A stretch of DNA of 48,914 bases from Nostoc sp. B(2019) (GTDB lineage Bacteria > Cyanobacteriota > Cyanobacteriia > Cyanobacteriales > Nostocaceae): assembly GCF_010091925.1 (NCBI RefSeq), contig NZ_WVID01000021.1, positions 67,482-116,395 on the forward strand. Direction: 5' to 3'. Within the stretch, counting starts at the first letter, position 1. Each line of letters starts with the position of its first letter. The notes under the pieces were generated by a model. That model did not search any database, was not told the origin of the DNA, and saw only the letters and a program-made list of their open reading frames with translations. Positions 1-48,914 of the stretch are shown here, piece after piece. The position numbers and the translations under genes were made by a program.

Positions 1-58
1 TGATTAGTTGGCTTTATGGGATCTGGAGTATTTTGATTAGTTGGCTTTATGGGATCTG
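1..58. repeat. 33-bp direct repeat coding an 11-aa motif
   Basis: The 25-bp segment at 1-25 recurs exactly at 34-58, giving a 33-bp period. On the minus strand it encodes DPIKPTNQNTP twice, inside the partial secreted protein. More copies may lie beyond the left edge. Confidence 0.8.
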
Positions 59-191
59 TTGGTGTTGGGTCTTGTCTAGGCTGCCCCAGTACTATTCGTG
101 GGAAAATAGCAAAGCTGAAAGAAGAAGTGAAAAAGAGTAAAGAAACTACGGTCAATATAAATTTTGATTTTTTAGATGACTTCTGTTTCAT
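1..191 (-). CDS. N-terminus of a secreted Pro/Thr-repeat protein (partial, runs off the left edge)
   Basis: Reading the minus strand from an ATG at 189-191 gives an open frame to the window edge (63 codons). It starts MKQKSSKKSK, continues with a hydrophobic stretch (FILTVVSLLFFTSFSFAIF) and then IVLGQPRQDPTPTD. This is a textbook Sec signal peptide: basic n-region, about 18 hydrophobic residues, then a polar region. The mature part begins with an 11-residue repeat, DPIKPTNQNTP, encoded by the 33-bp direct repeat at 1-58. A good ribosome binding site (AAGGAG) lies 9 nt before the ATG. The gene is 106 nt downstream of the kinase gene on the same strand, so the two may be co-transcribed. Only the export signal and the start of a linker are visible, so the function cannot be told. 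Confidence 0.7.
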   Translation of the reverse strand, partial: MKQKSSKKSKFILTVVSLLFFTSSFSFAIFPRIVLGQPRQDPTPTDPIKPTNQNTPDPIKPTN

Positions 192-297
192 TCTACCTTG
201 CTCCTTGAACATTTCATATTTTGCAGTTAGTCTATCATTAAAATGAGATATACTATTTTAAAATACTCAAAATTACATAATATATTTATATTTATTT

Positions 298-1719
298 TTA
301 ATCACATGATATTATCTTTTCTCCTGACAAATTACCTTTTTGCCAAACTCCACTCTTAAAAGAGCCATTAGCAAATTGAAATACCCCATATCCATCACAT
401 TTCCCATTTTTGAAATTACCTCTATACTCATTACCATTTTTCCATCTTAATCTTCCTAGACCTTCAGGCTCATCGTTTACGTACTGACCTATATAATGTT
501 GATGTGAGATAGTTTCAGTCAGAAATGAATATTTTCCACAACCATCACGCTTATCATTTTTTAATTCTCCATCATATCTATCACCGCTTTTAAATAGTAA
601 AGTTCCTTTGCCATTTAATTTCTTATTCTGAACAAGATAGCCATGATATTTACTACCATCTTTATGCATTGTGTATGCTTTGTCTGGTAATGGTGGTAAA
701 GATAATGAAGATAGTTCAGCATCGCAAGGTAATTGAGTAAAGTTTTCGGTCGTTTTGGTACGTAACATAATAAAAGGAGCTAACACAAGTATTACAAGTA
801 TTCCTGCTCCTACTCCGGTTGCAACTAAAACTTTTCTGCGAGATGGCAATTTCCACGAAGTTGTTGACTTTAATCGTGCTGGAGATATATAACTCAGTGC
901 TTGCAAAGCCTCGCTTGCTGTTTGGTATCGCTGGCTAAAGTTGTAACGTACCATTTTGGTTAAAACATCAGCCAGTTTATTGCTGACATTTACCTTGTTT
1001 CGCCAAATTATTTCTCCATTGCTGGGGTCTTCTTGGAAGTTTATAGGTAATTTGCCTGTCAAAGCTTGAATACCAATCACTCCCACTGCATAGATGTCAC
1101 TACACAGTCTTGGCTTAGAATTAGCTTGCTCATTTGGCATATAACCATTTGAGCCAATAACAATAGTTGAAGTAACTTGACCTTGAGTATTTGCCGCCAA
1201 ACCTTTAATCTCTTTGACTGCTCCAAAGTCAATCAGCACAATCTTGCCATCCTCACGACGACGCATCAAGTTTTGAGGCTTGATATCTCGATGGATGATA
1301 TTTTGCTGATGAACCACAGCTAAAACTTCTAGAATTTCTTGCAAAAGTTTAATAACCTCGCCTTCACTCCATTTGTTACCAGGAATGATTTCTGCGGTCA
1401 AGTTATCCCCGTCTACAAATTCCTGTACTAGATAAAATTCGTCATTTTCCTCAAAATGAGCAAATAGTTTAGGAATTTGCTTACTAAGCTGACCTAAGCG
1501 GTATAAAAATTCTGCTTCACTCTCGAATAGTCGTCTAGCAACCAGCAAAACTTCCGGCTCGGATGTTTTTGGCTTAAGCTGTTTCACAACACATTTGGGA
1601 TGGCTAGGCAAATCTAAATCTTCAGCTAAATATGTGTCGCCAAACGCACCACTTCCCAAAAATCTTATAATTCTATAGCGTTTACGGATAACTGTGTATA
1701 TTAGTCTATCAGCATCCAT
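298..1719 (-). CDS. Ser/Thr protein kinase with transmembrane segment and MORN repeats
   Basis: A 473-aa Hanks-type kinase. Visible motifs are the glycine loop GSGAFG (about 22-27), the ATP-binding lysine in VVKQLK (K46), the catalytic loop HRDIKPQN (143-150), DFG (164-166) and GYMPNEQA in the activation segment. All catalytic residues are present, so it should be active. A hydrophobic segment at about 297-319 probably spans the membrane. Residues about 358-462 hold about four MORN-like repeats (YxGxxxxxxxxGxGxxxxxxG), which in known proteins contact lipids or act as scaffolds. If the kinase faces the cytoplasm, the MORN part lies outside. The gene follows the FHA gene by 23 nt on the same strand, and FHA domains bind phosphothreonine, so the FHA protein is a natural substrate or partner (inference). 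Confidence 0.9.
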   Translation of the reverse strand: MDADRLIYTVIRKRYRIIRFLGSGAFGDTYLAEDLDLPSHPKCVVKQLKPKTSEPEVLLVARRLFESEAEFLYRLGQLSKQIPKLFAHFEENDEFYLVQEFVDGDNLTAEIIPGNKWSEGEVIKLLQEILEVLAVVHQQNIIHRDIKPQNLMRRREDGKIVLIDFGAVKEIKGLAANTQGQVTSTIVIGSNGYMPNEQANSKPRLCSDIYAVGVIGIQALTGKLPINFQEDPSNGEIIWRNKVNVSNKLADVLTKMVRYNFSQRYQTASEALQALSYISPARLKSTTSWKLPSRRKVLVATGVGAGILVILVLAPFIMLRTKTTENFTQLPCDAELSSLSLPPLPDKAYTMHKDGSKYHGYLVQNKKLNGKGTLLFKSGDRYDGELKNDKRDGCGKYSFLTETISHQHYIGQYVNDEPEGLGRLRWKNGNEYRGNFKNGKCDGYGVFQFANGSFKSGVWQKGNLSGEKIISCD

Positions 1720-1742
1720 TTGATTCCAAAACCCTTAATTCT

Positions 1743-2936
1743 TCATTCTGCGTCTACTAACTGTAAAGTACCTGCATTACAGTTGAAGGCTTTCTTTGTA
1801 GTCTTACGATCTAATTTAACTTGATAGAATGTGACTGGTTTTTGATCTATATTTGCGTCAAGAAAAGGCTCTTGAATATAATTAAATTCACTTGTTGAAA
1901 CAAACCTTTCTGTCCTACCTGTTTTTGTTGGTTCCCATATAATATCTTTATTGTTAACACTCGTTTTTGCATGTAAATATATTCCAGCATATATTGTCGC
2001 ACCACCTGGGATTATATCAGCTCCTCCTGGCTCAACACTAAGCCAGCCTCTAGTTTCTGATACGTCATCTAAAGCAGTGAAGCTAATAGCTACTCGTACA
2101 GTATTAGGACAACTATCATTAGTTTTTAGAGTTAATTGGTTGTAAGATTCCTTTTTTTGCCTCATTGTTTCTTTAATTTCTCTAACTTTTTGCCTATGAT
2201 CACTAAATTTTTGGTTGTATAGCTTTTGTTTCTCTAATTTAAACTCTTCTTGTTGCTTTAGTTTATCAGCTTTAAGCTGAACATCCTGCTTAATTTTTTC
2301 AGTTTCTTGGCTCATTTTATTTGCATTTAAAGTAAGTATTGAACCAACAAGTGTTACTATTGCACCTATGATCGCTACCTGTATTGTTGGCTCTTGCCAC
2401 CAATGTTTTGGTTTATTTGAAGTTGAATCGGGATTAACCGGACTTGAATTTGGATTGGGATTAATCGAACTTGAATTTTTACTGGAATTAACCGAACTTG
2501 AATTTGGATTAGGATTAACAGAACTTGAATTTGGATTGGAAAATTTTAAACCCGAATAATTTGTCGATTCAAGTTCATAAATTTGAATATCAATAATTTC
2601 AATTTTTTGCGTTCCTAACACAATTTTGCTGTTTAGTTTTAATGGTAATTCTTTACCAATAGCTAAGTCTTCATCATCCACTTTAGAAATATTAGTATCT
2701 CGCAAATTCTTAATAATAAATCTTCTTACTTGTTCGTCACAATAGATTTTAACGTGTTCTTTTGATACACTACTGTCATTTATAACGATATCGCATACTA
2801 CATTGTCACGACCAATAATGATGGCATGGTTATGTTTAGATACTTGTTGTTTAGAAATTTGCTGAGTTTTTAAGTTGCCAGTGCTAACGTCGTTCCACTG
2901 GAAGGTGATTGCCCACTGTAAAGTAGATACATTCAT
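1743..2936 (-). CDS. FHA-domain membrane protein
   Basis: A 397-aa protein. Residues about 37-115 match a forkhead-associated (phosphothreonine-binding) domain: GR at 42-43, S-K-E-H at 58-61 and a following basic/beta-rich stretch. A low-complexity Asn/Pro/Ser linker follows (about 133-172) with repeats of NPNSSSVN. A single hydrophobic segment lies at about 184-205, then a charged coiled coil (about 207-265) and a C-terminal domain of unknown fold (about 275-395). The start is supported by AAGGA 8 nt upstream of the ATG. It is the first gene of the kinase group. The topology predicts a cytoplasmic FHA domain with the coiled coil and C-terminal domain across the membrane. I do not recognise the C-terminal domain. 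Confidence 0.85.
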   Translation of the reverse strand: MNVSTLQWAITFQWNDVSTGNLKTQQISKQQVSKHNHAIIIGRDNVVCDIVINDSSVSKEHVKIYCDEQVRRFIIKNLRDTNISKVDDEDLAIGKELPLKLNSKIVLGTQKIEIIDIQIYELESTNYSGLKFSNPNSSSVNPNPNSSSVNSSKNSSSINPNPNSSPVNPDSTSNKPKHWWQEPTIQVAIIGAIVTLVGSILTLNANKMSQETEKIKQDVQLKADKLKQQEEFKLEKQKLYNQKFSDHRQKVREIKETMRQKKESYNQLTLKTNDSCPNTVRVAISFTALDDVSETRGWLSVEPGGADIIPGGATIYAGIYLHAKTSVNNKDIIWEPTKTGRTERFVSTSEFNYIQEPFLDANIDQKPVTFYQVKLDRKTTKKAFNCNAGTLQLVDAE

Positions 2937-3129
2937 GATTATGTCCTTCTAAATCTTTGTAAATTAATACAAATTTTCAGAAGAGGATTCCTGAAAAAAC
3001 CTATACAACAGTGAGCAACTTTTTACTTGATAATTGCACAATATTATGTCTGAGGTTTGCAATAAGCATAGTATTTCTTATCATCACATAAAAAAAGGAT
3101 AGGGGATGAAAAAAAATAGTTATTATAAG

Positions 3130-3329
3130 TAAGACTTACGCACTGTACAAATTTTCTATGTTATGCATTCACGAAAATAAGTCGTTTCAGGCTTTGAGCA
3201 ATTATCCTTTGAAAAATAGCGTAGGCGCAGCCCGCCGTAGGCATTGCCTAAAAAGTGTCGAAAAATCAAGGTTTAATGCCTGAAATCAATACTGCATATT
3301 TGGTATTTCCTGTCAATGCATGAGTCTTA
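3130..3329. mobile_element. MITE-like element with imperfect terminal inverted repeats
   Basis: The left end TAAGACTTACGCACTG (from 3130) and the reverse complement of the right end, TAAGACTCATGCATTG (to 3329), match at 13 of 16 positions. The whole is 200 bp. TA stands at both edges, as expected for a TA target duplication of IS630/Tc1-mariner-type elements. It has no coding capacity. Inside, TTTCAGGC (3185-3192) pairs with GCCTGAAA (3278-3285), and the segment near 3219-3250 resembles interspersed repeats of Nostoc genomes. A matching transposase is not in the window. Confidence 0.5.
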
Positions 3330-3540
3330 ATAACTTGTATATTGACAAATAACTTATCATTTGTATTACTGCTTGGACAAGGAACAAGGAGGTTCTATTT
3401 AACTAACATATTAGTTTTAATGTCATATTTATTAATTCTATAAAACTCATATATAAAAATAATCTAGTATAAAATTGGGATTTTTAAACACTAAAGAACG
3501 ATAGGGTGTACGGAGATTTATAGGACATAAATCGTATAGC

Positions 3541-3658
3541 CAGCTTGGTTTTGTGGAACGGGAAAAGTCAGGAACAAACATAGTTAGCAGAAGCGCGAGC
3601 AGAACGTTTGGCAGCTAAGTTGAGAGAATTGGGTGTAAATCCTGACGAGTTAGTTTGA
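3541..3658 (+). pseudogene. Decayed 3' end of a Uma2-family endonuclease gene
   Basis: The frame ending in the stop at 3656-3658 reads LAEARAERLAAKLRELGVNP followed by DELV, the characteristic C-terminal helix of Uma2 (DUF820) proteins, which are very numerous in cyanobacteria. The frame is blocked by a TAG at 3581-3583. Just upstream a second frame (LGFVEREKS) continues the expected preceding sequence, so at least one frameshift separates them. Nothing recognisable of the N-terminal catalytic domain remains. This is a relic, not a gene. Confidence 0.55.
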
Positions 3659-3742
3659 TATCTAACCCAGTTTTTCATCTTTTTTGTTTTTTAGTCTGTG
3701 AAGGTAGGCTTTTCAGCCCACCCCGCAAAACTAGTTTGCAAA

Positions 3743-5377
3743 TTAAGCAGTCACTAAATAAGGCGAGTTAATCGCCGCTACACGGCCAGCATTTACTAAA
3801 GCTTGATATACGATTACTGCTACCTCAGCGCGTGTAGCATCGCGGGTAGGGTTGAGTTGCTTGAGGTTCGGGTGATTAACGATAATCTGCTTTTCTATGG
3901 CTTTTGCTACTTCATCTTTGGCATAGTCAGGAATTTTTGCTTGGTCATCAAAAACTTTAATGGTGGTATTGTTACCAGATAATCCCAGTCCATTGACTAG
4001 AGAGACTATAACTTGCACACGCTGGATATTCTGGTTAGGGCGGAAGGTGTTATCGGGAAAACCAGACAGAAATAAACCTTGATATGCCTGCTGAATTACT
4101 TTGGATGCCCAGAAATTTTCTGGTACGTCCTTGAATTTGCTCACAGCGCGGTTTGGCGATGGATTGAAAGCTTTTACAACTAAGGCTGCGTATTGCGATC
4201 GCGTCATTGTAGCATCAGGTTTAAACGTGCGATCGGGAAAACCGTTGACTATTCCCTGTTTAACTAATTCTCGAATAAACGCAGCTGCCCAATGATTAGC
4301 AATATCGCTTAAATCAATAGGGCTGGGTGTTGGCGTGGGTGTAGGAGTTGGTGCAGGTGTGGGTAGGGGTATAGGTACAAGTATAGGTGGGGTGGGTGCT
4401 GGTGTAGGTGTGGTGGATATCGGGGAGGGTGTGGGTGTGGTGGATATTGGGGATGGTGTAGGTGTTGGGGTGGGAGTTGGTGCGGGTGTGGGTGTCAGGA
4501 TAGGAACCGAACTATCTGCAAACTCTAAGTTTCCTGTGGCTTTAGCCTGATTTATTTGGTTTCCTACTAAAACCAGCTTATTGGAACTAGCATTTTGCAA
4601 ATCAAATTTACCGTTATTACGTAGGATGTTCCCGCCTGGATTATTGGTACTACCAAGATCAGGGAAAGCAGTTGCAATTATTGTCAGACCATCGTCAGTA
4701 TTGTTTTCGCTGAGATTATTACGTAGCACAGGACGCGCACTACCAGAGATGACTATCCCAGAACGGTTTTCGTAAATTTTGTTTTCTAGAAGTGTGGGTG
4801 ATGCTGTATCACTAATTGCTATGCCATAGCCTGTTTTGACGCAGATGTTCCCTTGAATTTGACCTTTGGAATTTCTAGCGATCGCAATTCCATTAGCTGC
4901 ATTCTCACTAAAAACATTACCTAGAATAACTGGGTTAGCATCACCTGTTGCAAATACTCCCTCACGCTTGCACTGGGTAAAGGTGCAATTAGCTACTGTA
5001 GGAGCGGTTGACTCAACCCAAACACCACTACCACGACTAGCTAAATTTGTCACAGTTACCCCCCGGAGTTCGGCGCTAGTCAGCAGTACGAAAGTGACGT
5101 TTTGACCGGCAAAAGTGCGACTGAGGTAATTACCACTCCCTTCAATCACAATACCTCTGCCTTTATTAGCTTCATTACCCACCACTGTTACACCAGATGG
5201 AACTGTCAGGGGAAAAGCTTCACCACTGGCGGCATTGTAATTCCCTTCTGCTAGTTGAATTTTAGTGCCGAGTGTGGCAACTTTGAGGGCTTGCGTAATC
5301 GTTTTAAATGGGGTTTGTTGGCTACCAGAGTTGACATCACTCCCTACTGAGGGATTCACGTAAAAGTTTTGAGTCAT
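3743..5377 (-). CDS. DUF1565 right-handed beta-helix protein with three SLH domains
   Basis: A 544-aa protein. Residues 5-70 ([15 protein letters not shown] onward) match the DUF1565 start of a right-handed parallel beta-helix. Repeating strands with G-I-x-I and N-x-I/F steps continue to about 290. A Pro/Thr-rich linker fills about 291-354. Three S-layer homology domains follow at about 357-405, 415-465 and 476-530, with [10 protein letters not shown] and [10 protein letters not shown] motifs. SLH domains normally tether proteins to peptidoglycan-linked polymer, so a cell-surface or periplasmic place is expected. The N-terminus shows no hydrophobic signal peptide (it begins [10 protein letters not shown]), which is odd for a wall protein. 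It stands alone on the minus strand, divergent from the radical-SAM gene. Confidence 0.85.
4323..4500. repeat. Minisatellite coding the Pro/Thr linker
   Basis: A GT-rich tandem array of short degenerate units (GGTGTxGGxGTx on the plus strand) encodes the PTPTPAPTP-type linker of the SLH protein. Two copies of a longer unit (ggtgtggtggatat...) start at about 4407 and 4435. Such arrays are prone to length change. Confidence 0.7.
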
Positions 5378-5631
5378 ATTTATACTGTCAAAAAATACAT
5401 AGCCATCCTAGCGCTAACTGTTAAAGTAGGTAGCGATCGCTGAAATTAATTTGCAATATTGATTGGGGATTGGAGACTGGGGGGCAGGGAAGAATAATAA
5501 CTCAGAACTCAGGACTCAGCACTATTGATAGCAAGTTATCACAAGACAATAGAAACTCTTGTAACAGCATTACTAGCTATGACTTCGCTATATTAGCGGT
5601 TAACAGGCAACGGTTAAAAGGAGTTAAAGAG

Positions 5632-6255
5632 ATGGAAACTAAGCCAACTGACCCATCGCTAGCACTCACAGAAATTCCCCCTGGCTATCTCAACATCATG
5701 GGTTACGTTGATAAATCAGAGGTCAACGGGCCTGGTTGTCGTGCTGTTGTTTGGGTGCAGGGTTGTCCTCGTGAGTGTCCTGGCTGCTTTAATCCTGACT
5801 CTTGGTCATTTGAGACTAACCAACTGATAGCTATTGATACCCTTGCAAAGAACATTCTCAGCAATCCCCACAATACAGGTTTGACGTTCTCTGGTGGAGA
5901 ACCCTTTTGGCAAGCGCCTGCACTAGCGTCTTTAGCGAGGAAGGTAAAAGCTGCGGGATTAAATATAATGTCTTTTACTGGATTCACCCTTGAGCAGCTA
6001 CAGTCTGAATCTGCACCGCCAGGTTCCCAAGCATTATTAGAACAATTAGATATCCTAATTGACGGGCCTTTTGTGCAAACTCTGGCACTTAATTCTCCCA
6101 ACTCCCCCGTTTCTTCTAGTAATCAGCGGGTTCATGTACTTAACCCTGCTTTCCAAGACCAAATTACTTGGGCGAGTGACCAGATAGAAGTTCACATCCT
6201 CAAGAATGGTGGTCGTATTGTTACTGGCTATCAAGGTGGGCTAGAGCTGACTTAG
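5632..6255 (+). CDS. Radical SAM activating protein, NrdG/PflA-like
   Basis: A protein of 207 aa from the ATG at 5632. That start is chosen because AAGGAG precedes it by about 8 nt, whereas the 162 nt upstream in the same frame looks like intergenic low-complexity sequence. CPRECPGC (C45, C49, C52) is the CX3CX2C motif that holds the radical-SAM 4Fe-4S cluster, and FSGGEPFW is the SAM-binding GGEP motif. The length and the GPGCRAVVWVQGC context fit the NrdG/PflA class, which makes a glycyl radical on a partner enzyme using SAM. No glycyl-radical enzyme or anaerobic ribonucleotide reductase is visible nearby, so the partner is unknown. The gene is monocistronic in this view. Confidence 0.8.
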   Translation: METKPTDPSLALTEIPPGYLNIMGYVDKSEVNGPGCRAVVWVQGCPRECPGCFNPDSWSFETNQLIAIDTLAKNILSNPHNTGLTFSGGEPFWQAPALASLARKVKAAGLNIMSFTGFTLEQLQSESAPPGSQALLEQLDILIDGPFVQTLALNSPNSPVSSSNQRVHVLNPAFQDQITWASDQIEVHILKNGGRIVTGYQGGLELT

Positions 6256-6336
6256 GAGGGAAGTGAGGGAGTGGAGGAGATATTTTTTGGAATATAACAA
6301 TGAGTTTTTGATACTCATTAATGACCTGAAATTATA

Positions 6337-6924
6337 TCAATCGCTACTTAGTTGTCCTTGACTCGTGCCATGTAGTTTAACAAAACTATCAAAGGCATAC
6401 CATGCTAATACGTACCAGGGAATAATTTCAAATTGCAGACCCTTATCTATTAACTGCCTAGCAGCAAGAATACTAAGTCCTAGTGGGAACAGAAAGCGCA
6501 AATCAACTGCACCGTTTGTTGCTAGTTCGACTTTTTTATTTAGGTCTACAACTGCATTCGTGACGCCCATTGCTGCCTCAGAGTCGCTTTGGGTAATACC
6601 GCCAAAAATAAGCCCTATATCTTGTAGAGTGGCAAAAACATTTTTTAAACTGCCATCTTTCCCATCGTGGTTGATAAGAATACTACCATGATAAATATTA
6701 GTCCGTACCTGACTAATGTTCGGTTGTGCTTCTAATACACTAGCAATGCGTTGCATTTCTTTCGCTCGACAATAGGGTCGAGCAATTCTTATTCTTAGCC
6801 TACCTGGGGTATTGCTGACAATTTTTGTATGTATATGTTTGGCTGGAGTTTTTATTGTTTTTGAGGTTGTTTGCTTTATAACTCTAGACATTTTGGTAAG
6901 ATGACCGTGATTATTTCTCAACAC
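6337..6924 (-). CDS. HMA_2-like domain membrane protein
   Basis: A 195-aa protein starting at a GTG, supported by a strong AGGAGG 6 nt upstream. Residues about 32-104 form a ferredoxin-like domain related to heavy-metal-associated domains (KIVSNTPGRLRIRIARPY), with PGRLRIRI where metal-binding HMA domains have GMxCxxC. There is no CxxC, so classical metal chelation is unlikely. Two hydrophobic stretches (about 144-158 and 165-184) suggest a membrane hairpin. It is the last gene of the HMA_2/P-type ATPase cluster, 127 nt after the DUF5132 gene. The closest match in type is the N-terminal domain of the ATPase at 7434-9704. Function unknown; a regulatory or accessory subunit is a guess. Confidence 0.65.
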   Translation of the reverse strand: MLRNNHGHLTKMSRVIKQTTSKTIKTPAKHIHTKIVSNTPGRLRIRIARPYCRAKEMQRIASVLEAQPNISQVRTNIYHGSILINHDGKDGSLKNVFATLQDIGLIFGGITQSDSEAAMGVTNAVVDLNKKVELATNGAVDLRFLFPLGLSILAARQLIDKGLQFEIIPWYVLAWYAFDSFVKLHGTSQGQLSSD

Positions 6925-7010
6925 ACAGCCGCCCTCCTGTAATTATATTTTGAGACAAAGAAAAACTTTTTGGTGAGCAAGGAAAGATGAGGAAGATACA
7001 GCAGATTTCA

Positions 7011-7038
7011 GTAGAGACGTTACATATAACGTCTCTAC
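7011..7038. terminator. Perfect 12-bp inverted repeat, possible terminator
   Basis: GTAGAGACGTTA (7011-7022) and its complement (7027-7038) flank a 4-nt loop, 13 bp downstream of the DUF5132 stop. Close relatives of this palindrome recur between genes in Nostoc. There is no T-run, so it may attenuate or stabilise mRNA ends rather than terminate transcription. Confidence 0.45.
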
Positions 7039-7051
7039 ATGTGATTCTCTC

Positions 7052-7360
7052 TTACGCACCATTATCTGCTGTAGTGTCAACAGGGGTGCTAACAGCTTCA
7101 AAAGCTGGATTTTGCTTGTCTTCAGCAATTTCTGCCTTGGCTTCGGCTACAATGTCTTCCCAGGTTTCGCCCAGTTCTGCAAAAGCTCCTTTGCTCTTTT
7201 CGTAAGCAACAAGTCCGCCTTTGATCATTGACTTGGCTAGGGGTTTACCAATTCCAGCTACAACGGGAACTATTACAGGGGCTAGTAGAACTGCCCCAAT
7301 ACCAGCTATAATCCCGACTGGGCCTGCATCTTCAACGAAATCAGTAATTTTAGGTGCCAT
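7052..7360 (-). CDS. DUF5132-type small membrane protein
   Basis: A 102-aa protein with one Gly/Val/Ile-rich hydrophobic segment (about 14-37, GIIAGIGAVLLAPVIVPVVA). Behind it lies an amphipathic, Glu/Ala-rich part (SKGAFAELGETWEDIVAEAK) ending in an acidic tail. The overall pattern is that of DUF5132, a small cyanobacterial/bacterial family with no known activity. GGAGGA 8 nt before the ATG supports the start. It sits 73 nt downstream of the P-type ATPase gene and upstream of an HMA_2 protein. A small membrane partner of the ATPase is plausible (inference from context only). Confidence 0.7.
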   Translation of the reverse strand: MAPKITDFVEDAGPVGIIAGIGAVLLAPVIVPVVAGIGKPLAKSMIKGGLVAYEKSKGAFAELGETWEDIVAEAKAEIAEDKQNPAFEAVSTPVDTTADNGA

Positions 7361-7433
7361 TGTTAAATTTCCTCCGGTAAATTAGGAAAATTGTAGTAAA
7401 GCTTTGAAGGATACTTTACTCAAAATCGTGATC

Positions 7434-9704
7434 TCATCTTGCTAGTGATAGAGTTGTGTTTGATGAGGGTTTGAGAATTGGACGCAAACCGTTTACTCCT
7501 GCAACCACTGTTGAGCCGTTGTTAACTACTGTTGCTGCTAAGGGGTTAAGACCAAACACCACTGCGATCGCCATAGCCGCTAAATTAGGAATAGCAACAA
7601 TACTGGTATTTTGATGAATTAACTGCCTGGCTTTACGAGCGATCGCGATCGCTTCTAATAAACCATACAAGTCATTCTGCATTAACACCACGTCTGCTGT
7701 CTCGCGGGCAATATCAGAACTATTAGCGAAGGAGACTGAAACATCAGCGTAGGCTAAAGCTGGTGAATCATTAATTCCATCACCTACAAATGCAACTGTT
7801 TTACCTTGTTCGTGTAGTTTGCGGACAACTGTTGCTTTTTGTTCGGGAAAAGCTTCTGCGTGAGTATGCGTTGGCGCAATGCCCAGCTTAGCAGCTACAG
7901 CGTTAGCTGTTCGCTTGTTATCTCCGGTGAGTATGTGAACTTCCACACCTTCAACCGTCAACAATTGAGCAACTACTTTTTGACTTTCTGGACGGAGAAC
8001 ATCACTATATTTTATCTTACCTTGAAGTTGGCCATTGCTAGCTACATAAATCGCTGAACTTGCCCCTTTTTGATGACCATTTAACTGTTCCATTTCAACG
8101 CCTTGCTGACGCAAAAAGCGATCGCTGCCTACATAAACAATTTCTCCATCAATCTCTGCTTGTACACCCAAACCCAGTTGGTAGTTCCACTTACTCCGAT
8201 TAGGAATTATCACTTGCTTTGCTTCGGCGTAGCGCATCACCGCCTCGGCTACTGGGTGTGTCAAACGTTGTTCAGCCGCCGCAGCTAATGCCAGCACCCG
8301 CGAGCTTGGCGTTAAAGAATTGAGACTCTCAACACCAACAACCGTCACTTCCCCTTTAGTCAGCGTCCCTGTCTTATCAAACACAATTGTGTCAACTGCT
8401 GCTAGTTGTTCTAGAGCACGTCCACTACGGATGAGAATACCGTGTTTTGCCGCATAAGTTAGGGCTGCTAAAACTGTTGTTGGAATAGATACCCGAATCC
8501 CTGTACATAAGTCGAGAGTCAGGACACTGGCTACTCGCGCTGGGTTGAGGGTTGTGGCAAACACTGCCCCACCGAGTAATAAAGTTGGTACAACAGCTTT
8601 TTCGGCAATTTTTGTCGCGTAGTTCTCCATGCGCGTATCGTGAACAGGAGCTTCTTGCATTAACTTGATACTTTGTCCAGCACGGGTGTCATTGCCTACC
8701 CGTTCCGCCAAGATATAAATCCGTCCCTCGCGCATTAAAGTGGAGGCAAAAACAGCTTGTCCCTTTTTCTTCAAGACTGGCATCGACTCGCCAGTGAGCT
8801 TCTGCTCATCCAGCAGCGCTTTACCGCGGAGGATACTACCATCAACTGGAACTTGTTCGCCAGGATAGACAATAACTGTATCACCGCGCTGCACTTCTTG
8901 CAGGGCAATTTGTTGCTTGATGCCATCGCGCTCAACCCAGACAAACTGTCCCAAGGAATTGAGTAAATCCAAAGTTTGCAATTGAGAAGAACGAGCAGTG
9001 CGATCGCGAATATTTTCGCCAATTTCAATTAAACTCAACATTAGTGATGGTGTGAGAAATTGACCTTGGACAGTAGTAATCGCGATCGCCATAAAATCCA
9101 AAAAGTCAATGTTCAATTTGCGCTGCGTCGTGATTCCATCCAAAGCTCTTTGGAAAACAGGCAATGTAGCTAAGGCAATAGTTCCCACCAGCATAATGGG
9201 TGGAATGGGCAACCCTAACGGCCCTCCCAGCAAAGCTAAACTAGTAGCCATAGCCGAAAGTTGCATACCAGGCCAGGATTTATTAGCATCGTCGTCTGCT
9301 GATGATGTGTTAGCAGCAAGAGTTATTGCTACGTCATTCGCCGCTAGGATCAGATAACTCAAACGCGATCGCATTTGAGCATCTGCAACTAAATCGCATT
9401 TATAAGTAACAACTAGCGACGCAGCCGCAAGATTGAGCCGGACACTCGTAAACAGGGGATCGCCTTGAATTAACCCTTGTAGCCTCTGAGCATAGTCTGT
9501 ATCATGGCGTAATCGAGGTATATGAAACCGTACTCTTCCCCGAATTGCATGGATGACACTGTAGGTAACTTGAGGAATCTGCTGGCGGGAATGTCCATTG
9601 CTATCAGCTAGACGAACTTTCCCATTCTGTTCTCTCGTAATCTCGTGAGCAATTTTAGTTGGCGGCGATGCTAATTGAACCGTAACTTTTGCCATTCCCT
9701 TCAC
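7434..9704 (-). CDS. P1B-like P-type ATPase with N-terminal HMA_2 domain and no CPx motif
   Basis: A 756-aa P-type ATPase. An N-terminal Cys-less HMA_2 domain (about 47-124, HAIRGRVRFHIP) is followed by membrane helices, the actuator TGES (304-307), the phosphorylation site DKTGT (D443), the nucleotide-domain HP pair (H483-P484), TGD (593-595) and the hinge GDGINDSP (641-648). The catalytic machinery is complete. The membrane helix that normally carries CPC/CPx has L-C-T (399-401) followed by GIRVSIP, and the last helices contain NNGSTVVAGVNGLRP. This departs from Cu/Ag/Zn/Cd exporters, so the ion cannot be assigned. The frame opens at GTG 9704, but ATG 9695 (MAKVTVQ) is an alternative; neither has a well-spaced Shine-Dalgarno. 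It is central to the HMA_2 gene set. Confidence 0.85.
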   Translation of the reverse strand: MKGMAKVTVQLASPPTKIAHEITREQNGKVRLADSNGHSRQQIPQVTYSVIHAIRGRVRFHIPRLRHDTDYAQRLQGLIQGDPLFTSVRLNLAAASLVVTYKCDLVADAQMRSRLSYLILAANDVAITLAANTSSADDDANKSWPGMQLSAMATSLALLGGPLGLPIPPIMLVGTIALATLPVFQRALDGITTQRKLNIDFLDFMAIAITTVQGQFLTPSLMLSLIEIGENIRDRTARSSQLQTLDLLNSLGQFVWVERDGIKQQIALQEVQRGDTVIVYPGEQVPVDGSILRGKALLDEQKLTGESMPVLKKKGQAVFASTLMREGRIYILAERVGNDTRAGQSIKLMQEAPVHDTRMENYATKIAEKAVVPTLLLGGAVFATTLNPARVASVLTLDLCTGIRVSIPTTVLAALTYAAKHGILIRSGRALEQLAAVDTIVFDKTGTLTKGEVTVVGVESLNSLTPSSRVLALAAAAEQRLTHPVAEAVMRYAEAKQVIIPNRSKWNYQLGLGVQAEIDGEIVYVGSDRFLRQQGVEMEQLNGHQKGASSAIYVASNGQLQGKIKYSDVLRPESQKVVAQLLTVEGVEVHILTGDNKRTANAVAAKLGIAPTHTHAEAFPEQKATVVRKLHEQGKTVAFVGDGINDSPALAYADVSVSFANSSDIARETADVVLMQNDLYGLLEAIAIARKARQLIHQNTSIVAIPNLAAMAIAVVFGLNPLAATVVNNGSTVVAGVNGLRPILKPSSNTTLSLAR

Positions 9705-9961
9705 TCATGTAGGTTTGTTACACTTGGTTATCTCTCCCGTCACGCAGATAAGATAGCGCCAAGAGAGCAAAATAGCCCCAATCTGGCGGCGAGATTGGTT
9801 AGTTGATGGCATTACTGATATATCAAATTCTGTTAGTAAAGTCCTTCCAATACTTTCCCTGATAAGCACCCTAAATCTCCTTTGTGTGGTAAGAAACAGT
9901 CAAAGGTTAGAGGTAAATTTCACCCTTTCCCCTTTTCCCTTTCCCCCTTAACCCAAAGGTA

Positions 9962-10735
9962 TTAAGAGGCGTTCTCGCTTGCCATCCCTACTGTTACATC
10001 GCTGGCAGATTCAATTAGACTAGCTAAATGTGATGCTGCCGTTTCCAAGACGCTTTGAACTTGCTTTTTGGAATCTTGGAGCATTCCAGTTTTATAAGTA
10101 ATCACAATTGATATTGCATCCCTATTAACTCGCTCACTTGTGACTACCGGATCTTCTTTGAGTAAAGCCTCTAAACGTTGGACGTATTTTGGATCTGAAG
10201 CAATTTGAGGTACGCGAAACCGCACTCTTCCTGGAATCGCATGAACAATGTTATACGCAACTTTTGTAGTTTGTTGAGCTAGTTGACGAGCTTCTTGGGG
10301 ATGGGTAACAAGCTCCGGCTCTGATGCAGGCTGTTGAGCTAGTTGACGAGCTTCCTGGGGATGGGTAACAAGCTCCGGCTCTGACTTTGAAATAGCTGGT
10401 TCTGTGCTTGTTTGCTCAACCGCCACTTCTGCATCGCTAGCAGCCTGAAGGAGACTAATCAAATGCCATCGCATCTCAAGATCTGACATTACCCCCGGCA
10501 TATAGGTAATGACAACAGATCCGACAATGGGATTAATTTGCTCACTAATTACCCAAGGTTCAGCTTGCAGCAACGTTAGCAGGCGTTGCCGATATTCGGA
10601 ATTTTCGCTAATTTGAGGCACATAAAATCCTACTTGTCCGGCAACTGCATAAGTAATGCTATAAATTACCTTTGTCGGCTGCGTGCAGGTGTGAATAGTA
10701 GATTTTGAAACTGAGCGTGATGTATTGTCCTCCAT
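9962..10735 (-). CDS. Protein with two HMA_2-like domains
   Basis: A 257-aa soluble-looking protein. Two copies of the HMA_2 fold sit at about 22-98 and 157-240. The second has the full signature HAIPGRVRFRVPQI; the first is degenerate (YAVAGQVGFYVPQI, both arginines lost). Neither has a metal-binding CxxC. They are joined by a linker in which EPELVTHPQEARQLAQQ occurs twice (about 119-135 and 139-155) because of a recent 60-bp duplication. GGAGG 6 nt upstream of the ATG supports the start. It follows the 398-aa HMA_2 gene by 31 nt and precedes the ATPase by 257 nt. A chaperone-like partner of the ATPase is a reasonable guess, with no direct evidence. Confidence 0.7.
   Translation of the reverse strand: MEDNTSRSVSKSTIHTCTQPTKVIYSITYAVAGQVGFYVPQISENSEYRQRLLTLLQAEPWVISEQINPIVGSVVITYMPGVMSDLEMRWHLISLLQAASDAEVAVEQTSTEPAISKSEPELVTHPQEARQLAQQPASEPELVTHPQEARQLAQQTTKVAYNIVHAIPGRVRFRVPQIASDPKYVQRLEALLKEDPVVTSERVNRDAISIVITYKTGMLQDSKKQVQSVLETAASHLASLIESASDVTVGMASENAS
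10272..10384. repeat. 60-bp tandem duplication inside an HMA_2 gene
   Basis: The 53 bp at 10272-10324 recur at 10332-10384 with one mismatch (T at 10295, C at 10355) and an exact 60-bp period. The frame is kept, so the linker gains 20 residues. The near identity suggests a recent event. Confidence 0.85.
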
Positions 10736-10766
10736 TTTTTCCTCCAGTGTTCCTGATAGAACTCGT

Positions 10767-11963
10767 CTATAAAGGAAGGTTCGCCATCAAGGCTAAGGAA
10801 TAAGACAGAGATGCAGGCTTTAAATCAGCCCATAAACTCGATATATCTAGAGTTTGTCCTTCCAAAACCGTTGTGGTTTCCATCCCTTCAGTAGACTGAC
10901 TAACTGGCTCTGGAGGTGGTTGCTGCTCTGTTGTTTTAATGAGGTTATTAGGTGGGTTCGTTTGCAAAGCCAACTCCATCAAATTCACCCAATGGCTTAT
11001 GTTAATCTCACTAGGCTGATAAGCGATCGCGATCGATGCTGCATCACAATTCACACGCACACTCAACACTTGGGGATCACTTCTCATTAATCTCTCTAGT
11101 CGCCTCGCGTAAGCACGATCCTCAGCAAGTCGAGGTATATTAAACCTGATACGTCCCTCAATTGCATGGACTACTCTATAAGCAATTTTTGCTGGTGCTG
11201 TGAACTCACCACCTTTATCAACAAAGACAGATTTGCTTTCTTCTTCTGTTGATGAAGATTGCGAGGTATTCTTATCCTCCCTTGGTGATTTACCTTCTCC
11301 AGTTGATAAGGGAGATTGCGGAGATTTTGTAACAGTAGTTGTTTGAGAAGTTTTGCTAGTTTTTGCTCCTGAAACTTGCGGCTCCAGATAATCAATCACC
11401 CGACGAGTTGCATCTGCTGTAATCATATAGACTGGAATCGCTGCCAAACCACTGACTCCCATTCCTCCGGTTACTGCCAACCCTGTTACTAAGGGAATAA
11501 ACGAAATAGACTGCTCTTTCCAAAAATCAAGTGATTTCCATGCAGCAAAAGCATCCATCTCACTGACAGACTCAGACGAAGCTTGAGGCTGGTGAATACC
11601 AAATTGTTCTAGTAGCTCCAATACCTGCGGCAATGACAGCTGATTTTCAGCATAAGTGACAATCATACTGCCCGTTTGCTGATTGGTCACAACTTCCCTC
11701 ACCCCACACTGTTGCCGTAAGTGTTGGGATATACTTTCTAGTCTTGAGTGAAAACTATCTTCACTAGCGCGGATTCTTACACGCCCAGTCGTAGCATGAA
11801 TGATTTGCAGTCCATCTGAAGACAGTTGCACTTGTGACTGTGCGACTGCTTTACTTGTATTCTGATTAATTTTTACTTCATTGCTTTGGCGTTCAGAAAA
11901 AATTAAGTCAGAAGACATTTTGGGCTGCGGACTTAACCCGTTGTGACTAACAGTATTGGTCAT
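10767..11963 (-). CDS. Membrane protein with two HMA_2-like domains
   Basis: A 398-aa protein, first gene of the HMA_2 set. Domain 1 is at about 51-123 (IIHATTGRVRIRA) and domain 2 at about 259-332 (VVHAIEGRIRFNIP). Between them, a weakly hydrophobic segment at about 153-182 (SISFIPLVTGLAVTGGMGVS) could be a membrane hairpin, and a Ser/Thr/Lys-rich linker follows (about 200-250). No CxxC occurs in either domain. The layout HMA_2 - hydrophobic hairpin - linker - HMA_2 resembles the front half of the neighbouring ATPase without its catalytic part. The start has only a weak GAG-type ribosome site. Tandem Pho-box-like repeats lie 26-44 bp upstream. Function unknown. Confidence 0.7.
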   Translation of the reverse strand: MTNTVSHNGLSPQPKMSSDLIFSERQSNEVKINQNTSKAVAQSQVQLSSDGLQIIHATTGRVRIRASEDSFHSRLESISQHLRQQCGVREVVTNQQTGSMIVTYAENQLSLPQVLELLEQFGIHQPQASSESVSEMDAFAAWKSLDFWKEQSISFIPLVTGLAVTGGMGVSGLAAIPVYMITADATRRVIDYLEPQVSGAKTSKTSQTTTVTKSPQSPLSTGEGKSPREDKNTSQSSSTEEESKSVFVDKGGEFTAPAKIAYRVVHAIEGRIRFNIPRLAEDRAYARRLERLMRSDPQVLSVRVNCDAASIAIAYQPSEINISHWVNLMELALQTNPPNNLIKTTEQQPPPEPVSQSTEGMETTTVLEGQTLDISSLWADLKPASLSYSLALMANLPL

Positions 11964-11977
11964 TTACTCGACAGCTA

Positions 11978-12018
11978 AACCAAACCATAGGTTAACAATA
12001 GGTTAAATGTACCTTAAA
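11978..12018 (-). promoter_or_regulatory. Tandem 11-bp-period repeats resembling a Pho box
   Basis: On the minus strand TTTAACCT (12000-12007) and GTTAACCT (11989-11996) stand 11 bp apart with 3-nt spacers. Weaker copies flank them at 12011-12018 (TTTAAGGT) and 11978-11985. The known cyanobacterial PhoB/SphR box is made of CTTAACCT-like octamers separated by 3 nt, so the two central copies match it at 7 of 8 positions each. The element ends about 15 bp before the ATG of the first HMA_2 gene. Confidence 0.45.
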
Positions 12019-12056
12019 CTTGAGTAGGAAGTATCATTCTTGAGAGCTATTCCGAA

Positions 12057-12590
12057 TTAAGTATTGTTAATTACTCGTTGTTGGTATTCTTGCTCTGTGA
12101 TCATATCGAGAGTAGTCTCTAGACGATCTACGAATACAATCCCGTCAAGATGGTCGTACTCGTGTTGAAAGATCCGAGCAACAAAATCAGTTAATTCTTG
12201 CTTTTGTAATTTGCCATTGCGATCAGTGTATTCCACTTCAATTGCCTGATATCTGGGAACTAACCCTCTAATCCCTGGAACACTTAAACAACCTTCCCAA
12301 CCTTTAACAATTTCAGTTGAATGAGCAACGATTCTGGGATTAATCATCGCAGTCGGTTCCATTTCCGGGGCATTGGGATACCTAGGATTAGGACGAGAAG
12401 CAACAATCAATAAACGATAGGATTCTGCTACTTGAGGTGCAGCAATTCCTACACCGTTCGCCTTGGCAACGGTAGCAATTAAATCTTCAATTAATTTTTG
12501 AATTTGCTCATCTTGAATATTGTCAACCCAAACAGCTTTTTGACGCAGTATTGGATTGCCTAATTGAATAATTGGCACTAATTCAGCCAT
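12057..12590 (-). CDS. def: Peptide deformylase
   Basis: A 177-aa enzyme that removes the formyl group from the N-terminal Met of new proteins. All three motifs are present: GVGIAAPQV (motif 1), EGCLSVPG (motif 2, metal-binding Cys) and HEYDHLDG (motif 3, two metal-binding His and the catalytic Glu). ATG 12590 (MAELVPIIQLGNPILRQ) is preferred. The same frame extends 63 nt further upstream, but that part is translated from a GGGGAGCA-type low-complexity repeat. It lies 96 nt downstream of the HtrA protease gene on the same strand. Confidence 0.95.
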   Translation of the reverse strand: MAELVPIIQLGNPILRQKAVWVDNIQDEQIQKLIEDLIATVAKANGVGIAAPQVAESYRLLIVASRPNPRYPNAPEMEPTAMINPRIVAHSTEIVKGWEGCLSVPGIRGLVPRYQAIEVEYTDRNGKLQKQELTDFVARIFQHEYDHLDGIVFVDRLETTLDMITEQEYQQRVINNT

Positions 12591-12686
12591 GATCAAAATT
12601 CCTTTATGTAATAGGGAGCAGGGGAGCAAGGGAGCAGAGGGGCAGAGGGGCAATAAATACTGACTCTTGATCCTTGACCCTTGACA

Positions 12687-13949
12687 TCAGCCTTCACGTT
12701 GTACAGGTAAAGGAGCAGGTCGGACTCCTACTTGTGAACTTTGTCCATCGCGTTCAACCTGTATTTGCAACGTACTACCGATTTTGCTATTTTCTACGAG
12801 TTTTTGTACTTCCTCAATTTTTGTAACAGGTTGGTTATTAATGCTTTTAATTACATCACCGGATTGTAGTCCAGCCACAGATGCGGGCGATCGCGGCACA
12901 ACAGCAACTACTAAAACGCCCTGATCTGCTCTAAGATTGAGGCGATCGCCAACTCTATTTTGGATTCTTTCTTTAACTTCTGGTGTCAGTGTCACCATCT
13001 GCACACCTAAATAAGGATGCTCGACTTTGCCATTAGCAATTAATTCCTGAGCAATTCTTTGTACCGTATTGATGGGAATTGCAAAGCCCAAACCTTGAGC
13101 GCCTCGGATAATGGCTGTGTTCATCCCAATCGCCTGGCCACGAGCATTTAGCAGTGGCCCACCAGAGTTACCAGGGTTAATAGCAGCATCGGTTTGAATG
13201 TAATCAACCCGCTTATCGCTAGCACCGATATCACTACCAGAGCGACCTGTAGCACTAATAATCCCAGAAGTAACGGTATTATTTAGACCTAAAGGATTAC
13301 CGATAGCAATTACTGCTTCCCCTGGTTGCAGCCCATCGGAGTTACCCACAGCTAAAGTTGGCAGATTATTGGCGTCAATGTTGATTACAGCCACATCAGT
13401 TACCGGGTCTTCACCCAGTACTTTGCCATCAAAAGTCCGCCCATCTTTAAGTGTAACGGTGACTCTATCAGCACCATCTACCACATGGGAATTGGTCAAA
13501 ATTTGACCTGAAGAATTAATAATCCATCCAGAGCCACTACCCCGTTCTACCCGCTGTCTAGGCTGTGATGGTACGTTTTCTCCAAAAAACCGCCGGAAAA
13601 ATGGATCGTTAAATTCGTCTGGTACACGAGAAGTGACTGTTCTAGCAGAATCAATCCGAACTACCGCAGGCCCAACCCTTTGCACTACTGCGACTACAAA
13701 GTTGGGATCTCCAGAGGACGAAATAATTGGCGGGGGAGCAATTATCGGATTGGAGACAGTAGTATTTTGAGGCTGAGTATCGTTTTGTTGAGTCTCTAAT
13801 GACTTGGTAGGTAAAAAAGAGCAGCTTCCCAAAAACACCACTGCAACCCCTTTTAGCATCATCAATAAAACACTGTTTACTCTCCATCTGTGGGGCAAAT
13901 TATTGGTATCAATATTTTTATTCGTTAAGTAATGGTCTGTGTTTTTCAT
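12687..13949 (-). CDS. HtrA/Deg-family serine protease with PDZ domain
   Basis: A 420-aa trypsin-like protease of the S1C family (cyanobacterial HtrA/HhoA/HhoB group), which degrades or refolds damaged proteins outside the cytoplasm. The catalytic triad is visible: H155 in TNSHVV, D185 in TDVAV and S262 in GNSGGPL. One PDZ domain covers about 312-402. The N-terminus has a short hydrophobic stretch ending LGSC (C43), a possible lipobox, so it may be a lipoprotein or simply a membrane-anchored protein. A single PDZ fits the Hho/DegS type better than two-PDZ DegP. It is transcribed away from dnaA and toward def. Confidence 0.92.
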
Positions 13950-13981
13950 GTATTTTTACTTCTCCGTGCTAGTCAGTCGGT

Positions 13982-14041
13982 GGTAGGATATTGCCTACCG
14001 GGTATATCCCAGAATGATCACAACTAGAAAGCTTGTTCTAG
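13982..14041. promoter_or_regulatory. Two small palindromes between htrA-like gene and dnaA
   Basis: GGTAGG-6 nt-CCTACC (13982-13999) and CTAGAA-6 nt-TTCTAG (14024-14041) lie in the 169-bp divergent gap. Either could be an operator for one of the two genes. No DnaA box (TTATCCACA) is present in this gap. Confidence 0.25.
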
Positions 14042-14118
14042 GTCTTGAGTATCTCAATGCTAAATTGGTGCTTGCTCATATCTTCTATTGTGACGATTAG
14101 CAGCAAAGGTAGTAGATA

Positions 14119-15489
14119 ATGGAAATTCCCATAGAAAGTCTGTGGAGTCAGGTATTAGAGCGTTTACAGCTAGAATTATCCCGACCCACCTTTGAAACTT
14201 GGATCAAAACTGCTAGTGCGGAGCGATTAGAAAATAATTGTTTAGTTATACGTACTCCTAACCCATTTGCTCGCAATTGGTTACAAAAATATTACATCAA
14301 TACAATCGCCCATGTGGTGCAAGATATTTTAGGGCATCCTGTGGAAATTTATATTACTGTTGCCAAAGGGGATGAATCTCATCTGAGTACACGAAATGTT
14401 ACTGAAGAATTACCAGTTTCAAGCAGTACTGCCCAGAGTGTTGATACAAACAAACAAAAAGCTACAAAATTAAATTCTAAGTATATATTTTCCCGATTTG
14501 TAGTTGGGGCTAATAACCGTATGGCTCACGCTGCGTCTTTAGCTGTTGCTGAATCTCCAGGTAGAGAATTTAATCCCTTATTTTTATGCGGTGGCGTAGG
14601 CTTAGGTAAAACTCATTTAATGCAGGCTATTGGTCACTATCGCTGTGAAATTTGTCCTGATTGCAAAATATTTTATGTTTCTACTGAGCAGTTTACTAAT
14701 GATTTAATTACAGCAATCCGTAAGGATAGTATGCAAAGTTTTCGAGAACATTATCGGGCTGCTGATGTTTTGTTAGTAGATGATATTCAGTTTTTGGAAG
14801 GTAAAGAATATACGCAAGAAGAATTTTTTCATACTTTTAATACTTTACACGAAGCTGGAAAACAAGTTGTGATAGCTTCTGATCGCCCTCCTAACCATAT
14901 TCCTAGCTTACAAGAACGTCTTTGTTCTCGTTTTTCTATGGGGTTAATTGCGGATATTCAACCACCAGATTTAGAAACTAGAATGGCAATTTTACAGAAA
15001 AAATCTGAGTATGAAAATATTCGTCTTCCCAGAGATGTGATTGAGTATATTGCTTCTAACTATACTTCTAATATTCGAGAATTAGAAGGAGCTTTAATTC
15101 GGGCACTAGCCTATATTTCTATTTGGGGTTTACCCATGACTGTGGGAAATATCGCACCAGTTTTAGAGCCATCTAGTGAGAAAGTGGCAGCTACTCCAGA
15201 AGCAATTTTGAAAATTATAGCGGATACTTTTGATGTTTCAGTTGAAGACCTTAAAAGCAACTCACGCCGTCGGGAAATTAGCTGGGCGCGTCAAATAGGG
15301 ATGTATCTAATGCGGCAACATACGGCTCTAAGTTTGCCTAGAATTGGCGAAGAGTTTGGTGGTAAAGATCATACAACGGTAATCTACAGTTGTGATAAAA
15401 TCACCCAACTCCGAGAAAGCGATCGCACCTTAGCTCAAACACTACGTCAACTAAGCGATCGCATCAATATGACTAGCCGCTCCCAGTAA
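14119..15489 (+). CDS. dnaA: Chromosomal replication initiator DnaA
   Basis: A 456-aa AAA+ initiator that binds DnaA boxes and opens the origin. Domain I is at about 1-85 (helicase-loading region), and a short polar domain II follows to about 115. Domain III carries Walker [11 protein letters not shown] (158-167) and Walker B VDDIQF (220-225). Domain IV ends with the helix-turn-helix signature [11 protein letters not shown] (415-425). The length is normal. Its downstream neighbour is aspS, 209 nt away on the same strand, not dnaN. No cluster of DnaA boxes is visible beside it, so the position of oriC is not marked by this gene. Confidence 0.97.
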
Positions 15490-15544
15490 AGAGAGTGGGG
15501 GCGGAGGGGCGGAAGGGCAGAGGGGCAAAAGAATAACTGTCTTT

Positions 15545-15568
15545 CCCATTCCCCATTCCCCATTCCCC
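15545..15568. repeat. Heptanucleotide tandem repeat (STRR-like)
   Basis: Three CCCATTC units followed by a run of C lie between dnaA and aspS, next to GGGGCGGA/GGGGCAGA low-complexity sequence (15496-15526). Short tandemly repeated heptamers of this kind are known from heterocystous cyanobacteria. Confidence 0.6.
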
Positions 15569-15698
15569 CTTCACCCTTCCCATAGTTTTTCTATTTTTTA
15601 TTTCACTAGAACTACTACAATTACTATTGATGCTAGATAATGGGAAAGCTTTGACATTTTCTTGCCAAATCTAGCCCGGAAAAACAGACCTAACACCT

Positions 15699-17486
15699 AT
15701 GCGAACTCACTATTGCGGCGAACTCCGAAAAGAACATATTGGAGACACTGTTACCTTGTACGGATGGGTAGACCGTCGCCGCGATCATGGGGGTGTGATA
15801 TTTTTAGATTTACGCGATCGCTCTGGAATCCTCCAAATTGTTAGCGATCCGCAACGCACCCCGGATTCCTACGAGCAGGCAAATGCCCTACGAAATGAAT
15901 ACGTTGTTGAAATCATTGGTAGGGTAACTCAACGTCCTGAAGAATCCCTGAATACCCGCATACCGACAGGTGAAGTTGAAATCTACGCCGATAAAATTGT
16001 ACTGCTCAACGGTGTCCGCAAACAGTTACCCTTTCAAGTTTCCACTGCTGACACCGAGACGGTGCGGGAAGACTTGCGGTTAAAATATCGTTATTTAGAT
16101 TTGCGACGCGATCGCATGGCGCAAAATATCCAACTGCGTCATCAAATTGTCAAAGCCATGCGCCGCTATCTGGAAGATTTGGAAGGTTTTATCGAAGTCG
16201 AAACCCCAATTCTCACCCGTTCCACTCCCGAAGGTGCGCGAGACTATATTCTACCCAGTCGCGTTAACGCTGGTGAGTGGTTTGCTTTACCACAATCACC
16301 GCAGTTATTCAAACAATTACTGATGGTATCCGGCTTAGACAGATACTATCAAATTGCCCGGTGCTTCCGTGATGAAGATTTACGCGCCGACAGACAACCA
16401 GAATTCACCCAATTGGACATGGAAATGAGTTTCATGTCTCAAGAAGAAATTATCGAACTCAACGAAAAGTTAGTTTGTCATATCTTCAAGACGGTTAAAG
16501 GCATTGAGTTACATCGTCCTTTCCCGCGTCTGACTTACGTTGAGGGGATGGAACGTTATGGCAGTGATAAACCAGATACTCGTTATGGATTGGAGTTAGT
16601 CAACGTCTCGGATGTGCTGAAAGACTCTGGTTTTAAAGTCTTTCGGGACGCCGTTGGTAATGGTGGTGTCGTCAAAATTCTGCCAATTCCCAACGGTAAC
16701 GATGTAATTTCTAATGTCCGCATCAAACCAGGCGGGGATTTATTCAAAGAAGCCAACGAAGCTGGTGCTAAAGGTTTAGCTTACATCCGAGTTAGGGATG
16801 ATGGTGAAATCGATACTATTGGCGCTATTAAAGACAATCTGTCAGCAGAACAAAAACAAGAAATTTTACACCGCACAGGTGCAAAAGCTGGACATCTGCT
16901 ATTATTTGGGGCTGGTGATACTGCTACCGTTAATAAAACTTTAGACAGACTGCGGCAAGTTATCGCTAGGGAGTTTGGGTTAATTGATCCAGAAAAAATC
17001 AACCTGCTCTGGATTACAGATTTTCCCATGTTCGAGTGGAATGCTGACGAAAAACGTTTAGAAGCACTACATCACCCGTTTACTGCACCGCATCCTGATG
17101 ATTTGAGTGACTTGAAGACTGCACGCGCCCAAGCTTATGATTTAGTACTCAACGGCTTGGAAGTTGGCGGCGGAAGTCTGCGGATTTATCAAAGGGAAAT
17201 TCAACAGCAGGTATTTGAAGCGATCGGTTTGTCTCCCGAAGAAGCACAGAATAAGTTTGGCTTTCTCTTGGAAGCATTTGAATATGGTACACCGCCTCAT
17301 GGTGGCATCGCCTACGGTTTAGATCGTTTGGTGATGCTGCTTGCTGGGGAAGAATCTATTCGAGATGTAATTGCTTTTCCAAAGACGCAACAAGCGCGGT
17401 GTTTATTAACTGACGCACCTTCGGGAGTAGATGCTAAGCAGTTGAAAGAACTGCATGTTGCTTCGACTTACAAACCAAAGTCTTAG
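15699..17486 (+). CDS. aspS: Aspartyl-tRNA synthetase
   Basis: A 595-aa class II synthetase that charges tRNA-Asp. An N-terminal OB-fold anticodon domain (about 1-110; [12 protein letters not shown]) is followed by class II motif 2 ([18 protein letters not shown]), the bacterial GAD insertion domain (about 290-420), and motif 3 ([15 protein letters not shown]) near the C-terminus. The length matches bacterial AspRS (about 590 aa). The start [10 protein letters not shown] is typical for the family. I cannot tell from the sequence whether it also charges tRNA-Asn. Confidence 0.97.
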
Positions 17487-17517
17487 TTAAGTCCAAGGGA
17501 ATCTATTCTCAATCAAT

Positions 17518-17549
17518 AGTAGGGTGGGCATTGCAATGCCCACCCTACT
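17518..17549 (+). terminator. Perfect 32-nt palindrome after aspS
   Basis: AGTAGGGTGGGCATTG and its exact complement abut with no loop spacer, 31 bp after the aspS stop. The RNA hairpin would be very stable. A T-run is lacking, so it may act as terminator or as a mobile palindromic repeat; GTGGGCATTGCCCAC-like elements are common between Nostoc genes. Confidence 0.6.
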
Positions 17550-18696
17550 TCTATATATAGCAAAGTACTGAGTGCTGAAGCGCGGTAGCGGGGCGTTTAG
17601 CCCGTGCTGAGTAAAAACCCAGTTGCTTTAAGGCTTTGAGCAATCAACACTGTCCTAACCTATGTGACTACGGCTATATATGGATATATATGGTCTGTGG
17701 GAACTCCATTGGAGAACTCGAAGAGTAGCCGTTGTGCGTCTATGTGATTCGTTCAATCTTTATACAGAATTGGTATTAGCTCTATCCCATCTCAAAGCGA
17801 TCGCATTTTATTTTTTCAGGGACTACATATTAAGCTGTATCAGTCCTGAACTGCGAGATATTGCTTAAGTATTGTATTCATATTAATACGTACGTATAGG
17901 TAAGCTTTGAGATTACATATTGTACTGTGGATGATTAGCATCAAAGTAGTATAACTTTTAAGCGTTACATTAAAAACTCCAACTAATTAATCATGCTCTT
18001 AAGCTGGATTTAGCGGCTGATAGTCATAGCTATAGCTATCGTTCCATGTAATACCCTGTTAGTAGTCTCTTGGGTAAGTGCTGAAACATTTTGAAAATTA
18101 AGTTAATCTAAATACTTCCAAAAAAACATAACTTGTTGTATACTTACATATCAAAGCGCTACTAGCTTTAAACAAGTTGTGATAAAAAACACCCAAAATC
18201 CTCTGCTATTAGGAGAAGTATGTGTCAGGAAAGATCTACTGACGAACTAAGTCTAGTTATCAAATAACGAGCAACTACGATGTTCAGATAATTTGCATGA
18301 GTGCAGTACTTTATACTGTTGATCAATCTCCCTACTGAGTAGTGCATTGTCGTATTAATTTTGATAAGTTGCAAATTGCCAAAGCAGATTAATTTCAAGG
18401 GTTTTGGAATTGAATTACTAATCGAAATCAATGTGATACATCACTAAGTAAGCTGTCATCTACTTATAGGAGTGTGCTTAATAGTCAACAAGAGTAAGCA
18501 CGAAGCTTTGCACTCTGCTCAAGCTCCCTATAAAGGGCTTTTAGCAAAAAGTTTTCGCTTAAAACTGGAGTTAAAAAATTAAACTTTAACTCTTCTATGG
18601 GACTGAGGTAAAAACACCTCAAACATTGATAGTGGATTGATTTTAATTAATCACTCAATCTCACTTTAATTAAATAGCTGATATTGGATTTAGGAG
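17550..18696. other. Gene-poor 1.15-kb region upstream of the glycan locus
   Basis: No convincing long gene is seen. Near 17581-17610 is a repeat with the hairpin GGGC-gttta-GCCC, of a type interspersed in Nostoc genomes. A 15-codon frame (18220-18267, MCQERSTDELSLVIK) follows an AGGAG 4 nt before its ATG; it could be a leader peptide or a truncated gene start. AACTTGTT (near 18130) and AACAAGTT (near 18171) form a loose inverted repeat. The promoter of the glycan locus should lie in this region or just upstream of the first gene, but I cannot point to it. Confidence 0.4.
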
Positions 18697-18783
18697 TTGG
18701 GCTTCGATGATCTTTTAGATCTCAGTCCCTCCAACGCAACCTTGTCCTTGTCTGTGGTGTTTCTACTGATAAGTGAGGTCGAA

Positions 18784-19200
18784 TTGCAGAATAGGTGTCA
18801 CCAAAATCGGAAACGTTCAAAGCGGCGGGCTATCTATTGTCCAATTCATAGATGCTACCTGCATAGCGTGAGTCAAAAGTATAATTTGTATGCTGATAGT
18901 GCTGGACAACTGCAAGAAAGAGGGATAGGGCGGCAAAGAGCACTAATTTTAGTGGCAACTAAGACCGCAGTCTCCTTAGAGGGTGAATGGTTAGAAGCAT
19001 TCTGGTGTGATCAGTGTGAGCAAACAAAATGGTATCACGTTAAAAAATGCGATCGCACCTATGAAGTTTCGATTGCATCTGTAGAACTTTGGCAACAAGC
19101 AAGCGGAGTCATTCACCCCGCAGGAAATCCTTCTGTAGGTGAGTTTACTCGTACGCAAGCCCGGATGGTTGGCGATAACAATAGTAAGTATTTCCGGTAA
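18784..19200 (+). CDS. Conserved-looking Cys/His protein at the head of the glycan locus
   Basis: A protein of 138 aa from TTG 18784 (MQNRCHQNRKRSKRRAIYC), which has GAGGT 4 nt upstream. The same frame opens 29 codons earlier (TTG 18697), but there the AGGAG touches the start codon and the extra residues look unlike a protein N-terminus. Visible features are a basic N-terminus, CPIHRC, and later CDQC with WYHVKKCD. These Cys/His pairs could hold one zinc ion. The central part (ALILVATKTAVSLEGEWLEAF) is compact and conserved-looking. It ends 63 nt before the BY-kinase gene. I do not recognise a named family; a regulatory or nucleic-acid-binding role is possible but unproven. Confidence 0.55.
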   Translation: MQNRCHQNRKRSKRRAIYCPIHRCYLHSVSQKYNLYADSAGQLQERGIGRQRALILVATKTAVSLEGEWLEAFWCDQCEQTKWYHVKKCDRTYEVSIASVELWQQASGVIHPAGNPSVGEFTRTQARMVGDNNSKYFR

Positions 19201-19263
19201 AGAAGCCAAGCCAGCTGCGATCGAAATTGAATGTATCAGTACGCTTAATCAATATCTGCCATT

Positions 19264-21459
19264 ATGGAATCTAAATCAAACTTGGAAGAGGTAGATTTTC
19301 AAAAATATCTACTTATTGTGCAACGACGCTGGCTGCCAGCAGTAGGATTATTTGGAGTAGTTGTTACCCTTGCATTCTTGTATACATTGACATTAAAGCC
19401 TTCATATAAAGCAGAGGCCAGTTTGTTGATCAAGCCAAATCGTACCTCTTCACTAACAGGTTTGGGGGAAGCTATAGGGCGACTGGATTCTTTAACTACT
19501 ACAAACAATCCTTTAGAAACTCAGGCAAAGATAGTTACATCAGTTCCAGTTATTCAGGAAACCATTAGAACACTTAACTTAAAAAATAGTAAAGGCGAAC
19601 CCTTCACAATACAGGATTTTACTAAAAAACTGAAGATAGAAAATGCCAAAGGAACTGAGATTTTGCAAATCTCTTATGTAGACAAAGATCCAGTTTTAGC
19701 TGCAACAGTTGTCAACCAACTGATGAAAGTTTATATCAGGAATAATATAGAGGCAAATCGAGCTGAAGCAGTCTCAGCCCGTAAGTTTATTTTAGAAGAA
19801 ATACCTGGCACTGAAGCAGCAGTAAGAGAAGCTGAGTCAACCCTGCGTAAATTCAAAGAAGAACACAAAATAATCACTTTAGAAGCAGAATCAGAGCTAG
19901 CAGTCCAGACAATTTCTAATTTAGAACAACAAATTTATCAAGCTCAAGCTCAATTAGTTTATGTTACGGCTCAATCACAGAAGTTACAAAATCAGGCCAA
20001 CATTGATTCGCAGCAATCTGTAAGTTCTGCCTCGTTGAGTCAAATACCCGGAATTCAGCAAGTGCTTGGTCAACTTCAAGAAGCGCAAAACCAGCTGGCG
20101 GTTGAGCAAACCCGTTTGCAGGCAGAACATCCTACTATTATCAATTTGCAAGAAAAAATCGTCGCTCTCAAAAGTTTATTAGAAGGACGAATAGAGCAAG
20201 TAGTTGTCAGTAATGAACAAGTATCTATGGGAAATGTCCAGATTGGAGAACTGCGACAAAACCTCATTGAAGATTTTGCCCGCACTGAGGCACAACGAGT
20301 CGGTTTGGTTGAACAAATCAGTACATTATCGAATGAGTGGTCTGCCTACAAACAAAGAGTAAATGTTTTGCCTAGGCTAGAACAGGCCCAACGGCAACTT
20401 GAGCGAAAGCGGAAAGCGGCTCAAACAACCTATGAAGCACTTTTGACAAAACTGCAAGAAGTCCAAGTAGCTGAAAATCAAAATATTGGGAATGCTCGCG
20501 TCATATCTCCTGCCTTAGTTCCAGATCAATCAATTGGTTCTCGCAAGCTTCTAATTATCGGGGGTGGAGGAGTTTTCGGTGTGATGCTGGGTATAGTTGC
20601 TGCTTTCACTCTAGATCTGATTGATCGCTCGATCAAGACAGTCAAAGAAGCTAGAGAATTGTTTCAATATACCTTGCTGGGGGTGATTCCTTCAGTAAGT
20701 AAGAATGGCAAAAAAAGCTCTTATCCACCAGTAGATCAACAGATTCCGAAAGTAATTGGCAGAGACATTCCGCACTTCCCTGTTGGTGACGCATACCAAA
20801 TGCTGCAAGCCAACTTGAATTTCCTGAGTTCAGATCAAAAGCTTAAGGCGATCGTAGTTACCAGTTCTGTGTCTAAAGAGGGTAAGTCAGAGGTAGCTGC
20901 AAACTTAGCTGTGACAATGGCTCAGTTGGGGCGACGGGTACTGTTGGTAGATGCCGATATGCGCCATCCAGTCCAGCATCATATCTGGGAAATAACGAAT
21001 TCCGTAGGGTTATCGAATGTGATTGTTGACCGAGTTACTCTTGATGCAGCCGTACAGGAGGTAATGCTCAATCTTTACGTTCTGCCGTCTGGGGTTGTAC
21101 CTCCTAACCCAGTAGCACTATTAGATTCCAAGCGGATGGCTGCATTAGTTACCTCTTTTGCAGAAAATTATGATTTCGTCATTTTCGATACGCCCACACT
21201 AGCGGGAACGGCTGATGCTGCTGTGTTAAGCAAGTTGGCTGATGGGATTTTATTGGTGGTACGTCCTGGGGTAATTAACTATGCCAGTGCCAATGCTGCT
21301 AAAGAGTTCCTTAAACAGTCAGGTCAACAAGTGTTGGGTATGGTGATTAACGGTGTGAATATCAAATTAGAGCCTGACAGCTACTTTTACTATTCCAGAG
21401 AATCGGTTGAGTCTGGTTCTGTGTCAGGAAAATCTCTAGCTATCAGCAGACAGAAATAA
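19264..21459 (+). CDS. Wzz-type chain-length regulator fused to BY-kinase (Wzc-like)
   Basis: A 731-aa polysaccharide co-polymerase. The Wzz domain is N-terminal with the first membrane helix at about 26-44. A long periplasmic coiled coil (about 170-430) follows, then a second helix at about 440-463 and a cytoplasmic tyrosine kinase. The kinase shows Walker A SSVSKEGKS (about 534-542), Walker A' LLVDADMRHP (560-569) and Walker B VIFDTP. The C-terminus has a small tyrosine cluster (SYFYYS), the likely autophosphorylation site. Such proteins set chain length and control export through phosphorylation cycles. It is encoded 13 nt before the flippase gene. Confidence 0.92.
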   Translation: MESKSNLEEVDFQKYLLIVQRRWLPAVGLFGVVVTLAFLYTLTLKPSYKAEASLLIKPNRTSSLTGLGEAIGRLDSLTTTNNPLETQAKIVTSVPVIQETIRTLNLKNSKGEPFTIQDFTKKLKIENAKGTEILQISYVDKDPVLAATVVNQLMKVYIRNNIEANRAEAVSARKFILEEIPGTEAAVREAESTLRKFKEEHKIITLEAESELAVQTISNLEQQIYQAQAQLVYVTAQSQKLQNQANIDSQQSVSSASLSQIPGIQQVLGQLQEAQNQLAVEQTRLQAEHPTIINLQEKIVALKSLLEGRIEQVVVSNEQVSMGNVQIGELRQNLIEDFARTEAQRVGLVEQISTLSNEWSAYKQRVNVLPRLEQAQRQLERKRKAAQTTYEALLTKLQEVQVAENQNIGNARVISPALVPDQSIGSRKLLIIGGGGVFGVMLGIVAAFTLDLIDRSIKTVKEARELFQYTLLGVIPSVSKNGKKSSYPPVDQQIPKVIGRDIPHFPVGDAYQMLQANLNFLSSDQKLKAIVVTSSVSKEGKSEVAANLAVTMAQLGRRVLLVDADMRHPVQHHIWEITNSVGLSNVIVDRVTLDAAVQEVMLNLYVLPSGVVPPNPVALLDSKRMAALVTSFAENYDFVIFDTPTLAGTADAAVLSKLADGILLVVRPGVINYASANAAKEFLKQSGQQVLGMVINGVNIKLEPDSYFYYSRESVESGSVSGKSLAISRQK

Positions 21460-21472
21460 ATTCATCTCATAA

Positions 21473-22960
21473 ATGGAACCACCTAAAGAGTCATTAAGTT
21501 TTCGACAAAAGGCGATTAAAGGTGTACTTTGGTCTGCAATTCAAAATTGGGGTCGTCAAGCGATCGCCTTTATTGTTTTCTTCCTACTTGCTCGTCTGCT
21601 TGGGCCAGAGGCTTTCGGTTTAGTTGCTGCGGCCAGTATCTTCCTGGGTTTGATCGGAATTTTCCTTGACCAGGGATTTTCAGCAGCTCTCATACAACGT
21701 AAAGAATTGGAACCAGAACACTTAGATACTGCCTTCTGGACTAACATTAGCATCGGCTTAATAATGACAGCCTTGAGCATGGCTATGGCTGGAGAAATAG
21801 CCAACTTTTTTAAACTACCAGAGTTAACACCAGTCATTCGCTGGTTATCACTCAGCTTTATAATTACTTCTTTAAGTAGTACACAGGAGGCAATTTTCCA
21901 ACGAAAGCTTGATTTCAAACCTTTAGCAGTACGAGAACTTGTAGGGGTATCTGCTAGTGGTTTGGTTGGCGTAACTATGGCTTATATGGGCTTTGGAATT
22001 TGGAGCCTGGTTAGTCAGCAGTTGGTAAATGGTTTGGTTCGGGTTTTGCTTATCTGGTGGGCTAGCGATTGGCGACCAAGACTTAGTTTTTCCCAGAAGC
22101 ACTTTCGGGAACTGTTCTCTTTTGGAATCAATGTAGTTGGTATTAATCTACTTTCTTTTATCAGCACTCGAAGTGATAACCTTTTGATTGCTTACTTCCT
22201 TGGGCCTGTAGCATTAGGTTATTACAGCATTGCTTACCGACTTTTGGAGATAGTAACACAACTATTTATCGGGGTCATTACTCCTATTGCCTTGCCTCTA
22301 TTTTCTCGCTTGCAACAGGATATAGAAAAAACTCGCTTAGCGTTTTATAGAGCAGTTCAGTTAAGCAACTTTATTGGTATTCCTATATTTTTAGGTTTAT
22401 CTGCTTTATCTTCTGAGCTAGTAATTGTGTTTTTTGGAGAAAAATGGATATCAAGCATACCTGTAATGCAAATTTTAAATCTTATTGGTATCTTGTATAC
22501 TGGCTTCTACTTTAACGGCCCGGTGATTATGGCTGTCGGGAAATCTGCCTGGAAATTGGGGCTAGATTTTATTAAAACTATCGGATACTTTATTGCTTTT
22601 GCCATAGCAGTTCGTTGGGGAATAGTAGCTGTTGCAGCAGGATATGTAATAACTGGTTATCTGATGTCAGGTATTACTTTGTGGTTCTTAAAAAAGACAA
22701 TTCACATTAATTTGATTACTTATCTGCAACAATATATTGCTCCGATGGTCGGCTCACTAGTAATGGTCGCTGCTATTTTAGGGACTAAATATTTCCTAAG
22801 CAATTTCATAAATTTGCCTATTTTGCTGCTAATTTCTGTATTAGTTGGGGCGATAGTATATCCAGTCACAATTATCTTGATTGCCCCTAAAGAATTTCGG
22901 CAATTTATAGATATATTTCGTTCGTTTTTGCCACAGTCTATGTTGAAAATAAAAAATTGA
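21473..22960 (+). CDS. Wzx-like polysaccharide flippase (MOP superfamily)
   Basis: A 495-aa membrane protein with about 14 hydrophobic helices. The N-terminus KGVLWSAIQNWGRQAIAFIV and the motif ALIQRKELEPEHLDTAFW are typical of the polysaccharide transporter (PST/RfbX, WzxC-like) family. It would move lipid-linked repeat units across the plasma membrane. The gene is tightly behind the BY-kinase gene (13 nt), which supports a shared transcript. The length is normal. Confidence 0.9.
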   Translation: MEPPKESLSFRQKAIKGVLWSAIQNWGRQAIAFIVFFLLARLLGPEAFGLVAAASIFLGLIGIFLDQGFSAALIQRKELEPEHLDTAFWTNISIGLIMTALSMAMAGEIANFFKLPELTPVIRWLSLSFIITSLSSTQEAIFQRKLDFKPLAVRELVGVSASGLVGVTMAYMGFGIWSLVSQQLVNGLVRVLLIWWASDWRPRLSFSQKHFRELFSFGINVVGINLLSFISTRSDNLLIAYFLGPVALGYYSIAYRLLEIVTQLFIGVITPIALPLFSRLQQDIEKTRLAFYRAVQLSNFIGIPIFLGLSALSSELVIVFFGEKWISSIPVMQILNLIGILYTGFYFNGPVIMAVGKSAWKLGLDFIKTIGYFIAFAIAVRWGIVAVAAGYVITGYLMSGITLWFLKKTIHINLITYLQQYIAPMVGSLVMVAAILGTKYFLSNFINLPILLLISVLVGAIVYPVTIILIAPKEFRQFIDIFRSFLPQSMLKIKN

Positions 22961-23009
22961 ACGATGATTATAAATTATTTAGCCGTACAATTACTTGTGT
23001 GTTCTTAAT

Positions 23010-24473
23010 ATGGTGACTAAAGGAATAACTCAAGACCACATTGGAGAGATTGCCACATTATTTAATACTGTAGTTGATGGCGGCTACTGCATCGGCTGTG
23101 GTGCTTGTGCTTCAGTAAGTGGCTCACCTATTCAGATGAAGTTAGACGATTATGGTCGATTCAAAGCTACCGTTGATTCATCTGCCGTTCAGTCTTCTTT
23201 AAGCACCTCAGTACAAAGTGTATGTCCATTCTCAAGCAGTAGTCTAAACGAGACTCAGATTGGACAGGAATTGTTTGCTAGCAAATGCGAATATAACGAC
23301 AAAATTGGCTATCATCTGGCAAGCTATGCAGGCTACGTATCTGAGGATGATTTTCGCGATCGCGGTAGTTCTGGTGGTATGGGAACCTGGATAGTCAGCA
23401 ATCTTCTTAGTCAAGGTTTAGTCGATGGTGTAATTCACGTCCATCAGCGCCGCCCTTCAGAAAGTGATCCCAGACTGTTTCAATACCATTTGTCTACAAC
23501 TCCAGAACAGGTGCGGGATGGCGCTAAGTCTCGATACTACCCCATTGAGATGTCCGAAGTAATGCAGTTGGTTCGCACTCAACCTGGACGCTATGCGATC
23601 GTTGGCATTCCTTGTTTTATTAAGGCAGTTCGCTTGTTAATGCGATCTGATTCTGTATTAGCAGAACGTATCAAGTTCTGTGTAGGTTTAATTTGTGGAC
23701 ATCTCAAAAGCGTACACTTTTCAGAGATGTTTGCTTGGCAGTGTGGCATAGAGCCTGGTAAACTCCTAGCGATCGACTTTCGGAAAAAACTGCCTGGTAG
23801 AGATGCTAGTAAGTATGGCGTTGAGGTTACTGGCATCATAGACGGTCAAGTAGTCACAAAAACCAGTCCGGTTAATGTTATGTACGGTTATGATTGGGGA
23901 CTTGGTTTTTTCAAGTACAAAGCATGTGACTACTGTGATGATGTAGTTGCCGAGACAGCAGATGTTGTTGTTGGTGACGCTTGGCTACCTCAATACGTTC
24001 AAGATAGCCAGGGTACGAATGTGATTGTTGTGCGTCACCCAATAATTCACGACATGCTTGAGGAAGCCGTGGTTAAGGGTCGGTTACATCTTGAGCGCAT
24101 CGATGCTCAAGAGGTTGCTCGTTCACAAAATTCGGGATTCCGCCATCGACGTGAGGGTCTAGCATACCGCTTACACTTAATTGAAAACAAGGGTGAGTGG
24201 CATCCCCCAAAACGAGTCAAGGCAAGCCTAAAGGGTTTAAGTAAAAATTTTCAAAAGCGGCAAGCATTACGGATATTAATGGCAGCAGCAAGCCATACCG
24301 CCTTTAAAGATGCAGTTAGATCTCAGGATTTTTCCATCTTTGTCCAGAAGATTGAGCCATTACTTCGTAGGTATCGCGCCTTGTACGATGATCCTCTCTG
24401 GAAAAGAATGGTTTGGCAGATCAAGGGGTTTGTGAAAAATCTCCTAACAGGTAGGAAAACATCACATAGATAA
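23010..24473 (+). CDS. FrhB/FdhB-family iron-sulfur protein of the glycan locus
   Basis: A protein of 487 aa from ATG 23010; a TTG five codons earlier is an alternative, and neither has a clear ribosome site. GYCIGCGACASV gives a CxxCxxC cluster motif, VCPF a fourth cysteine, and KACDYCDD plus VVVGDAW the C-terminal part of the coenzyme F420 hydrogenase/dehydrogenase beta-subunit family. The SSGGMGTWI region is also typical. Members in polysaccharide clusters often sit beside pyruvyl transferases, as here (the next gene is one). The electron partner and reaction are unknown. Cyanobacteria can use F420-like or flavin cofactors, so a redox step on the sugar or its pyruvyl group is only a suggestion. 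Confidence 0.82.
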   Translation: MVTKGITQDHIGEIATLFNTVVDGGYCIGCGACASVSGSPIQMKLDDYGRFKATVDSSAVQSSLSTSVQSVCPFSSSSLNETQIGQELFASKCEYNDKIGYHLASYAGYVSEDDFRDRGSSGGMGTWIVSNLLSQGLVDGVIHVHQRRPSESDPRLFQYHLSTTPEQVRDGAKSRYYPIEMSEVMQLVRTQPGRYAIVGIPCFIKAVRLLMRSDSVLAERIKFCVGLICGHLKSVHFSEMFAWQCGIEPGKLLAIDFRKKLPGRDASKYGVEVTGIIDGQVVTKTSPVNVMYGYDWGLGFFKYKACDYCDDVVAETADVVVGDAWLPQYVQDSQGTNVIVVRHPIIHDMLEEAVVKGRLHLERIDAQEVARSQNSGFRHRREGLAYRLHLIENKGEWHPPKRVKASLKGLSKNFQKRQALRILMAAASHTAFKDAVRSQDFSIFVQKIEPLLRRYRALYDDPLWKRMVWQIKGFVKNLLTGRKTSHR

Positions 24474-24527
24474 GTATTAAGCACCACCTTTTTATTCTTT
24501 TTAGCCAGTCAGGAAAGTTAGTTTCGC

Positions 24528-25736
24528 ATGAAAGCATTAATTACAGGAGTAACAGGATTACGCAATCGAGGTGTCGAAGCACTACTAACAACTACTGTTG
24601 ACCAATTATTCAAAAGACACCCCAATCTAACCATAGATATTCTTACTGAAACGCCAGATTATGACCAAAAGCGATTACAGCAAGATAATGTCAACCTGCT
24701 CAATATGGCAACTAAACACAAGAATTTGATGCAAAAGTTGCGTACTAAGGGTTCTAAATTTAATAAGTCCCTAGCTCCTGAATATAGTCTATTTAAAGAA
24801 GCATCAATTGTTATTGCTTCCGGTGGAGATCTATTCACTTCTGATTATCCTGGAGCGCTCGGTTTTCACCTCCGCCCATTGGAATTAGCATTACACGCTG
24901 AAATACCTGTGGTTTTTCTAGGTCAATCAATCGCATTTAAAACTAATGATGATGCACAGAAATGGTTAGGTGTTGCCCGTCATTCCAAGTTGATTACTGT
25001 TAGAGAAGAATTTTCCTACAAATATTTGACAAAAGACCTAGGTCTTTCGCCAAATCTAGTAAAACATACCGCTGATGTAGCATTTCTGCTTGAACCACCA
25101 CCACCAGATAAAGTCAGTAACTTACTAAAATCTTACGGAGTTACGCCAGACCGTCCAGTTGTGGCAATTGCTCCTAGTCAAGGTATAACTAGATTCTCTA
25201 ACTGTGATGAAAAGCAGCACTTAAAAAGTTGGCTTCAAGTGATCAATATGATCCTTGATGAATTCGATGCTCAAGTGCTGCTCATCCCCCATGCACAAAG
25301 TACTAACCTGGGTAATGACGATCGCTTCATTGCTACTAACCTACATAAAAGCCTTGATTTTCATCCTAGGGTTCATCTTGCTGGTGCAGACCACTCTGCC
25401 TCAGAATTTAAGGGGTTAATTAGTCGCTGTGATCTGTTGATTGCTGAGCGTATGCATGCTGCGATCGCTGGACTTTCCAGCAATATCTGCACTGTTGTCG
25501 TCGGTTATTCCGTTAAAGCTGAAGGAATTATGACTGATCTACTAGGAAATGAGTCAGTTAACAATGGCTTACTAATCTCAATTGAACAGTTTATCGATTC
25601 TGACTCAGCCTGCGCGACAATCCGTACTGCTTGGCATCGTCGTCAAGAGGTCAGTGAGCAACTCAAAGAGGCGTTACCCCGCGTGAGACAAGATGCTGTG
25701 AATAACTTCGATATGATTGTAGAAATCTTGAAGTAA
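24528..25736 (+). CDS. Polysaccharide pyruvyl transferase family protein
   Basis: A 402-aa member of the CsaB/WcaK family, which transfers pyruvate from phosphoenolpyruvate to make ketals on sugars. Motifs seen are ITGVTGLRNRGVEALL at the N-terminus, ASGGDLF, FLGQSIAF, and the conserved AERMHAAIAGLS near the C-terminus (Arg/His for PEP binding). It follows the FrhB-like gene by 54 nt. The pair probably acts on the same sugar residue. A pyruvyl group adds negative charge to the polymer. Confidence 0.87.
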   Translation: MKALITGVTGLRNRGVEALLTTTVDQLFKRHPNLTIDILTETPDYDQKRLQQDNVNLLNMATKHKNLMQKLRTKGSKFNKSLAPEYSLFKEASIVIASGGDLFTSDYPGALGFHLRPLELALHAEIPVVFLGQSIAFKTNDDAQKWLGVARHSKLITVREEFSYKYLTKDLGLSPNLVKHTADVAFLLEPPPPDKVSNLLKSYGVTPDRPVVAIAPSQGITRFSNCDEKQHLKSWLQVINMILDEFDAQVLLIPHAQSTNLGNDDRFIATNLHKSLDFHPRVHLAGADHSASEFKGLISRCDLLIAERMHAAIAGLSSNICTVVVGYSVKAEGIMTDLLGNESVNNGLLISIEQFIDSDSACATIRTAWHRRQEVSEQLKEALPRVRQDAVNNFDMIVEILK

Positions 25737-25808
25737 AACTCAACTTTTTCCAATTAGCTCAATTGATTACTTGTCATAACAGCAGTGATTTAATAATAAA
25801 TAATTTGC

Positions 25809-26906
25809 ATGAAACAGTTGAACGCAATTTTCGTATCTGATTGGTTTGGCAATCCCTATAAAAATCTATTAATTAATAACTTAAACTCTAAAGGAGTTGA
25901 GGTAAAAGAATGTCTACCCAAGGTAGAAAATGTTTTTGGACGAATCTTTTTTCTACCATTAGTTTTGAGACAAGGTAAGTTTGATATCTTACACTTTCAT
26001 ACCTTGCATCCTTTCATTCTTGGCAAAAACTCATTTTCTCGATTAATAAAACTTTTAATATTTACTAGCCAGATATTCATCCTCAACCTGCTGGGTGTCA
26101 AAGTTGTTTGGACTGTACACGAATGGCATGACAAGATGGATGATGGTCAGAAAAATATATCTTCAACCCAATCAGCAGTTATTGGGAAATTTCTTGATGC
26201 TATTATTACTCATTGCGAAACAACTAAAAACGAAATTACTAGAGCATTTAAGCTAGAAAATAAAAATAAAGTTTTTGTAATTCCGCATGGCAACTACATA
26301 GGCACTTACGAAAATAAAATTAGTCAGATAGAAGCTCGAAAAATTTTAGGTATCTCCTTAGAAAGCCTAAATTTTCTGATTTTTGGCAGTATTTATCGTT
26401 ATAAAGGGGTTTTAGAAGCAATTGAAGCTTTTAAAAAACTACAACAGCCTGAAACATATCTATTAATTGCAGGTAAGTCTTATGAGACGCAATTAGAAGA
26501 AACAATACTAGAAAAAATTCAGGGGCATGAAAATATCTTATTTTTTCATCAAGTCATTCCAAATGATGAAATTCAAGTTTATATAAATGCATGTGATTGT
26601 TTTGTAGTTCCTTATAAAGTATTTACCACTTCTGGCGTAGCTATATTAGGAATGTCATACGGTCGAGCTTGCATCGCTCCAAACATGGGATTCTTTAATG
26701 ATGTATTGGATGAATATGGTTCTTTTCTCTATGATTCAAATCATGAAGATGGGTTATTACAGGCAATGAAATCCACTATAGACAATAAATGTAGGTTAGC
26801 AGAAATGGGCAGACATAATCTCACGATTGCCGAGAAATGGAATTGGAATTACGTCTCTGAGCAAACCTTAAATGTTTATCAACAATGTTTAGGCATTAAA
26901 TATTAG
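25809..26906 (+). CDS. Glycosyltransferase, GT4-like (GT-B fold)
   Basis: A 365-aa protein. The N-terminal half has FDILHFHTLHPF and VVWTVHEWHDKM, and the C-terminal half has LIFGSIYRYKGVLEAIEAF and a donor-site region PYKVFTTSGVAILGMSYGR. This is the usual GT4 pattern, with a Ser/Gly segment in place of the common E-x7-E. A hydrophobic patch at about 75-95 (LIFTSQIFILNLLGV) may dock it to the membrane. Donor and acceptor cannot be deduced. It lies 14 nt before the next gene. Confidence 0.8.
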   Translation: MKQLNAIFVSDWFGNPYKNLLINNLNSKGVEVKECLPKVENVFGRIFFLPLVLRQGKFDILHFHTLHPFILGKNSFSRLIKLLIFTSQIFILNLLGVKVVWTVHEWHDKMDDGQKNISSTQSAVIGKFLDAIITHCETTKNEITRAFKLENKNKVFVIPHGNYIGTYENKISQIEARKILGISLESLNFLIFGSIYRYKGVLEAIEAFKKLQQPETYLLIAGKSYETQLEETILEKIQGHENILFFHQVIPNDEIQVYINACDCFVVPYKVFTTSGVAILGMSYGRACIAPNMGFFNDVLDEYGSFLYDSNHEDGLLQAMKSTIDNKCRLAEMGRHNLTIAEKWNWNYVSEQTLNVYQQCLGIKY

Positions 26907-26919
26907 CAATTAAAGTCTT

Positions 26920-27837
26920 ATGAGAACTCCGGTAGTTTTGATAATTTTTAAGCGGCCAAATACTACTGAAAAAGTATTTGCAGCAATTCGTCAGGCAAAA
27001 CCACCGAAACTTTTTGTGATTGCAGATGGGCCACGTGCTGACCGTCCTGGAGAGGCAGAAAATTGCGAAGCTACGCGTGCAATTATTGAGCAAGTCGATT
27101 GGAATTGCGAAGTTCTAACTAACTTCTCTGACGTTAATTTAGGCTGTAGATTGCGTGTTTCTAGTGGCTTAGATTGGGTTTTTAGTCAGGTTGAGGAAGC
27201 CATAATTCTTGAGGATGATTGTTTACCACATCCTACTTTCTTCCCATTTTGTGATGAATTGCTCGATAAATACCGAGATGACAATAGAATCATGGTTGTA
27301 GCAGGTAATAACTTTCAGTATGGTCGAGTTCGGAATCAAGATAGTTACTATTTCTCACGTTACAATCACTGCTGGGGATGGGCTACATGGCGACGAGCAT
27401 GGCAACATTATGATCATGAAATGAAGCTGTGGCCAAAAATTCGTGATGAAGACTGGTTAAGAGACATCCTGTTAGAGCTTTCAGCGGTAAAATTTTGGCA
27501 AAATATTTTTCAATACACTTATGAGAAAAAGATCAATAGTTGGGCTTATGCATGGACATTTAGCTGCTGGATTCAAAATGGCTTAAGTATACTTCCTAAC
27601 GTAAACCTAGTCTCTAATATTGGATATTCTTTAGATGCAACTCACACAGTTAACAATTATAATAATTTTGCAAATATGCCAGTAGTACCTATAGATTTTC
27701 CCCTTCAGCACCCATTATTTATTATTCGCAATTCTCAAGCAGATTTCTTTACTCAAAAAAACAATTTCTATGATTCCAGGATATCTGTAGTTCTTAAACA
27801 GAAAATCAAACATCTCGCTAATAAATTATCTAAGTAA
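26920..27837 (+). CDS. GT-A-type glycosyltransferase (GNT-I/HlpA-like)
   Basis: A 305-aa protein starting MRTPVVLIIFKRPNTTEKVF, the start of a family of nucleotide-diphospho-sugar transferases sometimes labelled hemolytic protein HlpA-like. The metal-binding acidic motif is IILEDDCLPHPTF (E-D-D). WGWATWRRAW is a conserved block of the same family. It has no membrane segments, so it is a cytoplasmic transferase. The start codon follows the preceding stop by 13 nt. The sugar is unknown. Confidence 0.78.
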   Translation: MRTPVVLIIFKRPNTTEKVFAAIRQAKPPKLFVIADGPRADRPGEAENCEATRAIIEQVDWNCEVLTNFSDVNLGCRLRVSSGLDWVFSQVEEAIILEDDCLPHPTFFPFCDELLDKYRDDNRIMVVAGNNFQYGRVRNQDSYYFSRYNHCWGWATWRRAWQHYDHEMKLWPKIRDEDWLRDILLELSAVKFWQNIFQYTYEKKINSWAYAWTFSCWIQNGLSILPNVNLVSNIGYSLDATHTVNNYNNFANMPVVPIDFPLQHPLFIIRNSQADFFTQKNNFYDSRISVVLKQKIKHLANKLSK

Positions 27838-27898
27838 TCAAATACTTTAACAAGTATTAAATCACTTCATTTTTGAATTTGAAGAGTTAAAAAATACC

Positions 27899-28744
27899 AT
27901 GAGAAAAAACATAGACTCACCCAATCTGTCAGATGACATCCAACAAGAAATTGAAAAAATACTTTTAGATGTTGAACGCCAGCCAATAGAAGTTGAAGAA
28001 ATTTGGCAGCTAATGGATGACGTTTGGGATAGTTTAGGATGCAATGACATAAAAAATGAGCCAGAAAAAGTTAGTTTATTTTATAGTCATCCAGTTTGGC
28101 TACTTAATGGTTTATTTATTGAGCAGCATAATGTTTCCATTCTCCATCGCCACGCGATCGCTGATTGGATTAATGTAAATAATAACGACATTATATCGGT
28201 TCTCGATTATGGCGGCGGTTTTGGTACACTTGCTCGTTTAATTGCAGGTAAAAATCAAGAGGTAGTAGTTGATATTTACGAACCACACCCTAGTCAACTT
28301 GCTCTTGAGAAGTTAAAAGCCTACTCTAACGTTAAATTTATTAGTTCTCTAAAAAAACAATATGACTGTTTAGTCTGTACAGATGTTCTAGAACACGTTC
28401 CTGATCCTTTAAGCTTATTGGCTGAAATGATTGAGAGCGTTAAAATTGATGGCTATTTAGTAATTGCCAATTGTTTTTATCCTGTAATTAAGTGTCACTT
28501 ACCTGAAACTTTTCATCTTCGCTATAGCTTTAATCAATTTACAAGTCTTATGGGACTTGATACTATTGGTTCCTGCAATGGTAGTCACGCCACCATATAT
28601 AAGAAAATAAGACAAGAACCAATGAATTGGAAAAAAATCCGCACTCAAGAAAAAATATCAAAAGCTGTATTCCCATTTTTAAGGATGTCTCAAGCAAGTT
28701 ATCAAGCTTTGAAACGCATCTTCTTAAAAACACAGAAAAATTAG
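27899..28744 (+). CDS. Class I SAM-dependent methyltransferase
   Basis: A 281-aa protein. SVLDYGGGFGTLARLI is motif I (SAM binding), VDIYEP is the acidic end of strand 2, and DCLVCTDVLEHVPDP is the motif around strand 4. The first about 60 residues are acidic and helical. In this locus it most likely methylates a sugar hydroxyl or a carboxylate of the repeat unit, but a small-molecule substrate cannot be excluded. It starts 61 nt after a GT gene. Confidence 0.82.
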   Translation: MRKNIDSPNLSDDIQQEIEKILLDVERQPIEVEEIWQLMDDVWDSLGCNDIKNEPEKVSLFYSHPVWLLNGLFIEQHNVSILHRHAIADWINVNNNDIISVLDYGGGFGTLARLIAGKNQEVVVDIYEPHPSQLALEKLKAYSNVKFISSLKKQYDCLVCTDVLEHVPDPLSLLAEMIESVKIDGYLVIANCFYPVIKCHLPETFHLRYSFNQFTSLMGLDTIGSCNGSHATIYKKIRQEPMNWKKIRTQEKISKAVFPFLRMSQASYQALKRIFLKTQKN

Positions 28745-28768
28745 ATATTTTAGGTACTATGAAAACTC

Positions 28769-29383
28769 ATGTTTATATTGCAACCTTTAAAAATAGTTAT
28801 TAAAATATTTCAAAAATTAGTTAGAAATTGGCTGAACTACTTGCATATCCTACATCATAATCAAGGTATATCTATACCTTTATCTATAGTTTTGCAATAC
28901 GATGATATTAATGCTATCAAGATTAGCCCTGAAGTTAATATAGGAGAATTTGTAGAAGTTGTTGTTGTAGCGAAATCTCCATATAGCAATACTCCAGGGC
29001 GATTAATTATCGAAAAGCGTGCTGTTATTGGTTCATACGCTAATATTCGTGCTGCTGGAGGAGAAATATACATAGGACAGAATTGCATTATTGCACAGCA
29101 TGTATCTCTGATTGCCTGTAATCATACAATATCGCATGAAAAGCCATACAGAGACTTACCTTGGGATGAAGATAAAACGGGTATATTCATAGATGAAAAT
29201 GTTTGGATTGGTTGTGGTGTAACCATTCTTCCTGGTTGTCATATTGGAAAAAATTCAGTAATTGGGGCTGGAAGTGTTGTCACTAAATCTATTCCAGCTA
29301 ATGAGGTGTGGGCTGGTGTACCAGCTAAAAAAATTAAAGATATCAATTGTTATAAATCTGAAAATTTTAGTTATCAGCTATAG
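28769..29383 (+). CDS. Hexapeptide-repeat (left-handed beta-helix) acyltransferase
   Basis: A 204-aa protein. The C-terminal two thirds show the hexapeptide pattern (IGQNCIIAQHVSLIACNH, VWIGCGVTILPGCHIG, NSVIGAGSVVTKSIPANEVW, AGVPAKKI) of the LpxA/WcaF/NodL acyltransferase group. The His in CNHTISHE is the likely catalytic base. It would O-acetylate a sugar using acetyl-CoA. The N-terminal about 45 residues are hydrophobic/basic and may touch the membrane. It starts 24 nt after the methyltransferase gene. Confidence 0.85.
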   Translation: MFILQPLKIVIKIFQKLVRNWLNYLHILHHNQGISIPLSIVLQYDDINAIKISPEVNIGEFVEVVVVAKSPYSNTPGRLIIEKRAVIGSYANIRAAGGEIYIGQNCIIAQHVSLIACNHTISHEKPYRDLPWDEDKTGIFIDENVWIGCGVTILPGCHIGKNSVIGAGSVVTKSIPANEVWAGVPAKKIKDINCYKSENFSYQL

Positions 29384-29443
29384 AAAACTAACGGATAACT
29401 TGAAATTTCAAAATACAACTGTTTATAAATAATTAAATTAATA

Positions 29444-30700
29444 ATGAAGGTTTTATTGGTTAACAGTTCTGATATTGAAGGTGGAGCGGCTCGTGCTGCA
29501 TATAGATTACATAAAGGTCTTCAGAATCTTGATATTCCTACACAGATGCTTGTACAACTTAAAAAAAGTGATGATAGAGATGTCATTGGATCACGAGCTT
29601 CATCTGGAATTGCACAAGCTGTTACTGGTTTGAGATTAACTTTAGATCAGCTACCATTAAAGTTTTACACTAATCGGGATCAGGCTACTCATTCGCCTCA
29701 GTGGCTTCCAGATAGCCTCGTCTCCAAAATTAGCCAATTGAATCCAAATATCATCAATCTACATTGGGTCAATAATGGATACTTACTAATTGAATCAGTA
29801 GCTAAATTAGCTAAACCAATCGTTTGGACTCTCCATGATATGTGGGCTTTTACAGGGGGATGCCACTACAGTCAAGACTGTACTCGCTACACTGATGCTT
29901 GTGGTAAATGTCCGCAACTTCATAGTTCCCAAGATTGGGATTTATCCCGTTGGGTATGGCAACGCAAAGCTAAAGCCTGGAAAAATCTTAACCTGACTAT
30001 AGTTACGCCTAGCTCCTGGTTAGCTAAGTGTGCCAGTGCTAGCTCACTTTTTAAAGATCTACGAATAGAAGTAATTCCAAATGGAATTAATACTCAAACC
30101 TATAAACCTATTAATAAACAAATAGCACGAAAACTGCTAAATTTGCCCCAAGATAAACAACTAATCTTATTCGGTTCGCTACAGTCAACTAGTGATAAAC
30201 GTAAGGGATTTCATCTGCTACAAGCATCTCTGCAAAATCTTAGCAAAGCTGGCTGGTCAGATAGGTTAGAGATAGTTATTTTCGGAGCATCTCAGCCTAA
30301 TAATCCTCCTGAGTTTGGTTTTAAGTCTTATTATCTAGGTACGTTGAACGATGATTTATCTTTAGCTTTATTGTATTCAGCAGCAGATGTATTTGTTCTG
30401 CCTTCTACTCAGGAAAACTTGGCGAATACCGTGATGGAGGCAATTGCTTGTGGAATTCCCTGTGTTGCCTTCAATATTGGCGGTATGCCAGATATGATTG
30501 AACATCAAAAAAATGGTTATTTAGCTCAAGCTTATAAAGTTGAAGATTTAGCTCAAGGTATTATTTGGATATTAGAAAATCATGAAAGGTATCAAAAACT
30601 ATCTTACTGGGCCCGTCAAAAAGCAGAACAAGAATTCACATTAGAGATTCAAGCAAATCACTACTTGTCTATATTTAATGAACTTCTATCTTCAAGATAA
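29444..30700 (+). CDS. Glycosyltransferase family 4 (WcaC-like)
   Basis: A 418-aa GT-B enzyme. VNSSDIEGGAARAAYRLHKG at the N-terminus, WTLHDMWAFTGGCHYSQDC and CGKCPQL are marks of the WcaC/WbaZ-like GT4 group. The C-terminal donor domain ends with VFVLPSTQENLANTVMEAI (E-x7-E: E at QEN and E at MEA). Cytoplasmic. The sugar specificity is not readable from the sequence. Confidence 0.87.
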   Translation: MKVLLVNSSDIEGGAARAAYRLHKGLQNLDIPTQMLVQLKKSDDRDVIGSRASSGIAQAVTGLRLTLDQLPLKFYTNRDQATHSPQWLPDSLVSKISQLNPNIINLHWVNNGYLLIESVAKLAKPIVWTLHDMWAFTGGCHYSQDCTRYTDACGKCPQLHSSQDWDLSRWVWQRKAKAWKNLNLTIVTPSSWLAKCASASSLFKDLRIEVIPNGINTQTYKPINKQIARKLLNLPQDKQLILFGSLQSTSDKRKGFHLLQASLQNLSKAGWSDRLEIVIFGASQPNNPPEFGFKSYYLGTLNDDLSLALLYSAADVFVLPSTQENLANTVMEAIACGIPCVAFNIGGMPDMIEHQKNGYLAQAYKVEDLAQGIIWILENHERYQKLSYWARQKAEQEFTLEIQANHYLSIFNELLSSR

Positions 30701-30755
30701 CTTTAAAAAATATATTCTTTAAAACTAGGAAATACTAATTATTGGAGAATGAAGT

Positions 30756-31979
30756 TTGAAAACTAACATAATAAAATGGTTAGAAACATTTAGTGTTGTT
30801 TTATTAATTTTAACTAGCGATTGTAGACTGCACCCAGTATTGGACCAACTTGTTAAGATTGTCAGTTATCCAACGGTAGCATTATTAATTATTAGACAAC
30901 CATTAGGAAGAGTAGTATATGTAGCTACAAGAGATTGGTCTTTAATATTATTATGCTTCTTTGCCTGTTCTTCAATCTTGTGGACTGAGAATACACAAGA
31001 AACTGCAACTCAACTTAAATCTTTATTTCGTACAACTTTGCTCGGTACGTATTTAGCTGTACGCTACTCTCCTAGAGAGCAAATGCGCTTGCTAAGTTGG
31101 GTAATAGGTATAGCAGCAATTTTAAGTCTAGTGTTTGCTGTAACAGTACCATCCTATGGTACAGCTATTTCAAATAATGTTTTTGTGTGGCAAGGTATAT
31201 ATGCACATAAGCAATATTTAGCTAGAGCAATGACCGTGGGAGCTATGGTTTTTCTCCTAGCTTTATTAGTTAGCAGAAAGTATTGGTGGCTAAAGCTAGC
31301 GATACTGTTCATTATGTTAGTACTGCTTTGGAAGAGTACTAGTAGAACAGGTATAGGATTTCTTTTACTGTGCATATATATCATGCCTCTTTATAAAATA
31401 GCTAAGCAAAAATTCAGAATTCGGGAAACAATTTTGGCTGTGGCTTTTATGCTTAACGGTACTGTAGCTATGTTGATTTTAGGTAATCTAGAAACCATAG
31501 TGGTTGACATCATGGGTAAAGACTTAGAGTTCAACGGGCGCTTACCTCTATGGCAAAGAGCGATTGAAGTTGGCTGTAGTCAACCCTGGTTTGGATATGG
31601 GTATGCTGGTTTTTGGAGTTCGCCTATATCTTTAGAAGTTGCTAAAGGTTTATGGATACGTCAAGAAGTGAATGCAAATCATTCTCATAATGGTTTTATT
31701 GATATGTTTCTTCAATTGGGTATAGTGGGATTGATACTGTTATTATTCAATTTTTCAAAAGTTATTTTTGATGCCATATATTTATTGTTTATAAGTAAAA
31801 AAGTAGAATGTTTCTGGATGTTTAATATGATATTTTTAATGCTATGTTTTAATATTTTTGAACTTAATACCCTGTTAACTAGTAATTTTTTATGGATTTA
31901 CTATATATCTATATCGCTATCCCTTGTTTTAGAGCTTGAACAGATAAAAAATAAAACTCTAACTCATGTGACTAATTAA
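30756..31979 (+). CDS. O-antigen polymerase/ligase-like membrane protein (Wzy/WaaL family)
   Basis: A 407-aa protein starting at TTG, with GGAG about 9 nt upstream. It has about 10 hydrophobic helices. A large loop contains NGRLPLWQRAIEVG, PWFGYGYAGFW and NANHSHNGFIDMFLQLGI; the GRxxLW and H-N-G features are typical of the Wzy_C/O-antigen ligase family. It is the only polymerase candidate in the locus, so it should link flipped repeat units on the outer side of the plasma membrane. Confidence 0.85.
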   Translation: MKTNIIKWLETFSVVLLILTSDCRLHPVLDQLVKIVSYPTVALLIIRQPLGRVVYVATRDWSLILLCFFACSSILWTENTQETATQLKSLFRTTLLGTYLAVRYSPREQMRLLSWVIGIAAILSLVFAVTVPSYGTAISNNVFVWQGIYAHKQYLARAMTVGAMVFLLALLVSRKYWWLKLAILFIMLVLLWKSTSRTGIGFLLLCIYIMPLYKIAKQKFRIRETILAVAFMLNGTVAMLILGNLETIVVDIMGKDLEFNGRLPLWQRAIEVGCSQPWFGYGYAGFWSSPISLEVAKGLWIRQEVNANHSHNGFIDMFLQLGIVGLILLLFNFSKVIFDAIYLLFISKKVECFWMFNMIFLMLCFNIFELNTLLTSNFLWIYYISISLSLVLELEQIKNKTLTHVTN

Positions 31980-32035
31980 AAATAGAAATTTATTTAATTA
32001 AATAAATTAATTATTTTAGGTTTCATATAATAAAT

Positions 32036-33052
32036 ATGTCAAATCATATAGTTTTTTTAATTTGTACAGAACCAGGACGTCTAGAGCAGCAATCTTTACT
32101 ATTGGCAGAAAGTATTCGTAAATTCGGTGGTAAGTTGAAAGATACTCCTATTTCTAGTTTCCATCCTCGGAAAGGCGAGCCTATTTCTAGTCAAACTATA
32201 AAGCTATTTGACTCCCTAAAAGTTTGTCATCAGCAAATTATACTTAATATAGATTATCAAGACTATTACTTAGCAAATAAAATTGTAACTTCTGCTTATG
32301 CAGAAGAGCATATAGATGCAAAGTTTTTAGTCTTTTTAGATAGCGACAAATGCTTTTTTGCTGAACCACAAGAGTTTTTATTACCAATAAACTACAATAT
32401 AGGGCTACGTCCTGAATATGGAAAAGGTATTGGCTCTGAAGGTAAAAACGATATTCAAGACGATTACTGGCAAAAACTTTATAAATTACTTGATATTAAG
32501 CAAGAAATATTTGTCCGAACCCCAATTGCTAACAAGAAGATTAGAGGCTATTGGAACAGTGGAATAGTAGTTGCCAGAAAAGAAGCTGGATTTTTTACAG
32601 CTTGGAAAAATAATTTTGAGAAAGTTATGCAACAAAAGCTTGAACCGCCTCAAGGAAATTATTTTACAGAGATGGCTGTACTATCTGCTACTGCATGTTC
32701 AATGGCAGAAGCTTTATATACATTTTCTCCATCTTACAGCTATCCTTTGCCTTTACACAATCGTTTAGCTAAAGAATATAAACTAAATAGTTTTGACGAA
32801 ATTGTATCCATTCATTATTTCAATATGTTTGCTTATAAAGATTGGAATAAACAACTAGCAAAGTTAAGTAATCTTGATAGTGTATCAGAGAAATATCAAT
32901 GGCTAATAGAAAGAATAGTTAAATACAATATGCCACATAAATCAGTATTGCATCGACATATATTGGAACTTATAAGAATCGAGAATAAGTTACGTAGCTT
33001 TAATATTGATGTTAATTTAAGTAGTTTGATAAAACGCATTACCAAACTTTAA
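32036..33052 (+). CDS. Putative GT-A-like glycosyltransferase, family not recognised
   Basis: A 338-aa protein without membrane segments. It starts MSNHIVFLICTEPGRLEQQS, and a strand ending FLVFLDSDKCFF (D-S-D) looks like the metal-binding DxD of GT-A enzymes. GYWNSGIVVARKEAGFF resembles the acceptor-side block of nucleotide-sugar transferases. AT-rich, with 56-79 nt gaps on either side. The glycosyltransferase call rests on these motifs and on location and is tentative. Confidence 0.55.
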   Translation: MSNHIVFLICTEPGRLEQQSLLLAESIRKFGGKLKDTPISSFHPRKGEPISSQTIKLFDSLKVCHQQIILNIDYQDYYLANKIVTSAYAEEHIDAKFLVFLDSDKCFFAEPQEFLLPINYNIGLRPEYGKGIGSEGKNDIQDDYWQKLYKLLDIKQEIFVRTPIANKKIRGYWNSGIVVARKEAGFFTAWKNNFEKVMQQKLEPPQGNYFTEMAVLSATACSMAEALYTFSPSYSYPLPLHNRLAKEYKLNSFDEIVSIHYFNMFAYKDWNKQLAKLSNLDSVSEKYQWLIERIVKYNMPHKSVLHRHILELIRIENKLRSFNIDVNLSSLIKRITKL

Positions 33053-33131
33053 GGTATCTAATAATAAAATTTCTGCTTTCAACATTTGGTTTATTTTGCA
33101 TCCCAAGTCTATTTAGGCCAGATTTAACACT

Positions 33132-34022
33132 ATGACTAATAAACTTATGAAGCATGAAAAATTGGCAGTCATTATGACTTGTTATAACAGGCGTGATACA
33201 ACTCTCGCTTGTCTGTCTGCGTTATATCAGCAGACGAAACATTTTGATATTTATTTAACCGATGATGGTAGCTCTGACGGTACTTCAGATGCAATCAAGG
33301 CTTCTTATCCACAAGTTCAAGTTCTTAAGGGTAATGGGAATTTATTTTGGGTTGGAGGAATGAGATTAGCCTTTGCTGAGGCTTTAAAAAATAATTATGA
33401 CTATTATCTTTGGCTTAATGACGACACTCTACTTGAACCAAATGCTCTGAGTAAACTGCTTGCTACCCACCATTACCTTACAGAACATGATAATCCAAAT
33501 TCTATAATTGTTGGTTCAACCCAAGATGCAGCTACAGGAAAACCGACTTACGGTGGTGCTGTACGTTCCAAGCATTGGTACTCGAATAAGTACGAATTTG
33601 TGCAGCCTAGTCAGGAACTTCAAGAATGCGACACTATGTATGGAAACTGCATCCTTATTCCCCGTTCTGTTGCAGAAAGAGTAGGTAATTTAGATCCTGC
33701 TTTTATTCATAATCTAGGAGATCTGGATTATGGACTTAGAGCACGTAAGCTGGGGTGTTCAGTATGGATAGCACCAGGATACGTAGGTACTTGCTCGAAA
33801 AACTCTGTTCGAGGGAGCTGGGTAGATGCTAACCTTCCGGTTAATGAACGCTTAAAAAGAGCGTTTGACATCAAAAGTTTTCCAGTACAAGCATGGACTG
33901 TTTTTACTATGCGGCATTCTGGATCGTTTTGGTTTCTTTATTGGTTTTTACCTTATTTACGTGCGGTAATGGGTTATAAAAATTTGAGTGCATCGTCTAC
34001 TTTTAGTGAGGAAATTAACTGA
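33132..34022 (+). CDS. Glycosyltransferase family 2 (rhamnosyltransferase-like)
   Basis: A 296-aa GT-A enzyme. LAVIMTCYNRRDTTLACLSA and YLTDDGSSDGTSD are the GT2 nucleotide-binding start, and YYLWLNDDTLLEPNAL holds the acidic metal-binding motif. NLFWVGGMRLAF and GNCILIPRSVAERVGNLD are typical of the rhamnosyltransferase/WbbL-like subgroup. No membrane anchor is clear apart from a hydrophobic stretch near the C-terminus (SGSFWFLYWFLPYL). Confidence 0.88.
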   Translation: MTNKLMKHEKLAVIMTCYNRRDTTLACLSALYQQTKHFDIYLTDDGSSDGTSDAIKASYPQVQVLKGNGNLFWVGGMRLAFAEALKNNYDYYLWLNDDTLLEPNALSKLLATHHYLTEHDNPNSIIVGSTQDAATGKPTYGGAVRSKHWYSNKYEFVQPSQELQECDTMYGNCILIPRSVAERVGNLDPAFIHNLGDLDYGLRARKLGCSVWIAPGYVGTCSKNSVRGSWVDANLPVNERLKRAFDIKSFPVQAWTVFTMRHSGSFWFLYWFLPYLRAVMGYKNLSASSTFSEEIN

Positions 34023-34156
34023 ATAAATAAAAGCATAGATATTCACAATTACAAGTACTTAATTTGTTTTGGATATTACTAAACTAGAAGTTTTCCCCCA
34101 ATCTCATACATAAATAACCTAAGATTGCATAAATTCTAATCAAATACATAAGAAAG

Positions 34157-35326
34157 ATGCTTGAAATGAAAGTTCTTGTTATAACTTTTCTAGCAAATCC
34201 AACTTGTACAAATTGGATACAGGGGCTTAAAAGTTTAGGCTTAAACGTTGCAGTTTTGGACTGGAAGAAATCTGCGGCAACCCAAAGTCAAATTGAGAAT
34301 TGGGGATTTAAAGAAAATGAAATTCCTATATTTCATTTTTGGGATGATTTCTCCACAGAGAAGCAACAAAAGGTAGAAAATTTCCTCGGAGGGACACCCG
34401 ATATATTATTTTCTTGGGAGGGTGCGTTGATTTTAAAGCCCCTGCAAATGGTGAAAACAATTTACCAGATGGCTAAAATTGTTCATTGCGTGAATACTTA
34501 TCCCAATGCCGTTAATAAATTAACTGAAATCCGCATGAATTGGCGCTATCGTAATGTGAGTTCACTGATTGACAGTTATATATTTTATTCTCATACACAA
34601 AGGAATATGTTTGTAAAAAATATTCCTAATACAGAGAATAAGCCTTATTTAGTAATGGTTGAACCCTTCTTTGAAAAAGCCTATTCTTCCAACACTAATA
34701 TTAAGTCTAATAATATACCACTACTTCATCGATTTGATGATAATCCTCATGTTGTCTTTACTGGACGAGCTAGTGAACTATGGCACAAAAACTCTTATTT
34801 AGGTTTTAAAGTTCATAGTTGTCGGGATGCTTTAGGTTCGTTTTTTCAGGAATTAGCAAAGCAAGGTATTCATATTTTTCTTCCATCACAAGCAGATACA
34901 AAAAATATTCCCAATCTTCACCTGTACCCTGATTTCTCTAATGATGAGATATTTGAAGGTCAATTTGCTGAATATATTTCACAATTTGACGCTCATCTAG
35001 TTATGTACAACGAGTACAACAGTACAATGCGTAATTGGGTTACTTCAGGTCTATCTACTCGCTTTGCTTCTTCGCTAACCTCTACTACCCCATTAGCTGT
35101 GACTAAAACCAGTAAGTTCGTTGAAGAGCATTGGAAAGATAAGCCTTTCGGATTTACTTTTTCTGATGTTGAAGATTTAGCCAAATCTCTTCGCAATAAG
35201 CAAATGCTGGCTTCACTCCGCTTGAATATGGAGAAAGTTCATACATCTTATTCTTTTGAATCGCAAAGTAAGAATGTTACTCAGTTTTTAAATGAAGTAT
35301 TGAAAAAGCCTAAAATCTTAAATTAG
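34157..35326 (+). CDS. Probable glycosyltransferase, divergent
   Basis: A 389-aa protein; an ATG three codons in (MKVLVITFLANPTC) is an equally good start. The overall build suggests a GT-B fold: a Rossmann-like N-terminal half (VLVITFL, LNVAVLDW, DILFSWEGALILKP) and a C-terminal half with HVVFTGRASELWHKN, HLHLYPDFS-like turns and TTPLAVTKTSKFVEEHW. No family signature is clear. Its position between two glycosyltransferase genes is the main support. The 134-nt gap upstream is larger than most in the locus. Confidence 0.5.
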   Translation: MLEMKVLVITFLANPTCTNWIQGLKSLGLNVAVLDWKKSAATQSQIENWGFKENEIPIFHFWDDFSTEKQQKVENFLGGTPDILFSWEGALILKPLQMVKTIYQMAKIVHCVNTYPNAVNKLTEIRMNWRYRNVSSLIDSYIFYSHTQRNMFVKNIPNTENKPYLVMVEPFFEKAYSSNTNIKSNNIPLLHRFDDNPHVVFTGRASELWHKNSYLGFKVHSCRDALGSFFQELAKQGIHIFLPSQADTKNIPNLHLYPDFSNDEIFEGQFAEYISQFDAHLVMYNEYNSTMRNWVTSGLSTRFASSLTSTTPLAVTKTSKFVEEHWKDKPFGFTFSDVEDLAKSLRNKQMLASLRLNMEKVHTSYSFESQSKNVTQFLNEVLKKPKILN

Positions 35327-35396
35327 TTTATTTTGCTATGGTAAAACCTATGGTTTAAAAACACATTTTGTTAATAATTAAGGATATCCAATCAAT

Positions 35397-36545
35397 ATGA
35401 GTAAACGCTTATTGATAGTCTCTACTCTTGATTCAACTCAACCATTCGGTGCGTTTACTAGACCTTTCTACCTTGGACAATATCTACTCAAATATTTTGA
35501 GGTTTATCAACTTGGCTTAAACTGTTCCGCAGTTGATTATGCACCCTCTGTATCTGTTGGTTCAAGAAGTTTGAGTTCATATATTAGAGCAGTACAAAAG
35601 TGCATAGAAGATTTCCGTCCAGATATAGTATATGCTCAGGAAACTCTACCTGGATTAGCTGCTCTAATTTCACTCACGTTTATAAAACAGAAAAACTGCT
35701 CTCTTGTGTTGGATTTCCATACTTTTTCTGCTTTTGAATATTGGAGCCGCTTATCTTCTGTTGCTAATCCATTTAAAGAATTTCTGCAATTTATTAAGAC
35801 ATACATTGCTCAGGGTGTACTTGTGTTTTCTGGGAATCCAATCATTGCTGCGGGTGAGTCAACTCCACAATTAATTAAGCAGTGGTATGGTAAGAAATCG
35901 CACAAAATTTTCTGTATAGGAAATGGCGTTACTGAAGACATAGTAAATGTTAAAGATGCTCCTGACAAAGATCCATATCATGCACTGCGACCAGCAAAAA
36001 TAGCTGTTGTTGTAGCTCCTAAAACATTTCAGTTTCCAAGCAACGATATGTCTGTATCTATGACTATTGAAGCAGCTAAATATCTAGAAAATCACCAGCA
36101 AAAAGTACATTTTGTTGTGATTGGACGTGATGCTAAGGAAGTGGAAGGAGTATTACCGTCAAACATAACATTTGTCGGTTTCTTACCAGAACGAAAAGAT
36201 TTTATTACGCATCTAAAATATGCAGATATAGGTCTTTTGCCATTCCCCAAGCAAGCGGTTGCTGGCGGAGCACGTAATAAAGCATTAGATTATTTCGCTA
36301 GTAGAAAATTGGTTGTATCTACACCCGAAGGTTTGAGAGGTTTAGAGGAATTTCATCATCAAAAACATCTGTTGATTTCAGGAGACTCTGCCCAAGAGGT
36401 GGCTAATACAGTTTTGGAGGCAACTTTGAATCTAAACAAATACGAGCCACTTGTGGAAACTGCACATAGCCTAATTCAAGATAGATATTCTTGGAGTGCA
36501 AAAGCACAAATGGTTGCTGAGGTGCTTCTACAGGCAGTCAAGTAA
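35397..36545 (+). CDS. Glycosyltransferase, GT4-like
   Basis: A 382-aa protein. RLLIVSTLDSTQPFGAFTRP at the start, DIVYAQETLPGLAALI and SLVLDFHTF in the acceptor half, then VVIGRDAKEVEGVLPSNITF and GLLPFPKQAVAGGARNKALD in the donor half. The latter replaces the usual E-x7-E with a Lys/Arg-containing segment, as seen in some GT4-like enzymes. Cytoplasmic, 63 nt before the WecG-like gene. Confidence 0.78.
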   Translation: MSKRLLIVSTLDSTQPFGAFTRPFYLGQYLLKYFEVYQLGLNCSAVDYAPSVSVGSRSLSSYIRAVQKCIEDFRPDIVYAQETLPGLAALISLTFIKQKNCSLVLDFHTFSAFEYWSRLSSVANPFKEFLQFIKTYIAQGVLVFSGNPIIAAGESTPQLIKQWYGKKSHKIFCIGNGVTEDIVNVKDAPDKDPYHALRPAKIAVVVAPKTFQFPSNDMSVSMTIEAAKYLENHQQKVHFVVIGRDAKEVEGVLPSNITFVGFLPERKDFITHLKYADIGLLPFPKQAVAGGARNKALDYFASRKLVVSTPEGLRGLEEFHHQKHLLISGDSAQEVANTVLEATLNLNKYEPLVETAHSLIQDRYSWSAKAQMVAEVLLQAVK

Positions 36546-36608
36546 TAAAAATCTATTCATTCAAGTAACCCTGAGAGCAAAGTTTGTTCATAACTTTTCT
36601 ATTTAAGG

Positions 36609-37415
36609 GTGATTTTTTTGTCTTTTCTCAAGAAAAATTTAGAAAATTTAGAACAAGTTTCCATGAAGCGATCGCCATACAAATTTCTTGGTGTTCAAGT
36701 AGATGCGCTTGCCATACCTGAACTAAATTCATTGATTACAGAATCTATCGAGCAGGATAAAAAATGGATCATTGCCAATCACAATCTGCATAGTCTTTAT
36801 CTTTATCATCACAGTTCTAAAATGCGAGCTTTTTATGCAAAAGCAGACTATGTTCATATCGATGGTATGCCTTTGGTATTCCTAGGAAAATTACTTGGTT
36901 TTCCACTCAAGCGAGAGCAAAGAGTTACCTATGCTGACTGGGTATGGCCTTTAATGTCTGAAGCAGCTCAGCGAGGTTGGCGTGTATTCTATCTTGGCTC
37001 AAAGCCAGGAGTAGCAGAGCAAGGAGCTAGGATTTTGCGAGAGAAGTTTGCTGGTTTACAGATTGCGACAGCTCACGGCTACATCAATATGGGAGGTAAT
37101 CAAGAAAACGTTGCCACCCTGGCAGCAATTAACGCTTACCAACCCCACGTATTAATGGTAGGCATGGGTATGCCACGCCAAGAACACTGGATTCTAGACA
37201 ATCTAGAGCATATCCAGACCAATACCATTCTTACTAGTGGAGCCTGTATTGACTATGTAGCTGGAGCTGTTCCCACTCCACCTCGTTGGATGGGTAAGTT
37301 GGGCTTGGAGTGGTTGTATCGCCTGTTTAGTGAGCCACGAAGGCTCTGGAGGCGTTACTTACTAGAGCCTTGGTTTGTAGCCAGACTCTTATTACAGGAA
37401 ATTCTCAGTGCTTAA
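36609..37415 (+). CDS. WecG/TagA/CpsF-family glycosyltransferase (GT26)
   Basis: A 268-aa protein if the GTG start is used; ATG 36663 (MKRSPYKFLGVQVDAL) matches the family start better and gives 250 aa. Family marks are ANHNLHSLYLY, VHIDGMPLV (catalytic Asp), REQRVTYADWVWPLM, VFYLGSKPGVAEQGA, VLMVGMGMPRQEHWI and GACIDYVAGAVPTPPRWMG. These enzymes usually add the second sugar to the lipid-linked first sugar (ManNAc transferases are known). Its place just before the initiating transferase gene fits that role. Confidence 0.9.
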   Translation: MIFLSFLKKNLENLEQVSMKRSPYKFLGVQVDALAIPELNSLITESIEQDKKWIIANHNLHSLYLYHHSSKMRAFYAKADYVHIDGMPLVFLGKLLGFPLKREQRVTYADWVWPLMSEAAQRGWRVFYLGSKPGVAEQGARILREKFAGLQIATAHGYINMGGNQENVATLAAINAYQPHVLMVGMGMPRQEHWILDNLEHIQTNTILTSGACIDYVAGAVPTPPRWMGKLGLEWLYRLFSEPRRLWRRYLLEPWFVARLLLQEILSA

Positions 37416-37705
37416 TAACCTATTAGTGGCTAGGCGACAAGTTCTCATGATTGCAATATTAACTGGGAGATTTAGCGATCGCTATACCTGGTTTTCTAGA
37501 TATGCTCCCTACTCAGATTGTCTACTGGACTTAAAGCTCAAGCCTAAGTTGGCATGGAATGCTATGACCAAAGCGTTTGACCATGCTCTAAAACGTTGCA
37601 GCTAGCTTGGAGTCTATTTCAATAGACTTTGCCAGTCAATCATGACTGAATCATCTATCAAATCCAGAGTGCAGTTCCATCTGAAACCCAGAGAGTATAG
37701 GAATA
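37416..37705. other. Intergenic gap between the WecG-like and initiating transferase genes
   Basis: 290 bp. A frame from GTG 37408 to 37605 overlaps the upstream stop by 8 nt but has no ribosome site and no recognisable sequence. AGTCTATT-tc-AATAGACT (37611-37628) followed by TT is a weak hairpin. The sugar transferase could have its own promoter here; I see no clear -35/-10 pair. Confidence 0.35.
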
Positions 37706-39133
37706 ATGACATCCAGATACCTCCCTTTAATAGATTTAAAACCAGACTTAAGATCGGCTAAAGGTACAAGAATACAGAGAGGATTAGCTTTCAGAGTACT
37801 TCGAGTAATCACACTTATCCTACTTGATGCCATTTCTCTGACCTTGGCATGGAAGCTAGCAATATTCTATGGAACTCCATTAGATTCTCCTTGGACTGAA
37901 AGATCATCTTTTCAACTGCTAACTCTCGCAGTAGCAATAGGTATGATGGCAGCCCAAGGACTATATGAGGCAGGCATTCACCGCCGTAATTATGCTCGCT
38001 TAATCAAAGCAGTTTCTCTGTCAGAATTTTTCCTCTTGCTGATTGCGTTTCTCTACGAACCAAATCGCTATGTCTCACGCTCAAGTTTTATCCTGTTTTG
38101 GTTTTTTTCTGTAGCCTTCATCTGTATTGCTCGTTTGAGTTTTGATGTTGCTACCAACTTGGTGCGAAAGAAAGGAGCAATTCGTTATCCCGTTTTTCTG
38201 ATTACAGATGCAGAAGATCAACAAAGTAGCATTAGGTTAATCGAAAAAGAGAACTGCTACAACTTGATGGGAGTGGCTGAGGCTAGCTCTTTAGACAGAT
38301 ATAAGCGAGAGTCAACCTTAGAGTTCCTTCGCAATCAAGGCATTGTTGAGGCTTTCGTTTCTTGGAATGCGATTAAGAACCGTTTGTACATTTCTTGGCA
38401 TTTCATGAGTGCTGGTATTACCCTCCGCATTTTGCCTACAGAAAGGGAAGTTCTACCGCCTAAAACTGTATTGTGGATGATTGGTGAAGTGCCATGTCTA
38501 ACAATTCCTGCACCAATTATTGCAGGTAGTGATTTTTGGGTTAAGCGCGGCTTTGACCTTTGTTGTGCAACTATTTTGCTAGTGCTACTAGCACCTATAT
38601 ATTTATTAATTTCACTGCTGATTAAGCTGGATTCTCCTGGGCCAATCTTGTTTAAGCAGAAGCGAATTGGTCTGCATTGTAAGGAGTTTAAAATCTGGAA
38701 GTTCCGCACAATGGTTGCAAATGCGGAAAAGTTGCAAGCATCTCTAGAAGCAAAGAATGAAATCAAAGATGGCGTCTTATTTAAACTCAAAGACGACCCT
38801 CGTGTAACACGAGTTGGCAAATTCCTGCGTCGTTACAGTCTAGACGAATTGCCACAACTGTTTAATGTTCTAATTGGGGAAATGAGCCTAGTTGGGCCAC
38901 GTCCTCTTCCTGTTAGAGATGTAGAGAGATTCCAAACAACTCACTTTATCAGACAAGAAGTTCTGCCTGGGATCTCTGGATTGTGGCAGGTTTCTGGCCG
39001 CTCTGATATTGAGAACTTTGAAGATGGGGTGAGATTAGATATCACTTACATTGAAAATTGGTCGCTTTGGCTAGATTTGAAGATTTTGCTGAAAACTGTG
39101 AGTGTTGTACTGCAAAAGACTGGTGCTTACTAA
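37706..39133 (+). CDS. Polyprenyl-phosphate sugar-1-phosphate transferase (initiating enzyme)
   Basis: A 475-aa PHPT-type transferase that attaches the first sugar phosphate to undecaprenyl phosphate. It has four or five N-terminal membrane helices (about 32-150), a nucleotide-binding-like middle (about 160-260), another hydrophobic segment (about 286-307) and the conserved catalytic region. The catalytic region shows [20 protein letters not shown] (331-336), [12 protein letters not shown] (378-389), SLVGPRPLP (394-402) and the C-terminal [11 protein letters not shown]. The length and layout match WbaP/CpsE-like enzymes. As the last gene before a terminator, it closes the locus. Confidence 0.93.
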
Positions 39134-39154
39134 TTAGCTAAGTAGAGCTATAAG

Positions 39155-39196
39155 ATGCGATCGCTAACTATCTATAAAGAAGCGATCGCATTTTTA
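39155..39196 (+). terminator. HIP1-containing hairpin terminator of the glycan locus
   Basis: ATGCGATCGCT (39155-39165) and its exact complement (39181-39191) flank a 15-nt loop and are followed by TTTTTATAG. It lies 22 bp after the sugar transferase stop. The stem is made of two HIP1 octamers. Confidence 0.6.
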
Positions 39197-39307
39197 TAGA
39201 CAAGCACATTATCAATCTTAGAGCTATTTAGCTAATACTTTGCTTTGATTTTAAAGTCTTGAAATATTACACTTTAAAATTGGTAATTTTCACCGATAGA
39301 TAAAAAT

Positions 39308-40375
39308 ATGAAAAAATCTTCAGTTATCAAACAAGAAGCTAATTCTAATATCAAAGCAACTCTATCTAAAGATTTATATTTTATTCGAGGAATTGCGATC
39401 GCTCTCGTAGCTCTAGGTCATGTAATTGGGAATCGAGATTCTGGTATCCGTCAATTATACGAGCAAGACATACCATATATGGGGTGGATATATAATTTTA
39501 TTTACACTTTTCACATGCCAATATTTTTTATTATTTCTGGCATTTCCTTTAGTATTTTTAGTAGCAGTAATAATAGTTATGCAAAATTTATCAATTCTAA
39601 GTTTACCAGGATACTTATTCCTTTAGTTTGCTGGGCCCCAATTTACTATATTTTCCGCTCTTTATCTGGTAGTATCAAGTTTTCTTTCATAGGCTTAATT
39701 CAATCAGTAATTTATCCTAACTTTATTTTCTGGTTTTTCCATGCATTATTATTAGCAACAGTTTTATCTTTTATTACAATCAAAAAACTTGGTTCTCAAT
39801 TAGTTTATTACGTAATTTCAATTGCTCTATTTGCACTTTCGTTTAACCTGAAAGAACCGTTTGTAGAAATTTGCTATTTCAATATCTTCTATGCTTTTGG
39901 AATTGCTATTGCACCATGTATCGCAAAAGTTCGTTTAAAACTAGAGAAAATACCATCTAGTTTAATTTTCTTACTATTGTTAACTTGTACTTGTTTGATG
40001 CTCAGTCTTAACTATTTCCTAGGTAGGGAATATGGCTTAGTTACTAAATTTATGAATGGCATCATAGGTTTTGCTTTTATGTATATACTTACTACTTGGA
40101 ATCAACCATTTCATAAGTTTCAATGGCTGAATCGGTTTTCACAATCGATTGCAGACATTTTTGTTTACTTAGGTCTGCTTAGTATGAGCATCTATTTACT
40201 TCACATCCTTGTTGGCTCAACTACGAGAACTATTTTAGTAAAAATTGGCATAACTGACCCATTAATACAATTTACTTTTGGATATATCGCTTCTACATTA
40301 GGGCCTATATTGATTTACAGCTTCTTACACAAAAGAAGCAAACTTTTCCGATATTCAATTGGTGAAGCTAAATAA
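39308..40375 (+). CDS. Membrane acyltransferase 3 family protein
   Basis: A 355-aa integral membrane protein with about 10 helices. The family start is LYFIRGIAIALVALGHVIGN (with the conserved R and the His of LGH), then FHMPIFFIISGISF. This is the acyltransferase-3/OafA/WecH group, which O-acetylates exported sugars. It is separated from the glycan locus by a terminator-like hairpin and 174 bp, but its function suits it. The strand is the same. It could have its own promoter in the AT-rich gap. Confidence 0.85.
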   Translation: MKKSSVIKQEANSNIKATLSKDLYFIRGIAIALVALGHVIGNRDSGIRQLYEQDIPYMGWIYNFIYTFHMPIFFIISGISFSIFSSSNNSYAKFINSKFTRILIPLVCWAPIYYIFRSLSGSIKFSFIGLIQSVIYPNFIFWFFHALLLATVLSFITIKKLGSQLVYYVISIALFALSFNLKEPFVEICYFNIFYAFGIAIAPCIAKVRLKLEKIPSSLIFLLLLTCTCLMLSLNYFLGREYGLVTKFMNGIIGFAFMYILTTWNQPFHKFQWLNRFSQSIADIFVYLGLLSMSIYLLHILVGSTTRTILVKIGITDPLIQFTFGYIASTLGPILIYSFLHKRSKLFRYSIGEAK

Positions 40376-40394
40376 ATAATTTACATTAATAAAA

Positions 40395-40420
40395 GGGGCA
40401 TGGAACTAGTTCCCTACCCC
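40395..40420 (+). terminator. Hairpin after the acyltransferase gene
   Basis: GGGG-cat-GGAACTAGTTCC-cta-CCCC (40395-40420) folds as a two-part stem 20 bp after the stop and is followed by TAAAAAC. It probably ends the plus-strand transcript, although no T-run follows. Confidence 0.45.
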
Positions 40421-40448
40421 TAAAAACAAAAACCCGGTTTAGCGGGTT
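40421..40448 (-). terminator. Intrinsic terminator of the 51-aa gene
   Basis: On the minus strand AACCCG-ctaaac-CGGGTT (40448-40431) is followed by TTTGTTTTTA. It lies 35 bp after the stop of the small gene at 40484-40639. Stem plus U-tract is a typical rho-independent terminator. Confidence 0.65.
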
Positions 40449-40483
40449 AAACATAACAAAACTATGAACAATGAAAACTTGAG

Positions 40484-40639
40484 TTAGCTGAAATACTTCA
40501 TTTCAGCTTCCAGTTGACGAATCAGGCTTTCGTTACCTTGTGCTCTGGCTACTTGTAAGCGATGCTCTAGGCTTTTTTGAATATTCACTCTGTGAACTTC
40601 TTTTGCTTTTCTTGTAGCTTGTAGTCTGCTGTTGGCCAT
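40484..40639 (-). CDS. Small basic helical protein, 51 aa
   Basis: Minus-strand frame from ATG 40639: MANSRLQATRKAKEVHRVNI followed by QKSLEHRLQVARAQGNESLI and RQLEAEMKYFS. AGAGG lies about 8 nt before the ATG, and an intrinsic terminator follows the stop. The sequence is Arg/Lys/Gln-rich and almost entirely helix-forming, possibly a coiled coil. Its codon use and composition look like a real gene rather than chance. It is convergent with the acyltransferase gene, each having its own hairpin. Short proteins of this look occur in many cyanobacteria, but I know no function. Confidence 0.65.
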   Translation of the reverse strand: MANSRLQATRKAKEVHRVNIQKSLEHRLQVARAQGNESLIRQLEAEMKYFS

Positions 40640-40748
40640 AGTGATTACCTCTTTAATTTTATTTTTATGTCTCGTAACCCTAACATAACATAAATTTAGT
40701 AGCTGTTGTTACAGAAAAAGTGACTTATTGTAATTTAATGAGCCAGCC

Positions 40749-41549
40749 GTGTCTGAAAAGCAGATAAATCAACCACTACTCACTCTGTTAAGCGATTTTG
40801 GCGATCGCGATGTGTATGTAGGCGTGATCAAAGGAGTCATAGCTCAAATAAACCCTAATTTAACGGTGGTGGACTTAACGCACCAAATTCCACCGCAAAA
40901 CATCGCCGCAGCTAGGTTTTGCTTGATGAATGCTTATGCATATTTCCCCGTTGGAACAGTACATTTGGCGGTGGTAGATCCAGGTGTGGGAGGCAGGCGA
41001 CGGGCGATCGCAGTAGAATTTGCTCAAGGTTTTTTGGTAGGCCCAGACAATGGTATCTTCAGTGGGGTACTAAGTCAAAGTCCCGCGATCGCTGCTGTTG
41101 AACTCACAAACCCTGATTATTGGAGAACGCCTCAACCAAGCAAGACTTTTCACGGTAGGGATATTTTTGCACCAGTAGGAGCGAATCTTGCTAGTGGTGT
41201 TCCTCTCAAACAGCTAGGACGAGAAATCAATCCCACAGATTTAGTACAGCTGGATATAAACTATTGTAACGAAACCACAACTGGTGTAACGGGTTGCATT
41301 CAATACATTGATCACTTTGGCAACTTAGTGAGCAACATTCCAGGGAGTTACGTGCAAGGCAAAATCTGGTGTGTGCAAGCCGCTGGATTGACTATACCTG
41401 GGTGTGAAACTTACACTGATGTCAATGTTGGAGAAGCGTTCGCTTTAGTTGGCAGTCATGGCTGGGTAGAAATTGCTATTAATAGCGGTAATGCTCATTT
41501 ACAGTTGCAGATAAACCGGCAAGATGCGTTACAAGTCTTGTTTTTGTGA
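40749..41549 (+). CDS. SAM hydroxide adenosyltransferase (DUF62)
   Basis: A 266-aa protein starting at GTG. Motifs of the DUF62/duf-62 fluorinase-like family are visible: TLLSDFGDRDVYVGVIKGVI, VVDPGVGG, VGPDNGIFSGVL, FHGRDIFAPVGA and YIDHFGNLVSNI. The D/R/H side chains that bind hydroxide in SAM hydrolases (Asp of the first motif, R of FHGRD, H of IDHFGN) are present, so SAM + water to adenosine + methionine is expected rather than halogenation. The N-terminal and C-terminal domains are both complete. Confidence 0.9.
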   Translation: MSEKQINQPLLTLLSDFGDRDVYVGVIKGVIAQINPNLTVVDLTHQIPPQNIAAARFCLMNAYAYFPVGTVHLAVVDPGVGGRRRAIAVEFAQGFLVGPDNGIFSGVLSQSPAIAAVELTNPDYWRTPQPSKTFHGRDIFAPVGANLASGVPLKQLGREINPTDLVQLDINYCNETTTGVTGCIQYIDHFGNLVSNIPGSYVQGKIWCVQAAGLTIPGCETYTDVNVGEAFALVGSHGWVEIAINSGNAHLQLQINRQDALQVLFL

Positions 41550-41660
41550 AAAATCACTAAGCTCCAAAGCGCCTGTTATTCCTAGCTGTTGCAGGCGAAG
41601 AAATATTGTGATGCTAAGTTAGTCTTATTGCCCATCATAATAAAAGTAACCAGTCAGAAA

Positions 41661-41702
41661 ATTCCCTTCGCACTTGACAAGGGAATCACCATCACTATTT
41701 GC
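41661..41702 (+). promoter_or_regulatory. Possible promoter with overlapping hairpin upstream of DUF2301 gene
   Basis: TTGACA (41674-41679) with TATTTG 16 nt downstream (41696-41701) could be a sigma-70 promoter, about 47 bp before the DUF2301 ATG. ATTCCCTT (41661-41668) and AAGGGAAT (41679-41686) form an 8-bp inverted repeat spanning the -35, a possible operator. Confidence 0.3.
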
Positions 41703-41748
41703 GTACTAGCGGCGCAAACTGCTGGATATCCTTACTCATTGCTTTTAT

Positions 41749-42405
41749 ATGACTACGCAAACACTATCCGCACCAGAAGTTTATCAAGGTCAGTTCGGAG
41801 AATTTACAATTACTCAGAGCGATCGCACTGGCGTAATTATCTACCGTGCTGGTTTAATGGTAGCTGCACTTAGCTTTGCCATCGGCAGCGCTTTGGTTTT
41901 GCTCAAAAATAACCCGACTATTTTCACCACACTGACGCCTTTATATGCCTGCTTTAGTCTGGCTCTCGGCGTGAGTTTATTTACCATTCATATCTACATG
42001 GCATCACTACACCGATTGTTGCAAATTTTTTGGGCGATCGGTAGCATTTCAGCCATAGCCTTCGCACTGTCTAGTAGTGAACCACTGGCTGTCACTGTTT
42101 ACAATCACCCCGTTACCTTATTCGGAGTTGGTTTTACTTTCGTTGCTTTAACAGGCATTTATTTCAAAGAAGCTTTTTGCTTTAATCGTCTGGAAACCAA
42201 GGTATTAACTATTACTGTACCGCTACTATTGTTAGGACATTTAGTAGGTATTATACCAATTCAAGCACAACAGATTTTATTAGGAGTTTGGGCAATTTTG
42301 TTTCTAGTATTCGCCTTGCGTAAAGTAGTGCAAGCAATTCCTCCTGATATTGGCGATAAATCTGTATTTGCTTATTTGAAAAACCAGAGTTCAGTAAAGG
42401 TTTAA
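41749..42405 (+). CDS. DUF2301 integral membrane protein
   Basis: A 218-aa protein with about six hydrophobic helices (first at about 32-50). The N-terminus YQGQFGEFTITQSDRTGVII and the block FGVGFTFVALTGIYFKEAFC followed by FNRLETKVLT are typical of DUF2301, a cyanobacterial/plastid membrane family of unknown function. Its stop codon overlaps the next ATG (TAATG), so the two genes are translationally coupled. Confidence 0.85.
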   Translation: MTTQTLSAPEVYQGQFGEFTITQSDRTGVIIYRAGLMVAALSFAIGSALVLLKNNPTIFTTLTPLYACFSLALGVSLFTIHIYMASLHRLLQIFWAIGSISAIAFALSSSEPLAVTVYNHPVTLFGVGFTFVALTGIYFKEAFCFNRLETKVLTITVPLLLLGHLVGIIPIQAQQILLGVWAILFLVFALRKVVQAIPPDIGDKSVFAYLKNQSSVKV

Positions 42406-43094
42406 TGCAGAGAAGATCTCACAAATACCTAAAAATTCCCAAATTTCGGTTATTTAAACGCCAACAAATCTGGATACTTACGGCTCAGGGATGGTTGATA
42501 TTTCTGGTTACTACCGCTTATTTAACGTTCTTGATAATTACTCATATCCACCCATTTCTAGCCGTAAATTCTCCCATCAAAACAGCAGATGCATTGGTTG
42601 TTGAAGGATGGATGCCAGACTATGGAATCCAACAGGCTTTGACTGAATTTAATAGTGGTTCTTATCGCCTAATTATTACTACAGGAAGCAGTATAGACAG
42701 GGGAAGTTATCTGATTGGATACAACAACTTTGCAGAAGTTTCAGCCGCCACCTTCAAAAAGCTCGGTTTAGCATCAGAGAAAGTAATAGCCGTTCCCACA
42801 CCTTCTGTTACCAAGGATCGCAGTTATGCATCTGCTGCCGAATTTCGCCGCTGGCTATCTAATTCAGATGTCAAGATAAAATCAATTAATCTTCTCTCTT
42901 GGGATGTTCATTCCCGCAGAAGTTGGCTGTTATTCAAGCAAATACTTGCTCCCCAAATTAAAGTAGGTATAATTGCAGCCAAAAATAATAATTACGATCC
43001 AAATAAGTGGTGGGTTTCTAGCGAAGGTGTGCGAACAATCATGTCTGAAACCATAGCTTATATTTATGCCCGATTTTTAAATTGGAAAGCATAG
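42405..43094 (+). CDS. YdcF/SanA-like DUF218 protein
   Basis: A 229-aa protein overlapping the preceding stop by one base. One N-terminal membrane helix (about 24-45), then the DUF218 core: ADALVVEGWMPDYGIQQAL, YRLIITTGSS, SAATFKKLGLASEKVIAVPT and DRSYASAAEFRRWL. E. coli members (SanA, ElyC) act in envelope integrity, and the fold binds nucleotides or SAM. The VVEGW start of the core is a subgroup often found in cyanobacteria. The role here is unknown; it is probably a membrane-bound envelope protein. Confidence 0.8.
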   Translation: MQRRSHKYLKIPKFRLFKRQQIWILTAQGWLIFLVTTAYLTFLIITHIHPFLAVNSPIKTADALVVEGWMPDYGIQQALTEFNSGSYRLIITTGSSIDRGSYLIGYNNFAEVSAATFKKLGLASEKVIAVPTPSVTKDRSYASAAEFRRWLSNSDVKIKSINLLSWDVHSRRSWLLFKQILAPQIKVGIIAAKNNNYDPNKWWVSSEGVRTIMSETIAYIYARFLNWKA

Positions 43095-43167
43095 AAGTCA
43101 AAATAATTCATAATTAATAATTACTAATTAATAATTGCAATTAGCGCAAAGTTGAGCCAGCGCTGAA

Positions 43168-43217
43168 GACGGGTTTCCCGTCGCAGGCGACTGGCATTGG
43201 AGCGGAGGAAACCTCCG
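43168..43217. repeat. Two-hairpin interspersed repeat
   Basis: GACGGG-ttt-CCCGTC (43168-43182) and CGGAGG-aaa-CCTCCG (43203-43217), joined by GCAGGCGACTGGCATTGGAG, form a palindromic repeat of the type scattered through Nostoc genomes. Confidence 0.6.
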
Positions 43218-43240
43218 ATCCAAACTTTGTAAGAGAGTGG

Positions 43241-43306
43241 TGGGTTCAGAGCCATCCACTAATTGTAGACCGCTAAATTTTCAATTTAGCGCTTGCTCTG
43301 TACCCA
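43241..43306. other. Structured 66-nt element, possible RNA or repeat
   Basis: TGGGTTCAGAGC (43241-43252) pairs with GCTCTGTACCCA (43295-43306), 11 of 12 pairs with one T-T mismatch. The enclosed CGCTAAATT-ttt-AATTTAGCG-type hairpin (43271-43291) has a perfect 9-bp stem. A two-storey stem like this is a candidate structured RNA or mobile palindrome between the YdcF-like gene and dprA. Confidence 0.45.
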
Positions 43307-43313
43307 TTCTTTA

Positions 43314-43334
43314 ATTATGAATTATGAATTATGA
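43314..43334. repeat. ATTATGA heptamer x3
   Basis: Three tandem ATTATGA units. The third contains the first in-frame ATG (43331) of the dprA frame, so that ATG is probably part of the repeat and not the true start. Confidence 0.75.
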
Positions 43335-43426
43335 ATATTAATTATTCTCTCCCCCACTCCCCATCCACATCAACAGGTAAACCTAATTTTGGGAATACTC
43401 AAACCAGTAGGCGTGAGGATGGAATT

Positions 43427-44569
43427 GTGGTAGAAGAGGGTGCGTATTGGCTAGCTTGGTCGCAAATTTCTGGGATTGGCCCAGTATTACTGCGACGGTT
43501 GCAACAGCATTTCGGTACGCTAGCAATAGCTTGGAAAGCTAGTAAGGCTCAGTTGGGAGAAGTTGAGGGTTTTGGTTTTCAGACATTGGAAAAAGTCATA
43601 CAACAGCGATCGCGTCTACACCCAGAAAACCTATTTACCAAACACCAGCAAGAAAACTCCCATTTCTGGACACCAGCAGATACAGATTATCCCCGCTTGC
43701 TGCTGGAAACTCCCAGTCCACCGCCGATTTTGTACTATCGCGGTGAAGTTGAATTGCAAGAAAATCTGGGACAAAAACCACTGGTTGGAATTGTGGGGAC
43801 ACGCCAACCATCGGAGTATGGTATCCGTTGGACTCGCCAAATTAGCACAGCTTTGGCTAAAAATGGTTTTACAGTTGTTTCTGGTATGGCGGAGGGAATT
43901 GACACAGAAAGCCATAGCGCCGCGATGAAAGCAGGTGGACGCACGATCGCTGTTTTAGGTACTGGTGTAGATGTCATCTATCCACACAAAAATCGAGATC
44001 TGTACAAACAGATTTTGACTGCTGGGTTAGTCGTGAGTGAATATCCAACGAAAACACCACCTGATCGCACTCATTTTCCTCGCCGTAATCGGATTATTGC
44101 AGGTTTAAGCCGCGCCATCTTGGTAATGGAAGCACCTTTGAAATCTGGCGCTTTAATTACGGCTACTTATGCAAATGAATTTGGTCGAGATGTCTATGCA
44201 TTACCTGGAAGACTAGATGATAACCCGGCTCAAGGTTGTTTAAAGTTACTCAATCAAGGAGCTTCTTTTATTCTTAAGGAAATAGACGAACTGTTAACTA
44301 TGCTGGGAGCAGTTCCACAACTGGATGTAGTGGAGATATCCCCGACATTTGAACAGTTAAGTTTACCTGATTTATCGCCAGAACTACAAAGGGTAATGGA
44401 TGCGATCGCCGCAGGCGTACCAGAGGCGATCGCTTGTGATGCTCTACCCTTTGATTTTATTGTCCAACAAACAGATTTGCCTGCTGGCTCAGTTTCCAGC
44501 GCTTTGTTGCAGTTAGAACTTATGGGTTTAATTTCCCAACTGCCAGGAATGCGGTATCAGAAAAGTTAA
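43427..44569 (+). CDS. dprA: DNA-processing protein DprA/Smf
   Basis: A protein of 380 aa from GTG 43427 (GAGGATGGAATT upstream), giving the usual start VEEGAYWLAWSQISGIG. The frame is open from ATG 43331, but those 32 codons come from a heptamer repeat and CCCCACTCCCC-type low-complexity DNA. An N-terminal helix-hairpin region (GIGPVLLRRLQQHFG) precedes the Rossmann-like DprA domain with GTRQPSEYG, VVSGMAEGIDTESH, AVLGTGVDVIYPHKN, FPRRNRIIAGLS and KSGALITATYANE. A C-terminal winged-helix part follows (about 320-375). DprA loads RecA on incoming single-stranded DNA during natural transformation. No other competence genes are in view. Confidence 0.93.
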   Translation: MVEEGAYWLAWSQISGIGPVLLRRLQQHFGTLAIAWKASKAQLGEVEGFGFQTLEKVIQQRSRLHPENLFTKHQQENSHFWTPADTDYPRLLLETPSPPPILYYRGEVELQENLGQKPLVGIVGTRQPSEYGIRWTRQISTALAKNGFTVVSGMAEGIDTESHSAAMKAGGRTIAVLGTGVDVIYPHKNRDLYKQILTAGLVVSEYPTKTPPDRTHFPRRNRIIAGLSRAILVMEAPLKSGALITATYANEFGRDVYALPGRLDDNPAQGCLKLLNQGASFILKEIDELLTMLGAVPQLDVVEISPTFEQLSLPDLSPELQRVMDAIAAGVPEAIACDALPFDFIVQQTDLPAGSVSSALLQLELMGLISQLPGMRYQKS

Positions 44570-44897
44570 AAGTTTAAGATATATTAATTTTTAAATATGA
44601 GAATTGCTCTATGACAAAATAAATTGTATGGAATTTTATTTGGATAAATTTGCCAAGTTTGTCAATGAGCTAACTGGGTATTAATAGTGTGAAATATCTT
44701 GATTATAAGTCTATAAATTTATTCATGATATTTCCAGTATCCAACATTTAATCCTACGCTCAAGTACTTTGAAAAACTCGAAATGGTACTAGCAGCGGAA
44801 TTTATTATCGGTGAGTTAGGTATTTAAGACGACAATTTCCTGAATTGCCGTCTTAAATACCAACTGATGTTCTCTTTATTTAGATGAACCACAAATC
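44570..44897. other. Intergenic region with decayed coding traces and a long hairpin
   Basis: Two short frames look protein-like: 44628-44684 (MEFYLDKFAKFVNELTGY) and 44729-44827 (ending KYFEKLEMVLAAEFIIGELG). They may be remnants of a lost gene, but I cannot name it. GGTATTTAAGACG (44819-44831) and its exact complement (44849-44861), plus an inner CAATT/AATTG pair, give an 18-bp stem over 43 nt, 37 bp before the methyltransferase ATG. Confidence 0.4.
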
Positions 44898-45629
44898 ATG
44901 AATTTAATAATTAGATCTTTGGCTCGCGAAGTTGTCAAAGGGCCTATAGGACAAGTTCTGTTTTTTGGAAATGCTCGTTTTTGTCCGATTTGCCAAAGCA
45001 ATTTGCGATCTTTTCTACCATACGGCTATCCCCGCAGACTGGATGTTAGGTGTCCTATCTGCGATTCAGTAGAAAGACATCGACTAATTTGGTTATTCTT
45101 TCAAACGAAAACTAATCTTTTTGATTCAAATAACAAAAAAATGCTCCACGTTGCACCAGAAGGGTGTTTAGGTACTCGGCTGAGTGGAATGCAGAATTTA
45201 GAATATTTGTCCGCAGATATTGATAATCCTGCCGCTATGGTAAAGATGGATATCACGAATATTCAATATCCAGATAATACTTTTAATGTGATTTATTGCA
45301 GCCATGTTCTTGAACACGTTTTAGATGATCGAAAGGCGATGCGCGAGTTTTATCGAGTCTTAACTAATGAAGGTTGGGCTGTCCTACAAGTACCAATAAT
45401 GTTAGAAACTACTTATGAAGATCCAGCAATTATATATCCTGCTGAAAGAGCAAAAGCATTTGGTCAATCCGATCATGTTAGATGCTACGGTCAAGATTAT
45501 GAACAACGTCTAATTGATGCTGGATTTAACGTCAAACGGATTAAGGTCACTGAAGTTGTTAAGCAGGAGGAAATAGAACGGATGAGAATTGATGAAAAGG
45601 AAGATATTTTCTTCTGTACTAAGTCATAG
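44898..45629 (+). CDS. Class I methyltransferase with N-terminal zinc ribbon
   Basis: A 243-aa protein. FCPICQSN and RCPICDSVERHR form a four-cysteine zinc-ribbon-like start (about 28-60). The methyltransferase core follows: MLHVAPEGCLG in the motif I place, LEYLSADID, VIYCSHVLEHVLDDRKAM and VLQVPIM. Motif I lacks the usual GxGxG, but the later motifs are good. Proteins of this build are often found near surface-glycan genes. The substrate is unknown. A long hairpin ends 37 bp upstream. Confidence 0.8.
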   Translation: MNLIIRSLAREVVKGPIGQVLFFGNARFCPICQSNLRSFLPYGYPRRLDVRCPICDSVERHRLIWLFFQTKTNLFDSNNKKMLHVAPEGCLGTRLSGMQNLEYLSADIDNPAAMVKMDITNIQYPDNTFNVIYCSHVLEHVLDDRKAMREFYRVLTNEGWAVLQVPIMLETTYEDPAIIYPAERAKAFGQSDHVRCYGQDYEQRLIDAGFNVKRIKVTEVVKQEEIERMRIDEKEDIFFCTKS

Positions 45630-45646
45630 ACTCATAAAATCCGAAA

Positions 45647-47266
45647 TCATCTTGGGGGGTAATATTGGGGATTCATCGCTGGGGATGGATACCCGTTTAT
45701 GGGTGTAGTACTTCCCATGCCGTTGGGTGGAGGAGCTATTATTGGAGACTGATAGCCGCTGATGGGCATATTAGTTGTTGTAGTGTTCGGTACAGGAGGA
45801 GTTATAACTGGGGATTGATAACCAGTTCCAGGTATGGTAGCTGGCGGATTATTGGGCGTGACAGCATTTTGGCTAAACTGTTCGTAAGCAGAACGAGAAA
45901 TTGAGCTAATCAGTTTCTCGGCGCGAGGATCGTTATTAGGGCGTTGTACCATCACAGCGGCTATGTAGCGTTTGCCAGTTGGGATATCAACCAAACCGGC
46001 ATCTGCTAGCATTGTCCCAATATCGCCCGTTTTATGGTATATTCTTGCACCTGCACCCAAACCGGATGGCAATAAATTATCTTTCTCAGTTCGGCGCATG
46101 ATATCAAGGATTTGATCGCGCGATCGCATACTCACTAAATTCCCTTGATTCACAATAGCGATCAAATTCCCTAATTCTTTGGGACTGGTAGTATTTGTCC
46201 CTTGCAAATCTGGAAGTAGATTACGAATTGTTGTGGTTGTCAATCCCCAACTGCGGAAACGCTGGTTTAGCACCTCCCTACCTCCCAGATGGGCAATCAA
46301 CATATTTGTCGCTGTGTTGTCGCTGATTGTAATCATTTTAGTTGCGACTTCCAAAGCGGAGTACTGGGTTCCTGCTGGTTTGTATTGCAGATTTCCTGAG
46401 CCGCCAGCGATCATTTCCTGTTGCATGGTCAGCATTTCATCTAGGCGGATTTTCCCTGCATCTACATCTTGGAAAAAAGCAACCAGAATCGGCACTTTAA
46501 TCGTACTAGCCGCCGGAAAACTGGCGGAACCATTCACATCCACGTAAGCCCCAGTATCTAAATCTACTAAGAATGCTCCAGGTGTTAGATCTGAGTTAGC
46601 TGCTGCCAGATTTTGCACAGCATTTTTCAAAGGAGTAATTTCTTGGGATAGATATAAGCTCGAAACTGATGGATTTTGGGTAGGTTGTGGTTGCGATCGC
46701 CCAACACCAACATTAGTATTAGATTGCCCCGAAGAAGTTGTAGTGATGCGATTAGCAGGGTCTAATACCGACAACGCTGTCCCGACGATTGCGCCAATAC
46801 CAACTCCCACAATTAATAATCGCAGGACATACAACATAGTTCTTGCCATTGGCTTTAACCGCGTTTTACGCGATACTGGTCTGCCTTTTTTCGGCAACAA
46901 CTGCTTTTCTACACGCAGTGTTCTTGACTTAACAGCACCCGGTTGCAAGGGTGGAATCTTCCCTTTTGCAGTCGGAATTGGTTTTACTGCTGCTGGCATG
47001 ACTAACCCCTTCACCCTACGTGTACCAGTAGGGGGTGGGGGAGAACTGATACTTTTTTTGACGCGTGTTGACGCCACCTCTCCACCAGTAGCAGAGTGCT
47101 GCTGGCTGTTTTTCGCTTTCTTCTGTACCACCTTTTGGACTTTCGGTGGATGCTGGCGATTGTTTAAAGGTTGACGCCGCGAGAAAGCTGTTAGTTTGTC
47201 ACTCGACTCTGACACCGCTACTCCTTGTGACACGCTTGACTTTTTGATTGCAGATTCCTGACCCAA
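45647..47266 (-). CDS. Class A beta-lactamase-fold serine hydrolase, membrane-anchored
   Basis: A 539-aa protein. The N-terminal 140 residues are basic, Pro/Lys-rich and disordered-looking. One membrane helix (about 144-168) leads to a beta-lactamase domain (about 205-465). The active-site motifs are STIK (S254, K257), SDN (315-317) and KTG (412-414). The omega loop reads NLLPDLQGTNTTSPKEL, without the Glu that deacylates in class A enzymes (E166) and without the Asn170 partner. Antibiotic hydrolysis is therefore doubtful, and a peptidoglycan or peptide substrate is possible. The C-terminal tail (about 480-539) is Pro-rich with three GYQSPxI/GYPSPxM repeats. Convergent with the methyltransferase gene, 17 bp apart. 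Confidence 0.85.
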   Translation of the reverse strand: MGQESAIKKSSVSQGVAVSESSDKLTAFSRRQPLNNRQHPPKVQKVVQKKAKNSQQHSATGGEVASTRVKKSISSPPPPTGTRRVKGLVMPAAVKPIPTAKGKIPPLQPGAVKSRTLRVEKQLLPKKGRPVSRKTRLKPMARTMLYVLRLLIVGVGIGAIVGTALSVLDPANRITTTSSGQSNTNVGVGRSQPQPTQNPSVSSLYLSQEITPLKNAVQNLAAANSDLTPGAFLVDLDTGAYVDVNGSASFPAASTIKVPILVAFFQDVDAGKIRLDEMLTMQQEMIAGGSGNLQYKPAGTQYSALEVATKMITISDNTATNMLIAHLGGREVLNQRFRSWGLTTTTIRNLLPDLQGTNTTSPKELGNLIAIVNQGNLVSMRSRDQILDIMRRTEKDNLLPSGLGAGARIYHKTGDIGTMLADAGLVDIPTGKRYIAAVMVQRPNNDPRAEKLISSISRSAYEQFSQNAVTPNNPPATIPGTGYQSPVITPPVPNTTTTNMPISGYQSPIIAPPPNGMGSTTPINGYPSPAMNPQYYPPR

Positions 47267-47388
47267 AACTTAATCTTCAAACACTTTGATACTAAAATCC
47301 TCTCTGCTACTAAGTAGCATTTTTGTGTTTATAAGTTTAAGCCATATTCATTGTTTTAGGGATGATTGGATACATATTAAACAATGAA

Positions 47389-48129
47389 TTACAAGTTTTC
47401 ACTATTATGCTGGTTTTTAAGCGCCCATTCCACCTGGTGTACAATCCCGCGCAGCATTGCTACTTCGCCTGTTTCCAGGTGAGCGCGATTATACAGTTGG
47501 CGAAACTTCTTCATACGACTAGCTGCCGTATGCGGATAAAGATAACCTATTTTCAACAGTAGTGATTCTAGTTGCTGGTAGTATGCTTCCACAACATCCA
47601 AAGGTGCGAGTTCAGGTTGAGATCGGGTCTGAGTCTCAGGTAACTCTGCACATTGTGCCAGTTCATAACAGCAAATTGCCACAGCAGTAGCCAAATTCAG
47701 AGATAGATAATTCTGACTTGTGGGAATGCAAACAAACCGCTGAGCATAGTTTAATTCTTCATTGCTTAATCCCCGGTCTTCCCTGCCAAAAATTAGGGCT
47801 GCGGGTTTTTCTGGTTCCTCCAGTAACCAGGGTAGCGCGGCGCGGGGGGTTTCTAAAGGCATTTCCCAACTCCGAACGCGGCCGGTGGTGGCGATCGCCC
47901 GTACACATCCCTGTAACGCTTCTGGTAAAGTTGCTACCAATACCGCAGATTCTAAAATTTCTTTAGCATGGACTGCCATCTTTAAAGCTTCCACCGACAG
48001 CGGATTGCACTGAGGATTTACCAATACTAAATGATGTAGCCCGAAATTTTTCATTACTCTGGCGATCGCCCCGACATTTAAAGGCCCAGCTGGCTCTACC
48101 AACACAATTCTTAACCCAGCCAAGCTCAT
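47389..48129 (-). CDS. SpoU/TrmJ-like RNA 2'-O-methyltransferase
   Basis: A 246-aa protein of the SPOUT (alpha/beta knot) class. Motif 1 is RIVLVEPAGPLNVGAIARVM (N and R of the catalytic pair), motif 2 ALIFGREDRGLSNEEL and motif 3 NYLSLNLATAVAICCYELA. Together they bind SAM in the knot. The C-terminal about 70 residues are helical and Arg-rich, as in TrmJ, which methylates tRNA position 32. An rRNA target cannot be excluded. The start MSLAGLRIVLVEP is standard for the family. Confidence 0.9.
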   Translation of the reverse strand: MSLAGLRIVLVEPAGPLNVGAIARVMKNFGLHHLVLVNPQCNPLSVEALKMAVHAKEILESAVLVATLPEALQGCVRAIATTGRVRSWEMPLETPRAALPWLLEEPEKPAALIFGREDRGLSNEELNYAQRFVCIPTSQNYLSLNLATAVAICCYELAQCAELPETQTRSQPELAPLDVVEAYYQQLESLLLKIGYLYPHTAASRMKKFRQLYNRAHLETGEVAMLRGIVHQVEWALKNQHNSENL

Positions 48130-48914
48130 GTTTTGCCTCCCGCGATCGCACTAAAGAAATAATTATAAGGGTGCTTTCAAAGAAGTGTATCCTTTTCTTC
48201 ATTGTAAACGTGGCACGACAGGCACATTCAACTAGGCGATCATGATCGTGCGATCGCCTAGAATATCAATTTTGTCGTTGTGCAGAAGGTCGCAGAAAAA
48301 GTACTAAGCAATGCCAAAATACAGCATTTTTAGCTACAAATTATTTTGCAGCCTTTGCCGAACGATGCAACTAACGCTGACAATAGCGTAGCGCCTATTG
48401 TCACTAGGGCAGCTATCCCACATAAAATTGGTAACTTTTGCGACAACAACCATAAGTTGTCCAAACTAACAACCAATTGTTGACCAAGATAGACTCTGAA
48501 ATGTTTATTCTTTCGTTAGGGCGATCGCTGCAAGAAAACCTACTGACAATTATTAGTTGACCAAGAGTAGAAATATAAGGCATTAATTGACCAAAAGTTG
48601 TAAACTCGGAGTCTACTAGCATTTTGTGAAACCAGTTTTATAAAATTTATGACTTAGTAGACTCCGCAAGTAATTCAGTTAATTCCTGATTATTCGTTAA
48701 GGTATAACGCAAATAGCTACATTGCATAACATAGTAGTGTTTTTCTCCTAGCTTGGTGAGATTTCCTGTAAGCTTATCCTCTAAATCATCCTTCAAATCC
48801 TCTAATGTTAATTTAAGTCTTCTCCTTGTTAGCCTTCCAGGGTTAGCGCATCTCAAATGCTATTGACAAGCGAATTTAGAGATATCATTATATTGGGATA
48901 AACAAGCAGCAAGA
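48130..48914. other. Repeat-rich right end without a confident gene
   Basis: Contents: CTAGGCGATC and its complement around a 10-nt loop (48232-48261, HIP1-containing); GACAATAG/CTATTGTC (48379-48402); three TTGACCAA octamers (48480, 48557, 48587) in similar AT-rich context; and CGGAGTCTACTA (48607-48618) with its perfect complement (48655-48666). Minus-strand frames at 48413-48622 and 48647-48856 are discussed elsewhere. No tRNA or mobile gene is seen. Confidence 0.5.
48647..48856 (-). CDS. Possible small protein, 69 aa, uncertain
   Basis: A TTG-started frame, MRCANPGRLTRRRLKLTLED and onward to a Lys/Glu/Leu-rich body (TLEDLKDDLEDKLTGNLTKL, YYVMQCSYLRYTLTNNQEL). The second part has the composition of a real protein. 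The only good ribosome site, AAGGAG, lies inside the frame at the RRR codons, with no ATG, GTG or TTG at proper distance, so the start may be mutated or the frame may be a gene remnant. TATAAT occurs upstream on the same strand near 48890. Function unknown. Confidence 0.3.
   Translation of the reverse strand: MRCANPGRLTRRRLKLTLEDLKDDLEDKLTGNLTKLGEKHYYVMQCSYLRYTLTNNQELTELLAESTKS

What the first reader, a model, noticed from the sequence alone, without database searches (positions are those of the whole stretch)
6337..11963. Six Cys-less HMA_2-like domains spread over four adjacent genes with a P-type ATPase and DUF5132
Seen: the motif HAxxGRVRF/I followed by an IPR/VPQ turn, a helix with RLxxLL, and a VTSxRVNxxxxSIVITY strand recurs six times: at about 51 and 259 of the 398-aa protein, 22 and 157 of the 257-aa protein, 47 of the ATPase and 32 of the 195-aa protein. 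None has the CxxC that binds metal in classical HMA domains. Known: HMA domains pass metal to P1B ATPases through Cys pairs. Inference: the cluster may be a transport or sensing module in which Arg/His-rich ferredoxin-like domains replace Cys-based metal handling, perhaps for an anion, a hard metal, a nucleotide or lipid phosphate. This is my best candidate for a little-described system.
Basis: partly seen in the sequence, partly recalled or inferred. Interest (0 to 1): 0.75.

Follow-up and report, generated by a model that had tools for sequence, protein, structure and literature searches.

The report
Cyanobacterial iron-linked metal-pump membrane cluster
These five genes of a Nostoc-type cyanobacterium most likely build a membrane patch or small compartment around an ATP-driven metal pump, resembling the bacterial iron-storage organelles called ferrosomes, and could test whether cyanobacteria store iron this way.

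Summary
The six domains are real: all match Pfam HMA_2 and none has CxxC. They lie in four genes with a P1B-type ATPase and DUF5132. In 146 cyanobacterial genomes HMA_2 and DUF5132 occur in the same 25; the operon order holds in 76 of 80 named loci. Sister ATPases that keep the HN motif of P1B6 ATPases lie within 8 kb of the iron importer FeoB in 10 of 14 genomes; one such operon also holds FeoA, FeoC, ferritin and DUF2202. Four P1B6-type operons of other bacteria carry HMA_2 proteins, an ATPase with a clear or weak HMA_2 domain, and a small membrane protein detectably related to DUF5132; two have annotated iron-transport genes beside them. Best reading: a cyanobacterial variant of the ferrosome (fez)-type iron-handling platform, in which basic HMA_2 domains are docking or membrane-address modules, not metal carriers. 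Caveats: the window's ATPase belongs to a paralogue clade with NN for HN, its genome shows no FeoB, no organelle has been seen, and the fez papers could not be read here.

The parts
10767..11963 (-). 398-aa protein, first gene of the cluster: two HMA_2 domains with a hydrophobic stretch between them
   Evidence: PF19991 E 4.7e-15 for the protein; domains at residues 51-127 and 257-334; hydrophobic stretch read from the sequence
11583..11813 (-). HMA_2 domain 1 of the 398-aa protein (HATTGRVRI)
10962..11195 (-). HMA_2 domain 2 of the 398-aa protein (HAIEGRIRF)
9962..10735 (-). 257-aa protein: two HMA_2 domains, no obvious membrane segment; 0 to 4 HMA_2 copies in this position in relatives
   Evidence: PF19991 E 4.3e-14; copy number in relatives
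10430..10678 (-). HMA_2 domain 1 of the 257-aa protein, degenerate (YAVAGQVGF, no Arg pair)
10046..10270 (-). HMA_2 domain 2 of the 257-aa protein (HAIPGRVRF)
7434..9704 (-). 756-aa P1B-type ATPase with N-terminal HMA_2 domain; LTGES, DKTGT and GDGIND all present
   Evidence: TIGR01525 510.8 bits over cut-off 346.25; sequence
9333..9578 (-). N-terminal HMA_2 domain of the ATPase (HAIRGRVRF)
8475..8522 (-). TM4 motif LTLDLCTGIRVSIPTT, where classical P1B ATPases have the CPC motif
   Evidence: alignment to CopA; survey
8364..8378 (-). phosphorylation motif DKTGT
7518..7523 (-). Asn-Asn of TM6, where P1B6 ATPases and the Feo-linked sister clade have His-Asn
   Evidence: HN motif as given in PMC9374683
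7052..7360 (-). DUF5132 protein (102 aa): hydrophobic helix followed by an acidic Glu/Ala helix
   Evidence: PF17195 E 5.1e-18; alignment A4; low-confidence model
6337..6924 (-). 195-aa protein: HMA_2 domain plus a conserved C-terminal hydrophobic region (PWYVLAWYAFDSF)
   Evidence: PF19991 E 5.1e-11; alignment A3; model
6616..6843 (-). HMA_2 domain of the 195-aa protein (NTPGRLRI), predicted ferredoxin-like fold
6367..6579 (-). three C-terminal helices of the 195-aa protein, probably membrane-associated
   Evidence: hydrophobicity read from the sequence

Best explanation
The cluster is a metal-handling membrane assembly of the ferrosome (fez) and PacL-platform sort. The 756-aa P1B6-like ATPase pumps a divalent metal, most likely Fe2+, out of the cytosol, either into a membrane-bounded store or across the inner membrane. 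DUF5132, a membrane helix with an acidic Glu/Ala tail helix, and the multi-copy HMA_2 proteins gather and stabilise the pump. The basic HMA_2 domains act as docking or membrane-address modules that bind an acidic partner (the DUF5132 helix or anionic lipid); they do not carry metal. Shown here: conserved operon, co-occurrence, Feo/ferritin link of the sister clade, shared parts with P1B6-type operons of other bacteria, absence of CxxC, conserved basic residues, ferredoxin-like fold of one copy. Inferred: substrate, direction, docking, compartment.
For: HMA_2 and DUF5132 in the same 25 of 146 genomes, within 3.5 kb of each other in 21 of 25. Order HMA_2, ATPase, DUF5132, HMA_2 in 76 of 80 named loci; three of the other four reach a contig end first and the fourth is a lone ATPase on a 4.6-kb contig. 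Sister-clade ATPases (VTG in TM4, HN in TM6) within 8 kb of FeoB in 10 of 14 genomes, about 0.06 expected, in five families; FeoB in 14 of 14 such genomes against 48 of 132 others. L105 is FeoA-FeoB-FeoC-ferritin-DUF2202-HMA_2-ATPase-DUF5132 on one strand. P1B6-type operons of Azospirillum, Arcobacter, Cereibacter and Vibrio carry HMA_2 proteins and a small TM-plus-acidic-helix protein directly before the ATPase; DUF2202 lies inside the Arcobacter operon, an iron ABC transporter beside the Azospirillum one, FeoA, FecR and TonB-receptor genes beside the Cereibacter one. DUF5132 against those small proteins: hhalign score 37.5, against at most 14.9 for 60 column shuffles and at most 23.3 for 25 sets of ATP-synthase b subunits. 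HMA_2 also tags a PAP2 and a YegS/DAGK lipid enzyme. Basic residues at the two Arg sites of GRxR in 91% and 89% of domains; DUF5132 helix mean charge -5.3.
Against: The window's own clade has NN, not HN, in TM6, and of the loci read it adjoins Feo genes only in Richelia sinica, where both clusters lie side by side (L186). The window's genome has no FeoB_C match. The cyanobacterial clade does not fall inside the P1B6 clade in the tree (quick method, midpoint root), and the fork joining window clade and sister has support 83 only. HMA_2 and DUF5132 also serve a PMR1-like P2-type ATPase, so the module is not tied to one metal. Arcobacter and Cereibacter ATPases show only weak HMA_2 signals, and Pfam finds no DUF5132 in the Vibrio small protein or the Deinococcus one. 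No FezC/DUF4405 was noted. No organelle has been seen.
Confidence: 0.5

Rival explanations
1. A PacL/CtpC-type efflux platform in the plasma membrane: the ATPase exports excess metal (Zn, Mn, Fe or other) from the cell, DUF5132 is the scaffold and no compartment is made.
For: PacL1 is a TM plus Glu/Ala protein that stabilises the P1B6-like ATPase CtpC in foci (PMC9374683, abstract and passages). DUF5132 has the same layout, and 6 of 118 DUF5132 entries (Calothrix and kin; some genes counted twice) end in HPETHDHDHG or close variants, much like the Zn-binding D87LHDHDH93 of PacL1.
Against: DUF5132 against DUF1490 scores 20.8, about the ATP-synthase b control of 19.7; no DUF1490 or DUF6110 hit in 35 members. 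112 of 118 entries lack the His tail. The sister clade sits with Fe(II) import and ferritin genes.
Confidence: 0.25
2. The window's NN clade has changed substrate (Mn2+, Mg2+ or Ca2+) while keeping the platform; iron is the job of the sister clade only.
For: NN is found in 77 of the 79 P1B-type ATPases of the named loci whose TM6 could be read; the other two are HN-type, and two more are cut by contig ends. Genomes G000 and G101 have the NN cluster and no FeoB. The same module serves a PMR1-like Ca/Mn-type ATPase and, in the window's own genome, lies beside PstB and MgtE-like genes.
Against: NN also occurs in the deeper branches Gloeothece and Methylobacterium, so it need not mark a new substrate. 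Gene set resembles that of the Feo-linked clusters.
Confidence: 0.2
3. The HMA_2 domains carry or sense an anion, nucleotide or lipid phosphate and gate a non-metal P-type pump.
For: Conserved basic residues; fusions to lipid enzymes.
Against: The ATPase core is P1B and the sister clade's neighbours point to iron. An anionic ligand of the domain would fit targeting as well as sensing.
Confidence: 0.05

Closest known systems
Ferrosome (fez) operons with P1B6 ATPase FezB
   Same: P1B6-like ATPase, a gene for a small TM protein close to the ATPase gene, iron context in the sister clade; P1B6-type operons read here also carry HMA_2 proteins
   Different: TM4 is LCTG/FATG/FVTG instead of SCA; the window has NN for HN; DUF5132 in place of the YtxH-like protein; no FezC noted. 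The fez papers were not held; FezB = P1B-6 and the six-gene fez operon are recalled from the abstract
PacL (DUF1490)-CtpC metal efflux platforms of Actinobacteria
   Same: TM plus Glu/Ala-rich small protein encoded with a P1B6-like ATPase; His/Asp tail in 6 of 118 DUF5132 entries
   Different: No sequence relationship above control; the DUF1490-linked ATPase read here has CPC in TM4; HMA_2 proteins were not looked for there
HMA_2 (PF19991), by recall the same as the CoBaHMA family (conserved basic residues HMA) first seen in calcyanin of carbonate-forming cyanobacteria
   Same: Cys-less ferredoxin-like HMA domain with conserved basic residues, fused to transporters and lipid enzymes
   Different: CoBaHMA is recalled, the paper is not held. 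The link to DUF5132, FeoB and P1B6-type operons is what is added here
Classical HMA domains of CopA/ZntA (PF00403)
   Same: ferredoxin-like fold, N-terminal position in the ATPase
   Different: no CxxC; basic GRxR hairpin instead

Membership tests
HMA_2 (PF19991) | match to the curated profile | tested here: met
   three of four proteins over cut-off, ATPase 28.5 bits against 30; the ATPase stretch scores 30.8 bits, over cut-off, in the genome search
Classical HMA (PF00403) | CxxC metal site | tested here: not met
   none in the six window copies; 0 of 531 domain hits in the neighbourhoods
P1B ATPase | TIGR01525 over cut-off; DKTGT, TGES, GDGIND | tested here: met
   510.8 bits, cut-off 346.25; motifs
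P1B6 ATPase | HN motif in TM6 | tested here: not met
   window has NN; the Feo-linked sister clade has HN
P1B6 ATPase | falls in the P1B6 clade | tested here: inconclusive
   separate branch in a 35-row quick tree with only three P1B6-type rows
Ferrosome (fez) system | P1B6-type ATPase FezB homologue | tested here: inconclusive
   P1B6-type operons of four bacteria share parts, but no FezB of a named ferrosome maker was at hand
Ferrosome (fez) system | forms lipid-bounded iron bodies | not testable with these tools
   needs electron microscopy
Ferrosome (fez) system | FezC (DUF4405-like cytochrome) in the operon | tested here: inconclusive
   none among the neighbours scanned with Pfam, but most neighbours were not scanned
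PacL / DUF1490 | match to PF07371 or relationship to it | tested here: not met
   no hit in 35 members; hhalign at control level

The most novel reading that the evidence does not exclude
Cyanobacteria, photosynthetic and oxygen-making, build a family of ATPase-loaded membrane compartments for cation (iron, perhaps also calcium or magnesium) phosphate storage. Basic HMA_2 domains are the common address tag that brings P1B-like pumps, PMR1-like pumps, lipid phosphatase and lipid kinase to one membrane, with DUF5132 as the acidic receptor.
Probability: 0.17. Interest if true: 0.85.

Novelty: new variant of a known kind. Interest (0 to 1): 0.6.

Why it matters
If right, it extends ferrosome-type iron handling to cyanobacteria, whose iron budget limits photosynthesis and nitrogen fixation, and gives a function to two orphan Pfam families (HMA_2 and DUF5132) as docking parts. 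It also gives a list of cultured strains in which the idea can be tested directly.

Tried and rejected
Classical Cys-based metal relay: rejected, no CxxC in 531 domain hits.

DUF5132 as a PacL/DUF1490 homologue: attractive by layout and by the His tails, but the profile comparison is at control level, so it is kept only as a functional analogy.

Promoter and terminator scan of 6000-12700: no excess over shuffles (11 found against a mean of 11.7; 8 against 6.3). No regulator site could be named.

HMA_2 relatives of the 195-aa protein on plasmids: none at E 0.01. Held papers with DUF5132 or 'HMA2 domain-containing': none. One search found five papers with calcyanin and none with CoBaHMA. One search was useless because 'HMA_2' is read as the plant gene HMA2.

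Rows dropped: five near-duplicate ATPases (L101, L091, L076 and two of L186) were left out of the tree and the short L102 one never entered it. In the FeoB distance test 14 genomes were used. G045 (not fetched), G097 (its ATPase contigs not fetched), G085 and G089 (no HN-type ATPase seen) were left out. FeoB lies on another contig in G024, G116 and G111 and 1.35 Mb away in G002, whose ATPase gene is split between two frames (L102). Genomes are not independent: several share a family, so the p-values overstate the case.
Full report
What is there. On the minus strand the window holds five genes in a row: a 398-aa protein with two HMA_2 domains, a 257-aa protein with two, a 756-aa P1B-type ATPase with one at its N-terminus, a 102-aa DUF5132 protein and a 195-aa protein with one HMA_2 domain. 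A PF19991 search of the window's own genome finds these six plus two more on another contig. No copy has CxxC. Of 507 distinct domain hits from the neighbourhoods examined, 91% and 89% carry a basic residue at the two Arg sites of GRxR; one of the six window copies has lost both. The ATPase has the catalytic motifs, but TM4 reads LTLDLCTGIRVS where CopA has its CPC motif. The 195-aa copy is predicted as a ferredoxin-like domain followed by three helices. Solved HMA metal-binding domains are among its best structural matches, tied with unrelated ferredoxin-like proteins.

More than chance. In 146 cyanobacterial genomes DUF5132 is found in 25 and HMA_2 in 25 (24 over the Pfam cut-off), the same 25. 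In 21 of these the two lie within 3.5 kb and in 23 within 6.5 kb; G085 and G089 are the exceptions. A scan of named genomes with the TM4 region found 281 relatives, of which the best 80 were kept, nearly all Nostocales. The order HMA_2 protein(s), ATPase, DUF5132, HMA_2 protein holds in 76 of the 80; L142, L157 and L162 run into a contig end and L193 is a lone ATPase on a 4.6-kb contig. The second gene carries 0 to 4 HMA_2 domains, and the loci 3 to 8 in all, counted in the 77 that hold both ATPase and DUF5132. Of the 81 P1B-type ATPases in these loci 77 read NN in TM6, 2 read HN and 2 are cut off; one further ATPase is P2-type.

The iron link. A sister clade of the window's ATPase keeps the HN of TM6 that PMC9374683 gives as a P1B6 mark (passages). 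In the tree the window clade has 8 rows and support 98, the sister clade 11 rows and support 100, and the fork joining them support 83. In 14 genomes with the HN type, FeoB lies within 8 kb of the ATPase in 10, against about 0.06 expected, and FeoB is present in all 14 against 48 of the other 132. The ten fall in five families but are not independent. Locus L105 reads FeoA, FeoB, FeoC, ferritin, DUF2202, HMA_2 protein, ATPase, DUF5132 on one strand; FeoA, FeoC, ferritin and DUF2202 are named by Pfam and FeoB by the FeoB_C match. In L090 and L107 the FeoB lacks its GTPase domain. Of the loci read, the window's clade adjoins Feo genes only in Richelia sinica, where both clusters lie side by side (L186), and the window's genome has no FeoB_C match. 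Iron is therefore inferred for the window, not shown.

The same parts elsewhere. Four plasmid-borne P1B6-type operons outside cyanobacteria were read. In Azospirillum brasilense two HMA_2 proteins, two small proteins, a YtxH-type small protein and the ATPase stand in a row next to an iron ABC transporter. In Arcobacter the operon includes an HMA_2 protein, DUF2202 and the YtxH-type protein. Cereibacter has FeoA, FecR and TonB-receptor genes around it. Vibrio has HMA_2 proteins, the small protein and the ATPase; an iron-siderophore-type permease about 6.5 kb away is my reading of the sequence, not a search result. The Vibrio ATPase passes the HMA_2 cut-off (49.1 bits) and the Azospirillum one matches the profile built here (E 3e-12), while Arcobacter (17.5 bits) and Cereibacter (E 6e-4) are weak. 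The small TM-plus-acidic-helix proteins from the four operons match the DUF5132 profile with hhalign score 37.5 and probability 85.5, against at most 14.9 in 60 column shuffles and at most 23.3 against 25 sets of ATP-synthase b subunits. The small proteins themselves score 27.8 against the b subunits, so some of the signal is general helix composition. In Pfam, Cereibacter's small protein reaches DUF5132 only at E 0.031 and Vibrio's not at all. A Deinococcus plasmid has a gene directly before an ATPase with two HMA_2 domains that matches my DUF5132 profile (E 3e-6) but not Pfam's.

How it probably works. PacL1 and CtpC form membrane foci, and DUF6110 proteins encoded with P1B6 ATPases are proposed to do the same (PMC9374683, passages). 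FezB is described as a putative ferrous iron transporter and is needed for ferrosome formation (PMC10979944 and PMC12574912, passages). The simplest account is that the pump removes Fe2+ from the cytosol into a store or across the membrane, that DUF5132 anchors and clusters it, and that basic HMA_2 domains dock on an acidic partner. The DUF5132 tail helix carries a mean charge of -5.3, measured in the 107 of 115 entries where it could be located. HMA_2 is also fused to a PAP2 phosphatase and a YegS lipid kinase, to a PMR1-like P2-type ATPase that in several loci lies beside a DUF5132 gene, and to an ATPase-like protein without DKTGT. That spread of clients suits an address or assembly tag better than a metal carrier. 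Docking, direction, substrate and any compartment are inference.

What is known. HMA_2 is a curated Pfam family, and I recall it as the CoBaHMA family described from calcyanin; that paper is not held. DUF5132 appears in none of the held papers. Ferrosome, cyanobacteria and iron storage co-occur in one held paper, a review of magnetotactic bacteria seen only in the listing. The original fez papers are not held, so a comparison with FezA-C was impossible. The finding is best called a new variant of a known kind.

Noticed in passing
L009 (G000:C34:44000-62000), 6420-14162: Second cluster in the same genome: PMR1-like P2-type ATPase with N-terminal HMA_2, methionine adenosyltransferase, HMA_2 protein, DUF5132, PstB and an MgtE-like protein. 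The ATPase-adenosyltransferase pair recurs in other genomes.
   Followed up: partly
L109:11825-13393 (Gloeothece verrucosa PCC 7822 plasmid): 522-aa protein that looks like a P-type ATPase without the DKTGT motif, with N-terminal HMA_2; perhaps a regulatory or structural pseudo-pump. No NCBIfam match at E 1e-20.
   Followed up: partly
L109:14950-16452 and L078:6368-7339: HMA_2 fused to a YegS/DAGK lipid kinase and to a PAP2 phosphatase.
   Followed up: partly
L165, L177, L181, L187, L191, L192 (Calothrix and kin): DUF5132 proteins end in HPETHDHDHG or close variants, resembling the zinc-binding tail of PacL1.
   Followed up: partly
L090:13220-14683 and L107:12497-13951: FeoB-like proteins lacking the GTPase domain (Gate, FeoB_C and FeoB_Cyto only).
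   Followed up: no
window about 10274-10381: Linker of the 257-aa protein holds two copies of EPELVTHPQEARQLAQQ.
   Followed up: no
window 10430-10678: First HMA_2 domain of the 257-aa protein has lost the Arg pair (GQVGF); a minority of relatives show Q or G at these sites too.
   Followed up: no
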